Assembly (NCBI GenBank): GCA_018658305.1
Contig: JABHVM010000030.1
Location: forward strand, 1-55,238
Reading direction: 5' to 3'
DNA: 55,238 nt
Origin: Thiotrichales bacterium
Lineage (GTDB): Bacteria > Pseudomonadota > Gammaproteobacteria > GCF-002020875
Numbering within the stretch: position 1 is the first letter of the stretch; the number at the start of each line of letters is the position of its first letter. Under the pieces are notes generated by a model. That model did no database searches and was not told where the DNA came from. It worked only from the letters and a program-made list of their open reading frames with translations. Positions 1 through 55,238 of the stretch are shown one piece after another. The position numbers and the translations under genes are program-made.

Positions 1-704
1 GAACCACCACCAACACAAGCTATAAGTGCATCAGGAAGTTTCCCAGCTTGTTGTTGAATCTGCTCCCGAGCCTCTCTACCGATAATAGCTTGAAAGTCGC
101 GTACCAGCGCTGGATATGGGTGTGGGCCTGCAACTGTACCGATAATATAGAATGTGTTATCGACATTTGTAACCCAATCACGCATCGCTTCATTGAGTGC
201 ATCTTTAAGTGTTTTTGAGCCAGAGCTAACTGGAACCACTGTTGCGCCTAACATCTTCATACGATAGACATTCTGTTTCTGACGCTCTACATCTACCTCT
301 CCCATATAGACCACACACTCAAGACCGAGTCGTGCTGCTACAGTTGCGGTTGCAACGCCATGTTGACCTGCTCCTGTCTCTGCGATAATTCTAGTTTTTC
401 CCATCCGTTGTGCCAACATAGCCTGTCCAACAGTGTTGTTAACTTTATGCGCTCCAGTATGATTTAGATCTTCTCGCTTCAACCAAATTTGCGCTCCACC
501 CAAACGCTCACTCCAATGTTTAGCAAAATAGAGTGGACTAGGTCGCCCCACATAGTTCTGCAGATCTTCATCTAGTTCACGCAAAAACTCTTCATCCTGC
601 ATATATCTTTGATAAGCCTCAGTCAACTCATCAAGTGCGGCCATCAAAGTCTCTGGCGCAAATATTCCACCATATATTCCAAAGTGTCCCTGTTCATCGG
701 GCAT
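1..704 (-). CDS. trpB: Tryptophan synthase beta chain (partial, C-terminus off the window)
   Basis: Only the N-terminal ~234 residues of a ~400-residue enzyme are present; the frame is open to position 1. TrpB condenses indole with L-serine using PLP. The motif HTGAHKVNN contains the PLP-binding lysine, and the start [15 protein letters not shown] matches family N-termini. The ATG at 704-702 was chosen because the conserved sequence begins right after it. It lies 50 bp downstream of trpF on the same strand, the usual trpF-trpB order, so co-transcription is likely. The trpA gene expected next would be outside the window. Confidence 0.97.
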
Positions 705-754
705 CTCATTCCATCTACTATTCACTTATATCCACCTACTAATAATTCTATAAT

Positions 755-1378
755 TTACAGTTCTAAGTTTACAGCTCTGTTAATAAATTGAGCCACCTTA
801 TCTAAATCTTTAACCCCTTTCGTTAGCTCCACCCCTCCGCTCACATCAACTGCCCAAGGGGTAACCTCTTTGATCGCTTGCTCTACATTTTCAGGAGTGA
901 GTCCTCCAGCAAGCACTATTGGCTTTTGCAGATCCACTGGAACTCGCCCCCAGTCAAAGCTCTGACCAGTTCCACCTGGAACTCCTTTCTGATAGGCATC
1001 AACCAACAGTGCAGATGCTGCAAAGTAGCGCTCCTCCTCCTTTAGCAGATCAACTTCTGGAGACATTCTCACTGCTTTCATCCATGGCTTATCAAAAGAG
1101 GCACAGGATAGAGGATCTTCACTCCCATGAAACTGCAACATATCTAACGGTACTGCAGCTAGTATTTCATCAATTTCAGCTTGCGGCATATCCACAAAAA
1201 GCCCTACCGTAGTAACAAAAGGGGGCAGAGAGTCAACAATTTCACGGGCTACAACTGTAGATAGGGCGCGCGGACTTGGGGGGTAGAACACTAGTCCAAT
1301 CGCATCCGCCCCACTCTGAGCCGCAGCAATACCATCTACTGGCGAAGTGATTCCACAAATTTTAACTCTAGTTCTCAT
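755..1378 (-). CDS. trpF: Phosphoribosylanthranilate isomerase
   Basis: TrpF converts N-(5-phosphoribosyl)anthranilate to the ribulose-phosphate form in tryptophan synthesis. The 207-residue protein opens with MRTRVKICGIT, the family signature with the catalytic cysteine, and carries GLVFYPPSPR and the C-terminal phosphate-binding stretch around DVSGGVE. An in-frame upstream start at 1435 would add 19 residues that overlap truA and have no family counterpart, so the ATG at 1378 is preferred. That leaves a 16-bp gap to truA. It sits between truA and trpB on the same strand. Confidence 0.96.
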   Translation of the reverse strand: MRTRVKICGITSPVDGIAAAQSGADAIGLVFYPPSPRALSTVVAREIVDSLPPFVTTVGLFVDMPQAEIDEILAAVPLDMLQFHGSEDPLSCASFDKPWMKAVRMSPEVDLLKEEERYFAASALLVDAYQKGVPGGTGQSFDWGRVPVDLQKPIVLAGGLTPENVEQAIKEVTPWAVDVSGGVELTKGVKDLDKVAQFINRAVNLEL

Positions 1379-1394
1379 TCCGACAATTTTACCA

Positions 1395-2156
1395 CTAACC
1401 TTCCCCCTGCAACAGACCATCTGGGTACTCAACACTAATTAATGCAAGCCCCTCTGGTGGAGCGGTTACTCCTCCTTTGGTTCTATCTTCCTTTTTTAGT
1501 ACTTCATCAGCCCATATTGGTTGCTGTAATCCACTACCGATAGCTATTAATACTCCTGCTATGTTACGCACCATATGATGTAGAAATGCATTTGCACGCA
1601 CGGCTATATAGATCTCATCTCCATTGCGACTCACCTTTAATGAGTGAATTGTGCGAACAGGGCTATTAGCTTGACAAGCTACAGCTCGATAGGAGTTAAA
1701 ATTATGCTCTCCAATAAGATAGTTTGCGCCCTTTTGCATCAACTCTATATTTAGTGGACGATAGATCCAAGTGCGACTATCCGTTAATAGAGCGGAGCGC
1801 ACAGGGCGATTAAATATGGTGTAACAATAGGAGCGAGAGATTGCTGAGAAGCGGGCGTGAAATTTATCTGTAGTTGTACGCACCCAACTAAGTGATACAT
1901 CAGGTGGGAGGTTAGCATTAACCCCATTAACCCAAGCTCTAGAGTCTCGTGCAGCATCACTATCAAAGTGAATAATTTGCCCCACCGCATGCACTCCAGC
2001 ATCAGTGCGTCCTGCTGTAGTTATTCTAACAAAATGGTTAGCAACTATTGAGAGTGCGCGCTCTACTTCACCCTGTACTGTACGAATATCTGGCTGCTGG
2101 ATCTCCCAACCATGAAATTTTGCGCCATTATATTCAACCCCTGCAACATAACGCAT
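1395..2156 (-). CDS. truA: tRNA pseudouridine(38-40) synthase
   Basis: TruA isomerises uridines 38-40 in the tRNA anticodon arm. The 253-residue protein shows the catalytic-aspartate motif TTAGRTDAGVHA near residue 47, an N-terminal GVEYNGAKFHGWE, and the FLHHMVRNIAG motif near residue 190. The length is normal. The fimV-like gene ends 4 bp upstream and trpF begins 16 bp downstream, so it is probably translated from one long polycistronic message. The order asd-fimV-truA-trpF is common in Gammaproteobacteria. Confidence 0.97.
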   Translation of the reverse strand: MRYVAGVEYNGAKFHGWEIQQPDIRTVQGEVERALSIVANHFVRITTAGRTDAGVHAVGQIIHFDSDAARDSRAWVNGVNANLPPDVSLSWVRTTTDKFHARFSAISRSYCYTIFNRPVRSALLTDSRTWIYRPLNIELMQKGANYLIGEHNFNSYRAVACQANSPVRTIHSLKVSRNGDEIYIAVRANAFLHHMVRNIAGVLIAIGSGLQQPIWADEVLKKEDRTKGGVTAPPEGLALISVEYPDGLLQGEG

Positions 2157-2160
2157 CTAT

Positions 2161-2928
2161 CTAAACCTTGTCACTGCTATCTGTTGAATGCTCAATTGTT
2201 GCCTCTATATTATCAACTCCCTGCTGGAACTCCTGCCATAAATCAGTTCCGCTCTGTTTATAATCTTCATCACCATCTAACTCAGCTAAAGATACCACCT
2301 CTGCCGAACGCCACCAGTATATGATGTAGAGAGCTAACGCAGCCCCTAACAATAGAAAACCTATCCACCCAGACAGAGCCGCGTACCAGTTTTGCAGCGG
2401 ACTCAACTCTGTTTCAGGTAGTGGAGTCAGCGGCTGCTTTTTTGCCTGCTGAGTAATAAGTTTATTGAGAGTATTATCGTGGGCACGGATTAGCTCTATC
2501 CATAGTGCGCGGCTGGAGTGGTCTGCAACTGGATTTAAAAATATAGTAATGTTACGGCTAGAGTGAGCATTTTTTGCAGCACTGGAGCTTCCCTCTAAAG
2601 TAAACGATAGAATTGGTCTAGCTATCGACTGATCAGAGAGTATAAGCAGCCTCTCACGACTCTCTATAAATTCCGCACTAAACCTCTCTCTATTACCATC
2701 CTCATCAACTATTAAAAAACTATCTAACTCTTGCTCCTCTGAATTTAACTCTATCTCCACAACTATAGGATCACCTAGAGCTGAATATATCCTGATGCTA
2801 TCATCTGCTAATGCATTAAAGGTGGTGAAAATCACAAATATTAAAAATATTAATCTTGAGCTAAAGCTCAAGCGCAATCCCCAGCAGACGACGGAGTGGC
2901 TCAGCCGCTCCCCAGAGAAGCTGATCAC
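2161..2928 (-). CDS. Short FimV-like membrane protein
   Basis: This 255-residue reading (about 239 if the TTG at 2877-2875 is the start) sits where fimV lies in related genomes, between asd and truA. It has a hydrophobic segment ending in ALA near residue 41, then a sequence like the FimV N-terminal domain ([18 protein letters not shown]). A transmembrane helix follows near residues 187-208, then an acidic tail. FimV proteins are usually several times longer, with a LysM domain and a TPR-rich cytoplasmic part; neither is visible here. The 5' end overlaps the end of asd by up to 68 bp, so the exact start is uncertain. FimV is a peptidoglycan-linked polar organiser of type IV pili; a role for this minimal form is inference from position and N-terminal similarity only. 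Confidence 0.7.
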
Positions 2929-3973
2929 CTACAGTAAAGGCAGATATATACTCTGGGCCCATAGTTAATTTTCGTACTCTACCAACTGGAATAGTTAGGG
3001 TTCCTGTAACTTTAGCTGGAGTAAGTTCACTCATACTTAGATCACGATCGTTAGGAATAACCTTAACCCAATCGTTAGCTTGCGCCATAATAGACTCAAT
3101 ATCTGTAACAGGAATATCTCTTTTTAATTTTATAGTGAGAGCCTGACTGTGAGAGCGCATCGCCCCAACTCGCACACAGAGTCCATCTATAGGAACTGGA
3201 TTTTCGCTTAGCCCAAGAATTTTATTGCTTTCAGCTTCAGCTTTCCACTCCTCTCGACTCTGTCCGCTAGGGAGTTGAATATCAATCCATGGGATTAAAC
3301 TACCAGCTAGAGGAACTCCAAAATTATCGCTTGGATATTCACTACTGTTTATATGGGTTGAGACAGTACGGTCTATCTCCAGAATAGCGCTTGCAGGATC
3401 GGCAAGCAGCCCACCCACACTTGAGTGGATACTCCCCATCTGCGAAATAAGTTCACGCATATTGCGTGCTCCAGCACCAGATGCTGCTTGATAGGTCATT
3501 GGAGATACCCACTCAACCAAATCCTCTTCAAACAGTCCGCCAATTGCTAACAGCATCAAACTAACTGTACAGTTGCCACCAGTGAATGTTTTAACTCCAT
3601 CACTAAGGGCGTTGTCGATAACTTTGCGATTAACTGGATCAAGAACAATAACTGTATCATCTTCCATTCTTAGTGTAGATGCAGCATCTATCCAGTAGCC
3701 ACTCCAGCCTGCGCTACGCAGTGGCTCAATAACTGCTTTAGTATAGCTGCCACCCTGACAACTTATAATTGCATCCATCTGTGCCAGCTCTGCAATATCA
3801 TTCGCATCTTTCAGTGGGGGTACATTTTTACCCACATCTGGTCCAGGTTCTCCAAGTTGAGATGTAGTAAAAAAGATCGGGTCTATCTTTGCAAAATCAC
3901 CCTCCTCCCGCATGCGTCCCATTAGCACTGATCCAACCATGCCGCGCCAACCTATAAAACCTACTTTTTTCAT
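2861..3973 (-). CDS. asd: Aspartate-semialdehyde dehydrogenase
   Basis: Asd reduces aspartyl phosphate to aspartate semialdehyde with NADPH, at the branch to lysine/diaminopimelate, threonine and methionine. The 370-residue protein begins [20 protein letters not shown] (nucleotide-binding), has the catalytic cysteine in [11 protein letters not shown] near residue 135, and a histidine in [15 protein letters not shown] near residue 275. This is the Gram-negative type. It follows leuB by 23 bp, and its 3' end overlaps the fimV-like reading frame. Confidence 0.97.
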
Positions 3974-3996
3974 AACTAATATCCTATTTTAATTAT

Positions 3997-5085
3997 CTAC
4001 AGCTGTTCACTGAGAATTGCTTTAACCACTGCGTCACCCATCTGTGAACAACTAACCTCCTGCATACCATCTGCGTATATATCACGAGTTCGTAATCCAC
4101 TGTCTAGAACTTGGTTAACCGCGTGTTCAATACGCTCCGCCATACTACTTTCATCAAGACTGTAGCGTAACATCATAGATAGAGATAAAATTGTAGCGAG
4201 AGGGTTAGCTATGTTTTGTCCTGCAATATCTGGGGCAGAACCATGAATTGGTTCATACATCCCTTTACCATTCAGATCTAACGAAGCTGATGGAAGCATC
4301 CCTATAGAGCCAGTCAACATCGCAGCGCAGTCAGAGAGGATATCACCAAACATATTAGTTGTAACCATCACATCAAACTGTTTTGGATCACGCACCAACT
4401 GCATCGCAGCATTGTCTACATACATATGAGAGAGTTCAACCTCAGGATAATCTTTCGAAACCCTCTCCATAACCTCACGCCAGAGCTCTGTTGACTCCAA
4501 CACATTTGCTTTATCTACCGAGGTTAATCGTCTGTCTCGCTTCATTGCGATCTCAAATGCCGAACGACCAATGCGCTCAATTTCATATTCTGCATAGACT
4601 AGAGTATTAAACCCTTCTCGCTCACCACTCTCTAAGGTGCGAATTCCACGAGGCTGTCCAAAATAGATGCCGCCAGTTAGCTCTCGCACTATCATCAGAT
4701 CAAGCCCTGAGACTACATCTTCACGCAAAGTTGATGCGGCTGCTAGCTGAGGATAGAGAATAGCTGGACGCAAATTAGAGAAGAGCTCAAGTTCTGCACG
4801 AATACCAAGCAACCCTTTCTCTGGTCTTACCGATATATCTAGCGACTCCCACTTGTAACCACCAACTGCTCCTAGCAGAATCGCATCTGAATCTTTAGAG
4901 AGAGCGATAGTCTCTGCTGGTAGAGGGGTAGCGTGCTCATCATAAGCTGCGCCACCAATTAATCCGCTCTCCATCTCAATAGGTAGCCCGAATTCATCAC
5001 ACAGGCAGTCAAGAACTTTAACTGCTTCCGCTACAATCTCCTGCCCAATTCCATCACCAGGTAGTACTGCTATTTTTTTACTCAT
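3997..5085 (-). CDS. leuB: 3-isopropylmalate dehydrogenase
   Basis: LeuB oxidatively decarboxylates 3-isopropylmalate in leucine biosynthesis using NAD. The 362 residues include the N-terminal GDGIGQEIV motif, [21 protein letters not shown] for substrate binding, [12 protein letters not shown], and the metal/NAD region [20 protein letters not shown] with [13 protein letters not shown]. It is separated from leuD by 256 bp on the same strand, unlike the tight leuC-leuD junction, so it may have its own promoter there. Confidence 0.97.
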
Positions 5086-5341
5086 ATTTATTATTCACTC
5101 TAGAGCCTTTTGCAACACCCCAAAAACGAGGTGAATTATTAACCCAAAAGGTCAAAATTAAAGAAAGTGTCCAGCTCAATCTATTATAATGAAAGCCACT
5201 AAACCGCATTAAAACCAGCCCCATAGAAATCAACATTATAGCAACATCTTATGACTTAACCTGAGGCAGAAACAAGAGAGATTATACAGCATTTCATACT
5301 GCTTTTACTTAAGCTTAATCAATTATCTGCTCTCTCTAACA
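5086..5341 (-). other. leuD-leuB intergenic spacer
   Basis: This 256-bp gap interrupts an otherwise compact leu operon. No convincing gene is visible. A 52-codon minus-strand frame (about 5080-5238) overlaps the leuB start codon, but it has no recognisable family and no clear ribosome site. The stretch at 5104-5160 resembles the terminal regions of some insertion sequences by eye, but no matching second end is present. A leuB promoter is the simplest use for the gap. Confidence 0.4.
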
Positions 5342-5995
5342 TTAATTACTAAACAACCAAGGCTCCTCGCGCTTATGACGCTCTTCATAAGTTTTAATCT
5401 CGGCTCTATGTTGTAGGGTTAACCCTATATCGTCCAGTCCATTCAGCATTCTATATTTTCTAAACTGATCTATCTCGAAGTGGTAACTATCTCCGTTTGG
5501 CGTGGTTACACTCTCTGCTGCTAGATCTATATTTAGCGTATATCTCTGCTGATTTTGCTTATATTTTCGCTCTTCACTAAATATTTTAGTTATCTCTGTT
5601 TCGCTCAATACTATGGGGAGGAGCCCATTTTTAAAACTGTTATTAAAAAATATATCGGCAAAGCTGGGAGCTATTACTGCACGAATTCCGTAATCAGTTA
5701 GTGCCCATACCGCATGTTCTCTGGATGATCCACAACCAAAATTTTCTTGCCCGAGCAGAATTGTCGCCCCCGCATAATCTGGACTATTAAGTACAAAATC
5801 AGGATTAACTCTTCGGCTTGCATTGTCGATAGATGGATCGCCTGGATCGAGATAGCGCCAGTCATCAAAAAGGTTAGGACCAAAGCCAGCTCGCTTGACC
5901 GACTTCAGATACTGTTTTGGGATGATCGCATCGGTATCTACATTGGGGCGATCTAGAGGCAATACCACTCCGCTATGTTGGGTAAACTTATCCAT
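5342..5995 (-). CDS. leuD: 3-isopropylmalate dehydratase small subunit
   Basis: LeuD is the swivel subunit of isopropylmalate isomerase and pairs with LeuC. The 217-residue protein shows [20 protein letters not shown] at the N-terminus and [18 protein letters not shown] near residue 80, both signatures of the bacterial small subunit. The start codon ATG at 5995 overlaps the last base of the leuC stop, so translation is coupled to leuC. Confidence 0.97.
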
Positions 5996-7443
5996 TACTT
6001 CACTCCTCGCATCAACTCTCGTACATCAACAAAGTGACCAGTCACTGCAGCAGCTACAGCCATTGCAGGACTTACTAGATGAGTTCGACTACCCTGCCCT
6101 TGTCTACTCTCAAAGTTACGATTAGATGTTGAGGCACAACGCTCTTCAGGCTCTAGTCGATCTGCATTCATTGCTAGACACATAGAGCACCCTGGATCTC
6201 GCCACTCAAAACCTGCAGCAAGAAAGATCTTATCCAGCCCCTCATCCTCTGCCTGCTGCTTGATAAGTCCAGAACCTGGAACAACTAAAACCTGCTTAAC
6301 CCTATCTGCTTTATGTCGCCCCTTAGCCACAGCCGCCGCTGCGCGTAGATCTTCAATTCTAGAGTTAGTACAGGAGCCGACAAAAACTTTATCTATCGCA
6401 ATCTCATTAATCTTTGTTCCGCCCTCTAACCCCATATATATTAATGCTCGCTCCATACCGTTGCGCTTAATAAGATCAGTTTCAGCTTGCGGGTCTGGAA
6501 CTCTATCACCAATGGAAACCACCATCTCTGGTGAAGTTCCCCAGCTTACTTGAGGATCTATATCTACACCATCCAGCTCTACTAATGCATCAAACTCTGC
6601 ACCGATATCGCTATGCAGCTGTTGCCAAACCTCAACTGCTCTACTCCACTGTTCATCTCTATACTGTTCTGCACTTGGTGCATACGCTCTACCAACATCT
6701 CCGTTCTTAACAAACTCTATTGTCTTCTGATCTACTCCAACCATTCCTGCTCGTGCACCCGCCTCAATAGCCATATTACAGACAGTCATCCGCCCCTCTA
6801 TCGAGAGCTCCTCAATAGCCTCACCTGCAAACTCAATCGCATACCCTGTGCCGCCAGCAGTTCCGATCTTACCGATAATTGCGAGAACTATATCTTTACC
6901 AGTTACTCCACTTCCGACTGAACCGTTTATTCGCACCAACATACTCTTTGATTTTTTCTGCACTAAACATTGGGTGGCGAGAACATGCTCCACCTCTGAA
7001 GTACCAATCCCAAAGGCTAATGCTCCGAGCGCCCCGTGGGTTGAGGTGTGAGAGTCACCGCATACAATTGTCATCCCCGGTAGAGTTGCCCCCTGCTCTG
7101 GACCAATCACATGAACTATTCCTTGCCGAATATCTCCCATCTTAAATTCAGTAATTCCAAATTCAGCCGCGTTATTATCTAGCGTCTCAACTTGAATTTT
7201 AGCTACTGGATCAGTTATTCCAGCTTCACGATCTGTCGTTGGTACATTATGGTCTGGCACAGCTAAACTTGCACTTGCGCGCCATGGCTTGCGTCCAGCC
7301 ATACGAAGCCCCTCAAATGCTTGCGGTGATGTCACCTCATGTAGGAATTGACGATCTATATAGAGTAAAGTACTCCCATCATCCTCCTGACGCACGGTGT
7401 GGGCTTCCCATAATTTGTCATATAAAGTTTTAGCTTTTATCAT
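5995..7443 (-). CDS. leuC: 3-isopropylmalate dehydratase large subunit
   Basis: LeuC is the [4Fe-4S] catalytic subunit that isomerises 2-isopropylmalate to 3-isopropylmalate. Its 482 residues carry the cluster ligands in [12 protein letters not shown] (near residue 350) and [15 protein letters not shown] (near residue 410), and the active-site segment [14 protein letters not shown] near residue 130. It is the first gene of the leuC-leuD unit. The upstream 170 bp contain copy 1 of the palindromic element, so its promoter must lie in or next to that element. Confidence 0.97.
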
Positions 7444-7480
7444 AAGTATCTACTGTTGAGTATTAAATATTTAGTTGTTG

Positions 7481-7598
7481 GTAACTATTCTCACCTCTAA
7501 AATTCACCATCTCTGCGTTACAAAATCTTCATATACACCTGTATACTCAAATTTTGCGCCTTGATCTGATGAATTTTAGAGGCAATCTGAACAGTTAC
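7481..7598. repeat. Palindromic MITE-like element, copy 1
   Basis: This 118-bp element begins GTAACTATTC and ends GAACAGTTAC. The outer ~31 bp on each side are imperfect inverted repeats sharing CTAAAATTCA. The same sequence recurs at 38176-38317 and, in opposite orientation, at 48832-48952. Copy 1 is flanked by AGTTGTTG (7473-7480) and AATTGTTG (7599-7606), a 7-of-8 direct repeat consistent with an aged 8-bp target-site duplication. It encodes no protein. It lies between the Rieske gene and leuC, both on the minus strand, so it could fold in their shared RNA. Confidence 0.88.
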
Positions 7599-7616
7599 AA
7601 TTGTTGATTTTAACAT

Positions 7617-7934
7617 CTATTTATCTAAATATTTGCCGATCTCAACCATCACCACTCCATCTTCAATCTGGAGTGGGTAGACTCTTACACTCTCATCTGC
7701 CGGTGGATTCATAACCTCTCCTGTAGTTAAATTAAAACGACTTCCATGCAGAGAGCAGCGTACCACCTCGCCCTCCAGACAGCCTAGATCCAAACCTATT
7801 ATATCGTGCGGACACTGATTGGATATTGCATGAAAACCGCTCTTGGTATGGGCAACTAAAATATCGTGCCCCTCGACCTTGTAGCGGCGCATATTCCCTT
7901 GCGTGAGATCTTGCGTATTTAGTAACTTTATCAT
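7617..7934 (-). CDS. Small Rieske [2Fe-2S] protein (NirD-like ferredoxin)
   Basis: This 105-residue protein is a single Rieske domain. The cluster ligands are visible as C-P-H near residue 41 and C-S-L-H near residue 59 (CSLHGSRF), with GEVMNPPADE after them. It has no signal peptide or membrane segment, so it is a soluble cytoplasmic electron carrier of the NirD / biphenyl-dioxygenase ferredoxin type. It lies 6 bp downstream of the TrpD2-like gene and is probably co-transcribed. No partner oxygenase or nitrite reductase large subunit is nearby, so its redox partner is unknown. Confidence 0.85.
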   Translation of the reverse strand: MIKLLNTQDLTQGNMRRYKVEGHDILVAHTKSGFHAISNQCPHDIIGLDLGCLEGEVVRCSLHGSRFNLTTGEVMNPPADESVRVYPLQIEDGVVMVEIGKYLDK

Positions 7935-7940
7935 CTTCGA

Positions 7941-9041
7941 TTAAACTCGTGCCGCAGCTCTGCCGCTTAAGAGAACATCTCGCACCTCTTCTGCCGCAAG
8001 TTTAAGAGTAGCACTTCGCCCTAAATGGTGCATAGTCAATGCAGCACTTAACAGTAGCGCATCAAAACTCAAACCCTCACCCCCAGCTAATGCTGCCATT
8101 CCAGCCTCTGCCGCATATTTAGATATCTCTAAGTTTCCCTCCACACCATCAGGAATGGCTGGAGCACGAAGATCATGCTCAACTCCAAGCTCAGATGGAT
8201 CCACCTTCACTGCAACTTCAGGCTCCTCACCCACAAACTGATAGGTAGTTGATATCTGACGCAATGAAGCCGTTACTCCACCCTCGACTCCACGCACCAA
8301 CAGCGCAGAGTTGAAGCCAGCACTGCGAGCCATATCTGCATAGATCTCTGCATACGGCTTATGTACATAACCGGTCATTAGATGAGTCTGTTTTTTGGCT
8401 TGGATAGGTCTACTCATAACTTCAGCTGTAGTGATAACGGTACGCTTTATTAATTGATCCCGTAGCGGAATCAAACTGTGAAGTGCAGGGCAAGATTGAC
8501 TCTGATCTATATACGCCCACCCCTTAGATGGGTCAGACAACTGTGCTGCGGCGGCAGCAACTGTAAGGTCTACTGAAACTCCAGCCTCACGCAAAATTTG
8601 ACGATGAGTAAATCCAAACTTTGGGGTTACTGTCTCCAACCCTTGAGAGAATGCTGGAACCCCTAACTCAGCCAGTAGCGGGGCTAAAAATGGGGCTGCT
8701 GGCAGAGTTCGATTATAACCATTATATGGATCTGCAATATCCACAACCTCATCTACATCAGCCTCCACTCTATAGGTGAGCTCTTGAATAGCACGCAGAA
8801 TACCTCTATTCTCTTCATCACTCTCGCGCTTCATCCTAAGTGCAATCAGAAATACAGCTCCCTGCACTGGATCAATCGCCCCCTCCATAACTGCACGCAT
8901 TCCTATGCGTGCTTCATCCTCGTCAATATTCTTACTCAGCGTTGGGCCTGTTGCGATACGCTGAATTATTGAACGCATTACCGCACGCGCTTCATCTCTA
9001 TCTAGTGGTTCTTCAATAGTTGGGGAGTTACCTATTATCAT
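7941..9041 (-). CDS. TrpD2-like glycosyltransferase-fold protein
   Basis: This 366-residue protein has the overall pattern of the anthranilate phosphoribosyltransferase family (helical N-terminal part with GAVFLIALRMKRESDEE, then an alpha/beta part). Where TrpD has its GTGGD PRPP-binding loop, this protein has ADPYNGYNRTLPAAPFL, so it should not be a tryptophan enzyme. This fits the TrpD2/YbiB-like 'glycosyl transferase family' paralogues, some of which bind nucleic acid; no activity can be assigned here. The Rieske gene follows after 6 bp and the pair looks like an operon. Confidence 0.8.
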   Translation of the reverse strand: MIIGNSPTIEEPLDRDEARAVMRSIIQRIATGPTLSKNIDEDEARIGMRAVMEGAIDPVQGAVFLIALRMKRESDEENRGILRAIQELTYRVEADVDEVVDIADPYNGYNRTLPAAPFLAPLLAELGVPAFSQGLETVTPKFGFTHRQILREAGVSVDLTVAAAAAQLSDPSKGWAYIDQSQSCPALHSLIPLRDQLIKRTVITTAEVMSRPIQAKKQTHLMTGYVHKPYAEIYADMARSAGFNSALLVRGVEGGVTASLRQISTTYQFVGEEPEVAVKVDPSELGVEHDLRAPAIPDGVEGNLEISKYAAEAGMAALAGGEGLSFDALLLSAALTMHHLGRSATLKLAAEEVRDVLLSGRAAARV

Positions 9042-9198
9042 AATATTATACTCTTCTGTTATTCGTTATTAAGTATTGACGCCTCTTTGAAGTGCTTCTT
9101 TTCTTGTTGTGAGTTGCCTTGCATAAGTAGATAATACACGATGATAATATATAAAAAATAGTCATATTTAATTTTGAGTCATAATTTAATTTTCAACA

Positions 9199-9879
9199 AT
9201 GTTTACAGAATCACTATACATATCCGCTCTAGTAATGGGTCTATTAGGAAGTACTCACTGTGCTGGGATGTGTGGCGGCATAGTCTCCGCCCTATCATTA
9301 AGTATAGCTCCTGAGCAGCGCAACAGCAGTGCTCGATTGAGTGGAATATTGATACTCTACAACATAGGACGCATTCTTAGCTACACTATAGCTGGCTGGC
9401 TTATTGCATCGTTAGGTAGTAGTGCTGCCGATTTGGGAAGTGGCATAGAGTTGCGCAGAGGGTTCGTTCTACTCTCTGCTTTAGTAATGATTGCACTGGG
9501 ACTCTACCTTACAGGATGGTGGAGCGGAGCAATTCTTGCTATAGAAAAAGTTGGAGCTTTAGTTTGGAGTAGAATTAGCCCTCTAGCCAACAGCTTTATT
9601 CCACTTAGAACTATGCCACAGGCTCTTATTGCTGGTATGCTCTGGGGGTGGCTACCCTGTGGTCTAGTATATACTGCGCTAATCTGGACTCTAAGTGCGA
9701 GCTCTAGTTTAGAGGGGGCATTGATTATGGCTACCTTTGGAGTTGGGACACTCCCTGCAATGCTCTCCTTAGGATATATATCAAAAACTGTTATCGCTCA
9801 ACTTCAACGGCGCTGGGTACGGCAGCTAACTGGTACAGTGGTGATAGGGTTTGGAGTTATGCAACTTTTACAGTTGTAG
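9199..9879 (+). CDS. TauE/SafE-type (DsbD/UreH-like) membrane protein
   Basis: The 226-residue integral membrane protein has about six hydrophobic segments and the N-terminal motif GSTHCAGMCGG near residue 18. That His-Cys-x3-Cys pattern is typical of the TauE/SafE-annotated family often linked to cytochrome oxidase assembly or metal delivery. A second half motif, GMLWGWLPCGLVYTAL, lies near residue 145. Substrate transport is not established from sequence. It starts a plus-strand cluster with two unknown proteins and a metal-cation transporter, which makes metal handling a reasonable inference. Confidence 0.82.
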   Translation: MFTESLYISALVMGLLGSTHCAGMCGGIVSALSLSIAPEQRNSSARLSGILILYNIGRILSYTIAGWLIASLGSSAADLGSGIELRRGFVLLSALVMIALGLYLTGWWSGAILAIEKVGALVWSRISPLANSFIPLRTMPQALIAGMLWGWLPCGLVYTALIWTLSASSSLEGALIMATFGVGTLPAMLSLGYISKTVIAQLQRRWVRQLTGTVVIGFGVMQLLQL

Positions 9880-9934
9880 ACTAGAACATTTAAAGTAAGA
9901 TAACATTCTGAATAATTATATTCTGGAGATTTAA

Positions 9935-10657
9935 GTGATAAAAATAGAAAAAATTGGGGTTACTGCAATACTTATATTTAGCGTAGTAGCATTTGGAGGA
10001 GCCCTCCTTCTGCCTGAAGAACCTAAACAAGAGTCAAAGCATAAGCAAGCGCAAACTCCATGGAACATCTCCATCTCTCCTAATGGCAATAGTCAAGTTT
10101 TAGGAGTAACTCTAAACCAGACCACTCTCAACGAAGCTGAAAAAATCTGGCGTGAAGAGGCTGAGATTACTCTATTTCTGAAATCAGAGGATATAGAGGT
10201 AGGCAGAGTAGAGGCATATTTTGCACGAACTGCGCCCGCTGGAGTGAGAGGGAAAATTGTAGTTGAAGTTAGATTAACTAAGGGTAAACTCCAACATTTA
10301 ATAGATAGTGGTTCAAGAATTTCAACTCAAGGAGATGGAAGTCGTAAGGTAGCACTTGATGATGAAGGCACTAAACTAGTTGGAGAAAGCCCAATTACGA
10401 CCATCACCTACCTGCCAAGATCAGACCTTAGCGAACAGACAATAGTGAGCCGTTTTGGTAAGCCTGCAGAAATTATCTCTATCCAAGAGGGGATTACACA
10501 TTGGCTCTATCCTAACTTAGGGCTCGATATAGCGATCGCAGAGGATGGAGGGGAAGTATTGCAATATATATCTCCAAAAGATATGCAGCGTCTAATAACT
10601 CCTCTCCGCACTTCACCCGCAACGCTAACCAAAGAATATGATAAAATTGCAGACTAA
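9935..10657 (+). CDS. Membrane-anchored hypothetical protein
   Basis: The protein has 240 residues and starts with GTG, preceded by a GGAG ribosome site. One N-terminal hydrophobic segment (residues 8-27) should anchor it, leaving a hydrophilic domain of about 210 residues, probably periplasmic. I recognise no family. It contains RFGKPAEIISIQEGITHWLYPNLGLDIAIA near residues 172-200, which looks like a compact beta-rich repeat seen in small outer-membrane assembly-type proteins, but this is only an impression. It lies between the TauE/SafE gene (55 bp upstream) and another unknown membrane protein (42 bp downstream). Confidence 0.75.
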   Translation: MIKIEKIGVTAILIFSVVAFGGALLLPEEPKQESKHKQAQTPWNISISPNGNSQVLGVTLNQTTLNEAEKIWREEAEITLFLKSEDIEVGRVEAYFARTAPAGVRGKIVVEVRLTKGKLQHLIDSGSRISTQGDGSRKVALDDEGTKLVGESPITTITYLPRSDLSEQTIVSRFGKPAEIISIQEGITHWLYPNLGLDIAIAEDGGEVLQYISPKDMQRLITPLRTSPATLTKEYDKIAD

Positions 10658-10699
10658 ATATTATATGATAATTTAACCGAAAGAACCGAGAGAAGCTGT

Positions 10700-11221
10700 A
10701 TGAAATTCCGTATCGATGAGAGCGAGCGTAAGGCAAGCAAGAGTCCGCACGAGATTTTTCTTACTAACTTAATCGTCAACCATATTCTCTATTTTATTGC
10801 AGCACTTGGAATGGCTAAATCGTTCCCTCTACTTGTGGCAGCAACTCCAGTTGCCTCACTATTAACCATCAGCTACATCTTAATTAAAGGGCGTAAAATG
10901 CAGCAGAGTGCCTCTTGGTTTGAGCGTTGTCATTGGCAAATTGCAATGAGAAGAAGTAAACTTCTATTAATTGTATTAAGCACACTAACTATATTGCTCG
11001 GAATTCTCTACTCAATCCATATCTTTATGGAGGTCGCCTCTGCCCAGATATTTCCGCTGGCAGCAATTGTAACTATGCCAGTACTAATAACTATTCTTGC
11101 ACTTATTTTAATGGAGTCAGAAGCGCTCCATTTTGCTGGATCAGGACAACTATCTAAGAGGATGGTAGAGAGGAATCCTCCCCCTAACTCTATTATAGAA
11201 ATTGATCAACATATTGAGTAA
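10700..11221 (+). CDS. Four-helix membrane protein of unknown function
   Basis: The 173-residue protein is mostly hydrophobic with about four membrane segments (roughly residues 22-42, 45-62, 92-112 and 118-140). A charged N-terminus, a cytoplasmic-looking KGRKMQQS loop and a polar C-terminal tail flank them. No conserved motif was recognised. The following cation transporter starts 2 bp after its stop codon, so the two are almost certainly co-translated. A supporting role in metal transport is inference from that spacing. Confidence 0.75.
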   Translation: MKFRIDESERKASKSPHEIFLTNLIVNHILYFIAALGMAKSFPLLVAATPVASLLTISYILIKGRKMQQSASWFERCHWQIAMRRSKLLLIVLSTLTILLGILYSIHIFMEVASAQIFPLAAIVTMPVLITILALILMESEALHFAGSGQLSKRMVERNPPPNSIIEIDQHIE

Positions 11222-11223
11222 CC

Positions 11224-12372
11224 ATGGAATCATTTGACTCTAAAGCAGAGAACTACCCTAAAGCACGCCAAGCCACTATCATAGGTGGAGTTGTAAACCT
11301 TATTTTAAGTGCGCTTAAAATTTTAGTTGGGATTGTAGGTCAATCACAAGCGTTAGTTGCGGACGGAGTTCACTCCCTCTCTGATCTTATATCTGACATC
11401 ATGGTGCTCTATGCTGCCAAACAAGGGGGGCAAGAGGCAGATGAGGATCACCCTTATGGGCATGAGCGCCTAGAGACGCTCGCTACAATTGGGGTTGGAG
11501 TACTCTTAATTGCGGTGGCTATCGGTATATCTATTGATGCAACTGAACGACTCTTTAATCCTGAACAGTTATCAAACCCTACAGTTGTGGTACTTATTGT
11601 GGCTATCCTCTCTATATTCTCTAAGGAAGGGATCTACCGCTACACCTTAAAAGTTGCCGACGACATAAACTCCAACCTGTTACGCGCCAATGCCTGGCAC
11701 CACCGTAGTGATGCCCTCTCTTCTGTAGTTGTACTGGTTGGCGTTATTGGCACAATGGCTGGATTAGAATATTTAGATGCTATTGCTGCTATTGGAGTCT
11801 CTATAATGGTCGCAAAAGCTGGCGCAGAACTTGTTTGGGAGAGCTCTCAAGAGCTAGTGGATAGTGCGCTTAGTGGTCCTGAGGTTGAAGAGATAAAAAA
11901 AGAGATATCTAGTGTGGAAGGAGTATGCTCAATCCATCTACTGCGCACCCGTAGAATGGGAACCAAAGCTCTAGTTGATGTGCATGTTATGGTTGATCCT
12001 CGTCTGAGCGTCTCAGAGGGGCATCATATTGCAGATAGAGTGGCAGCGCAATTAACAGATAAGATCAAGGATGTGGAGGATGTAACAGTCCATATAGACC
12101 CAGAGAATGATGAGGAGAGCGCCCCATCGCTTCAACTTCCACTACGAAGTGAACTTTCAGAGCATATAAAGCTCTGCCTCAGTCCTATTCCTGAAAGTAG
12201 ATGGATAGACAATATGACGATCCACTATCTAAATGGAGAGATGGAGCTTGACCTTTGGATCCCACTCGATAAAATGGATTCCAGCTCCCATATGCAGAGC
12301 GTCACTACAGAACTAAAACGCTGTTTAGCTGATGATCCACAAATTAGTAAAATTAGAGCCGTCTATTTTTAA
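11224..12372 (+). CDS. Cation diffusion facilitator transporter with extended C-terminus
   Basis: CDF proteins export divalent cations (Zn, Co, Fe, Mn, Cd) in exchange for protons. Six membrane segments occupy residues ~18-200. The two metal-binding motifs are visible: HSLSD in ADGVHSLSDLISD (near residue 48) and HHRSD in NAWHHRSDALSS (near residue 157), giving a His/Asp site rather than the Asp/Asp site of FieF. A cytoplasmic domain ending VEDVTVHIDPEND (near residue 297) follows. About 85 further residues then repeat the same kind of alpha/beta pattern (MTIHYLNGEMELDLWIP), making the protein longer than the usual ~300. Ion specificity cannot be read from this. Confidence 0.92.
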   Translation: MESFDSKAENYPKARQATIIGGVVNLILSALKILVGIVGQSQALVADGVHSLSDLISDIMVLYAAKQGGQEADEDHPYGHERLETLATIGVGVLLIAVAIGISIDATERLFNPEQLSNPTVVVLIVAILSIFSKEGIYRYTLKVADDINSNLLRANAWHHRSDALSSVVVLVGVIGTMAGLEYLDAIAAIGVSIMVAKAGAELVWESSQELVDSALSGPEVEEIKKEISSVEGVCSIHLLRTRRMGTKALVDVHVMVDPRLSVSEGHHIADRVAAQLTDKIKDVEDVTVHIDPENDEESAPSLQLPLRSELSEHIKLCLSPIPESRWIDNMTIHYLNGEMELDLWIPLDKMDSSSHMQSVTTELKRCLADDPQISKIRAVYF

Positions 12373-12490
12373 AACAATACACGCTAAATATTTCAACCCA
12401 CCTTTTGGCATAGTTTATTTTAAGTTATGATAGCATATGTTTTATATAATATTTTTTATACAATACAATAATTAATTAGGAGAAAATTTA

Positions 12491-13630
12491 GTGAAAACCA
12501 CTATACAGAAAACTTTTCTGAGAACAATATCTATCACTGCTCTACTGGCAGCGACTACTTTTTTAAGTGGATGCTCTCAAGATAGCAACCCTACCACCTC
12601 TGCCAACTCCACCACCTCTAAAAATTCAGAGCAGACTTATAACTTCAGCCTTGCCCACACTTGGCCAACTAAGTTCCCTATCTTTGGGGACGCGATTCAC
12701 AATATGGCAGAGATGGCGAATAAGATGTCTAATGGTCGGATCAATATCACCATCGACTCCAAAAATAAACATAAAGCACCTCTTGGTATCTTTGATATGG
12801 TTAAGTCTGGACAGTATGATATGGGGCACTCTGGTTCATACTACTGGAAAGGAAAGGTTCCAAACACTCTCTATTTTACCTCTATGCCTTTTGGAATGAC
12901 TGCAATGGAGCAGTACGCTTGGTTCTATCATGGTGGCGGCTTTGAGCTGACTCAAAAAGTTTACGAACCTCATAATCTAGTCTCATTTCCTGGTGGCAAC
13001 ACAGGAAACCAGATGGGTGGCTGGTTTCAAAAAGAGATAAACTCTATCGAAGATCTGCAAGGTCTGAAGATGAGAATCCCAGGATTTGCGGGAGAGGTTC
13101 TAGCTAAGGTCGGAGCTAAACCAACCAACATACCTGCAGGAGAACTTTATACGGCATTAGAGCGTGGCACTATAGATGCGCTGGAGTGGGTTGGACCATC
13201 TCTTGACCTCCGTATGGGATTCCATAAAATTGCGCCCTACTACTACACTGGCTGGCATGAACCAGGTTCAGAACTCCAATTTCTCTTTAACAAAGAGAAG
13301 TGGGAAAGTCTACCTGCTGATATAAAAGAGATTCTACGCGTTGCAATGCGCCTCTCTGCTTATGATATGTATGCCCATGCTTACCATGAGAGTGCGGAGA
13401 ACTGGGCGTCTATGAAGAGTGAATATCCAGATATTAGGGTAAAATCATTTCCAACTGAAGTACTACAGTCGATGAAAATTGCTAATGATGAACTACTAGC
13501 AGAACGGGCAGCAGCTGATCCGCTAGCAAAAGAGATTATAGCCTCACAAGCAGAGTATCTACAAAAAGCTCGAGCTTGGACAAAGATCTCAGATCAGAGC
13601 TATTATGAGACTATGGAAAAACTGCATTAA
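12491..13630 (+). CDS. dctP: TRAP transporter solute-binding lipoprotein (TakP/DctP family)
   Basis: The 379-residue periplasmic receptor starts with GTG behind an AGGAG site. It has a lipoprotein signal with lipobox LSGC at about residues 25-28. The body matches the TRAP receptor family: LKMRIPGFAGEVLAKVGA contains the substrate carboxylate-binding arginine, followed by GTIDALEWVGPSLDLRMGF. The EWVGP and GGNTGNQMGGWFQKEI patterns point to the 2-oxoacid/lactate-type subfamily, but substrate assignment is inferred. It is followed immediately by the two membrane subunits, as expected for a DctPQM operon. Confidence 0.93.
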   Translation: MKTTIQKTFLRTISITALLAATTFLSGCSQDSNPTTSANSTTSKNSEQTYNFSLAHTWPTKFPIFGDAIHNMAEMANKMSNGRINITIDSKNKHKAPLGIFDMVKSGQYDMGHSGSYYWKGKVPNTLYFTSMPFGMTAMEQYAWFYHGGGFELTQKVYEPHNLVSFPGGNTGNQMGGWFQKEINSIEDLQGLKMRIPGFAGEVLAKVGAKPTNIPAGELYTALERGTIDALEWVGPSLDLRMGFHKIAPYYYTGWHEPGSELQFLFNKEKWESLPADIKEILRVAMRLSAYDMYAHAYHESAENWASMKSEYPDIRVKSFPTEVLQSMKIANDELLAERAAADPLAKEIIASQAEYLQKARAWTKISDQSYYETMEKLH

Positions 13631-13650
13631 GTTTAAAGCAGCAGTAAACA

Positions 13651-14163
13651 GTGAAAAAAATAGAAGAGCTTATATGTAAAATATCAGCCCTTACAGGGAA
13701 GGTAAGCGCTCTATTTCTCCTATTGCTGCTGTTAAATGTATTTTACGATGTTATTCTGCGCTATCTATTCAACGATGTCTCTATTGGAATGCAGGAGTTG
13801 GAGTGGCATCTCTATGCCTCGATATTTCTACTAGGAATATCCTACACCTTGACTCTCGACGGGCATGTCAGGGTTGACGTATTCTATGAGAATTTTTCTC
13901 CACAACGGCAAGCTCTAGTAAATGGAGTAGGAACTATACTTTTTATAATTCCATTCGCGCTCCTTATTAGTTGGTATGGAGTGCAATTTGCATGGGACTC
14001 TTATCAACTTGGAGAGAGTAGTGGCGACCCTGGTGGATTGCCATACCGCTGGATCATCAAGGCGATGATTCCTCTCTCCTCGGTTCTGCTTATCATAAGT
14101 AGCACTGGTTCACTACTTCGTAGCTGGCAGACGCTAAACAAGAGAGAGAGAAGTATCAAGTGA
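13651..14163 (+). CDS. dctQ: TRAP transporter small permease subunit
   Basis: The 170-residue protein has four predicted membrane helices and the family motif MQELEWHLYASIFLLGISYTLTLDGHVRVDVFYEN around residues 48-82, typical of DctQ. The start is GTG at 13651, 20 bp after the receptor stop. Its stop overlaps the GTG start of the large permease (GTGA), so the two are translationally coupled. DctQ joins DctM to form the Na+-driven importer. Confidence 0.93.
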   Translation: MKKIEELICKISALTGKVSALFLLLLLLNVFYDVILRYLFNDVSIGMQELEWHLYASIFLLGISYTLTLDGHVRVDVFYENFSPQRQALVNGVGTILFIIPFALLISWYGVQFAWDSYQLGESSGDPGGLPYRWIIKAMIPLSSVLLIISSTGSLLRSWQTLNKRERSIK

Positions 14164-15443
14164 TCGGCATTCTAATGTTTATCACCGCGCTCCTGTTGCT
14201 TCTATTCGGCTTCCCTGTAGCGTTCACCTTTGGAGGCGTTGCGCTGCTCTTTGGCGTAGTGGCAGAAGGTGCAGATATCTTTGCCTTTATGCCATTTAGA
14301 ATTCAATCCATTATGGAGAACTCCACCTTGATGGCGGTGCCACTCTTTATCTTTATGGGTATTATGCTTCAAAAGACAGAGTTAGCAGAGCAACTTCTTG
14401 AGGCGATGGCAAAACTTTTTGGTAAACTCTCTGGTGGAGTTGCAATATCTACTATTATTGTTGGAACTCTCCTCGCTGCATCTACAGGAGTGGTTGGTGC
14501 GAGCGTAGTTGCAATGGGGGTAATATCACTTCCAGTAATGCTCAAGTACCGTTACAACCGCCCTCTAAGCTGTGGAGTTATCTGTGCATCAGGAACTCTA
14601 GGGCAGATAATTCCTCCATCCATTATTTTAATTATTCTGGGAGATGTGATGGGACTAGCTGTTGGTGATCTATTTAGAGCCGCCGTAATCCCAGGAGTAA
14701 CTCTGGTTGGGCTCTATATTATCTATGTACTCACCTACTCTCATCTAGTTGAAGGGAGTGCACCAGCAATTCCTTTCGATGATGACAAATCTTTAGGAAA
14801 GCAATATATAAATGCCCTCAAAGCGATTATTCCACCTCTACTTCTTATTATTGTAGTGCTAGGATCTATCTTCGCAGGGATCGCAACTCCCACAGAGTCC
14901 TCCGCAGTAGGAGGAGTTGGTGCAATCTTGCTTGCTATCCTCTACCGAAAATTCTCTCTGAAAGCACTATTTGAGAGCGCAGAGGAGACCGTAAAGATAA
15001 CCTCAATGGTCTTTGCAATCCTGATTGGGGCAACTGCATTCTCGATGGCATTCACCTACACTGGCGGAGATCTAGTTGTAGAGGAGTATCTCTTACAGCT
15101 CCCTGGAGAAAAGTGGGGATTTTTAATATTCTCTATGCTATTTATTCTGCTACTAGGATTCTTTATCGACTTTGTAGAGATCGCATTTATTGTGGTTCCT
15201 ATCCTACTTCCAATCGCAGAGCTACTTGGCATTCCTCTACTCTGGTTCGCGATACTGATTGCAATGAACTTACAGACCTCATTCCTCACCCCACCATTTG
15301 GCTTTAGTCTCTTCTATCTAAAAGGGGTTGCACCGCCAGAGATTAGAACCACCGATATCTATAGAGGGGTCGTTCCATTCATCTTAATTCAGATCGCAGT
15401 ACTGGCATCCATTCTGCTCTTCCCCGCATTTTACAATCTATAA
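14160..15443 (+). CDS. dctM: TRAP transporter large permease subunit
   Basis: This is the 427-residue, strongly hydrophobic permease with the DctM signatures GQIIPPSIILIILGD near residue 155 and AGIATPTESSAVGGVGA near residue 235. About 12 membrane segments are apparent. The start GTG at 14160 overlaps the dctQ stop by 4 bp. It ends the operon. With the TakP-like receptor it should import small organic acids, suggesting the organism is not a strict autotroph. Confidence 0.95.
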   Translation: MIGILMFITALLLLLFGFPVAFTFGGVALLFGVVAEGADIFAFMPFRIQSIMENSTLMAVPLFIFMGIMLQKTELAEQLLEAMAKLFGKLSGGVAISTIIVGTLLAASTGVVGASVVAMGVISLPVMLKYRYNRPLSCGVICASGTLGQIIPPSIILIILGDVMGLAVGDLFRAAVIPGVTLVGLYIIYVLTYSHLVEGSAPAIPFDDDKSLGKQYINALKAIIPPLLLIIVVLGSIFAGIATPTESSAVGGVGAILLAILYRKFSLKALFESAEETVKITSMVFAILIGATAFSMAFTYTGGDLVVEEYLLQLPGEKWGFLIFSMLFILLLGFFIDFVEIAFIVVPILLPIAELLGIPLLWFAILIAMNLQTSFLTPPFGFSLFYLKGVAPPEIRTTDIYRGVVPFILIQIAVLASILLFPAFYNL

Positions 15444-15480
15444 TCGTTACTCTATTACTTTATTTTTTTGTAATTTTTTG

Positions 15481-15509
15481 TTGCGATTACTGCTTAACCA
15501 CTATATAAT
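15481..15509 (+). promoter_or_regulatory. Sigma-70-type promoter for the 53-residue protein gene
   Basis: TTGCGA (15481-15486) and TATAAT (15504-15509) are separated by 17 bp, a near-consensus arrangement. The predicted transcript starts about 100 bp before the small gene and would carry the folded leader at 15555-15599. Confidence 0.7.
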
Positions 15510-15554
15510 ACGCGTTCAATATTTTAAGATTAATTGATTTTAAGATTAATTTAA

Positions 15555-15599
15555 GTCGTGACTGTTTTTAACTGCAAACTCTTACAGTGACACCACGAC
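15555..15599 (+). promoter_or_regulatory. Hairpin in the 5' leader of the 53-residue protein gene
   Basis: GTCGTG (15555-15560) pairs with CACGAC (15594-15599), and ACTGT (15561-15565) pairs with ACAGT (15584-15588), leaving a 5-nt bulge and an 18-nt loop. The stem ends 11 nt before the AGAGG ribosome site. It could protect the message or control translation. No known riboswitch class was recognised. Confidence 0.55.
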
Positions 15600-15619
15600 A
15601 ACTACGCAAGAGGTAATTT

Positions 15620-15781
15620 ATGAGCGCACCATCCAGTACTAGACCTAAAGTTCCTGAAGGCAAATCACGATATTTTGTAACCCGTCAGAAAGAAGCGGAT
15701 GAGAAAGGCTTCGTTGGCTATGAGACTATTTGGGAACCAATGCAAAAAGTTGCTGAGTACCAAACTCCAAAACGCCCATAA
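15620..15781 (+). CDS. Small conserved-looking soluble protein, 53 residues
   Basis: The gene encodes a 53-residue hydrophilic protein (N-terminus MSAPSSTRPKVPEGKSRYFV, C-terminus YQTPKRP) with no membrane segment, cysteine or known motif. Support for a real gene is strong. An AGAGG ribosome site sits 7 nt before the ATG, a near-consensus promoter and folded leader lie upstream, and a perfect terminator hairpin follows the stop codon. Such a monocistronic unit suggests high expression. I do not recognise the family. It lies between the TRAP operon and the convergent slyD-like gene. Confidence 0.82.
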   Translation: MSAPSSTRPKVPEGKSRYFVTRQKEADEKGFVGYETIWEPMQKVAEYQTPKRP

Positions 15782-15801
15782 TATAGTTCTGAGCGTTAAC
15801 T

Positions 15802-15840
15802 AAAAAAGCACTGATTGGATATCCAATCAGTGCTTTTTTA
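15802..15840 (+). terminator. Perfect rho-independent terminator (bidirectional)
   Basis: GCACTGATTGGAT (15808-15820) is followed directly by its exact reverse complement (15821-15833), flanked by six A on one side and six T on the other. It can end both the 53-residue protein transcript and the convergent slyD transcript. Confidence 0.93.
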
Positions 15841-15879
15841 GTTACTAACTTTAGCTGCTAATTTTATTTGATTACCGCA

Positions 15880-16395
15880 TTAAATCGGCACTGCGTTAGC
15901 GTACTCAATATCAGGTCCTTCAACTATTTTGGTGCCTGCTTCAAGCTCTTCTACTGTTGCTTCTCTGACTGATAAAATCTCTAGCGTAAAGAGTAAGTCT
16001 CTTCCGCAGAGTGGGTTATTCCCATCAACCGTCAAGGTCTCATCATCTATTCTGGTGACGATAAACTCTTTAGGATCACCCTTATCATTTTCCATCACAA
16101 TTTTCATACCGATTTCACGGTACGCTTCAGGCACATTTTCGATGCGATCGGTGAAGACTAACTTCTCGTCTCTCGCCCCGTAAATCTGGTTACCATCAAT
16201 GGGGACTTCTATCACATCCCCTGCAACGCGACCTTCTAGTTGTGCTGTGACTACCGAGGCTAAAACCTCACCGCTTCCATGCACATAACTCAGAGGAAAC
16301 TCTACTGTTGATAATACCTGTCCAGTTTTCTCATCAACTACTTTGTAGTTTAGCTCGACTAGTTTATTATCTTCTACTATATCTTTTGTACTCAT
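15880..16395 (-). CDS. FKBP-type peptidyl-prolyl isomerase, SlyD-like
   Basis: The 171-residue protein has the split FKBP domain of SlyD. It begins LVELNYKVVDEKTGQVL, has PLSYVHGSGEVLASVVTAQLEG near residue 34, then an inserted flap domain (residues ~75-125), and ends the fold with VDGNNPLCGRDLLFTLEIL. SlyD family members isomerise X-Pro bonds and chaperone folding; some deliver nickel through a His-rich tail. The tail here is short and lacks such histidines, so a metallochaperone role is unlikely. The unknown gene upstream ends 8 bp before its start, suggesting an operon downstream of apr. Confidence 0.88.
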   Translation of the reverse strand: MSTKDIVEDNKLVELNYKVVDEKTGQVLSTVEFPLSYVHGSGEVLASVVTAQLEGRVAGDVIEVPIDGNQIYGARDEKLVFTDRIENVPEAYREIGMKIVMENDKGDPKEFIVTRIDDETLTVDGNNPLCGRDLLFTLEILSVREATVEELEAGTKIVEGPDIEYANAVPI

Positions 16396-16403
16396 ATATA
16401 TCC

Positions 16404-16757
16404 TTAGAAAATTGAGGCTGCAAATATTTTCAGTTCGCTCTTTTCATTATAGCCGAGAACCATACGCCCTAACCACTCACCCTCTTTTTGGGTGCTACGA
16501 ATTCTAAACAGCATTGTCACATGCTCACCTCGACGAATGAAGCCGATAAAATCATAATCTGGTGAGAGGTTGCGCGCTAACTCACTTTTAGCGAACTGTT
16601 TGCCGACCTCTATCTCATTCAGACCGAGCAGTAGATCATAGGAGAAGTGGCGAATAAATTTTCCGTACTGTCCTTTGTTGGAGTATTTAATGAGGTCATT
16701 CCATAGTGGAAGACCAATTTCTAGCAGCTCTTTATCACTCTTTTCAATAATATTCAT
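16404..16757 (-). CDS. Hypothetical protein downstream of aprA
   Basis: The 117-residue soluble protein (MNIIEKSDKELLEIGLPLW to KIFAASIF) was not recognised. The ATG at 16757 is preferred. A longer reading to 16856 would add 33 residues that run through the apr terminator hairpin and look non-coding. The alternating hydrophobic strands in the second half (FIGFIRRGEHVTMLFRI) suggest a small alpha+beta fold, perhaps NTF2-like, with low confidence. It is paired with slyD (8-bp gap) and lies just past the aprMBA terminator. Confidence 0.7.
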   Translation of the reverse strand: MNIIEKSDKELLEIGLPLWNDLIKYSNKGQYGKFIRHFSYDLLLGLNEIEVGKQFAKSELARNLSPDYDFIGFIRRGEHVTMLFRIRSTQKEGEWLGRMVLGYNEKSELKIFAASIF

Positions 16758-16804
16758 TCTGTTTTTTCTCTTAGTTATAAAATTGTATCTATAAGTTTTA
16801 AATA

Positions 16805-16843
16805 TAAAAAAAGACCAACAATTTTGCTTGTTGATCTTTTTTT
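16805..16843 (-). terminator. Terminator after aprA
   Basis: AAGACCAACAA (16811-16821) and TTGTTGATCTT (16828-16838) form an 11-bp stem with one mismatch, bounded by A and T runs on both strands. Read on the minus strand it lies about 50 nt after the aprA stop and ends in a T run. Confidence 0.85.
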
Positions 16844-16893
16844 GTAATCTTATCAAGCATCAACTGTGACACCCGATAAGATTGAGAGAAGTA

Positions 16894-18765
16894 CTACTCC
16901 TCATCCTCTCCGACTAGATGGTAACAAGGAGCTTTCTCCATTGTATACTCACCTGTCTTAGGATCACGACGAGAAACAGTCAGTACATGCCAGTTCTCAT
17001 CATCCAGTTTAAGAGCATCACCACGGTAGTAGTAACCAGGCCAGCGAGTCTCTTTACGGAATAGAGTATGATGCATAACAGACTCAGAAGCAAGTTGACG
17101 ATGCTTCAGCTCCCATGCACGTAGTAGCTCATGAATATCTTTCGCTGCTACTTTCTCTAGATCCTCTTCAAGAAGCTTCATCTTCTTCAGGCCGATATTG
17201 AGAAGTGTCTCATTAGTCATGTAGTTTACTGTTACACCACCAGCATACTCATCCATCATCTTCTGTAGACGATCAAGACCTTGGCGTGGGTTGATGTAGT
17301 TAGGGTTAACATCTCCAGCAACGATTTCGTTACGGTTAACTTTATAGTGCTCCATTGGTCTATAAATATCAACTTTACGGCGCTCGATCTGCTCTTGAGA
17401 GACATTAATACCATCAGCCTTGCCATCATCAATATATTGGCATGCAGCCTTAGCTGCCAGACGGCCTTCAGTAAATGAACCAGAAGAGAATGCGTGAGGT
17501 GTACCACCTACTGCATCACCTGCACCAAATAGCCCCTCTACCGTTGTCATACGGTTATAACCCCAGAAGTACTCATCAGGAGAGATATCTTCAGGACCAG
17601 AACACCATGCGCCACAACCAGTTGCATGTGAACCCATTACATAAGGCTCAGAAGTTGTTAGCTCAGGGTTCTCATATTTTGGATTTACATCAGTAGATGC
17701 CCAAAGTACTGCCTGACCAACAGTCATACCCAAGAAGTTATGCCAACCGATCTCTTCAAGATGCGGGTCTTGGAATGCTTCCATTGTTACCATCTGGATA
17801 GGACCTTTACCTGCAGCAACTTCGTTAATAAACGCATGGTTACGCAAGCAAGTTGGAATTGGCTTATGAGACAGATGCTGACCTTCAGTATCCAAATACT
17901 CTTTACCTACCATCTTAGATAGCTCAGGGAACCATTTTGACTCATACTCTTCACCATCACAGTTCTGAGTGTAAGTTTTAAGATGCAAGAAGTATGCTCC
18001 TACAGGACCATAACCATCTTTGAATCGAGCCAATACGATACGATTCTCCATCTGAGTCATCTTCGCACCAGCTTCAATCATAAGACCATAAGCAGAACCA
18101 GAAGACCAAGGTGCATACCATACACGACCCGCACCCTCACCTACAGAGCGAGGTTTAAAGATGTTAGATGCACCACCTGCACCGACGATCACTGTCTTAG
18201 ATTTAAAGACATGGTAGTTACCAGTACGGACGTTAAAACCTACAGCACCCGCAACACGATTCTCTTTCGCATCATCCATCAACAGATGAGTCACACAGAT
18301 ACGGTTGAATGTTTTATCAGCAGACTTAGTTGCAGCTTCAGCAACCATAGGCTTATAAGACTCACCGTGAATCATAATCTGCCAGCGACCTTCTCTCAAG
18401 TAGGTTCCTGTCTCTGGGTTTTTCATGATAGGCATGCCCCACTCTTCAAACTGGTGCACCGCCGAATCAACATGGCGAGCCATATCAAATAGGAGATCTT
18501 CACGCACCATTCCCATTAGATCCATTCGTGCATAACGAACGTGATCTTCAGGATTGTTCTCACCAAAGCGAGTTCCCATATAGCAGTTGATCGCATAAAG
18601 ACCCTGTGCAACCGCACCAGAGCGGTTAATGTTTGCTTTTTCAGCAATAACGATATTCTTATCTTTACCCCAATAACGAGCTTCCCAAGCGGCACCACTA
18701 CCACCTAGACCAGCTCCTGCTACTAGAACATCAATATTATCTTCAATAATTGTTTTGTAAGCCAT
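16894..18765 (-). CDS. aprA: Adenylylsulfate (APS) reductase alpha subunit
   Basis: AprA is the FAD-containing catalytic subunit that interconverts sulfite + AMP and APS; in sulfur oxidisers it runs towards APS. The 623-residue protein shows the FAD-binding N-terminus VLVAGAGLGGSGAAWEARYW, RSGAVAQGLYAINCYMG, and the conserved segments RWQIMIHGESYKP and ATGCGAWCSGPEDISP. The length is normal. It overlaps the last base of aprB and closes the sat-aprM-aprB-aprA series. The accompanying aprM marks the sulfur-oxidiser type of locus. Confidence 0.98.
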   Translation of the reverse strand: MAYKTIIEDNIDVLVAGAGLGGSGAAWEARYWGKDKNIVIAEKANINRSGAVAQGLYAINCYMGTRFGENNPEDHVRYARMDLMGMVREDLLFDMARHVDSAVHQFEEWGMPIMKNPETGTYLREGRWQIMIHGESYKPMVAEAATKSADKTFNRICVTHLLMDDAKENRVAGAVGFNVRTGNYHVFKSKTVIVGAGGASNIFKPRSVGEGAGRVWYAPWSSGSAYGLMIEAGAKMTQMENRIVLARFKDGYGPVGAYFLHLKTYTQNCDGEEYESKWFPELSKMVGKEYLDTEGQHLSHKPIPTCLRNHAFINEVAAGKGPIQMVTMEAFQDPHLEEIGWHNFLGMTVGQAVLWASTDVNPKYENPELTTSEPYVMGSHATGCGAWCSGPEDISPDEYFWGYNRMTTVEGLFGAGDAVGGTPHAFSSGSFTEGRLAAKAACQYIDDGKADGINVSQEQIERRKVDIYRPMEHYKVNRNEIVAGDVNPNYINPRQGLDRLQKMMDEYAGGVTVNYMTNETLLNIGLKKMKLLEEDLEKVAAKDIHELLRAWELKHRQLASESVMHHTLFRKETRWPGYYYRGDALKLDDENWHVLTVSRRDPKTGEYTMEKAPCYHLVGEDEE

Positions 18766-19247
18766 TAGTAATATACTCCCTCTTTCAATTTCAGTCCATT
18801 AGATTCCAAAGTGTGCAGGCCGCCATCATCTAAGCGAATATACTTTGGTTCGTTGTATAACAACTGGCTATTACGCATATCATCAGCCGGTGCAGGAGCA
18901 TCAGAAAGCTGCGGGATATTCTCACCCCATGGCTTTGTAGTGATCGGTGCGACCAAACTTAGGTCCATCTCTTCGTTACGAGATTTGATGCGCCAAGAGA
19001 TAATTCCCTTCTCCTCATCACGAACAACTCGTACAGAGTGTCCTAGTGGTGCAAAGTCAGCATAACCACGGACATCAATTGCGTGATGTGGGCAAGCTTT
19101 TACACATGAATAACACTCCCAACACATGTTAGGTTCAATATTGTAAGCACGACGATACTCTTTATCGATGTGCATAATGTCAGATGGGCAGATATCAACA
19201 CAGTGTCCACAGCCATCACAACGGGTCATATATACAAAAGTAGGCAT
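18765..19247 (-). CDS. aprB: Adenylylsulfate reductase beta subunit
   Basis: This is the 160-residue electron-transfer subunit with two [4Fe-4S] clusters. Ligands are visible in CDGCGHCVDICPSD (near residue 10) and CWECYSCVKACPHHAIDV (near residue 42). The C-terminal ~90 residues form the tail that wraps around AprA. It is cytoplasmic and passes electrons between AprA and the membrane partner AprM. It starts 38 bp after aprM and shares its stop region with the aprA start. Confidence 0.97.
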   Translation of the reverse strand: MPTFVYMTRCDGCGHCVDICPSDIMHIDKEYRRAYNIEPNMCWECYSCVKACPHHAIDVRGYADFAPLGHSVRVVRDEEKGIISWRIKSRNEEMDLSLVAPITTKPWGENIPQLSDAPAPADDMRNSQLLYNEPKYIRLDDGGLHTLESNGLKLKEGVYY

Positions 19248-19285
19248 AATATTTCCTTTTCGTTTAGATTAGATTAGTTTTAAAA

Positions 19286-20107
19286 TTAGTAATGTTTAGG
19301 CTCTTCGCGCTTGATACCAAGCCCCATGTTCTCTGGATTTTTTCCCATATACTGAGGAATATCTGGAAATCTCTCATGTGTCGCAGGAGAGTTCAGATCA
19401 ATATCTTCAGGTAGGTTTTCATTAGAACCATCCGCATGAACAACGCGTTTATTAAATGCTGCTGCTGGTTTGAAGAACATATGCGCAAACTTAGACCAGT
19501 ATACACCACCAAATAGTGAAGCAGTTGCAAGGATAACTATAATAAACCAAACTCCTGTACCAGCGCCAGTCAGTGACCATCCTAATGCAGCTGTAGAAGT
19601 TGCCATCAATGAAAGACTGAACATATCACGTTTAATTTCAATATTTGTCCAAGCATTGCCTTCCGCAGCGACATCTACTTTAAACACAAACCAGAACCAC
19701 CAGCTTCCGATAAAGAGACTCAACGCACCCGTGTGCCATACTGTGTTCAGAGTTGCATCTGCGGCATTCTCACCGAAGATCATCATCGCAGTAGTTGCAT
19801 TAAAAGCGATAAAACCATACATTGTAAGCAGATGAACGAGACGACGAGTCTGATTATGGAACTCACCAGAAAGAACAACATCAGTTACAACGGTCTGTAC
19901 AAGGATTGAACCCTTACTAACAGATTTAGTAGCATTCTTCTCTGCTTTTTTGGTACTCTCAAAAAAGTACTGTGCACTTTTCTTGTGCATCATATCGAGC
20001 ACAGTCATCACGATCACCAATGCAACCATTACGGTTACATAAGTCTGCATAGATGCGTATCCGATACCTGCATCTACTAAGGATTGAATGGGTGTGTTTG
20101 AAAACAT
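19286..20107 (-). CDS. aprM: APS reductase membrane anchor AprM
   Basis: The 273-residue protein has about five to six membrane segments (near residues 22-40, 90-112, 125-145, 160-178 and 183-203) and a polar C-terminal tail of ~60 residues. Its place directly upstream of aprBA identifies it as AprM, which in sulfur-oxidising bacteria is thought to link AprBA to the quinone pool. Histidines in HLLTMYGFIAF and TVWHTGAL could be haem or quinone-site residues; that is not established. The 121-bp gap to sat may contain a secondary promoter. Confidence 0.9.
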   Translation of the reverse strand: MFSNTPIQSLVDAGIGYASMQTYVTVMVALVIVMTVLDMMHKKSAQYFFESTKKAEKNATKSVSKGSILVQTVVTDVVLSGEFHNQTRRLVHLLTMYGFIAFNATTAMMIFGENAADATLNTVWHTGALSLFIGSWWFWFVFKVDVAAEGNAWTNIEIKRDMFSLSLMATSTAALGWSLTGAGTGVWFIIVILATASLFGGVYWSKFAHMFFKPAAAFNKRVVHADGSNENLPEDIDLNSPATHERFPDIPQYMGKNPENMGLGIKREEPKHY

Positions 20108-20228
20108 ATTTACTTTCCTTTTATTAAATTAAACAAAACAACTCACTTATATTACTATATTTACATTTATAACTTTTCACAACTTAAAACAACAAAATCA
20201 TCTAGCAAACTCTCTTACTAAGTAGCCA

Positions 20229-21446
20229 CTACTGAGCTGAATGTCCTTTCATCTCAATCTTGACATTCTCCTCAGAGCTAAGGGTTGCATAGTAATCTTG
20301 CAACACCTTAGCAACCTCTGGGCGACTAAAGGTAGCAGGAAGCTCCTCACCTTCAGACAACATCTTACGCACCTTAGTACCAGACAAGAGAATTCGATCA
20401 TCCTTTCCGTGTGGGCAGGTCTTCATAGATGCCATACCGTCACATGCATTACACCAGAATGTCCAGTCGATTCTCAGTGGTTGAGTCTCGAGCGCATCCT
20501 CTGGGATCTCATCAAAGATGGCTTGTGCATCAAATGGACCGTAGTAATCACCCACACCCGCATGATCACGTCCAACAATCAGATGAGAACAGCCGTAGTT
20601 CTGGCGGAACACTGCATGCAGCAATGCCTCACGAGGACCTGCAAAACGCATATCCAGTGGGTAGCCAGCTTGTACTACGCTGTTAGGGACGAAATAGTTA
20701 TCGATTAGGGTTTGAATTGCTTTAGAGCGAGTCTCTGCAGGAATATCGCCATCTTTCAGCTTACCTAATGTTGAGTGAACCAGTACACCGTCCAAAGTTT
20801 CGATTGCGATCTTCGCAAGATACTCATGTGAGCGGTGCATTGGGTTACGGGTCTGGAACGCTGCAATAGTGTTCCACCCTTTAGAATCAAAGAGTGCGCG
20901 AGTCTGCTCTGGAGTCATAAACTGCTCCCCATAAGTCTCAGGGAAGCCACCAAGAGAGAGCACCTTAATTGGTCCAGCTAGGTTTACATCACCCTGAGCC
21001 ATAACCATCTTAACTCCTGGATGATCTGTATCTGTAGTCTTATACACAGATTTACACTCATGCTCTTTATCAATGCCGTACTTCTCATTGACTGTCATAG
21101 TTGCGACAATAGAACCACTCTCTGCATCCACTAGAGCTACATCAGCGCCTTCGTGAGTATTCTCAGCAGTAGCACTATCTGTAGATAGAGTTACTGGAAT
21201 TGGCCAGAAGAGACCGCTCTCCATAGTATATGTGTCACAAACTCCTTTCCAGTCTGCGTGATTCATAAAACCAGTTAGTGGAGTAAAACCTCCAATTCCC
21301 ATCATATATATATCACCAGCTTCTCGAGAGGTGATCTTAATTTTTGGAAGAGATTCAGCGCGAGCTTTCTCATCTTCAAGGGCTGTTCCTTCTAGGAGCA
21401 GTGAGTTCAGCTCGCCGCCGCCATGTGGTTTTACTAGGTTAGACAT
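20229..21446 (-). CDS. sat: Sulfate adenylyltransferase (ATP sulfurylase), dissimilatory
   Basis: Sat makes ATP and sulfate from APS and pyrophosphate in sulfur oxidation. The 405-residue homo-oligomeric type is seen, with the active-site motif [14 protein letters not shown] (near residue 195), [20 protein letters not shown] (near residue 285) and [15 protein letters not shown] near the C-terminus. The ATG at 21446 ([10 protein letters not shown]) was chosen; a longer reading to 21515 adds 23 residues without family support. Together with aprMBA downstream it completes the sulfite-to-sulfate branch with substrate-level ATP formation. Confidence 0.97.
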
Positions 21447-21731
21447 ATTTTTTATATTCCTTATAATAGTATTATCAACAATTAATATTGAAATCTTACT
21501 CACGCTATCAGTCATTTTAAATTTTTGACTCTTTTGAGATTGGCTACTTTACTCCTCTTACCAGCTCTTTCAAGCAGATATTTTTTCTTTAGCTATAAAT
21601 TAAACTTATCAGCACAAGTTTTTTTTATAGAGTATAAAATTCCCTAATGCTCAATGCGAAGCATTCTCAACTACAGCTAGATAAATCATACTCTACATAC
21701 AATATTATATAATTATGAGATACTCTGCATT
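21447..21731. other. Divergent promoter region, sat / Cys-rich protein
   Basis: This 285-bp AT-rich spacer lies between divergent genes and must hold promoters for both. A short palindrome AATGCT-N7-AGCATT lies near 21646-21665. No gene, known operator or repeat was recognised. Confidence 0.45.
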
Positions 21732-22160
21732 ATGACAGATTCAAAAACAGATTCTACCCTCTGCCCATTCGCTAGAGCAATTCTCAACACCCACTCACAC
21801 TGCAGAGAGAGTGAGTCATTCCATATTGCAGAACGACACGGAGTGCGGTGTGCGTCAGCAGAGATGCAGCGGCACTGTCAAAGTTATTTTAAAGAGATAA
21901 AAAAAGAGAGTAGCTTTGCTTTAGGTGTGACCAAACTTCCTCAGCAGATGACTAGTAATATGGGACTACAGATGCAGTGCGGGGCAGTTGAGGGACTACG
22001 CAGAGCTGTTAAAAATAGTAAAGATGAGAGTATTATAGATACCATAATCCAAGCAGAGCAGCAGTTTGGCTCCACCCATAACTTTCCATATCAACAGATC
22101 AACCAAGCTATCAGTAGCTGGAAATCCCGCAAGAGAGGAAGAAGATTCTCCTCTCTTTAA
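21732..22160 (+). CDS. Cysteine-rich hypothetical protein
   Basis: The 142-residue soluble protein has five cysteines, four of them in the first 50 residues (C11, C24, C40, C49) and one at C83 (MQCGAVEGLRRAV), often beside histidines (HSHC, RHC). The spacing could hold an Fe-S cluster or metal, but it fits no motif I know. The C-terminus is basic (SWKSRKRGRRFSSL). It is divergent from sat and convergent with iscU (13-bp gap). A sulfur or Fe-S role is inferred only from neighbours. Confidence 0.72.
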   Translation: MTDSKTDSTLCPFARAILNTHSHCRESESFHIAERHGVRCASAEMQRHCQSYFKEIKKESSFALGVTKLPQQMTSNMGLQMQCGAVEGLRRAVKNSKDESIIDTIIQAEQQFGSTHNFPYQQINQAISSWKSRKRGRRFSSL

Positions 22161-22173
22161 ATATTGACCTTAA

Positions 22174-22560
22174 CTATTCCCCCTGCTTAGCCTGATAATT
22201 TTCTACCGCAGCTTTAATAGCATCTTCAGCCAATACAGAACAGTGAACCTTTACTGGAGGGAGTGCTAGCTCTTCAGCAATATCAGAATTTTTAATCTGC
22301 TGCGCCTCATCTAGCGTTTTGCCTTTTACCCACTCAGTCACTAGAGAGCTAGAGGCTATAGCTGAACCACAGCCGTAGGTCTTAAATTTTGCATCTTCAA
22401 TAACACCATTATCATCAACCTTGATCTGCAACTTCATCACATCACCGCAGGCTGGTGCGCCTACCATTCCTGTCCCAACAGTTGTGGAGTCCTTATCCAT
22501 AACTCCAACATTTCTTGGGTTCTCATAATGATCCATCACTTTTTCGCTATATGCCATCAT
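22174..22560 (-). CDS. iscU: Fe-S cluster scaffold protein, IscU/NifU-N type
   Basis: IscU assembles [2Fe-2S] and [4Fe-4S] clusters before transfer to apoproteins. The 128-residue protein has the three scaffold cysteines in GAPACGDVMKLQI, FKTYGCGSAIASSSL and PVKVHCSVLAEDA, with the conserved Asp after the first. IscU usually sits in iscRSUA-hscBA; here no isc partner is within several kilobases, so it stands alone between two unrelated genes. The rest of the isc set must be elsewhere in the genome or replaced by suf. Confidence 0.95.
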   Translation of the reverse strand: MMAYSEKVMDHYENPRNVGVMDKDSTTVGTGMVGAPACGDVMKLQIKVDDNGVIEDAKFKTYGCGSAIASSSLVTEWVKGKTLDEAQQIKNSDIAEELALPPVKVHCSVLAEDAIKAAVENYQAKQGE

Positions 22561-22785
22561 ACTACTCCTAAAAATTGCGCATCAATAATACCTGACTTAT
22601 TTGCTATGGTATCATATCCACCGTTATTTGCAAGTTTTTTTAAATTGCCATAACCTCTTCCAACCAAGTAGTATAATTGATATCATCTACTAAATCTAGT
22701 ACAAAAGTTACGGCATAAAAATTAACATCTACTAAAATCGCAAACGACTCCACATCTAACCCAACCCAATCTACCTAAAAACAGT

Positions 22786-24282
22786 ATGTCAAAATCACCC
22801 ACGCCCATCCAATACACTCAAAAATTCTCCCTCCTTAAACAGACTGGAATTCTACTTACCATAATAAGCCTGCTTGCTGTTATAGGTATAGGAAGTTCGA
22901 CGATTATAATAGAGACAACTCAAGGAGCAACTAGTGCGGTAAATATTGCAGGATCACTCCGAATGTACGCCTACAAGATAGCATCACATATGGGGCAGGA
23001 TCAATATAAAAGAGAAATTGTGATTGATAAGTTAGAGGTTCTTATCCACCAATTTGATAACCGTCTCAGCCACCCCAACCTGGTACACATACTTGCAGAG
23101 GGCGAGAACAGTAGAGAGCTCCCACTAAATTTACTCTACTACTCCATAGCTGGACAGTGGGAATCTGAATTTAAACCAATTCTCACCCACTACATAGAGG
23201 AGTTAGGTAACGACGATCTAAACGAAGATCAACTTAAAGATCTCCAGCTTAAACATCAAAAAGAGTATCTCTCACTAGTTGATCACTTTATTTTTAATAT
23301 AACTAATTTGGTAACTTTGATTGAAGAGAATACCGAAACACGGATTCAACTCCTACGCGACATTGAGTATATAGCGCTCCCCCTACTTCTACTTGCCATC
23401 CTTGCTACCCCGCTTCTCCTCTACTTTAGAATATTACTCCCACTGCGCGACCTGTTAGAAATCTCCCAGCTAGTACGCCAGCACGAATTCTCTCGCCAAG
23501 CCCACTATCTACGCAAGGATGAGTTAGGAGAGGTCGGACACGCCTTCAACCTGATGACCACCGACCTCTCGGCAACTTATGCGGAGTTAGAGGATAAAGT
23601 TATAGAGAGAACTAACGACCTCATTCAAGAGGCGAACCGTATCACAATGCTAGAGGAGCGCAGCAACATTGCCCAAGAACTTCATGACTCAATCGCCCAA
23701 TCTGTCTTCTATATGAGAATGCAGATTAGTAGAATTAAGACTCTCTGTAGACGCCAAACCCCACTAGATGAGTTAATTCCAATTATTGAGGAGCTCAGCC
23801 AGAGTAATGACGACAACAATAAACAGCTCCGTGAACTTATATCCACCTTTAGAATAGAGGTGAATCCCGCAGGCCTTACTGTTGCACTTGAAGATATCAT
23901 CAAGAGATATAGCGAGCGCGGAGATACAGATCTTAAATTTGAAAATAGAGTTCCAGAATTTAAATTCAGCCACAATGAAGAGGTCCATCTGATTCAGATA
24001 ACTCAAGAAGCGGTATCAAACATAATCAAACATGCTAACGCTCAACAGGGAGTTATTACCCTAAAACATGATAGAGAGAGCAATAAAATAATTCTAACTA
24101 TCCGTGATGATGGAGTCGGCATCCCAGAGAATCCAGAGCGTCCTAACCACTTTGGTTTAAAGACCATGCAGGAGCGAGGAGAGAGTATGCATGGCAAAAT
24201 AAAGATAGTTGCACTCCCAACCAGAGGAACCAAACTTACCCTCAAATTTCACCCTGCTCTCACTCAAGAAGCAGAGTTATAA
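22786..24282 (+). CDS. NarX/NarQ-type nitrate/nitrite sensor histidine kinase
   Basis: The 498-residue protein has a first membrane helix (residues ~18-38) and then a periplasmic part starting TTQGATSAVNIAGSLRMYAYKIA. This matches the P-box of NarX-family sensors that binds nitrate or nitrite. A second helix (~190-212) leads to a HAMP linker. The HisKA_3 phosphorylation motif AQELHDSIAQSVFYMRMQ (near residue 303) and an HATPase domain with DDGVGIPENPERPNHFGLKTMQERG follow. It is one gene upstream of its probable partner regulator and near the nap locus. Confidence 0.93.
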   Translation: MSKSPTPIQYTQKFSLLKQTGILLTIISLLAVIGIGSSTIIIETTQGATSAVNIAGSLRMYAYKIASHMGQDQYKREIVIDKLEVLIHQFDNRLSHPNLVHILAEGENSRELPLNLLYYSIAGQWESEFKPILTHYIEELGNDDLNEDQLKDLQLKHQKEYLSLVDHFIFNITNLVTLIEENTETRIQLLRDIEYIALPLLLLAILATPLLLYFRILLPLRDLLEISQLVRQHEFSRQAHYLRKDELGEVGHAFNLMTTDLSATYAELEDKVIERTNDLIQEANRITMLEERSNIAQELHDSIAQSVFYMRMQISRIKTLCRRQTPLDELIPIIEELSQSNDDNNKQLRELISTFRIEVNPAGLTVALEDIIKRYSERGDTDLKFENRVPEFKFSHNEEVHLIQITQEAVSNIIKHANAQQGVITLKHDRESNKIILTIRDDGVGIPENPERPNHFGLKTMQERGESMHGKIKIVALPTRGTKLTLKFHPALTQEAEL

Positions 24283-24345
24283 ATAGAGAGCTCTAGCGTA
24301 ACACTATACAAAACCTATCAGTTTAAAAAAACTTGACAAAATTAC

Positions 24346-24374
24346 TTTACTATTGCGGCTAGTTACTCTATAAT
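24346..24374 (+). promoter_or_regulatory. Putative promoter for the response regulator gene
   Basis: TTTACT (24346-24351) and TATAAT (24369-24374) are 17 bp apart in the 183-bp gap between kinase and regulator genes. This suggests the regulator can be transcribed separately from the kinase. Confidence 0.5.
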
Positions 24375-24465
24375 GGTAATTATTAGCAGACGTTAATACT
24401 GTTGAATTGCACCGTAGAGTACAAGACAGACCAAATTATAACCACCAATTTTGAGAACCAATACT

Positions 24466-25131
24466 ATGACTGAAAACATTACCGCAAATAGCAAATTATC
24501 CCTAATCCTGATTGACGACCATCCTCTAATCCGCAAAGGGATTAGACAGACCGTCGAACTCCACAGCGACATAACCATTATTGGCGAAGCTGATAGCGGA
24601 ACAGAGGGTCTGAAAATCATTAAAGAGAAGCAGCCAGATATGGTGCTTGTAGACCTTAATATGGCAATAATGGATGGAATTAACACCCTAAAGAAAATTA
24701 AAAAGAGCTGGCCTGGGATGAAGGTTGTTATTTTAACCGTCTCTGACAACCCTAAAAATATTGTCAACGCATTCCGTAACAAGGCAGATGGCTACCTCCT
24801 AAAAAATACAGATCCAGAAAGTATCGCTTCACTACTTATAGATGTAATGGCTGGTGAGATGGTAATGAGCCCAGAAGTTGAGAAGATCCACAATAAAGCT
24901 AAAAAAGATAAGCATGGACTCCCCGCACAAAACTTAACTAGACGAGAGGATGAAGTTCTCAGATTGATCGCAGATGGACTCTCTAACCAAGAAGTTGCAG
25001 ATCGCCTTGGTATCTCAGTCTGGACCGCAAAAGTTCATGCCAAACATATTGTATCTAAGATCGGACTTAAATCTCGTAATGAGCTTATTGTTTGGGCTAT
25101 TCGTGAAGGAATTACTAATGATAATAATTAG
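24466..25131 (+). CDS. NarL/FixJ-family response regulator
   Basis: The 221-residue protein has a receiver domain with acidic pocket LIDDHPL and phosphoacceptor Asp in MVLVDLNMAIMDGINTL (near residue 60), and a C-terminal LuxR-type helix-turn-helix (LTRREDEVLRLIADGLSNQ...GISVWTAKVHAKHIVSKIG). Adjacent to a NarX-like kinase, it probably controls nitrate-responsive genes such as nap and the octaheme cytochrome; that target set is inference. The ATG at 24466 was preferred over the TTG at 24451. The stop codon lies inside a TTAG repeat tract. Confidence 0.92.
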   Translation: MTENITANSKLSLILIDDHPLIRKGIRQTVELHSDITIIGEADSGTEGLKIIKEKQPDMVLVDLNMAIMDGINTLKKIKKSWPGMKVVILTVSDNPKNIVNAFRNKADGYLLKNTDPESIASLLIDVMAGEMVMSPEVEKIHNKAKKDKHGLPAQNLTRREDEVLRLIADGLSNQEVADRLGISVWTAKVHAKHIVSKIGLKSRNELIVWAIREGITNDNN

Positions 25132-25151
25132 TTAGTTAGTTAGTTAGTTAG
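25128..25151. repeat. TTAG tetranucleotide tract, six units
   Basis: Six perfect TTAG units run from 25128 to 25151. The response-regulator stop TAG is bases 2-4 of the first unit. A self-complementary AT-rich stretch with AGCTAGCTAG follows (to about 25180). Confidence 0.95.
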
Positions 25152-25213
25152 ATACTAAGCTAATTAACTAGCTAGCTAGTAAATTAATTACTAATAACTT
25201 CATCCACAACCAT

Positions 25214-25250
25214 AAAAAAACCCCACCCGATACTATCAGGTGGGGTTTTT
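25214..25250. terminator. Bidirectional terminator between regulator and octaheme genes
   Basis: AAAAACCCCACC and GGTGGGGTTTTT form a perfect 12-bp stem with an 11-nt loop. It lies between two convergent genes and has A/T runs suited to ending both transcripts. Confidence 0.95.
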
Positions 25251-25310
25251 CTGGTCTTGCGACCTAAGCTTTAAGGCTTATTGTATAAATTAACAATCTA
25301 AGTGTGCAAC

Positions 25311-26747
25311 TTAGTGTTTAATTTTATACTTAGCTTTAAATGCTTTCTGATCAGCTTTACGCTTCGCAGCAACTTTTGGATCCTCTTTTCCAAGGAACCA
25401 CATATGTCCAGGCATATTAAGAACTTCATCAAGCGTTGCTTTTAGGTGATGCGCTGCTTTCTGCTGCTCCGCATTACCATGCTCGCCCTTCTCGATAAGC
25501 TCTCTAAGCTCAGGTACTAACTCAGTGTAGAAGTTCTTACCTAAATCGTAAGTACCTTCCCAATGAGTAATATCTGGACCCATCATAGATGCTGCCATTC
25601 TTGCACGGCGACCTTCATGATGCCATAACTCGAACCATACGAAGTCGATCTTACTAGAGAACTTAGGTAGAGCGATAAGTGGCTTAGCAGCCTTCATCAA
25701 CTTAAGACCTGGTTTACCATACTTACGGTTATACATCTCAACCATACCGTCGTACTGAACATACCAGTTCTCAACCCAACCCTCTTCGTGACATGACTGA
25801 CATACATCTTTCATCTTATCACGACGATCTTCCCAACCAACTGTTCCAGCAATCCAACCCTGCTTCTTAGATACAGGAGGACGGTTAGTCCAGCTTATGC
25901 GATCTCCAACATTATGAGTAACAGACTGCTTGCGAGTAGCACTCATATGACATGTTGAACAAGTAGGAGCTGCGTAGTAATCCTCGCCTGGAATCCACTT
26001 AGAGTTATCCATATTCATCTTATCAATGTTAGCTACATAAGCTATACCATGCTTAGACTCGTCATAGATCTCTTTCTGTGGATGGTCTGGACCCATATGA
26101 CACTTAGTACAGTTTTCTGGATGACGCGCTTGCGCTACAGAGAACTGATGGCGTGAGTGACACGCAGCACAGGTACCTTTAGAACCATCAGGGTTGATTC
26201 GGCCAATACCGGTATTAGGCCAAGTTGCTGGATCTAGAGAACCATCTTCTAGAACTACAACTTTAGAGCCATGACACTGCCAGCAGCCATTTACAGCAGC
26301 AGCAGAAACACCGTCAGGGAATCCTTCAGTAACCATCCCCATATCACCCTCTACAACCTCAGCCAGTAGGTTATCAAGAGAACCCATAATCTTACCTGCT
26401 TCCGCATGGTGAGAAGATGTCATCTCTTGCTCTTCTACTGAGTGACAGTTTGCACAATCAGCTGGAGAAACAATAATTGAAATATGTTTCTTCACCTTTT
26501 TACCATCATGGATAAACGCATCTGCGTCGCCCGCATCAGCTGCATGACACTCATAACAACCAACATTGGCACCGTAGTGCTTACTTGCTCCCCACATCTG
26601 AACTAGACCTGGGTTATTCTTCTTATGGCACGCCACACACTCCTTGGTTTCGTCTGACATCACAGCTGGGGCTTTACTTACTGCAGCCTGCGCTGTTGTC
26701 ATTGCACCAAGAAGGAGTATTGCACCGCTAACTACTCTTAGAAACAT
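25311..26747 (-). CDS. Octaheme c-type cytochrome, hydroxylamine oxidoreductase (HAO)-like
   Basis: The 478-residue periplasmic protein has a cleavable signal (cut near residue 22, AQA) and eight CxxCH haem sites: CVACH, CYECH, CANCH, CWQCH, CAACH, CTKCH, CSTCH and CQSCH, the HAO family spacing. The C-terminal part around HHEGRRARMAASMMGPDITHWEG matches the HAO domain. Classical ammonia-oxidiser HAO is ~546 residues with a tyrosine crosslinked to the catalytic haem. Shorter HAO-like enzymes without it are proposed to reduce nitrite or hydroxylamine. Whether the crosslinking tyrosine is present (candidates in EGTYDLGKNFY) needs an alignment. There is no C-terminal membrane anchor. It lies 255 bp downstream of napH. 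Confidence 0.93.
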   Translation of the reverse strand: MFLRVVSGAILLLGAMTTAQAAVSKAPAVMSDETKECVACHKKNNPGLVQMWGASKHYGANVGCYECHAADAGDADAFIHDGKKVKKHISIIVSPADCANCHSVEEQEMTSSHHAEAGKIMGSLDNLLAEVVEGDMGMVTEGFPDGVSAAAVNGCWQCHGSKVVVLEDGSLDPATWPNTGIGRINPDGSKGTCAACHSRHQFSVAQARHPENCTKCHMGPDHPQKEIYDESKHGIAYVANIDKMNMDNSKWIPGEDYYAAPTCSTCHMSATRKQSVTHNVGDRISWTNRPPVSKKQGWIAGTVGWEDRRDKMKDVCQSCHEEGWVENWYVQYDGMVEMYNRKYGKPGLKLMKAAKPLIALPKFSSKIDFVWFELWHHEGRRARMAASMMGPDITHWEGTYDLGKNFYTELVPELRELIEKGEHGNAEQQKAAHHLKATLDEVLNMPGHMWFLGKEDPKVAAKRKADQKAFKAKYKIKH

Positions 26748-26861
26748 AATGTTTCCTCCGTTCTTTTAGTTAAATTAAACATAGATATCTATATTACCCA
26801 CTCTGAAGTAGAAACCTCATAAATCTTCGAAGCGAGAGTTCTACCCATTACGGGTGAAGAG

Positions 26862-26958
26862 GATATTACAGAGAGTTAATTTTAATTGCAAGCTTTTTTT
26901 TAAAAAAAACTAACCTTTTTAGGTATTTTTTCAAAAGAATTGATATTACAGAGAGTTA
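26862..26958. repeat. 17-bp direct repeat pair upstream of the octaheme gene
   Basis: GATATTACAGAGAGTTA occurs exactly at 26862-26878 and again at 26942-26958, 80 bp apart, in the 255-bp upstream region of the octaheme gene. Just downstream on the plus strand ACCC-N5-GGGT forms a short palindrome (26843-26855). These are candidate regulator sites; no known consensus was matched. Confidence 0.75.
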
Positions 26959-27002
26959 TAAAAAAGAATACCTAGGGGTTGATCTACTATTTTTAGCTAT
27001 AA

Positions 27003-27851
27003 TTAACTGCAACCTTTATTGAAGCGGCTTCCATAACAGAACACTTGGGGAGCACATACATCTATACACCGACCACAGTTGGTACACTGCTCACTATTGA
27101 TAACTGGAGAGTAACCATCTTTCCCCTTTAGAGCTACCCTTATCACTTGCGGTTCTGGACAAACCACAAAGCAATCCATGCAGTCATTACAAGAGCTGCG
27201 TTGCGCTGCGCGTACTCGGAGCAGACTAAACCTACCTAACAGACTATAGAATGCACCCATAGGACAGACGTGTCCACACCATCCATTTCTACTCCACAGG
27301 AGGTCATATAAAAACACTCCAACCACTACACTCCAACCAAGCCCAACACTATAGAATATACTGCGCTGAAGTAGGGTAACAGGATTCACCAGCTCCCAGA
27401 GCATGGAACCAGTAAAGAGTGAAAGTAGCACAACCATAGCTAGAACCCAATAACGGGTCTGCGGAGAGAGTTCACACTTTTTCTTAAGCCCCAACTTACG
27501 CCGTAACCAGGCTGCTGTATCTGTCACCATATTCATAGGACAGACCCACGAACAGTAGACTCTACCACCTACTATCAAATAGAAGAGCACCACAAGTAGT
27601 GCCCCAATTAGGGCCGTGCTCTCAAATACTTGTCCCGCAGCCAGAGTCTGTAGATATAAAAATGGATCAGTTAGAGGAACTGTTTCTAACAGTACGCTAG
27701 ATGCCAGACTGCCATTTATAATTGTGAGAGGGGCAAATAGAAAGAGCATAATAATTGATATTTGAGAGAGACGACGCAACAGTAGCCACTTATGCGCTCT
27801 AAACCGCCCCTTCTCTTTAACCGCTTCACTTCCTGCCGCTACTCTCTTCAT
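27003..27851 (-). CDS. napH: Quinol dehydrogenase membrane subunit NapH
   Basis: NapH, with NapG, passes electrons from quinol towards NapAB. The 282-residue protein has about four to five membrane helices. Two CxxxCP motifs (CSWVCPMNMVTD near residue 104 and CGHVCPMGAFYSLLG near residue 193) and two [4Fe-4S] sites (CNDCMDCFVVCPEP, CTNCGRCIDVCAPQVF) at the C-terminus are visible. Its ATG overlaps the napF stop (TAATG), so the pair is coupled. No napC gene is present, so NapGH is probably the main quinol route. Confidence 0.92.
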   Translation of the reverse strand: MKRVAAGSEAVKEKGRFRAHKWLLLRRLSQISIIMLFLFAPLTIINGSLASSVLLETVPLTDPFLYLQTLAAGQVFESTALIGALLVVLFYLIVGGRVYCSWVCPMNMVTDTAAWLRRKLGLKKKCELSPQTRYWVLAMVVLLSLFTGSMLWELVNPVTLLQRSIFYSVGLGWSVVVGVFLYDLLWSRNGWCGHVCPMGAFYSLLGRFSLLRVRAAQRSSCNDCMDCFVVCPEPQVIRVALKGKDGYSPVINSEQCTNCGRCIDVCAPQVFCYGSRFNKGCS

Positions 27852-28426
27852 TAGTTATCCTCTTTAACAATTTCTCTATGATGGAGTGACAGCGCATCCA
27901 CTGGGCAGGGCGCTATACATGCACCACATCCATTACATTTATCTGTACTCATCTCCATCTGCACCGCGCCACCAACGCGCGGTCTAAACTTAAACACCTC
28001 TTCCAGACACTGATCTCCACAGACTTGACAGACAACTCCTCTCTGCGCAATACAGGTGTGAGCTAAACGAACCTCCATACTCCACGCAACCCCCTGTTCA
28101 TCATCCTCTGTAGGGAGAAAACGCAGCGCTTGTGGCTTACAGTGATTCACACACTCTCCGCAGAATGTACACTCTCCGCGCTTGAACTCAACCACTGGAA
28201 ACTTAGCGCGCGCCTCCACTAAAATATTAGTCTCACAATATTTTACACATTCACCACAACGGGTGCACTCTTCTGTAAACTGATACTCAGGCAGAGCCCA
28301 TGGTGGTCTTAGTGGACGATTTTTACCTCTAATATCTCCGCGTAAAAATTGCGCACGACTCACCCCTCTCTGTACCTCTGACTGTCTCTCTTCACGCTTG
28401 CGACCACTCTTAAAAAAATCAAACAT
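27851..28426 (-). CDS. napF: Ferredoxin-type protein NapF
   Basis: The 191-residue cytoplasmic iron-sulfur protein has an RGVSRAQFLRGD N-terminal region and clusters at CTRCGECVKYCETN, CTFCGECVNHCKPQ and CNGCGACIAPCPVDAL, plus a further Cys set (CIAQRGVVCQVCGDQC). NapF is known to interact with NapA during assembly of its Fe-S cluster. The ATG at 28426 was chosen over an upstream TTG at 28438. It overlaps napH and follows the radical SAM gene by 39 bp. Confidence 0.92.
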   Translation of the reverse strand: MFDFFKSGRKREERQSEVQRGVSRAQFLRGDIRGKNRPLRPPWALPEYQFTEECTRCGECVKYCETNILVEARAKFPVVEFKRGECTFCGECVNHCKPQALRFLPTEDDEQGVAWSMEVRLAHTCIAQRGVVCQVCGDQCLEEVFKFRPRVGGAVQMEMSTDKCNGCGACIAPCPVDALSLHHREIVKEDN

Positions 28427-28465
28427 ATCTATTCTCAATCAACCTTACTCTCTTCATCCCAGTAA

Positions 28466-29068
28466 CTACCCTACCACATCTAGGAAGCGGGAACGGAACC
28501 CTACTCCACACTGCTCTGCCAACGCTTTACATTCGGCTATATTTACTCCATCTAAACCATCAATGGCACTCGCCCTTACTAATGGAATACTCTCTCCTGC
28601 TAGTCGCAAAAAATCCAGCATCGCCGCAAATGATCCCTCTAACTGAGGATGACAATGAATATTATAGACCTCTTCGTTCTGCCCATTCATAGAGACCGAG
28701 AGCTCATCTATCAATCCCACCATCTCTGGAACTACATTGCGCTTATGAAACAGGTTAGCTAATCCATCGGTATTAATTCTAGTTAAACCGCCTCTCTCCT
28801 TAATCCAGCCAGCAACCTCCAGCAACAACTTTAAACGCAGAGTAGGTTCACCATAGCCACAAAATACTATCTGACTATACTCTAGTGGATCGCCGATTGC
28901 AGCAATCACCTCTGCAAAGCTCGGGCGATGATCTGCAGTTAGATTGTATTCATGCACCTGCATACTGCCCTGCGTCTTAGGACAAAATTCACAAACCAGA
29001 GTACAACGATCTGTAATACTCAGGTATAGTCTATCTTCGATAGGGTATGCAATTGTCTGGTTTGGCAC
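28466..29068 (-). CDS. Radical SAM protein (TatD-associated type)
   Basis: The 200-residue protein has the radical SAM cluster motif in TDRCTLVCEFCPKTQG (Cys-x3-Cys-x2-Cys, near residue 22), then FCGYGEPTLRLKLL (GEP motif) and RINTDGLANLFHKRNVVPEM. The short length and the sequence after the cluster fit the small radical SAM family often annotated as TatD-family-associated. Its substrate is unknown. It heads the rSAM-napF-napH minus-strand set, divergent from the ankyrin gene (59-bp gap), which is an unusual location for this family. Confidence 0.85.
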   Translation of the reverse strand: MPNQTIAYPIEDRLYLSITDRCTLVCEFCPKTQGSMQVHEYNLTADHRPSFAEVIAAIGDPLEYSQIVFCGYGEPTLRLKLLLEVAGWIKERGGLTRINTDGLANLFHKRNVVPEMVGLIDELSVSMNGQNEEVYNIHCHPQLEGSFAAMLDFLRLAGESIPLVRASAIDGLDGVNIAECKALAEQCGVGFRSRFLDVVG

Positions 29069-29127
29069 TATACTCTCTCTTCTCTAGAAATATTCACTAA
29101 CATTAAATAACCAATGGCAAAATTAAA

Positions 29128-29688
29128 ATGAGACATCTTAGCACTATACTACCATCACTCCTATCAATTATCTTATCTTCTCTAGCCGTAACTAGCGCAA
29201 CTGCTACCCCCAACTCTTCCCCTACCCTTCTCGATGCGGCTAATCAGGGAGAGGTTCAGTTAACTAAAAAACTTCTAAATAGTATGGCTCCACTCTATCC
29301 GCGCACTAGATCAGGTGAAACCCCTCTCCATCGCGCTGCATATCATGGCTATCCAGAGATTGTTAAGCTCCTTATATCTGCCGAGAGCGTAGTAAATGCT
29401 GTCTCGCGACCAGGTGAGACTCCGCTCCATAAAGCTGCTCAGAAGGGACATATAGATATTATTCAACAACTCCTTACTGCGGGTGCAGAGGTAGATAAAC
29501 AGAACGAATATGGCATCAGCCCACTGCAGCAAGCGATCACAGCAGGACAACTAGAGAGCGTTAAACTACTTTTAGGCTGGGGAGCAGATCCAAAACTTGT
29601 AGATAAACTTGGCATAACCCCTCTGCAGTATGCTACTATGGAGGATGAGTTTGAGATTACAGAACTACTGAAGCAGTATCTCAAGTAA
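29128..29688 (+). CDS. Exported ankyrin-repeat protein
   Basis: The 186-residue protein has a signal peptide (MRHLSTILPSLLSIILSSLA..., cut near residue 27) and four to five ankyrin repeats, seen as GETPLHRAAYHGYPEIVKLL, GETPLHKAAQKGHIDIIQQL, GISPLQQAITAGQLESVKLL and GITPLQYATMEDEFEITELL. Ankyrin repeats bind proteins, so a periplasmic assembly or interaction role is plausible. It begins the plus-strand series leading to moaA and nap. It is not a standard nap gene. Confidence 0.88.
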   Translation: MRHLSTILPSLLSIILSSLAVTSATATPNSSPTLLDAANQGEVQLTKKLLNSMAPLYPRTRSGETPLHRAAYHGYPEIVKLLISAESVVNAVSRPGETPLHKAAQKGHIDIIQQLLTAGAEVDKQNEYGISPLQQAITAGQLESVKLLLGWGADPKLVDKLGITPLQYATMEDEFEITELLKQYLK

Positions 29689-29757
29689 GTAGTAGTATTC
29701 AAAAAACCATATATGATCACCAATTAACCAATATTTTTTACCAAAGGAGACAATTTT

Positions 29758-30384
29758 ATGAACTTACACGCAATCAACATTCAACTTATAAACAGAAAAC
29801 TATCGGGAGCTTTAGTAGCATCTGCTATGCTACTAGCGAGCGGGCCTCTATCTGCAGCAACTAACACTCAACAGAGTGACAATATGGCAAATATGGGGAT
29901 GAGTGACGCTATTAACTTCTACATCCAAGCTCTACCTATGGAGTTAGACTCCTTGACGCGGGTTCAGTTATTAGATAAGTCTGAAGATATTTTGACCAAC
30001 ATTATAAAAGCTGATCCAAAATCTCTGGAAGCACACCGTAAGCTCCTCGCAGTCTATATGCAGAAGTTAGAGTACAACAAAGGGATCAGCATAGTTAAAA
30101 ATGCAATTAATCTCAGCCCAGAAGATCCTAAGCTCTTTATCACCCTAGCGATCCTCTACCAGAAAATTGGGGCGTTAGAGTACTCTTTAGCTATGGTAGA
30201 GCAGGCTCTAGAACTTGACCCTCAACATATTGTCGCTAAAGATTACAAGGTATTGCTCCAGAAAAAAATTGAGGCAGATAAGGCTGGAGGAACACATAAC
30301 AGCATGTCTAACAGTATGCCTAGTAGCGGTGCACCACACGGTAAGCTCAACCCTGTAGGGGCAGCGGCTCCATCGGCACACTAA
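29758..30384 (+). CDS. Exported TPR protein
   Basis: The 208-residue protein has an N-terminal signal (cut near ASGPLSA-A, residue 34) and two to three tetratricopeptide repeats between residues ~65 and 160 (for example AILYQKIGALEYSLAMVEQ). A low-complexity tail rich in Ser, Met, Gly and Ala follows. An AGGAG site lies 8 nt before the ATG. TPR proteins often scaffold multi-haem cytochrome or Nap assembly, but no specific homologue is recognised. moaA starts 13 bp later, so they are probably co-transcribed. Confidence 0.85.
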   Translation: MNLHAINIQLINRKLSGALVASAMLLASGPLSAATNTQQSDNMANMGMSDAINFYIQALPMELDSLTRVQLLDKSEDILTNIIKADPKSLEAHRKLLAVYMQKLEYNKGISIVKNAINLSPEDPKLFITLAILYQKIGALEYSLAMVEQALELDPQHIVAKDYKVLLQKKIEADKAGGTHNSMSNSMPSSGAPHGKLNPVGAAAPSAH

Positions 30385-30397
30385 AGAGAGTAACTAA

Positions 30398-31384
30398 ATG
30401 CAACTAACAGACCCATTTGGGCGCACCATTGACTATCTGAGACTCTCGATTACAGATCGCTGCGATCTGCGCTGTGTTTACTGTATGCCCGATGGGTTTG
30501 ATGATTATGAAGCTCCAGAGAGCTGGCTAACCTTTGATGAGATTGAAAGGGTGGTACGCATCTTCGGGGAGCTGGGAGTTGCTCACATCCGAATGACTGG
30601 TGGCGAACCGCTAGTGCGCAAAGGGGTGGTAGAGTTAAGCGCACGGCTAGCACAGCTAGATGGAATAGATGATCTATCTCTAAGCACTAACTGCGTCAAG
30701 ATGAAGAAATTTGCGCAACCACTAAAAGATGCTGGAGTCTCCCGCATCAATGTCAGCCTTGACAGCCTTAATCCAGAGAAGTTCAAGGAAATTACTGGGG
30801 GCGGAAAACTCAGTAAAGTCCTGGATGGACTGATGGCGGCAAAAGATGCTGGCTTCACTCCAATCAAACTCAACGCTGTAGCGATGAAGGGAGTCAATGA
30901 TGATGAACTTGGTGATATGGTTGAGTTCTGCCTAGAGCATAACTTTACTTTGCGCTTTATTGAGACTATGCCTATGGGTGAAACTGGTTGTCGCGCTAAA
31001 GATTCACACTATCTAGACCTTAATATTATTCGTCAAGAGCTGGAGAAAAAGTTTGAACTAGTCCCCAGCGTAATGCCTGGCGCTGGTCCAGCTCGTTACT
31101 TTAAAATAAAAGGAACAGATTTCAATTTTGGATTTATAACTCCAATATCGCAACATTTCTGTGAAACTTGCAACCGCATTCGCCTCTCTTGTGATGGAAC
31201 TCTCTATATGTGTCTAGGGCAAGATGAAAGCTTCTCGCTACGCCCACTGCTACGAGGAGGCGCTACCAATGATGAACTTAAGGATGCCATTCACCATGCG
31301 CTCACCCTTAAACCAGAACAACATGAGTTTGAAAGTGAGCAGAAAGAGCAAGTAGTCCGCTTTATGAATATGACTGGCGGATAA
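30398..31384 (+). CDS. moaA: GTP 3',8-cyclase (molybdenum cofactor biosynthesis)
   Basis: MoaA is the radical SAM enzyme that starts molybdopterin synthesis from GTP. Its 328 residues show the N-terminal cluster ITDRCDLRCVYCMP, the GGEPL motif, and the C-terminal cluster CETCNRIRLSCDG. The protein ends MNMTGG with the C-terminal Gly-Gly needed for activity. One oddity is LSTNC, where most family members have STNG. Its position before napA suits the molybdenum cofactor need of NapA. Confidence 0.96.
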   Translation: MQLTDPFGRTIDYLRLSITDRCDLRCVYCMPDGFDDYEAPESWLTFDEIERVVRIFGELGVAHIRMTGGEPLVRKGVVELSARLAQLDGIDDLSLSTNCVKMKKFAQPLKDAGVSRINVSLDSLNPEKFKEITGGGKLSKVLDGLMAAKDAGFTPIKLNAVAMKGVNDDELGDMVEFCLEHNFTLRFIETMPMGETGCRAKDSHYLDLNIIRQELEKKFELVPSVMPGAGPARYFKIKGTDFNFGFITPISQHFCETCNRIRLSCDGTLYMCLGQDESFSLRPLLRGGATNDELKDAIHHALTLKPEQHEFESEQKEQVVRFMNMTGG

Positions 31385-31692
31385 ATCCAAATATATACAT
31401 AATATATACATACCTCGCAACCCCTGTCAGGAATCAGCTACCCCCCTTATTTACAGATATTTAAAATAAAAAAAGCACCTATATAAGCGTATGGTTGTTG
31501 ACATACCCCTATTTTTTTGAGATAAATACCCAATCAGCAGTAACCATTACTGAATAACACGACATAGTGTTACTCAATATAATATAACCGCTGTTTTTTT
31601 GGAGTGGGATTACATCTTATATAATTTGTAGCCCACCTATTTTTTAACTCATATTTAATTATTTTTAATTATAAAGAGAGGAGCAGTAACTT
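31385..31692 (+). promoter_or_regulatory. napA upstream region with tandem palindromes
   Basis: This 308-bp gene-free stretch precedes napA. It contains a perfect inverted repeat CAGTAA-CCA-TTACTG (31538-31552) overlapping a second one, TGAATAACAC-N6-GTGTTACTCA (31551-31576, 9 of 10 pairs). TATAAT follows at 31578-31583. The first palindrome is centred about 45 bp before the likely transcript start, where activators bind. A TACCCCT heptamer at 31504-31510 fits the NarL half-site consensus TACYYMT. Regulators are inferred only. Confidence 0.6.
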
Positions 31693-34245
31693 ATGAGTAT
31701 CTCGAGAAGAGAGTTTATTAAAACAAATGCAGCGGCGGCTACCGCAACTGCAATGGGTCTAGGACTTGGCGGCATTCCAGCTGTCACAGTTGCTAAAGAT
31801 GGATATGATTCAGACGGAATCCGTTGGGATAAAGCACCATGTCGTTTCTGTGGTACAGGCTGTAGTATATTGGTCGGTACTCGTGACGGGCGTGTAGTTG
31901 CGACTCAGGGCGACCCAGATGCAGCGGTAAACAAAGGTCTAAACTGTATCAAGGGATATTTTCTATCCAAAATTATGTATGGTAAGGATCGTTTAGACAC
32001 TCCTCTACTGCGTCAAACTGACGGTGAGTTTGATAAGAATGGTGAGTTTACTCCTATCAGCTGGGATGCAGCATTCGACATTATGGCAGAGAAGTGGAAA
32101 GGAGCTATGGCTAATGACCGTGCTCGTGGCGATGGCAAATCTACAGTAGGTATGTTTGGTTCAGGACAGTGGACTGTTATGGAAGGGTACGCTGCATCTA
32201 AACTGATGAAGGCTGGCTTCCGCTCCAATAATATCGACCCTAACGCTCGCCACTGTATGGCATCTGCGGTAGGAGCATTTATGCGCACCTTCGGTTCTGA
32301 CGAGCCAATGGGCTGTTATGATGACTTTGAGCATGGTGAGAACTTTGTGCTTTGGGGTTCCAATATGGCTGAGATGCACCCCATCCTCTGGTCAAGAATT
32401 ACTGATACTCGTCTCACTAAAAAGAACTCTACAGTACAAGTTTTATCTACATTCACTCACCGAAGCTGTGACTTAGCAGATAATGTGATGATTTTTGAAC
32501 CACAGACTGACCTAGTGATTGGTAACTATATTGCCAACTACATTATTCAGAACGGTGCAGTAAATAAATCATTTGTAGAAAATAGTACCAATATCCGCCT
32601 TGCTAACACCGATATCGGTTACGGTCTACGCCCAACTGATCCGCGCGAGAAGAACGCTAAGAACAGCTCTCCTCGTAAAGCACAGGTTGGATCTAAACCA
32701 ATGAGCTTCGATGAGTACAAGGAATTTGTTGCAGACTACACTCTAGAGAAGACCTCTAAAATGTCTGGGGTTCCAGAGAGAAATCTCCTAGAGCTAGCTG
32801 AGATCTACGCCAATCCGAACAAGAAGGTAATGTCTCTATGGACTATGGGTGTAAACCAGCATACTCGTGGAGTCTGGATGAACCACCTAATATATAACAT
32901 CCATCTTCTAACCGGCAAGATCTCTCTCCCTGGTAATGGTCCATTCTCCTTGACTGGACAGCCTTCAGCGTGTGGTACTGCTCGTGAGGTTGGAACTTTT
33001 GCTCATCGTCTCCCTGCAGATTTGGTAGTAATGAAGAAACCACATCGTGACTTTGCTGAGAAGACCTGGAAGATTCCAGAGGGTACTATCCCTGCCAAAC
33101 CTGGCTATCACGCCGTACTGCAGAACCGTATGTTGAAAGATGGCAAGATAAATGCTTACTGGGTAATGTGTAACAACAATGTGCAGGCAGCACCAAACCT
33201 CAATGAAGAGACTATGCCTGGCTATCGCAATCCGAAGAACTTTATTGTAACTTCCGATCCATATCCAACTGTTACTGCAATGGCATCTGACCTAATTCTC
33301 CCTACTGCAATGTGGATTGAGAAAGAGGGAATGTATGGTAATGCGGAGCGCCGTTCACAAGCTTGGCGCCAGCAGGTTCCTTCAGCTAAAGGAACTCGTT
33401 CAGATATCTGGCAGTTAATGGAGTTCTCCAAACGATTTACTACTGAAGAGGCATGGGGTGAAGAGCATGTTGCAAAAATGCCTGAACTGCGTGGCAAAAC
33501 ACTATTTGATGTCCTCTACGCAAATGGTCAAGTCAATAAGTATGGACTTGATGAGCTTCAGCCAGGACATGACAACGAAGAGGCGTTCCATTTTGGCTTC
33601 TATCCACAGAAGGGGCTCTTTGAAGAGTACCGTCTCTTTGGAACTAAAGGACCTAAGAAAGGGCATGAACTTGGTGATTACACCCAGTACCATAAGGTGC
33701 GTGGTATGCGCTGGCCTGTAGTAGATGGCAAAGAGACTCTCTGGCGCTATCGTGATGGCTTTGATCCACATGTACGCAGATCTAACCCAACAGTAGCGAA
33801 GGGAGATGTCTATTTCTATGGTAAGCCAGACGGTAAAGCAAATATCTTCTGCTGCCCTTACGAGCCACCTGCAGAATCACCTAATGATGAGTATCCATTC
33901 TGGATGTCTACTGGACGAGTACTTGAACATTGGCACTCAGGAACAATGACTCAGCGAGTCCCTGAGCTCTACAAGGCGGTTCCTGATGCGTTGATCTATA
34001 TGAATGCAAAAGATGCGAAAGCACAGCGTATGCATGATGGATCTGTGGCTAAGGTATCTTCTAGGCTTGGTGATTTCACTGGTCGTATCTCCACTCGTGG
34101 ACGAAATAAGATGCCAGAAGGGATGATCTTCGTACCATGGTTCGATGCTCGTCGTCTAGTTAACAAGCTAATTCTTGATGCAACCGATCCTCTATCCAAA
34201 GAGACCGATTACAAAAAAGTTGCTGTTAAAATTACTAAAGTCTAA
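31693..34245 (+). CDS. napA: Periplasmic nitrate reductase catalytic subunit
   Basis: NapA reduces nitrate to nitrite with a bis-MGD molybdenum centre and one [4Fe-4S] cluster. The 850-residue protein starts with a Tat signal ([10 protein letters not shown]), then [19 protein letters not shown] with Cys ligands of the cluster, and [16 protein letters not shown]. The Mo-ligand cysteine is expected in [15 protein letters not shown] near residue 190. It is slightly longer than the ~828 residues of E. coli NapA. An AGAGGAG site precedes the ATG. napB follows 13 bp later. Confidence 0.98.
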
Positions 34246-34258
34246 GGAGGATTATCCA

Positions 34259-34705
34259 ATGAAAAAGAGTAATAAAATGATGTTTCTGTTGGGCGTGTCT
34301 ATGGTTGCAATGGCTGGTAGCAGCTCTATAGCTACTGCTTTTTATGAGGTAACGTCTCTACGAGGAGATCTAAGTATCAACAGTGATGCGCAGATTCCTG
34401 CCAAGAAGAGAATATATAAAAATGTAGATCTATTTGCGAGAGATTTTAAGGAGCAACCTCCTTTCATGACTCACAAAGAGTATGCTATAAACATTAGGGA
34501 TAATCGCTGTTTTGAGTGTCACAGTGAAGATAACTATCAGGAAGAGGAGACAACTCGTATTCCTGATACCCACTATATGGATCGCAACGACAACAAGCTA
34601 GATCATGTAGCTGGTTCTCGTTACTTCTGTAACCAGTGTCATATGCCGCTATTTAAGGTTGAACCATTAGTTGATAATGACTTCAGATCTTCATCTAGAA
34701 GGTAG
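34259..34705 (+). CDS. napB: Periplasmic nitrate reductase dihaem subunit
   Basis: NapB supplies electrons to NapA. The 148-residue protein has a signal peptide (MKKSNKMMFLLGVSMVAMAG...), two haem sites CFECH and CNQCH, and the His ligands HKEY and HYMD. The ATG at 34259, behind an AAGGAGG ribosome site, was chosen over an upstream in-frame start within napA. A terminator follows 31 bp after the stop, which could separate napAB expression from napDG. Confidence 0.96.
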   Translation: MKKSNKMMFLLGVSMVAMAGSSSIATAFYEVTSLRGDLSINSDAQIPAKKRIYKNVDLFARDFKEQPPFMTHKEYAINIRDNRCFECHSEDNYQEEETTRIPDTHYMDRNDNKLDHVAGSRYFCNQCHMPLFKVEPLVDNDFRSSSRR

Positions 34706-34735
34706 TCTGGATATGTAATCCATTTGTGACAATAG

Positions 34736-34770
34736 AAGCCGTCTGGATATAATGTCTAGGCGGCTTTTTT
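34736..34770 (+). terminator. Terminator after napB
   Basis: AAGCCGTCTGGA (34736-34747) and TCTAGGCGGCTT (34755-34766) pair with two wobble positions, followed by a T6 run. It may reduce read-through into napD and napG. Confidence 0.85.
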
Positions 34771-34881
34771 ATGTGTTATATTACCAACAAGATAGTTACA
34801 TATTAAAGTTAAAAACAGAGCTTAAAATAGAGTTAGAAACAGAGTTATAAACGAAAGTTATATATTAAAAGAGAGATAAAA

Positions 34882-35160
34882 ATGACAGAAGAGTTAATCC
34901 AAATTTCAGGTATTGCAATTCGTTTCACCCCTGAATTTATGCAACCAATTAAAGAGAAGCTTCTTACCATAACAGGGTTAGAGATTCACGCTGAAGATCC
35001 TGCTGGAAAGTTTGCAGTCACTATTGAGAATAGAAACTCGCATGCTATGACCGATATAATCAGTGATATTGAGGCGTTAGATGGGGTAGTACTGGTAAAC
35101 CCAGTCTATATCCACGATGAAGAGGAGATGAGTGGCGATAATGCCAATATTAAATTGTAG
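34882..35160 (+). CDS. napD: NapD chaperone for NapA
   Basis: NapD is a small cytoplasmic protein that binds the NapA Tat signal peptide to hold back export until the cofactor is in place. The 92-residue protein has the NapD ferredoxin-like pattern: ISGIAIRFTPEF at the start, GLEIHAEDPAGKFAVTIE near residue 38 and DGVVLVNPVYIHDE near the end. The spacing to napG is 37 bp. The 176-bp gap from napB holds a terminator and AT-rich direct repeats. Confidence 0.92.
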   Translation: MTEELIQISGIAIRFTPEFMQPIKEKLLTITGLEIHAEDPAGKFAVTIENRNSHAMTDIISDIEALDGVVLVNPVYIHDEEEMSGDNANIKL

Positions 35161-35197
35161 ATATAGATCCTCCAACTACAGATTCTAAATAAAAAAT

Positions 35198-36046
35198 ATG
35201 AAAAAAATAGATCGACGAGAATTTATCACCAATAGCGGTAAGATGGTTGGCGGTATGGCGATTGCTGGAGCTGGTATCGCTCTATTTGGTTCTCAAGCAA
35301 GCTCTAACCCAGCATACGCTCTGCGTCCACCAGGAGCGCTTCCAGAGGAGCAGTTTTTAGGTGCTTGCATAAGATGTGGTCTCTGCGTTAAAGATTGCCC
35401 TTATGATATTCTAAAACTTGGAGAGATCCAAGATGAAGTGGCTCTAGGAACCCCCTACTTTATAGCTAGAGAGATACCTTGCGAGATGTGTGAAGAGATC
35501 TACTGCATTCAAAACTGCCCTACAGGAGCTCTAGATCATAACTTAGCCGACATCAACACATCAAGAATGGGGGTAGCTGTACTGGTTGATCAAGAGACCT
35601 GCCTCAATCTATTGGGGCTGCGTTGTGATATCTGCTACCGTGTATGCCCAGTTATAGACGAGGCTATTACCTTAGAAAGATTTCACAACACTCGCACCCA
35701 AAGCCATACCCTATTTATCCCTACTGTTCACTCTGACAGCTGCACTGGCTGCGGCAAGTGTGAACATGCCTGCCCACTCCCTATCGCCGCAATTAAAGTT
35801 CTTCCAGAGAGTTTAGCTAAAGGTGAATCTAGCTCACACTATCGCCTCGGCTGGAAAGAGAAAGAGAAAAAAGGTAGTGCGTTAGTTGCGCCAGATGTAG
35901 AGCATCAATATAATCTTCCAGATGGATACAAGTATGATCTGCAAGGAGAGGGATTATCTATCCCCGAGACAGATAGTGGGCCAAACTTAATGGATTTTGA
36001 CATTCCTGGATTTGCCAATATCTCTATCTCAAAACCAAAAGAGTAA
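35198..36046 (+). CDS. napG: Quinol dehydrogenase periplasmic Fe-S subunit NapG
   Basis: The 282-residue protein has a Tat-type signal (DRREFITNSGK) and four [4Fe-4S] motifs: CIRCGLCVKDCPYD, CEMCEEIYCIQNCP, CLNLLGLRCDICYRVCP and CTGCGKCEHACPLP. NapG works with membrane protein NapH to move electrons from quinol to NapAB. The partner napH is on the opposite strand about 8 kb away in the same locus. This splits the napGH pair that is usually adjacent. Confidence 0.95.
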   Translation: MKKIDRREFITNSGKMVGGMAIAGAGIALFGSQASSNPAYALRPPGALPEEQFLGACIRCGLCVKDCPYDILKLGEIQDEVALGTPYFIAREIPCEMCEEIYCIQNCPTGALDHNLADINTSRMGVAVLVDQETCLNLLGLRCDICYRVCPVIDEAITLERFHNTRTQSHTLFIPTVHSDSCTGCGKCEHACPLPIAAIKVLPESLAKGESSSHYRLGWKEKEKKGSALVAPDVEHQYNLPDGYKYDLQGEGLSIPETDSGPNLMDFDIPGFANISISKPKE

Positions 36047-36144
36047 GCAACGCTTAACTTGCAACAGAGTACTTGCAATACAATAGGCAACTCTTAGCGT
36101 GCTATAATTATCTATTCTAATAGATATGATAGAGAGAGAATTTT

Positions 36145-37311
36145 ATGAATCTGCATGAGTACCAAGCAAAAGAGCTATTCCGTAAAGTTGGGATCCCCAC
36201 CCCTAATGGGGAGGTGGTTATAGATAGTGATAGCGTAGAGGTGGTTGCTAAAGATATTGGGGGTAATGCTTGGGTTGCTAAAGCACAAGTCCATGCTGGT
36301 GGACGAGGTAAAGGTGGTGGAGTTAAGATCTCTACAAGTATAGATGATCTGGTTGCTGCTACCAATCAGATGCTTGGCAACACCCTAATCACTCCTCAGA
36401 CTCACGGACGCGGACTACCAATCAATAGCGTACTGATCGAAGAGACTCTTGATATAGAGCGAGAGTTATACCTTGGCGCACTAGTTGATCGTGATCAAGA
36501 GAAGATTGTCTATATGGCATCTAGTGCTGGGGGAATGGATATTGAGCAGGTTGCGGCAGAGACTCCTGAAAAAATTGTAACTGTACATGCTGATCCTGCA
36601 GCTGGATTACAAGCCTACCAGTGCCGTCAACTAGCATTCGGTTTGGGGTTAGAGGGAAAACAGATTAGTGCATTAACAAAAATTGTTACTGGACTACATC
36701 GTCTATTTACCCATAACGACCTAAGTTTAGTTGAGATTAATCCTCTAATTATTACCGCAGATGGTGAGTTAGTAGCTCTGGATGCGAAGATAAATATAGA
36801 TGATAATGCTCTCTACCGTCACCCTAAACTCAAGGATCTCCACGATCCATCTCAGGAAGATGCAGCAGAACTTGAAGCGAGCAAGCACGAACTAAACTAC
36901 ATAACCCTTGATGGAAATATTGGTTGCATGGTGAATGGTGCTGGACTTGCAATGGCGACTATGGATCTAATTAAATTACAGGGAGGCGAGCCTGCAAACT
37001 TTCTTGATGTTGGTGGTGGTACTACTGCAGAAAGAGTTGCAGTGGCATTTAAGCTAATATTAAGTGACTCTAAGGTTAAAGCTATCTTGGTAAATATCTT
37101 TGGCGGTATCGTGCGTTGCGACCTTATTGCTGAGGGAATTATAAGTGCTATCCAAGAGGTTGGGGTAGATATTCCAGTGGTAGTTAGACTTGAGGGCACT
37201 AACGCTCCGCAAGGGATGGCGCTTCTTAAAAGTAGCGGGCTAAATATTGATGTTGAAGATACATTAACTGGCGCTGCTAAAAAGGCAGTAGAGAAAGGAG
37301 CTCAAGCATGA
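36145..37311 (+). CDS. sucC: Succinyl-CoA synthetase beta subunit (ADP-forming)
   Basis: SucC binds succinate and nucleotide in the TCA-cycle step that makes ATP from succinyl-CoA. The 388-residue ATP-grasp protein starts [20 protein letters not shown] and carries [17 protein letters not shown] near residue 45, VEINPLI near residue 195 and [16 protein letters not shown] near residue 315. It overlaps sucD by 4 bp (ATGA). It follows napG by 98 bp, with TATAAT at 36103-36108 as a possible promoter -10 element. Confidence 0.97.
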
Positions 37312-38198
37312 GTATATTAATTAACAAAGAAACTCGGGTAATTGTGCAGGGCTTTACTGGAAAACAGGGTACTTTTCATGCAGAGCAGTCTATCGCCTAT
37401 GGAACTAACATTGTAGGTGGAGTAACTCCTGGCAAGGGTGGACAGAGCCACCTTGAACTCCCTGTATTCAACACTGTAGCTGATGCAGTTGCAGATACTG
37501 GCGCTGACGCAACTATGATCTATGTCCCTGCCCCATTTGCTGCAGATGCTATTTTTGAAGCGGCGTCAGCTGGGATCAAAACCATAGTATGTATTACTGA
37601 AGGGATACCTGTACAGGAGATGATTAAAGTTAAAGCATTCTTAAAAGATTTTCCTGAGACTAGACTTATTGGGCCAAACTGTCCAGGCATCATCACCCCT
37701 GGGGCTTGCAAAATTGGAATTATGCCAGGCAATATTCATCAAGAGGGGAAGATTGGTATCGTCTCTCGTTCAGGAACCCTCACCTATGAGGCTGTATTCC
37801 AAACAACCAATGCAGGACTAGGTCAATCCACCTGTATCGGTATCGGAGGAGACCCTATCCACGGGATGAACTTCATCGACTGTCTAGAGCTGTTTCAACA
37901 AGATGAGCAGACTAAGGGCATTGTATTGGTCGGGGAAATTGGCGGAAGCAAAGAGGAAGAGGCTGCAGAGTATATTCGCAACCATGTAACCAAACCAGTA
38001 GTAGCATATATTGCAGGAGTAACAGCTCCAGCAGGACGCAGAATGGGGCATGCTGGAGCAATCATCTCTGGTGGTAAAGGCACTGCTGAAGATAAAATTA
38101 CAGCACTAGAAGCCGCTGGAGTGACCGTATCTCGCTCCCCTGCTGAGATAGGTGAAAATATGGCAGAGCTTCTTAGTAACTATTCAGCTCCCCCCTAA
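37308..38198 (+). CDS. sucD: Succinyl-CoA synthetase alpha subunit
   Basis: The 296-residue protein has [15 protein letters not shown] at the N-terminus, the [11 protein letters not shown] segment and the phosphorylated active-site histidine in [15 protein letters not shown] (near residue 247). The C-terminal residues SNYSAPP and the stop codon are encoded by the left end of palindromic element copy 2, which begins at 38176. The tail therefore differs from a normal SucD end, and insertion of the element appears to have replaced the original terminus without disturbing the core. Confidence 0.97.
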
Positions 38199-38317
38199 AA
38201 TTCACCATCTCTGCGTAGCACGACCTCGTTCCTCGGTTGCAAAATCATCATATACACCTGTATACTCAAATTTTGCGCCTTGATCTGATGAATTTTAGAG
38301 GCAATCTGAACAGTTAC
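38176..38317. repeat. Palindromic MITE-like element, copy 2 (with internal insert)
   Basis: This 142-bp copy matches copies 1 and 3 from GTAACTATTCAG to GAACAGTTAC. It differs by about 22 extra bases near 38216-38237 in the left arm. The left end lies inside the last codons of sucD. No flanking direct repeat was found. A near-perfect inverted copy of the inserted segment sits just outside the right end at 38321-38344. It lies between convergent sucD and the 38355 gene and may act as a terminator-like hairpin. Confidence 0.88.
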
Positions 38318-38344
38318 AAATGCAACCGAGGAACGAGGTTGCTA
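38216..38344. repeat. Nested inverted repeat around element copy 2
   Basis: A segment at 38216-38241 containing CCTCGTTCCTCGGTTGCA recurs as its reverse complement at 38321-38344 (TGCAACCGAGGAACGAGG), with only a 2-bp difference over about 24 bp. It forms long stems across the inner part of the element and is absent from copies 1 and 3. Confidence 0.85.
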
Positions 38345-38354
38345 TGAATTACCC

Positions 38355-38867
38355 TTAATGCAAATGCACGGTTTCAAACTCAAAGGGTAGTTCATAAATT
38401 ATATCATCCAGCTCCACTCGCAGAATAGCAACCCACTGTATCATGTTACGAATACAGACCGATAGACTACCCTTACCTGTAAAGATGGTACTGTTCTGCT
38501 TTACGCTGGATGACTCCTCTTGCTGAAGCTCAAACTGGAGAAAACCCATATACATATCCTTCCCCTCGAACTGAATTTGAACTCTATCTGGCTCTGCATC
38601 GGTAAATTCTGCTCTTAATAAAATCGGTTCTATTGATGATGGATTTTTTGGAGTCATCTCAAAAACAACCTCTACATCTTTATGGAGAGAGATAGTTCCA
38701 CTGCATGGCCTCAAGTGGAGCTTACAATCTTTTACCACCTCTAGACGCACCACTCTCTTATTTTTTTCGCTAAAATATTTATCACCATAATAGAGTCCAG
38801 CGCCAACAATAGCTAAGACTACTAAAGTTACACTAATAATTATTGCTCTTCTCACAGCTACTACCAA
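38355..38867 (-). CDS. Membrane-anchored hypothetical protein next to sco1
   Basis: The 170-residue protein (TTG at 38867, or GTG at 38855 giving 166 residues) has one N-terminal helix (residues ~8-27). A beta-rich periplasmic domain follows, with two cysteines close together (KDCKLHLRPCSG). Its start overlaps the sco1 stop by 7 bp, so the pair is coupled. In sulfur and respiratory bacteria, proteins beside SCO1 often help copper insertion into cytochrome oxidase; here that is inference. No family was recognised. Confidence 0.75.
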   Translation of the reverse strand: MVVAVRRAIIISVTLVVLAIVGAGLYYGDKYFSEKNKRVVRLEVVKDCKLHLRPCSGTISLHKDVEVVFEMTPKNPSSIEPILLRAEFTDAEPDRVQIQFEGKDMYMGFLQFELQQEESSSVKQNSTIFTGKGSLSVCIRNMIQWVAILRVELDDIIYELPFEFETVHLH

Positions 38868-39532
38868 GCGTTCTGAATTGACAGAAGATCTCTAATCATC
38901 ACATCTGGATTATGAGGTGTGGTAAGAATTGCGTGCAGATCCCCATCTGGGTTGGTCAAAAATATTGCCGCAGAGTGGTTGATCAAGTAAGAGTTCTCTA
39001 GCCCTTCTGGAATATCTTCATCCTCATCAACCACCAACTCTCTACCATTCAAGTAGTAGACTCGCTCATACATTGCACCCATAGAGTGTGACAGAGAATC
39101 AACTACGTTCTGCTCTCCTGTGACACCTAAAAAAGATGGGTGATAGTAACCTGTATACTCTTGTAGAGACTTGGGAGTATCTCTCTGTGGATCAACAGAT
39201 ACGAACACCACCTGAGGTTTATCTATTTTAAGTGCTGAATCTTGCTCTAAAGAGCGCATCATCTCAGAGAGCATAAAGAGCTCGGTTGGGCAGACATCAG
39301 GGCAGTGAGTGTAACCAAAGAAGAATAGCGACCACTTACCTTTAAGATCAGCAACTGAAAAATCGTTCAGTTCACTACTCTGTAACTCAAAATGTTTTAA
39401 GTTAAAAGGAGGCAGTTCTTTAGCTTGTGGCAATACTGTTGCGGCTTCTAACTGCAATCTTTCTGGTGAACGATCACAACCAGCGAGTAGCAGTGGGATC
39501 ATCAATACTAATATATTTATAATTTTTTTCAT
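38861..39532 (-). CDS. SCO1/SenC copper chaperone lipoprotein
   Basis: SCO proteins bind copper and help assemble the CuA or other copper site of cytochrome oxidases. The 223-residue protein has a lipobox (LLLAGC near residue 19), the copper-binding CxxxC in FGYTHCPDVCPTEL and the distal histidine in YLINHSAAIFL. No oxidase gene is in the window. It overlaps the unknown gene downstream. Confidence 0.95.
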   Translation of the reverse strand: MKKIINILVLMIPLLLAGCDRSPERLQLEAATVLPQAKELPPFNLKHFELQSSELNDFSVADLKGKWSLFFFGYTHCPDVCPTELFMLSEMMRSLEQDSALKIDKPQVVFVSVDPQRDTPKSLQEYTGYYHPSFLGVTGEQNVVDSLSHSMGAMYERVYYLNGRELVVDEDEDIPEGLENSYLINHSAAIFLTNPDGDLHAILTTPHNPDVMIRDLLSIQNAW

Positions 39533-39638
39533 TGTGCAATTATACAGGGTTCTAATTTAATCTCATAGTATAGTGTTAGCGCAAAGTAGCACAAAAAATA
39601 GAGCAATAAAATAGAATCAATGGCATAATTTACCGTTA

Positions 39639-40988
39639 ATGAGACTACTATCTATATTCACCAATAGCTTTGCTCATGGTGTTCACCCTGCCCATCATAA
39701 AGGTCAGACTGAAAACCTTGCAATTCAGCGAGTCCCATTTGGGAGTCGTTTTGTAATGCCGCTTGGACAACATATAGGAATTCCAGCGTTAGCTGTGGTT
39801 AAAAAGGGAGACAAAGTACGAAGAGGTCAGCTAATTGCAAAAGCTGGTGGATTTGTCTCTACTGCGCTCCACAGTCCAGTAACTGGCACCATTAGTGAGA
39901 TCTCTCCTCAACGCACTATTGATGGCTCTTTTAAGGAGTCGATTGTTATTAAAGCAGATCCCTTCTCTAGCCAACGCATTGATAGCACTCCACCTGCCGC
40001 TTGGGAAAAGTTATCTCTGGAAGAGTTTATCCAGACTGTACAGCAGGCAGGAATTGTTGGAATGGGAGGAGCCGCATTTCCGAGCCATGTTAAATACTCT
40101 ATTCCAGAGGGAGCCCAGATAGATGACCTTCTCATAAATGGAGCAGAGTGTGAGCCATACCTAACTAATGACCACCGTTTAATGGTAGAGAGAGCTGAGG
40201 CAGTAATTGATGGTAGTGAAATTTTGCGTCAGAAGTTGGGAGCAAAGCAAGCCACTATAGGCGTAGAGAAAAATAAACCAGAAGCGATAAAAACTCTGCA
40301 AGATGCTCTGCGCCAACGCCCATCAGCTCCTATTAAGATAGCAGCACTAGAAGTTAAGTACCCACAAGGTGCTGAGAAGATGTTGATTCAATCTGTCTAT
40401 AAGAGAGAGATTCCAGCTGGGGCACTACCCAGAGATATTGGAGTTGCAGTAAATAATGTCGGTACGATTGTCGCTATTGCCGATTTGTTCAGTCAAGGTA
40501 TGCCTCTTATTGAACGCATCGTAACCGTCTCTGGACCAGGCATAGATCGTCCTGCCAACCTTACAGTTCCGCTTGGCACTTCAGTACGGGATGTACTAGA
40601 GTTTTGTGGTGGACTGAACGATAAGAGTCGTGAGATCATTATGGGTGGACCAATGATGGGGTTTCCTATTGCAAGCCTTGATGTACCGATACTTAAAGGT
40701 AGTTCAGGAATTTTAGCCTTCACTGCCAAAGAGACTGCTCGTCCCCATGAATATCCATGCATCCGTTGTGGTCGATGTTTGGAGGCGTGCCCCTATTTTT
40801 TAAACCCCTCTCGTCTAGCCCTCCTAAGTCGAAATAGAAGATATGAAGAGACTGCAGAGTACCATATAATGGACTGCGTAGAGTGTGGAGCCTGTAGCTA
40901 TGCCTGCCCCTCCAACATCCCAATTTCACAACTTATCCGTACAGCAAAAAACAATTTGAAGCAGCATCCATTGGAAGAGGCTGCATGA
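39639..40988 (+). CDS. rnfC: Rnf complex subunit RnfC
   Basis: RnfC carries the NADH/FMN-binding site and two [4Fe-4S] clusters of the Rnf ion-translocating ferredoxin:NAD oxidoreductase. The 449-residue protein has GVHPAHHKGQTENLAI at the start, GMGGAAFPSHVKYSIP with NGAECEPYLTNDHRLM near residue 165, and clusters CIRCGRCLEACPYFL and CVECGACSYACPSN. It lacks the long Ala/Lys-rich tail of enteric RnfC. It starts the tight cluster C-D-G-E-A. Confidence 0.95.
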   Translation: MRLLSIFTNSFAHGVHPAHHKGQTENLAIQRVPFGSRFVMPLGQHIGIPALAVVKKGDKVRRGQLIAKAGGFVSTALHSPVTGTISEISPQRTIDGSFKESIVIKADPFSSQRIDSTPPAAWEKLSLEEFIQTVQQAGIVGMGGAAFPSHVKYSIPEGAQIDDLLINGAECEPYLTNDHRLMVERAEAVIDGSEILRQKLGAKQATIGVEKNKPEAIKTLQDALRQRPSAPIKIAALEVKYPQGAEKMLIQSVYKREIPAGALPRDIGVAVNNVGTIVAIADLFSQGMPLIERIVTVSGPGIDRPANLTVPLGTSVRDVLEFCGGLNDKSREIIMGGPMMGFPIASLDVPILKGSSGILAFTAKETARPHEYPCIRCGRCLEACPYFLNPSRLALLSRNRRYEETAEYHIMDCVECGACSYACPSNIPISQLIRTAKNNLKQHPLEEAA

Positions 40989-41010
40989 AATTTAGACTCC
41001 ACAATACTTT

Positions 41011-42027
41011 ATGAATAGATCAGAACCCGAACTTCTTCTCCAATCTGCTCCGCTACTGCGTGAAGGATTAACGATTCCTACAGCAATGCGTGATGTGATC
41101 ATTGCGCTGTTGCCTGCGCTGCTTGCAGGGTTCTGGTATTTTGGGATTAGTGCTCTGCTAGTGGTAATTGCATCTATCTTGGGTTGCGTTATGACCGAAT
41201 GGATTTTTACCGACAAGCAGAAGCGAATGATTGCCCTCTCTGATGGTAGTGCAATTCTTACTGGTCTACTGCTAGGTATGACTCTTCCCCCTGCTCTACC
41301 ACTCTGGATGGCTTGGATTGGAGGTGTGGTTGCTATTGGATTAGGCAAAGTGATCTGGGGCGGTCTGGGCGGCAATCTCTTTAACCCTGCTATTGTGGGT
41401 CGTGCATTTCTTCTAGGAACATTTCCAATTGCAATGACCACTTGGAATCTTGCTAAAGGAGGAACAGATAACTTCTTTAATCTCTACCCTAGCACCTTCA
41501 CTGCACCATTTATGCAGGTCGCGCCAACCGATGCGATGAGTGCCGCCACCCCACTTGGGCTGATGAAGTTTGAGCAGGTCGATACAGAGATCTTCTCTCT
41601 AATGTTTGGTAACACCTCAGGATCTCTAGGCGAAACTAGCGGTATTCTATTGATGGTTGGTGGACTATACCTACTTCTTCGTCGTGCGCTGGAGTGGCGT
41701 ATTCCTCTAGCTATATTTATATCAGCAGGGCTTTTCACTCTTATGCTCCATACTATTGACCCTGCCCGTTTTCCAGACATTCACTTCACCCTCTTCTCTG
41801 GTGGAATGATGCTCGGAGCAATCTATATGGCAACCGACCCTGTAACCTCTCCGCTCACCACCAAAGGCGCTTGGATATTTGGGAGTGGGGTTGGAGTGTT
41901 GATTGTACTAATTCGTAATTTTGGCGGGCTCCCCGAGGGGGTACTTTATGCAATTCTATTTATGAATGCAGCAACCCCTCTCATAAATCGCTACACTCAA
42001 CCTAAAGTATTTGGGAGGAGAGGCTAG
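41011..42027 (+). CDS. rnfD: Rnf complex subunit RnfD
   Basis: The 338-residue polytopic subunit has about nine to ten membrane helices. The flavin-attachment region appears as DAMSAATPLGLMKF (near residue 175), retaining the threonine but with Ala where SGAT is usual. NLFNPAIVGRAFLLGTFP and GGMMLGAIYMATDPVTSP are typical of RnfD/NqrB. Its stop shares a base with the rnfG GTG start. Confidence 0.95.
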   Translation: MNRSEPELLLQSAPLLREGLTIPTAMRDVIIALLPALLAGFWYFGISALLVVIASILGCVMTEWIFTDKQKRMIALSDGSAILTGLLLGMTLPPALPLWMAWIGGVVAIGLGKVIWGGLGGNLFNPAIVGRAFLLGTFPIAMTTWNLAKGGTDNFFNLYPSTFTAPFMQVAPTDAMSAATPLGLMKFEQVDTEIFSLMFGNTSGSLGETSGILLMVGGLYLLLRRALEWRIPLAIFISAGLFTLMLHTIDPARFPDIHFTLFSGGMMLGAIYMATDPVTSPLTTKGAWIFGSGVGVLIVLIRNFGGLPEGVLYAILFMNAATPLINRYTQPKVFGRRG

Positions 42028-42698
42028 TGACAACACAAAAACCAGCTGAGCAGGAACCATCCTCAACCAGACTTATTGCGACCCTTGCTATAGCTGGGCT
42101 TATTTCAGGAGTTGCAATTGTATCTATCTATGAAGCAACCCTTCCAACTATCACTGCAAATAAAGCACGAGAGCTCCGCGAGGCTGTATTTAAGGTGCTG
42201 CCTGGAGTGAGTAAAATGGAGAAGTATCAGCTAGAAGGTAATCAATTACGCTTTAGAACAGAAACAGGTAAAGATGAAAATACACTGTACGGTGGCTACA
42301 ACCAGCAGGGAGAGTTTGTGGGATATGCGCTACCGAGCTCAGGACCAGGATTTCAAGATACTATTGGAATTCTCTACGGATATATTCCAATTACTCGTAA
42401 AGTTGTAGGGATGGAAATTTTGGAGAGCAGAGAAACTCCAGGTCTCGGGGATAAGATCTATAAAGATCTATCTTTCGTCTCCAACTTTTATGACCTCTCC
42501 ATTGATCCCACTATTGTGACGGTAAAGAAAGGATTGAAGTCTGCCACTAATGAGGTGGATGCTATTACTGGCGCAACTATATCAGCTAAGGCTGTGGTGA
42601 GAATCATCAATGAGGGTAATGCACGCTGGGTTGAGAAGTTGCCTACTCACGGACTAGCACTACAAGAACAGCCAACTCAACAAGAGGGTGAAAAGTGA
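42027..42698 (+). CDS. rnfG: Rnf complex subunit RnfG
   Basis: The 223-residue protein has one membrane helix (residues ~17-37) and a periplasmic domain with covalently bound FMN. The attachment motif is seen in VDAITGATISAKAVVRI near residue 182 (a TGAT version of SGAT). A GGAGGAG ribosome site precedes the GTG start. It overlaps rnfD by one base and rnfE by four (GTGA). Confidence 0.95.
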   Translation: MTTQKPAEQEPSSTRLIATLAIAGLISGVAIVSIYEATLPTITANKARELREAVFKVLPGVSKMEKYQLEGNQLRFRTETGKDENTLYGGYNQQGEFVGYALPSSGPGFQDTIGILYGYIPITRKVVGMEILESRETPGLGDKIYKDLSFVSNFYDLSIDPTIVTVKKGLKSATNEVDAITGATISAKAVVRIINEGNARWVEKLPTHGLALQEQPTQQEGEK

Positions 42699-43354
42699 AG
42701 CAACCAACAAGTTCATACCAAGAGATGATGAAAGGGATCTGGAGAGATAACCCTGTATTTGTGCAGGTATTAGGAATGTGCCCAATGTTAGCAGTGACTA
42801 ACTCTGCGGTTAATGCTCTCGCAATGGGGTTAGCAACACTTTTTGTCTTAGTTGGATCTAGTTTTCTAGTCTCTATTATGCGCCTCTGGATTCCTAAACA
42901 GGTGCGTATATCCAGCTATATAATTATTATTGCCACCTTTGTTACTATCATCGACTACAGTCTCTTGGCAGTTTTTCCAAAAATTCATAAAGAGCTCGGA
43001 GCATTCATTCCACTAATCACTGCAAACTGCCTGATCTTGGGAAGGCAAGAGGCCTTTGCCTCGCGTACCACTGTTCGTTTCGCAGTTATGGATGCACTAG
43101 GAATGTCGGGAGGTTTTCTCTTTGCGCTGATGGCACTTGGAAGTGTGCGGGAGATTTTAGGAGAGGGCGCACTTTTTGGAGTATCACTGTTTGGTCCAAA
43201 CTTTGAACCTTGGGTTATTATGATTCTACCGCCTGGTGGATTCCTAACACTTGGTCTAATCCTCCTCTTCTTCAACTGGGTGACAGAGAAGCGTCGTCAA
43301 GCTCAAATTAACTACAGACTCTCTCTAAACTCTATTGAGGAGAGCAGAGTATGA
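42695..43354 (+). CDS. rnfE: Rnf complex subunit RnfE
   Basis: The 219-residue protein is a six-helix integral membrane subunit with the motif NPVFVQVLGMCPMLAVTNSA near the N-terminus and FIPLITANCLILGRQEAFA near residue 105. These hold the cysteines that ligate the intramembrane iron-sulfur centre with RnfA. The start is GTG and overlaps rnfG by 4 bp; the end overlaps rnfA by 4 bp. Confidence 0.95.
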   Translation: MKQPTSSYQEMMKGIWRDNPVFVQVLGMCPMLAVTNSAVNALAMGLATLFVLVGSSFLVSIMRLWIPKQVRISSYIIIIATFVTIIDYSLLAVFPKIHKELGAFIPLITANCLILGRQEAFASRTTVRFAVMDALGMSGGFLFALMALGSVREILGEGALFGVSLFGPNFEPWVIMILPPGGFLTLGLILLFFNWVTEKRRQAQINYRLSLNSIEESRV

Positions 43355-43941
43355 GCGATCCAGCACTTCAACACTTTCTCTGGATCTTTATCAGCGCACT
43401 GCTGGTAAACAATTTTGTGCTCGCCTATTTCTTAGGACTCTGTCCATTTCTTGGAGTTTCTGGAAAACTGGAAACCTCAGCACGACTAGGGTTAGCAACC
43501 ACCTTTGTACTAATCATCACCGCTATCTGTGCTTGGATCCTAAATACTTATATCCTACCCCACGCCCCATATCTACGCTTGATCAGCTTTATCGTGGTAA
43601 TCGCCAGCGTAGTACAATTTATTGAGATGTTAATCAAAAAACTAAGTCCATCTCTATTCCGCTCTTTAGGAATATTCCTTCCTCTCATAACTACCAACTG
43701 CGCCATTCTTGGTCTTGCAATTTTCGCTACTAATCGTGAATATAGCTTCTTAGAGAGCGTCGTGTTTGCACTTGGTGCTGGTGGTGGCTTCACCCTAGCA
43801 CTTCTACTCATGGCTGGATTGAGAGAAGAGAGTGAACTTGCCGATGTACCAACTCTAATTCGTGGCACAGCATTTAACCTTATTATTGCTGGTATACTCT
43901 CAATGGCATTTATGGGATTTGCAGGACTCTTCTCAACTTGA
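43351..43941 (+). CDS. rnfA: Rnf complex subunit RnfA
   Basis: The 196-residue protein has six membrane helices, with LVNNFVLAYFLGLCPFLGVSG (near residue 18) and FLPLITTNCAILGLAIFA (near residue 109) forming the mirror-image site to RnfE. In enteric bacteria rnfA comes first; here it comes last, as in the C-D-G-E-A-B order of many anaerobes. The next gene is a small Cys-rich protein rather than rnfB. Confidence 0.95.
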   Translation: MSDPALQHFLWIFISALLVNNFVLAYFLGLCPFLGVSGKLETSARLGLATTFVLIITAICAWILNTYILPHAPYLRLISFIVVIASVVQFIEMLIKKLSPSLFRSLGIFLPLITTNCAILGLAIFATNREYSFLESVVFALGAGGGFTLALLLMAGLREESELADVPTLIRGTAFNLIIAGILSMAFMGFAGLFST

Positions 43942-44129
43942 ACATACTCCAGCACCTCCCTGCAATATTAGCACTAGCTGCGCTCCTCGCAGGATGGGTA
44001 GCATTTCAGCAGTGGCTCCAACGCAGGGGAGAGTTAGATACAAAGTATAAACCAGGATGTGGAGCATGTTCCAACAAAGATAGTTGCGGCACTAGCAATA
44101 GCGATGAGAGTAAACAAGTTAAGTTATAA
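43938..44129 (+). CDS. Small membrane-anchored Cys-rich protein (NqrM-like)
   Basis: The 63-residue protein has one membrane helix (residues ~8-26) and a C-terminal cysteine set PGCGACSNKDSCGTSN. The start TTG overlaps the rnfA stop. Similar single-helix Cys-rich proteins include NqrM, which helps insert iron into the NQR complex, and FeoB-associated proteins. A maturation role for the RnfA/RnfE iron site is a reasonable inference. It occupies the place where rnfB would be expected. Confidence 0.8.
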   Translation: MNILQHLPAILALAALLAGWVAFQQWLQRRGELDTKYKPGCGACSNKDSCGTSNSDESKQVKL

Positions 44130-44167
44130 CAAAAGTATAAGTTACAGCAACGCAAGGAGATAAAGGT

Positions 44168-45103
44168 ATGAGAGTACACACAAGAAAAATAGCATTGATT
44201 GGTGGAGGGCAGATTGGGAGTGCGCTGGCGTTGCTGATCTCGCAGAAAGATCATGCAGAAGTTGTGATTATTGATCTTCCGCAGGCTATCGACTCTATCA
44301 AAGGTAAAGCTCTCGATATAATGGCGATGCGTCCGCATGCTGGAGTTGATGTCCCAATTACTGCGAGCAGTGACTATAGCGATATTGCAGGAGCTGAAGT
44401 AGTTATTATCACTGCAGGTGTTCCGCGTAAAGCTGGAATGACTCGCAACGATCTGCTAGATATAAATCTTGGAGTTATCAAGTCGGTCTCCAAAGAGGTA
44501 GCCAAACATGCGCCTAACGCATTTGTAGTTTTATCTACCAACCCTGTTGACACTATGTGTCAAGCTTTTCATAAATATTCAGGAATGGATAAGAGCCAAA
44601 TTATAGGTCTCTCTGGTGCTTTGGATAGTGGTCGCTTCCGTCTCTTTATTGCGATGAAGACTGGAATTTCAGCTAAGGATGTATCTTGCATGGTGATGGG
44701 TGGGCATGGTCCTACTATGATTCCGCTTACTAGAACCGCAACTGTTGGTGGAATCCCTATCCAAACTCTCCTCTCTGACCAGCAGATCGAAGAGATAGTA
44801 CAACGCACGCGTGATGCAGGAAGTGAAATCGTTAATTTAATGGGAAATGGTAGTGCCTATATCAGTCCAGCATCGGCTATTATGGAGATGGTAGTAGCAT
44901 ATCTCTACAATAAAAAAAGGCTTATCGCATCTTCAGTACTATGTGAGGGGGAGTATGGTATCGATAACTGCTTTATTGGAGTGCCATGCATTATTGGCGC
45001 TGGCGGGGTGGAGAAGATCGTAGAGATGGAGTTAAATAAAACAGAGAGTGATCAGCTCCAGATCAACTACAGAGCATTACAAGATAATATTACACAGATT
45101 TAA
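44168..45103 (+). CDS. mdh: Malate dehydrogenase (LDH-like type)
   Basis: The enzyme oxidises malate to oxaloacetate with NAD. The 311-residue protein has the Rossmann start IALIGGGQIGSALALL, the substrate arginines in GVPRKAGMTRNDLL (near residue 85), STNPVDTM, DSGRFRLFIA and the catalytic histidine in MGGHGPTMIPL (near residue 178). RKAGMTR marks malate rather than lactate specificity. It follows the Rnf cluster by 38 bp, and flgC converges 33 bp away. Confidence 0.96.
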   Translation: MRVHTRKIALIGGGQIGSALALLISQKDHAEVVIIDLPQAIDSIKGKALDIMAMRPHAGVDVPITASSDYSDIAGAEVVIITAGVPRKAGMTRNDLLDINLGVIKSVSKEVAKHAPNAFVVLSTNPVDTMCQAFHKYSGMDKSQIIGLSGALDSGRFRLFIAMKTGISAKDVSCMVMGGHGPTMIPLTRTATVGGIPIQTLLSDQQIEEIVQRTRDAGSEIVNLMGNGSAYISPASAIMEMVVAYLYNKKRLIASSVLCEGEYGIDNCFIGVPCIIGAGGVEKIVEMELNKTESDQLQINYRALQDNITQI

Positions 45104-45136
45104 TTGCTAATAGATGATTAACTATTTAGTTACTAT

Positions 45137-45556
45137 CTAATTACCCATATTTAAAGTTCGCATTAGCAGCTGCTTGGTTGTGTTCATAACTTCAATACTG
45201 GATTCATAAGAGCGTGATGCGGACATCATATTCGCCATCTCCTCTACAGGATTTACATTAGTAGTAAAGATAAAACCATCACCATTTGCCATTGGATGGT
45301 TGGGGGCATAACGCTGCTTAATCGGGGCTTGACTCTCCGCAATCTCTTTTACTCTTACTCCACCAGCCTCCTCTCCGTTTTGCTCTCCTAATCCACCAAG
45401 GATCTCTTGGAAAACTGGAGCTTTAGCTCTGTACGCTTCTGCTTCTGAACTAGCTACGGTTTCGGCATTTGCTAAGTTACTCGCTACTGTATTAAGACGC
45501 ACATTTTGTGCATGCAGTGCGGAGGATGATATATCGAATACATTAAATAGTGGCAC
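45137..45556 (-). CDS. flgC: Flagellar proximal rod protein FlgC
   Basis: The 139-residue rod subunit has the N-terminal FDISSSALHAQNVRLNTVASNLANAE motif and the C-terminal VNPVEEMANMMSASRSYESSIEVMNTTKQL helix region shared by axial proteins. It is secreted through the flagellar export gate to build the rod. It is the last gene of a short minus-strand unit with flgB (76-bp gap). The usual following genes flgD-flgL are not here, as mdh comes next, so the flagellar gene set is split. Confidence 0.95.
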   Translation of the reverse strand: MPLFNVFDISSSALHAQNVRLNTVASNLANAETVASSEAEAYRAKAPVFQEILGGLGEQNGEEAGGVRVKEIAESQAPIKQRYAPNHPMANGDGFIFTTNVNPVEEMANMMSASRSYESSIEVMNTTKQLLMRTLNMGN

Positions 45557-45632
45557 AGCTTATCTCCCTTAAAAATATCTTTCTCTAATTTATCTTATTA
45601 AAGCAATTGTAACTATTCAGTTATAACACTAA

Positions 45633-46022
45633 CTACTCGCCCTTTATTGCAGACTTAAGGGCCTTAAATTTTCCACCCAAAAACTGGAGGGTTGCCTGAT
45701 AGCGCATTGAGTTATCTAAAAACTCACCCTTCTCTATATGTGCCTCTACTGTATTACCATCTACTGATGGTTGAGTTGGAATTCTAAACTGAACTAGATC
45801 TGAATCAGCTCCAGCAAAGTCAAAATGTTTTGCGTGGGTCTTTTTCATAGAGCCTATATCCGTAGATGCTCTCTCTAATACTGCACGAAAATCTATATCT
45901 TTTGCTTTATATCCTGGAGTATCTGCATTAGCAAGATTAGCAGCAAGGAGTTCAGTCTTCTTTGAGCGCACCTGAAGTGCTTGCACATGATTCCCTAAAT
46001 AGTTATCTAAAATATTTGACAC
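45633..46022 (-). CDS. flgB: Flagellar basal-body rod protein FlgB
   Basis: The 129-residue protein has the FlgB signature LAANLANADTPGYKAKDIDF near residue 28 and the C-terminal DNSMRYQATLQFLGGKFKALKSAIKGE. It forms the base of the rod next to FliE. It follows the large Pro/Ala-rich membrane protein gene by 74 bp and precedes flgC. Confidence 0.95.
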   Translation of the reverse strand: MSNILDNYLGNHVQALQVRSKKTELLAANLANADTPGYKAKDIDFRAVLERASTDIGSMKKTHAKHFDFAGADSDLVQFRIPTQPSVDGNTVEAHIEKGEFLDNSMRYQATLQFLGGKFKALKSAIKGE

Positions 46023-46096
46023 TGTTACACTCCTATTTCTATTCTTATCTTATTTTACTTCTACTCTATATCTACGCCCAAGCTACTCTTCTGCCC

Positions 46097-47206
46097 TTAT
46101 GGGAACTTGTACTGTTTTCCATTAACTTTTTTATCAGCTTCATCTTGTTGGAGCTGAAGCATCTTGTCCTGTTCGAGTTGGAGAGCGTTATGCCCTTCAA
46201 CTAAACTTTTATGTTTAATCTTAAGGTCATCCTGAATCTGTTTACTTAAGTTTGCCTCACTCTTCTCAATAATTTTTTGCAGTTCAGCTATCTTAATTTG
46301 AGTCTCTGCAATTCCTGCTTCAATCACACTTAAGTCAACTGATACTACAGGAGCTGGTGCCATTACAAACTGTGAATCGGCTACTGTATCTGACTCTAAA
46401 TCTTGATCTAAAACTTCAGCTGATGCTGGTGGATAAGGCGCTGCTGGAGGAGTGAAACTTTTCAACTCTTCAACTGCTGCCACTACTGCATCCATCTGAC
46501 TCTGCTGTTCAAAGATTCGGCCAGAGACCAGATCTAACTGTTCATAAATGCCATCAACGGAAGCGTTAACTGTATCTATTTTAGTAGGGATGATGGTTTT
46601 ATCTTCCAGCATCATTAAGGCTAGGACTGCACCACTAATAAACATTCCGATAGTAGAGGCTATCATAGCGAAGTTTCCAGACTTTCCTACCTTCTCTAGA
46701 GCAGGCCCCTCCTCTTTTATATCTTTAGCAAACTGCTTAAGACCCTTAACAATTTTTTCATGTGAAGAGGAGTACTCACTTAAATCTGCGACAATTGAAC
46801 TACTCTCTCCACTACTCTTCTCTATCTGCTCAATAACAGAGGCAAATTTAGAGATCACATCTTCTACATTCTCTTCTGCTGCTGGAGCTGCTGCTGGAGC
46901 TGGAGCTGCTGCCGGAGCTGCCTCTACTGGAGTTGGAACTGGAGCTGCTTCTACTGGAGCTGGAGCCGCTACTGGAGCAGGTTCTGGGGCTGCTACAGCT
47001 GGAGCGTCAGGATCATAATCAAACAGATCAACTCCATCATCCTCTTCAGGTTCTGGCTCTGGAGTTGGGGCTGGTGTTGGTGCAGGGGCAGGAGCTTGTT
47101 CTACAGTTTTAGTAGTATTTCCGCCACCACCTGACCCCTCTGCCACTTCATCTAAAAGTGCATCGATATCAAGTTCTTCTACAGCTGCTTTATTCTCTTC
47201 TGCCAT
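46097..47206 (-). CDS. Pro/Ala-rich coiled-coil membrane protein upstream of flgB
   Basis: The 369-residue protein has an acidic N-terminus (MAEENKAAVEELDIDALLDE) and a low-complexity Pro/Ala/Glu stretch (residues ~38-110, many PAPAP and EAAP repeats). A helical region and one membrane helix near residues 180-200 (IGMFISGAVLALMML) follow, then a long predicted coiled coil to the end. No family is recognised. Its place as first gene before flgBC suggests a motility function. The single helix, charged linker and coiled coil resemble the architecture of the acidic protein at 51820-52473. Confidence 0.75.
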   Translation of the reverse strand: MAEENKAAVEELDIDALLDEVAEGSGGGGNTTKTVEQAPAPAPTPAPTPEPEPEEDDGVDLFDYDPDAPAVAAPEPAPVAAPAPVEAAPVPTPVEAAPAAAPAPAAAPAAEENVEDVISKFASVIEQIEKSSGESSSIVADLSEYSSSHEKIVKGLKQFAKDIKEEGPALEKVGKSGNFAMIASTIGMFISGAVLALMMLEDKTIIPTKIDTVNASVDGIYEQLDLVSGRIFEQQSQMDAVVAAVEELKSFTPPAAPYPPASAEVLDQDLESDTVADSQFVMAPAPVVSVDLSVIEAGIAETQIKIAELQKIIEKSEANLSKQIQDDLKIKHKSLVEGHNALQLEQDKMLQLQQDEADKKVNGKQYKFP

Positions 47207-47447
47207 AATACTGTTCTCTTAAATATTATTATTTCAATTTTGTCTTATATATATTGTCTTTAATTTATCTATCTTCTAAGTTTATGTTAGTGTTATCATC
47301 TAGTCTTGCTAATTGTCTTTAAATATTAATTTACTCTTTACTGACTATTTATTGACTCTTTAGACACTATTTCAACTTAATATAGCTACAATATAGATGT
47401 AAGCAATAATTGTACCAACTTTAATAGAATATACTTAATAGAGAATA

Positions 47448-48539
47448 ATGAGCACCGTTCAACCCTCAGCTCCAAGTCAGACAATTACCCTACCAACTGG
47501 CACAGGATCTACTTTACCTAAATTACAGGTTGGTCAGACCATATCTGCTACCGTCATATCTGTACAGAGTGGACTTGTTAAATTACAGACTTCAAATATA
47601 CTTCTTACTGCAAAAACCACCATTCCACTACAAAAGGGTGAGCAACTCCAGCTGACAGTTACTCAACTACAACCTAAAGTTACACTATCGCTATCTAATC
47701 CAAACAGTCTCACAACAAAACCTGCAACAATTTCCATAGAGCAGATAGCTCAAAAAATATATCCTAAACAGCAACCACTACAACAGATACTGCAGAGTTT
47801 AGGGCAGATATCACAACTTAATAGTAGCAACCGTAGCACCATACTGGCAATTCAGCAACTTTTTCAGAATATTCCAACTCTGATGCAGCTCTTTAACCCC
47901 TCCACTCTAAAACAGAGAACCATCAAGTCTGGCTCTTTTATGGAGAATAATCTGCTCAATAGTAGAACTGATAAACTAAGTGGCGACCTAAAGGGGCAAC
48001 TTCTTCAACTCAGAGCAAAGCTCTTTAGCCAACAACCTCAAACTAATAGACAGCCATCCCAGATAGTACGCCAAATAGATGCTATGCTTTCTCGCATAGA
48101 CCTTGCCCAGCTCAAAACTCTACAATCTTCAGAGAGTGAATCTGCAACAAAAAGTGCTCAGCGCGAGTGGGTTATCGAGATTCCATTTATGGTAGATGAT
48201 AAACCACACAATATTGAACTCTACCTCCAACGCCAATCGATACAAGATGATGCGCAAGAAGATAGTTGGCACATTAAGTTAACTCTCTCTCCTCCCAATA
48301 TGGGAGAGATACATATAAGTGCAAAAATGGGGAGCAAGGAGCTTGACATAAACTTTCTAACTGAGGACCGGCAGAGCTCTGCCACTATATCTAATAATTT
48401 AGATAAGCTAGAGGCGACACTCTCATCCTCTGGAATTGAGACAGGCACTCTCTTTAGTAGACAACTCACTCCTAATGATATAGTGCAGACAGATATCCTA
48501 AAACCAACAGGTAGTGGTGGCATCAGTGCCAGAGCGTAA
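47448..48539 (+). CDS. fliK: Flagellar hook-length control protein FliK
   Basis: FliK measures hook length and switches export specificity. The 363-residue protein has an N-terminal beta domain (VGQTISATVISVQSGLVKLQ), a Gln/Ser-rich middle, and the C-terminal hook-length-control domain. The last is seen as WHIKLTLSPPNMGEIHISAKMG and INFLTEDRQSSATISNNLDKL (residues ~275-325). It is followed after 14 bp by the small FlhB-like protein, a pair found in other Gammaproteobacteria. It is divergent from the unknown protein gene before flgB. Confidence 0.88.
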   Translation: MSTVQPSAPSQTITLPTGTGSTLPKLQVGQTISATVISVQSGLVKLQTSNILLTAKTTIPLQKGEQLQLTVTQLQPKVTLSLSNPNSLTTKPATISIEQIAQKIYPKQQPLQQILQSLGQISQLNSSNRSTILAIQQLFQNIPTLMQLFNPSTLKQRTIKSGSFMENNLLNSRTDKLSGDLKGQLLQLRAKLFSQQPQTNRQPSQIVRQIDAMLSRIDLAQLKTLQSSESESATKSAQREWVIEIPFMVDDKPHNIELYLQRQSIQDDAQEDSWHIKLTLSPPNMGEIHISAKMGSKELDINFLTEDRQSSATISNNLDKLEATLSSSGIETGTLFSRQLTPNDIVQTDILKPTGSGGISARA

Positions 48540-48553
48540 TCTAAGAGTTAAAA

Positions 48554-48820
48554 ATGAAGAGTAAATTAGATATAGCTGTTGCGCTCCGTTATGAAGAGGG
48601 AGTAGGAGCACCAAAAGTAACTGCAAAGGGAAAAGGCATTATTGCTGAACAAATCATGGAGATTGCACGGGAGAATGATATCCCACTATATGAGGAGCCT
48701 GAACTAGTAGAGTTACTCTCTGCCGTTGAACTAGATCAGGAGATTCCAGAGACACTATATATAGCAGTTGCAGAGATTATTGCTTTTGTCTATAGAATAG
48801 CAGATGAGAAGAGTAGATAA
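48554..48820 (+). CDS. FlhB C-terminal domain paralogue (FhlB-like)
   Basis: The 88-residue protein corresponds to the cytoplasmic C-terminal domain of the export switch FlhB: DIAVALRYEEGVGAPKVTAKGKG and IAREN DIPLYEEPELVELL. The membrane part is missing, and the autocleavage NPTH motif is not present; the equivalent region reads GAPKV. Stand-alone FlhB-C proteins occur next to fliK in several motile bacteria and may replace or modulate FlhB. Element copy 3 follows 11 bp after its stop. Confidence 0.88.
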   Translation: MKSKLDIAVALRYEEGVGAPKVTAKGKGIIAEQIMEIARENDIPLYEEPELVELLSAVELDQEIPETLYIAVAEIIAFVYRIADEKSR

Positions 48821-48831
48821 GACTACTATTT

Positions 48832-48952
48832 GTAACTGTTCATATTGCCTCTAAAATTCATCAGATCAAGGTACAAAATTTGAGCATATATTTATATATG
48901 ATAATTTTGCAACGCAGAGATGGTGAATTTTAGGGGTGAGCTGAATAGTTAC
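48832..48952. repeat. Palindromic MITE-like element, copy 3 (inverted)
   Basis: This 121-bp copy is in the opposite orientation to copies 1 and 2, beginning GTAACTGTTC and ending GAATAGTTAC. It is flanked by TACTATTT (48824-48831) and GACTATTT (48953-48960), a 7-of-8 direct repeat. The right-hand flanking repeat contains the znuB stop codon. It lies between the convergent flhB-like gene and znuB. Confidence 0.9.
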
Positions 48953-48954
48953 GA

Positions 48955-49740
48955 CTATTTTTTATGAGTAAATAACGACATAAAGAAAAGTGTAACTGCG
49001 CTAACCACAATCGAAGGGCCTGTTGGAGTGTTTAACCACATAGATAGATTCAATCCAGCAACCACAGATACTCCTCCCACCATAACTGCAACTGCAGCCA
49101 TCCGCTCTGGAGTATTACTAAATTGACGCGCGGTTACTGCAGGGATTATCAATAGAGCAGTCACTAGCAACATTCCAATCATCTTCATTGCTAAAGCCAC
49201 TACCACAGCTATCAACACCATAAATATCAGCTCCACCCTTACTACTGGCACTCCTTCAGCCTGCGCTAACTCTCTATCCACAGTTAGAGCAAGTAGAGGA
49301 CGCCATATTATAAAGAGAATTGAAAGTACTATAGCACCGCCGCCATATATCCAGAGTAGATCTTCTACTCCTATAGCGAGTAGATCACCAAATAGATAAC
49401 TCATAAGATCAATCTGCAACCAACTTATCATACTTATAACTAATACTCCAAGCGCTAAGGAGGCGTGAGAGAGGGTTCCCAATACAGCGTCACTAGTCAA
49501 CTCTCTACGCTTCTGGAGTAGAAACAGGAGGAGTGCGATAGATATTGCCACCATCAATACTCCTAAAGTAATATTGACTCCTAGTAGAAAACCTAGCGCC
49601 ACTCCGAGCAGAGCTGAGTGTGACATTGTGTCCCCAAGATATGACATCCTCTTCCAGACCACGAAACAGCCGAGAGGTCCGCTGACTATAATTAAGCCTA
49701 CCCCACCTAAAATTGCCCGCCAGAAGAAATCATCTAACAT
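48955..49740 (-). CDS. znuB: Zinc ABC transporter permease
   Basis: ZnuB forms the membrane channel for zinc import. The 261-residue protein has about eight helices and the family motifs GPLGCFVVWKRMSYLGDTMSHSALLGVALG near residue 20 and MLLVTALLIIPAVTARQFSNTPERM near residue 190. It overlaps the znuC stop by 7 bp. Its stop codon abuts element copy 3. Confidence 0.95.
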   Translation of the reverse strand: MLDDFFWRAILGGVGLIIVSGPLGCFVVWKRMSYLGDTMSHSALLGVALGFLLGVNITLGVLMVAISIALLLFLLQKRRELTSDAVLGTLSHASLALGVLVISMISWLQIDLMSYLFGDLLAIGVEDLLWIYGGGAIVLSILFIIWRPLLALTVDRELAQAEGVPVVRVELIFMVLIAVVVALAMKMIGMLLVTALLIIPAVTARQFSNTPERMAAVAVMVGGVSVVAGLNLSMWLNTPTGPSIVVSAVTLFFMSLFTHKK

Positions 49741-50492
49741 TTGCCATCACCGCATTGCTGGATTGTGCCAGATAGATCATGGCGATGATCATGGTTATGC
49801 TGATAGAGAGCAAGCTCATCTCCCTGCCCAAAGAGGCGCATATACTCTGGGTCTGCACTCACTGTTGATGGGTGCCCTTGACAACAGATGTGTTGATCTA
49901 TACATATCACTCTATCCGTAGATGCCATCACCACATGTAGATCATGTGATACCATAAGTATTGCGCAGTTATGTCTATCCCTAATTTTGCTAATCAACTT
50001 ATACATCTCACTCTCACCAAGATAGTCTACCCCTTGGACAGGCTCATCCAACACCAGAAGCTCTGGACTACAGAGCAGAGTTCGCGCCAACATTACTCGC
50101 TGAAATTCCCCACCAGAGAGATTAGAGACTGCAGCATCTATAAGATAGGCAACTCCACTCTCAGCCAGTGCGGAGATCACCTTCTTCTCACTGTAATTTG
50201 CAGTTAGACTCATTATGCGCCGCACGGTAAGTGGTAAAACTGGATCTATATCGAACTTCTGAGGCAGATACCCAATCCGTAACTTTTTTCTCCTCTTAAC
50301 TTGACCAGAGGTTGGGGAGATTAAACCAAGCAATAGGCGGAGCAGTGTGCTCTTGCCAGCCCCATTTGGCCCTATAATGGTAACTATCTCTCCTTGCTGG
50401 AGCGTCAAAGAGACATCACTAAGCAGAATTTTATTATTAAAACTAAGCGATATCCCAACAGCCTCTAAAAGTGGATCCTCATTAATATTCAT
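49734..50492 (-). CDS. znuC: Zinc ABC transporter ATP-binding protein
   Basis: The 252-residue ATPase has Walker A GPNGAGKST (near residue 40), the Q-loop GYLPQKFDIDP, signature LSGGEFQRVMLAR, Walker B LLVLDEPVQGVD and the switch histidine in MVSHDLHVVM. The C-terminal region is His-rich (HNHDHRHD), as in ZnuC proteins that bind zinc. It overlaps znuB. It lies divergent from znuA, with a terminator-like hairpin in between. Confidence 0.95.
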   Translation of the reverse strand: MNINEDPLLEAVGISLSFNNKILLSDVSLTLQQGEIVTIIGPNGAGKSTLLRLLLGLISPTSGQVKRRKKLRIGYLPQKFDIDPVLPLTVRRIMSLTANYSEKKVISALAESGVAYLIDAAVSNLSGGEFQRVMLARTLLCSPELLVLDEPVQGVDYLGESEMYKLISKIRDRHNCAILMVSHDLHVVMASTDRVICIDQHICCQGHPSTVSADPEYMRLFGQGDELALYQHNHDHRHDLSGTIQQCGDGKC

Positions 50493-50552
50493 AAAAGTTC
50501 AAATCTATTATAATTTGTAAGATATATATAAGCATAAAGCATCTATTATAAC

Positions 50553-50594
50553 AAAAAAATATGGGGTACCGCTTCGAAAGGTACACCCATATTT
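50553..50594 (-). terminator. Rho-independent terminator in the znuC leader
   Basis: Read on the minus strand, AAATATGGGTGTACC (50594-50580) pairs with GGTACCCCATATTT (50570-50557), with one bulged T and a 9-nt loop, followed by a T7 run. It sits about 65 bp before the znuC start and would stop transcripts entering from the promoter at 50632-50660. Confidence 0.85.
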
Positions 50595-50631
50595 AGGAAT
50601 GCTCAATATCTATACTTCTAAGAGTAGAGCC

Positions 50632-50660
50632 ATTTAATCATAAACGATAACGATTGTCAA
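50632..50660 (-). promoter_or_regulatory. Promoter overlapping a Zur/Fur-like operator
   Basis: On the minus strand TTGACA (50660-50655) and TTAAAT (50637-50632) are 17 bp apart. The stretch AACGATAACGATTGTC on the plus strand (50643-50658) lies between and over them and resembles an imperfect Fur-family inverted repeat. In a znu intergenic region this suggests zinc repression by Zur. Confidence 0.5.
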
Positions 50661-50754
50661 CACTATTTACACCCTCCCTCTTAAACTCAGCAGCGCAAGG
50701 ATAATCACGCTTACGAGCTGTAGATCATATACCGCTCCCTCTTAATCATGTATC

Positions 50755-51669
50755 ATGCATATTATGGATAGATTAAAATTAATATTAATTACACTTAACT
50801 CACTTGCTTTATGGGTCATCTCACTCTCTGTAAGTTATGCTCTACCGCCATCTGTAGTGGTATCAAGCAAACCATTCCACTCTCTAGTTGCTGGGGTTAT
50901 GAGTGGGATAGCAGAACCAAAGCTAATTGTTGATGGACTCTACTCTCCCCACAACTACACTCTTAAACCTAAAAATGCAGTAGAGATACAGAGTGCAGAT
51001 TTGATCTTTTGGGGAGGAAGAGAGATTGAGCCATTCTTGATAAGATCCCTTCAAAACTTATCCAAGACAACTACTATATCTATAAGTGAGCTTGATAACC
51101 TAGAGAAGCTACCACTACGCAACATAAAACAACATCAGCATCATACCGAAAGCGGTATTGATCCGCACCTCTGGCTTGACCCTATTAATGCTATTCACAT
51201 TATTAAGGGGACAGTAACAGAGTTAAGCAGTATAGATCCCGATAACAGTTCACTCTATCAACGCAATGGCAAAGATATAATAGTTAAACTAGAGCTCCTC
51301 CATACACAGTTAACAGGTATGAGTGAAGAGATTAGAGACATCCCATTTATGGTGTACCATGATAGCTACCAATATTTTGAACACCGCTATCAATTAAAGT
51401 CTCTTGGAGTAATGGTGCAAAATATAAACCATGCATCAAGTGCTGGTAGATTAGCTTTGATACGCAAACAACTCGTAAAGAATAAAGTTCGTTGTCTCTT
51501 TAGCGAACCACAATTTTCAGACCGCCTCGTAAAAGTTGCAACTGATGGAATTACAACACAAATAGGCTCATTAGATCCTATTGGTGCTAGACTTATTCCT
51601 GGACCAGAACTATACTTTAACTTAATGGATAATCTTATTAATAACTTGAGCAGCTGCCTAAAAAAGTAG
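50755..51669 (+). CDS. znuA: Zinc ABC transporter substrate-binding protein
   Basis: The 304-residue periplasmic receptor has an N-terminal signal (residues ~1-31). Zinc ligands are plausible in SPHNYTLKP (near residue 65), IDPHLWLDP (near residue 137), YHDSYQYFEHRY (near residue 203) and the late aspartate in GSLDPIGA. A short His-rich loop (KQHQHH) precedes the second. The start may be 50755 or the ATG at 50764. It is divergent from znuCB. Three helices of the usual ZnuA fold cannot be checked here. Confidence 0.92.
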   Translation: MHIMDRLKLILITLNSLALWVISLSVSYALPPSVVVSSKPFHSLVAGVMSGIAEPKLIVDGLYSPHNYTLKPKNAVEIQSADLIFWGGREIEPFLIRSLQNLSKTTTISISELDNLEKLPLRNIKQHQHHTESGIDPHLWLDPINAIHIIKGTVTELSSIDPDNSSLYQRNGKDIIVKLELLHTQLTGMSEEIRDIPFMVYHDSYQYFEHRYQLKSLGVMVQNINHASSAGRLALIRKQLVKNKVRCLFSEPQFSDRLVKVATDGITTQIGSLDPIGARLIPGPELYFNLMDNLINNLSSCLKK

Positions 51670-51717
51670 ACAAAGAGTTGACGCTTTAATCTGGCACGAG
51701 GATTGCATCTACGCCTT

Positions 51718-51794
51718 ACATAGATACACTTTGCATAGATATAGTGTGCATGGATATAATTCGTATAGATATAGATTTTGCATAGATGCAAATA
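51718..51794. repeat. 15-bp degenerate tandem repeat (minisatellite), five units
   Basis: Five units start at 51718, 51733, 51748, 51763 and 51780 (a 2-bp slip before the last), with a consensus near GCATAGATATAGTTT. A partial unit GCATCTACGCCTT precedes them. The array ends 25 bp before the ATG of the acidic membrane protein gene and therefore lies in its promoter or leader. Confidence 0.8.
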
Positions 51795-51819
51795 TTTAAT
51801 CTCAATAGAGGATAAAGAT

Positions 51820-52473
51820 ATGGCTGATGAAGATAAGAAGGAAGATGAGGCAGGAGAAGAGAAAGAGTCTGGTGGCAGTATGCTGCCTCTCATCATAGGT
51901 GGAGTATCTCTACTACTGAATATTGCTATTTTAGTCTATCTTATTCTATTTCCATCTGGCGGTGGCAATGGTGAGGTGATCGCCAAAATGGCAACTGACA
52001 TAACAGCAATTAGTGAGGAGACTCTTCCTGCAGTAGATGAAAAAATATCTGCTCTAGCTGTCCTTATTCCTGAAGACTCTTCAGATAATGAAGAGGAGGA
52101 AGATTGCGAAGATGGTGAAGAGTGTGAAGAATATGAAGAGGATGAAGATGACGGCGATTACTCTACAGCTGACTCATCTTCCGATGGATCACCTCAGCTC
52201 ACAGAGCTCACTATGATGATGACAGATACACAGTTAATTATGCGCCAGCTAGCAGAGAATCTAAATACCGATACAGCCTCAATCAAGCGCTCTATTGGTG
52301 GAGCAGCTAAAGCTGGAAAACAGGTCCGCAATTTAAGAGCAGATCTAAAACGGATAGAGAAGAAAATTAACGAGCTACTGGGTGACACTCCTGACGGCAA
52401 AAAGCGGAAAAAAGGCGGTCGTATTACCCATAACATATATGATTATGAGAGTGGTGGAATAACTTTCCCTTAA
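51820..52473 (+). CDS. Acidic single-helix membrane protein near flagellar genes
   Basis: The 217-residue protein (ATG at 51820, after an AGAGGATAAAG ribosome region) has a charged N-terminus (MADEDKKEDEAGEEKESGG). One membrane helix (residues ~21-46), an extremely acidic stretch (residues ~85-115, mostly Glu/Asp), a helical region and a very basic tail (GKKRKKGGR) follow. No family is recognised. It has the same type of layout as the protein before flgB. It precedes the flgP- and flgT-like genes by 118 bp, so a motility role is suggested by position. Confidence 0.75.
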   Translation: MADEDKKEDEAGEEKESGGSMLPLIIGGVSLLLNIAILVYLILFPSGGGNGEVIAKMATDITAISEETLPAVDEKISALAVLIPEDSSDNEEEEDCEDGEECEEYEEDEDDGDYSTADSSSDGSPQLTELTMMMTDTQLIMRQLAENLNTDTASIKRSIGGAAKAGKQVRNLRADLKRIEKKINELLGDTPDGKKRKKGGRITHNIYDYESGGITFP

Positions 52474-52590
52474 ACTAATAGATGATATCTGATCTATATT
52501 CTGTATAAATATTTACTGTATAAATATTTATAATATGTAATTTTGTATTTTTTTAAACTTGTAACTTATTTGTAACTTAGGAGAGATAAG

Positions 52591-53028
52591 ATGAAATTTA
52601 AACATAAAACCTTAACTGCACTAGCCCCTGCTCTACTAGCAGCTTGGGGAGTAACTGCCGCAACCAATAGCTATGCTGAAGAGTACGCACCACCACCATC
52701 CCCAACTCGCATCTCTGCAATTGGATATGGTGCAGAGAGTACTTTTGAAGGGTACTCAGATGGACAGCGCATGCTAACCTCAATTCGTGCCTCCAAGATG
52801 GATGCCTATCGAGCACTCTCAGAGCAACTCTATGGAGTTCGCATCAACGGTCAAACCACAGTATCATCTATGGTCGCCAAAAATGATAACTTCAGAGTGT
52901 ATGTGGATGCATTTCTACGCGGCGCGGAGATTATCAGCATCAACCCTATTGGTAGTGGAAACTATGAGACGATAATCGAAATTGAGATCGACAACAAGTT
53001 CTTCACTCTTGCCAATAGCTACGAATAG
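52591..53028 (+). CDS. FlgP-like (LPP20 family) flagellar outer-ring protein
   Basis: The 145-residue exported protein has a signal peptide (residues ~1-29) and an LPP20-type domain with RMLTSIRASKMDAYRALSEQLYGVRINGQTTVS. This matches FlgP, which in Vibrio and Campylobacter forms discs around the flagellar basal body under the outer membrane. The lipobox cysteine common in FlgP is not seen (the signal ends ...NSYAEEYA), so it may be a soluble periplasmic version. flgT follows 25 bp later. Confidence 0.85.
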   Translation: MKFKHKTLTALAPALLAAWGVTAATNSYAEEYAPPPSPTRISAIGYGAESTFEGYSDGQRMLTSIRASKMDAYRALSEQLYGVRINGQTTVSSMVAKNDNFRVYVDAFLRGAEIISINPIGSGNYETIIEIEIDNKFFTLANSYE

Positions 53029-53053
53029 CACACTGCTGATAGATTCAAGATAG

Positions 53054-54205
53054 ATGTTAAGGTCGCTACTAAAGGGTACTCTGCTACTTCTACTCTCTAC
53101 TACAGTAGAGGCTCAATTCCTTACCTCCGAGGGTGAAGCTATAGTTCGTCATAACGATACCTCAACTGCTAGATATATGGCAATTGTGGAAGCTATGAAC
53201 CAAGCTAGCTTAGAGAATGGGGCAGAGATTACCTCTGATACCATCATGCACAATTTGGCTATTCATTCTGATACAGTGCGTATCCGTACCAAAGGACGAG
53301 TTGGTGACGTTCATGTTCTACAGGAGTGGCAAGAAGATAATATCTATCATGTACGCATCTCTGCAGAGATCAGTGATGCTGCTCTTAGCTGCAACTCTCC
53401 TACTGCATTAGTACATAATAAGCGCATTGTAGTTACTCAATTTATAAATCTAGCCACTAACGATAGTAGCGACCTAAGAGATGTAGAGAGCGGTTTGGCT
53501 ACTATGATGGTGCGCTCTATAAACAATAGTTCCAACAAAATTAAAGCAACCCCAATGACTCAATATGCAATTCAGGGAGAAGGGTATGCAGAACGTGCTG
53601 CTCAGGTGCAGCAGTTAGCTCGCCAGAGTGGAGCTCAATTTATTCTAAGCGGATCACTCAACCAAGCCTCCAGAGATAGTGTAGGAGACTTAGCTGAAAG
53701 TGGATTAATGAAAGAGCTCTCCAATTTTATTGGAGTAGTACAAGAACAGTATAGCCCTAGACACTTAGAGGTTGAGACCACACTGTATGATGGCGAGAGC
53801 GGAGAAGTTATAGCTAACCAACAAGATGGCATTACAGTCTCTGGAAAAGTATATGTGGGTAGAGATAGCAAAGTTGGAAGCCACTCATTTATAGCAACCA
53901 CTACTGGAAGCGCACTACAGAAGCTAATAGATTCACAAAGTAGAACTTTAACTAACGAATTAGCTTGCCTTCCAATGACCACAACTATTAGCTCAATCAA
54001 AGACAATACTATAACTCTCCCTGTTGGGCGTAATGGTGGCATTCATGCTGGTGATAGATTAGTAATTGTAGAACAGAATAGCCCGCTTACTATATTAGGA
54101 ATACTCCAGATCACCCAAGTATCTGCAACCCGCTCATCTGGAATGACTGATATTGACCCATCTATACTAGGAATAACAAAATCAGACCTAGTCCGTTCTT
54201 GGTAA
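53054..54205 (+). CDS. FlgT-like flagellar H-ring protein
   Basis: FlgT forms the H ring around the basal body in Vibrio and is needed to hold the sodium-driven stator. The 383-residue protein has a signal peptide (cut after VEA, near residue 20). The FlgT N-terminal domain (FLTSEGEAIVRHNDTSTARYMAIVEAMNQAS), a middle domain with LARQSGAQFILSGSLNQ near residue 190, and a C-terminal domain (LPVGRNGGIHAGDRLVIV) follow. It is paired with the flgP-like gene. The stator type here is not known. Confidence 0.85.
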   Translation: MLRSLLKGTLLLLLSTTVEAQFLTSEGEAIVRHNDTSTARYMAIVEAMNQASLENGAEITSDTIMHNLAIHSDTVRIRTKGRVGDVHVLQEWQEDNIYHVRISAEISDAALSCNSPTALVHNKRIVVTQFINLATNDSSDLRDVESGLATMMVRSINNSSNKIKATPMTQYAIQGEGYAERAAQVQQLARQSGAQFILSGSLNQASRDSVGDLAESGLMKELSNFIGVVQEQYSPRHLEVETTLYDGESGEVIANQQDGITVSGKVYVGRDSKVGSHSFIATTTGSALQKLIDSQSRTLTNELACLPMTTTISSIKDNTITLPVGRNGGIHAGDRLVIVEQNSPLTILGILQITQVSATRSSGMTDIDPSILGITKSDLVRSW

Positions 54206-54277
54206 ACATTACTCAACTTTAGTGATTATTATTAGGTGTCGCCTGAAACAGCTAGAGTTATTTGATACAATATACCG

Positions 54278-55126
54278 ATGAAATGGATCGGAGCACATGT
54301 AAGCGCAGCTGGTGGAGTTCAGAACACCCCAGATAATGCAAATAAAATTGGAGCGCAAGCTTTTGCCCTCTTCACCAAAAATCAGCGTCAGTGGAAAGCT
54401 AAAGATCTAACTAGCGAGCAGATTGATGGTTTCCATAAAGCAATGGAGAGCTACGGATACACTCCAAACCAAGTACTCCCCCACGATAGCTACCTAATAA
54501 ACTTAGGTCACCCAGAGGATGAGCTGCGTAGCAAATCACTCAACGCATTTATTGATGAACTTGAACGCTGCGATCAGCTTGAACTAAACTTACTTAACTT
54601 CCACCCAGGAAGTCATCTGCGCAAGATATCAGAAGATGAGTGTTTAGATCGAATCGCTGACTCTATAAACAGGGCGCTAGATGCAACAAAAAATGTAGTT
54701 GCAGTGATAGAGAATACTGCTGGACAAGGATCTAATCTTGGATACCGCTTCGAACATCTCGCCCATATCATAGACAAAATTGAAGATAAATCTAGAGTTG
54801 GGGTCTGCATAGATACCTGCCACACCTTCGCGTCTGGCTATGATCTACGCACAGAAGATGATTACCATAAAACTATGGGGCAATTCGAAGAGATCGTCGG
54901 CTTTAACTATCTGCGAGGAATGCACCTCAACGACTGTAAATCTGATTTTGCTAGCCGAGTAGACCGCCATCAAAGCATTGGTAAGGGCACTATTGGTGAT
55001 GGTCTATTCAAGATGATTATGAATGATAAGAGAATTGATAATATACCGATGGTGTTAGAGACTATCAACAGCGATATATGGGATCAAGAGATTGCCCTAC
55101 TCTACAGTATGATTAAAGACGATTAA
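54278..55126 (+). CDS. nfo: Deoxyribonuclease IV (AP endonuclease)
   Basis: Endonuclease IV cuts DNA at abasic sites during base excision repair using three metal ions. The 282-residue TIM-barrel protein has [16 protein letters not shown] at the start, [12 protein letters not shown] (near residue 107), [20 protein letters not shown] (near residue 146), [16 protein letters not shown] (near residue 176) and [23 protein letters not shown] (near residue 216), giving the expected metal-binding His/Glu/Asp set. It is monocistronic and of normal length. Confidence 0.97.
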
Positions 55127-55132
55127 CTATCT

Positions 55133-55238
55133 TCAAGCGTAACCATCTATATGGTTATTGGTATCCACCTGAAACTGCTCCTCTGCTGGACCCTCATTCT
55201 CCCCACCATCATCTTTACTTTGCTTGACTGACTCTATA
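55133..55238 (-). CDS. 3' end of an unknown gene (partial)
   Basis: A minus-strand frame open to the window edge ends in TGA at 55135-55133 and gives 34 residues of acidic, low-complexity C-terminus (ESVKQSKDDGGENEGPAEEQ then FQVDTNNHIDGYA). No stop interrupts it up to the edge. The product cannot be identified. It converges with nfo, 6 bp apart. Confidence 0.55.
   Translation of the reverse strand, partial: IESVKQSKDDGGENEGPAEEQFQVDTNNHIDGYA

Follow-up and report, generated by a model that had tools for sequence, protein, structure and literature searches.

The hallmarks of IS66 insertion sequences are GTAA ends and target duplications of 8 bp. REP/RAYT systems combine a palindrome of 20–40 bp, tagged with GTAG/CGTC, with a Y1 transposase, and integron attC sites lie in tandem cassette arrays beside an integrase. 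Among described bacterial MITEs, MITEPsy1, which has 4-bp duplications (CTAG/YTAA), has been assigned to an IS5-type element (PMC3189936). The ERIC element duplicates TA and its transfer mechanism has not been elucidated (PMC2759123), and in published work Vibrio is its most distant host (PMC2759123, PMC2229807). How ERIC moves and what purpose it serves have been open questions for 30 years, and the element is used worldwide for strain typing.

The family described here was followed up from three copies in the window, i.e. the whole stretch of 55,238 nucleotides that was analysed. Taken together, it is with high probability best explained as a MITE moved by IS66, whose core is probably related to ERIC and which may have a role in the 3'-UTR.

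Copies in the window and in its genome

An earlier note on this DNA had described one sequence in three copies, the third reversed, all beginning with GTAACT and ending with AGTTAC. All were recovered exactly as described (Table 1), and the 7-of-8 repeats flanking copies 1 and 3 were reproduced. The 142-bp length of copy 2 is due to 21 extra bases inside it; this copy begins within the 3' end of sucD (ORF 37308–38198), whose final residues (roughly SNYSAPP) and stop codon are encoded by the element. Copy 3 has its left end 2 bp past the stop codon of an ABC-3 transporter gene (48955–49740, minus strand), whose orientation it shares. A solitary IS66-type end is probably a remnant. Separately, a perfect 24-bp inverted repeat with no spacer (TAACTAAAAAAGCACTGATTGGAT / ATCCAATCAGTGCTTTTTTAGTTA), probably a terminator, was observed at 15797–15844.

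Table 1 Features of the element family in the window
Feature	Position	Strand	Details
Copy 1	7481..7598	+	118 bp; 3-bp deletion near left end; 96% to consensus; right end is inner CTGAACAGTTAC, tail absent
Copy 1, left 8-bp target duplication	7473..7480	+	AGTTGTTG
Copy 1, right 8-bp target duplication	7599..7606	+	AATTGTTG; 7/8 match to AGTTGTTG
Copy 2	38176..38317	+	142 bp; target duplication absent (2/8)
Insert in copy 2	38217..38237	+	21 bp; AGCACGACCTCGTTCCTCGGT
Inverted counterpart of copy 2 insert	38322..38342	+	GCAACCGAGGAACGAGGTTGC; immediately 3' of copy 2
Solitary IS66-type end, core absent	45609..45620	+	GTAACTATTCAG; intergenic
Copy 3	48832..48952	-	121 bp
Copy 3, right-end 8-bp target duplication	48824..48831	+	TACTATTT on plus strand; 7/8 match to GACTATTT
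Copy 3, left-end 8-bp target duplication	48953..48960	+	GACTATTT on plus strand

The assembly of the window genome comprises 1.65 Mb in 96 contigs. Compared with the named records of a plasmid collection, its SucC is nearest to those of Legionella, Aeromonas, E. coli and Klebsiella (58–59%), so that it likely belongs to a gammaproteobacterium. Searching the assembly with the 121-bp consensus gave 40 matches. As split copies and echoes on the opposite strand count individually among these, they correspond to about 28 places. About 21 of these are near full length, and 20 near-complete copies have E values from 4e-51 to 1e-34, with fragments besides; the expectation that many copies would exist in the genome was thereby borne out. 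The copies are short (118–142 bp), non-coding, and bounded by terminal inverted repeats (GTAACTATTCAG/CTGAAYAGTTAC), and duplicate 8 bp of target, as MITEs do.

The boundaries drawn in the earlier note hold for copies without a tail. About half of the copies in the window genome, and most of those in other genomes, carry instead a second, outer GTAACTATTCAG-type end located 14–49 bp beyond AGTTAC (usually 31 bp, and 20 bp in the window genome), and in such copies the 8-bp duplication sits outside this second end, CTGAATAGTTAC, which is thus the true right end. Among copies with a duplication of at least 7/8, the tail lengths (number of copies, the events not all being independent) are 0 (9), 14 (1), 20–21 (8), 31–33 (27), 42 (1) and 49 (1) bp. 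The sequence of the tail is variable and its length clusters near two, three and four helical turns, from which we infer that both right ends are transposase sites presented on the same face of the helix.

The duplications were tested on 71 copies that have IS66-type ends and come from 18 genomes. Of these, 31 show a perfect duplication and 16 one at 7/8, that is 47 of 71, while swapping the right flanks among copies (400 trials) gave a mean of 0.125 and a maximum of 2. The copies of the window genome contribute 11 of 21 at this level, and perfect duplications in genome G014 include attggttg, aattcttc, caaaatag, tagagaac and gccaggct. The view that these are transposed non-autonomous elements with 8-bp duplications was therefore upheld. 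Long imperfect palindromes between genes could also be attC sites, REP/RAYT palindromes or intrinsic terminators taken for transposons; given these duplications, we attach hardly any probability to this. The copies are moreover single and dispersed between unrelated genes, with no cassette arrays, their 121 bp far exceed the length of a REP, and no Rfam family reached its gathering score when the window was scanned. Both attC and REP/RAYT identities were rejected on the basis of the duplications together with, respectively, the dispersion and the length.

Several copies carry inserts. One insertion point lies after CTGCGT in the core, where inserts of 21, 29, 42 and 21 bp occur in the window genome (window 38217–38237; loci L027, L028 and L024). 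They are built of CGACCTCGT/TCCTCGGTT-like units and are mostly multiples of 7, as if grown by heptanucleotide repeats. The tip of the hairpin is a second such point (L019 and L022/L027 in the window genome, L071 and L074 in G005), with inserts reading CTCGATGCCCTTTAGGGTGCA in the window genome and ACTACGAGCTATGCTCGCG... in G005, so that the tip tolerates insertion. A further copy in the window genome (C4:11523–11711 and C34:1–234) has a long insert in the tail region carrying a REP-like palindrome, CATTCCCACGCAGGAGCGTGGGAATGAGG; contigs C4 and C34 seem to overlap.

A probable IS66 partner with the same ends

A single match to the IS66 transposase profile (PF03050) was found in the window genome (C69:23–211, 46.9 bits, above the cut-off), which covers the last 63 profile positions and is located at the contig edge. 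The right end of this IS66, GTAACTATTCAGGACTCAG on the reverse strand, lies 127 bp past the match, and the corresponding left end, GTAACTATTCAGGACTGAAA, is found near the end of contig C28. An identical octet, TTTTCATC, adjoins the two ends, and C69 and C28 therefore most likely flank one IS66 insertion with an 8-bp duplication, the adjacency of the contigs being deduced from the octet. Two further contigs of the genome begin with the same right end. The transposase partner envisaged in the earlier note, sharing the terminal repeat of the family, is thus present in the same genome with 12 identical bp, the insertion sequence being known from its C69 and C28 ends rather than as a whole.

The ends read differently in other genomes. 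In G001 and G005, IS ends at contig edges read GTAACTATTCAGGGG, and in G014 the IS end at a contig edge reads GTAACTACTCAGCGC, the MITEs of that genome also reading GTAACTACTCAG. MITE and IS ends thus co-vary. In 11 other carriers, no matching ends were found within the stretches examined around IS66 genes, including intact ones in several of them, the matching IS ends lying at contig edges. This is expected if a single type of IS66 is the partner, yet it limits the proof. PF03050 gave no match in G316, G014 and G207, although these genomes carry copies. The literature yielded no IS66-derived family in a search on IS66 and MITEs, and only unrelated primer-type matches for the end sequences. 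The statement that no named family has these ends was only partly accurate: the GTAA ends and 8-bp duplications are those typical of IS66, and kinship of the core with ERIC is probable (see below).

From the shared ends and duplications, mobilisation of the family by IS66 is very likely. The palindrome of about 121 bp bounded by GTAACTATTCAG-type ends is best seen as a miniature non-autonomous transposon, on either right end of which the IS66 transposase would act in trans. Beyond the 12-bp end, comparison of the MITE interior with about 140–340 bp of the IS ends gave no match, and a core derived by deletion from the IS66 of the window genome was rejected, the similarity stopping at that point. 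Another multicopy element was observed in G014 (L098, L102 and L106), in which the GTAACTACTCAG end is followed by CGCCCCAGCCCGCTGCGCGGGCACACACCGAAAAGTAACG; it is possibly a second family mobilised by IS66.

Structure and distribution of the core

The earlier note had given the copies imperfect terminal inverted repeats of about 31 bp. The palindromic character is real, but it is not confined to 31 bp, as nearly the whole 121 bp forms one imperfect palindrome. The inner parts are conserved as had been noticed: the core aligns free of gaps, bar one 3-bp deletion, over the genus of the window genome, G014 (which belongs to another family) and a Nitrosomonas MAG. The most conserved parts are unpaired blocks, namely AGCTCACC, CTGCGTT, CGCCTTGA and GGCAATCTGA, and the tip of the hairpin reads TCA-yUUAC-nnnn-GUAAr-CUC. 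In the RNAalifold structure, 95% of cells are paired and both sides have changed in 14 of the 41 pairs. Covariation scores 0.248, compared with 0.127 for shuffled data (0/500); sliding the partners gave no more than 0.10. Part of such covariation in a palindrome could be accounted for by templated correction from arm to arm instead of selection. The Rfam scan of the relatives gave only weak, chance-like matches of miRNA precursors to long hairpins.

Related genomes, which the earlier note had proposed to search, contain the core widely: of 369 genomes of the same class, 55 match the covariance model R1 and 71 the inner-core model R2, i.e. the core is present in about 15–20% of those sampled. 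Phylum-wide, R2 matches 78 of 398 genomes, including family f207 of a second class, whose copies have IS66-type ends and tails as in the window family. Not all copies lie within such ends. In genus g58 (G062 and G198) the core is embedded in longer elements, about 158 bp in size, whose ends read GGGCACCTCTATTAATT and which are flanked on both sides by 4-bp duplications (TTAA, TATA or ATAT), and one copy in G104 is enclosed by ends of this type. Palindromes of 34–38 bp with GGGCACCTCTATT ends, in which the core is absent, were also observed in G062 (C20:50799–50836, C22:80305–80338 and C7:35544–35577), and are either an empty form or the origin of the 158-bp elements.

Copies behind stop codons

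Of the 21 copies in the window genome, 8 begin between -4 and +5 nt from the stop codon of a gene in sense orientation, and the remaining ones occupy varied intergenic sites. Placement is strict in family f137, represented by two genomes of one genus (G141 and G348), where 25 of 28 copies lie in sense behind a gene and start between -4 and +4 nt from its stop codon. Judging by the C-termini, we take these genes to encode GroEL, EF-Ts, EF-Tu, Ffh, GrpE, FabF and others. The duplication test found no duplication in any of the 22 f137 copies submitted to it. Over 13 copies of 121 nt, compensation is two-sided in 26 of the 40 pairs of the RNAalifold structure, often with at least three pair types. 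Between the orthologous copies L235 and L222, nearly every stem differs; both nevertheless fold, at -23.6 and -44.5 kcal/mol, and keep the unpaired blocks. Templated correction between the arms is a rival explanation for this compensation that needs no selection; it should, however, likewise erase the conserved mismatched blocks, and these persist. The f137 copies are apparently domesticated 3'-UTR hairpins. This branch, like the second outer end and the wide distribution, had been overlooked in the earlier note.

The post-stop positions in the window genome and in f137, the missing duplications of f137 and the stems of L235/L222, rewritten yet complementary, would also suit an element that selection maintains primarily as a structured RNA or 3'-UTR regulator and whose mobility is secondary or extinct. 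We regard this as improbable for the family as a whole, since clear duplications and IS66 ends are found in most genomes, that of the window included, and many copies are located upstream of genes or otherwise oriented. For the IS66-moved MITE that we prefer, a function of the hairpin in the 3'-UTR is nonetheless somewhat favoured by the fold and the positions: once transcribed, the hairpin may be an element protecting or processing the 3' end of the mRNA. Such a role would explain both the retention of copies right after stop codons and the domestication in f137.

Probable relation to ERIC

The R2 model, which is free of ERIC sequences, was applied to 53 kb of E. coli sequence (a 50-kb stretch of K-12 and one further ERIC locus). 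Its two best matches (E 0.039 and 0.14) are the only two ERICs present, aligned in register. Conversely, model R3, built from ten ERICs only, was searched over 93 kb around 34 family loci, and 21 of its 26 matches are family elements, including the best 13. All of them are on the family strand. The best E value of this test is 3e-4, and single cross-matches with ERIC are weak in both directions. The restriction to one strand, although a palindrome offers both, together with the ranking of the ERICs by R2, argues for common ancestry. Shared ancestry of the core and ERIC is thus probable as judged from the sequence models, which point to a common asymmetric core sequence and structure; the window element and ERIC would derive from one palindromic core that used different transposon ends.

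An ordinary IS66-derived MITE, i.e. an arbitrary palindrome with neither a link to ERIC nor a cellular function, spread over classes by recent horizontal transfer, would account for part of these observations: IS66 fully explains the ends and duplications, and near-identical copies inside single genomes (G014, G216 and G316) indicate recent bursts. We consider it unlikely, as it leaves aside the interior, which is of fixed length and conserved over many families with compensated stems, the other ends in genus g58, the strict post-stop position in f137 and the strand-specific matches of the ERIC model.

Comparison with known systems

The aspects that go beyond an IS66 MITE, and are new, are the recurrence of the core in two classes, the link to ERIC, the alternative ends in g58 and the domestication in f137. 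We propose a mobile ERIC superfamily, with IS66 as the mobiliser in the branch of the window. A broader reading, which we put forward tentatively as one possibility, is that a single core, with ERIC as its enterobacterial branch, occurs in at least two proteobacterial classes and repeatedly adopts different transposon ends because its hairpin is an mRNA 3'-end element that is tolerated or used; in one lineage it would have become a fixed RNA element that follows the stop codons of genes such as groEL, tuf, tsf, ffh and grpE. A relative of ERIC whose transposase partner can be identified, whose duplications are clean and which includes a strongly covarying, domesticated branch makes both questions about ERIC testable in laboratory strains.

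With IS66 insertion sequences, the family shares the 12-bp ends of the IS66 in the window genome and the 8-bp duplication. It differs from them in having no coding capacity, an interior that does not resemble the sequenced IS66 ends and, often, two tandem right ends. As in MITEPsy1 and other bacterial MITEs, the elements are about 100 bp long, non-coding, provided with IS-like ends and, most likely, moved in trans; a covarying core is not reported for MITEPsy1 in the part of its description considered here (PMC3189936). The features in common with ERIC (IRU, RU-1; 127 bp) are the length class, the imperfect palindrome spanning the whole element, the TCA-yUUAC-n4-GUAAr-CUC tip with its GCGTT and CGCCTT flanks, the intergenic and 3' positions and the mutual matches of the covariance models. 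The outer stems are different, and where ERIC has TA ends and a TA duplication, the window family has the GTAAC ends of IS66 and duplicates 8 bp: it is probably related to ERIC, but is no member of it.
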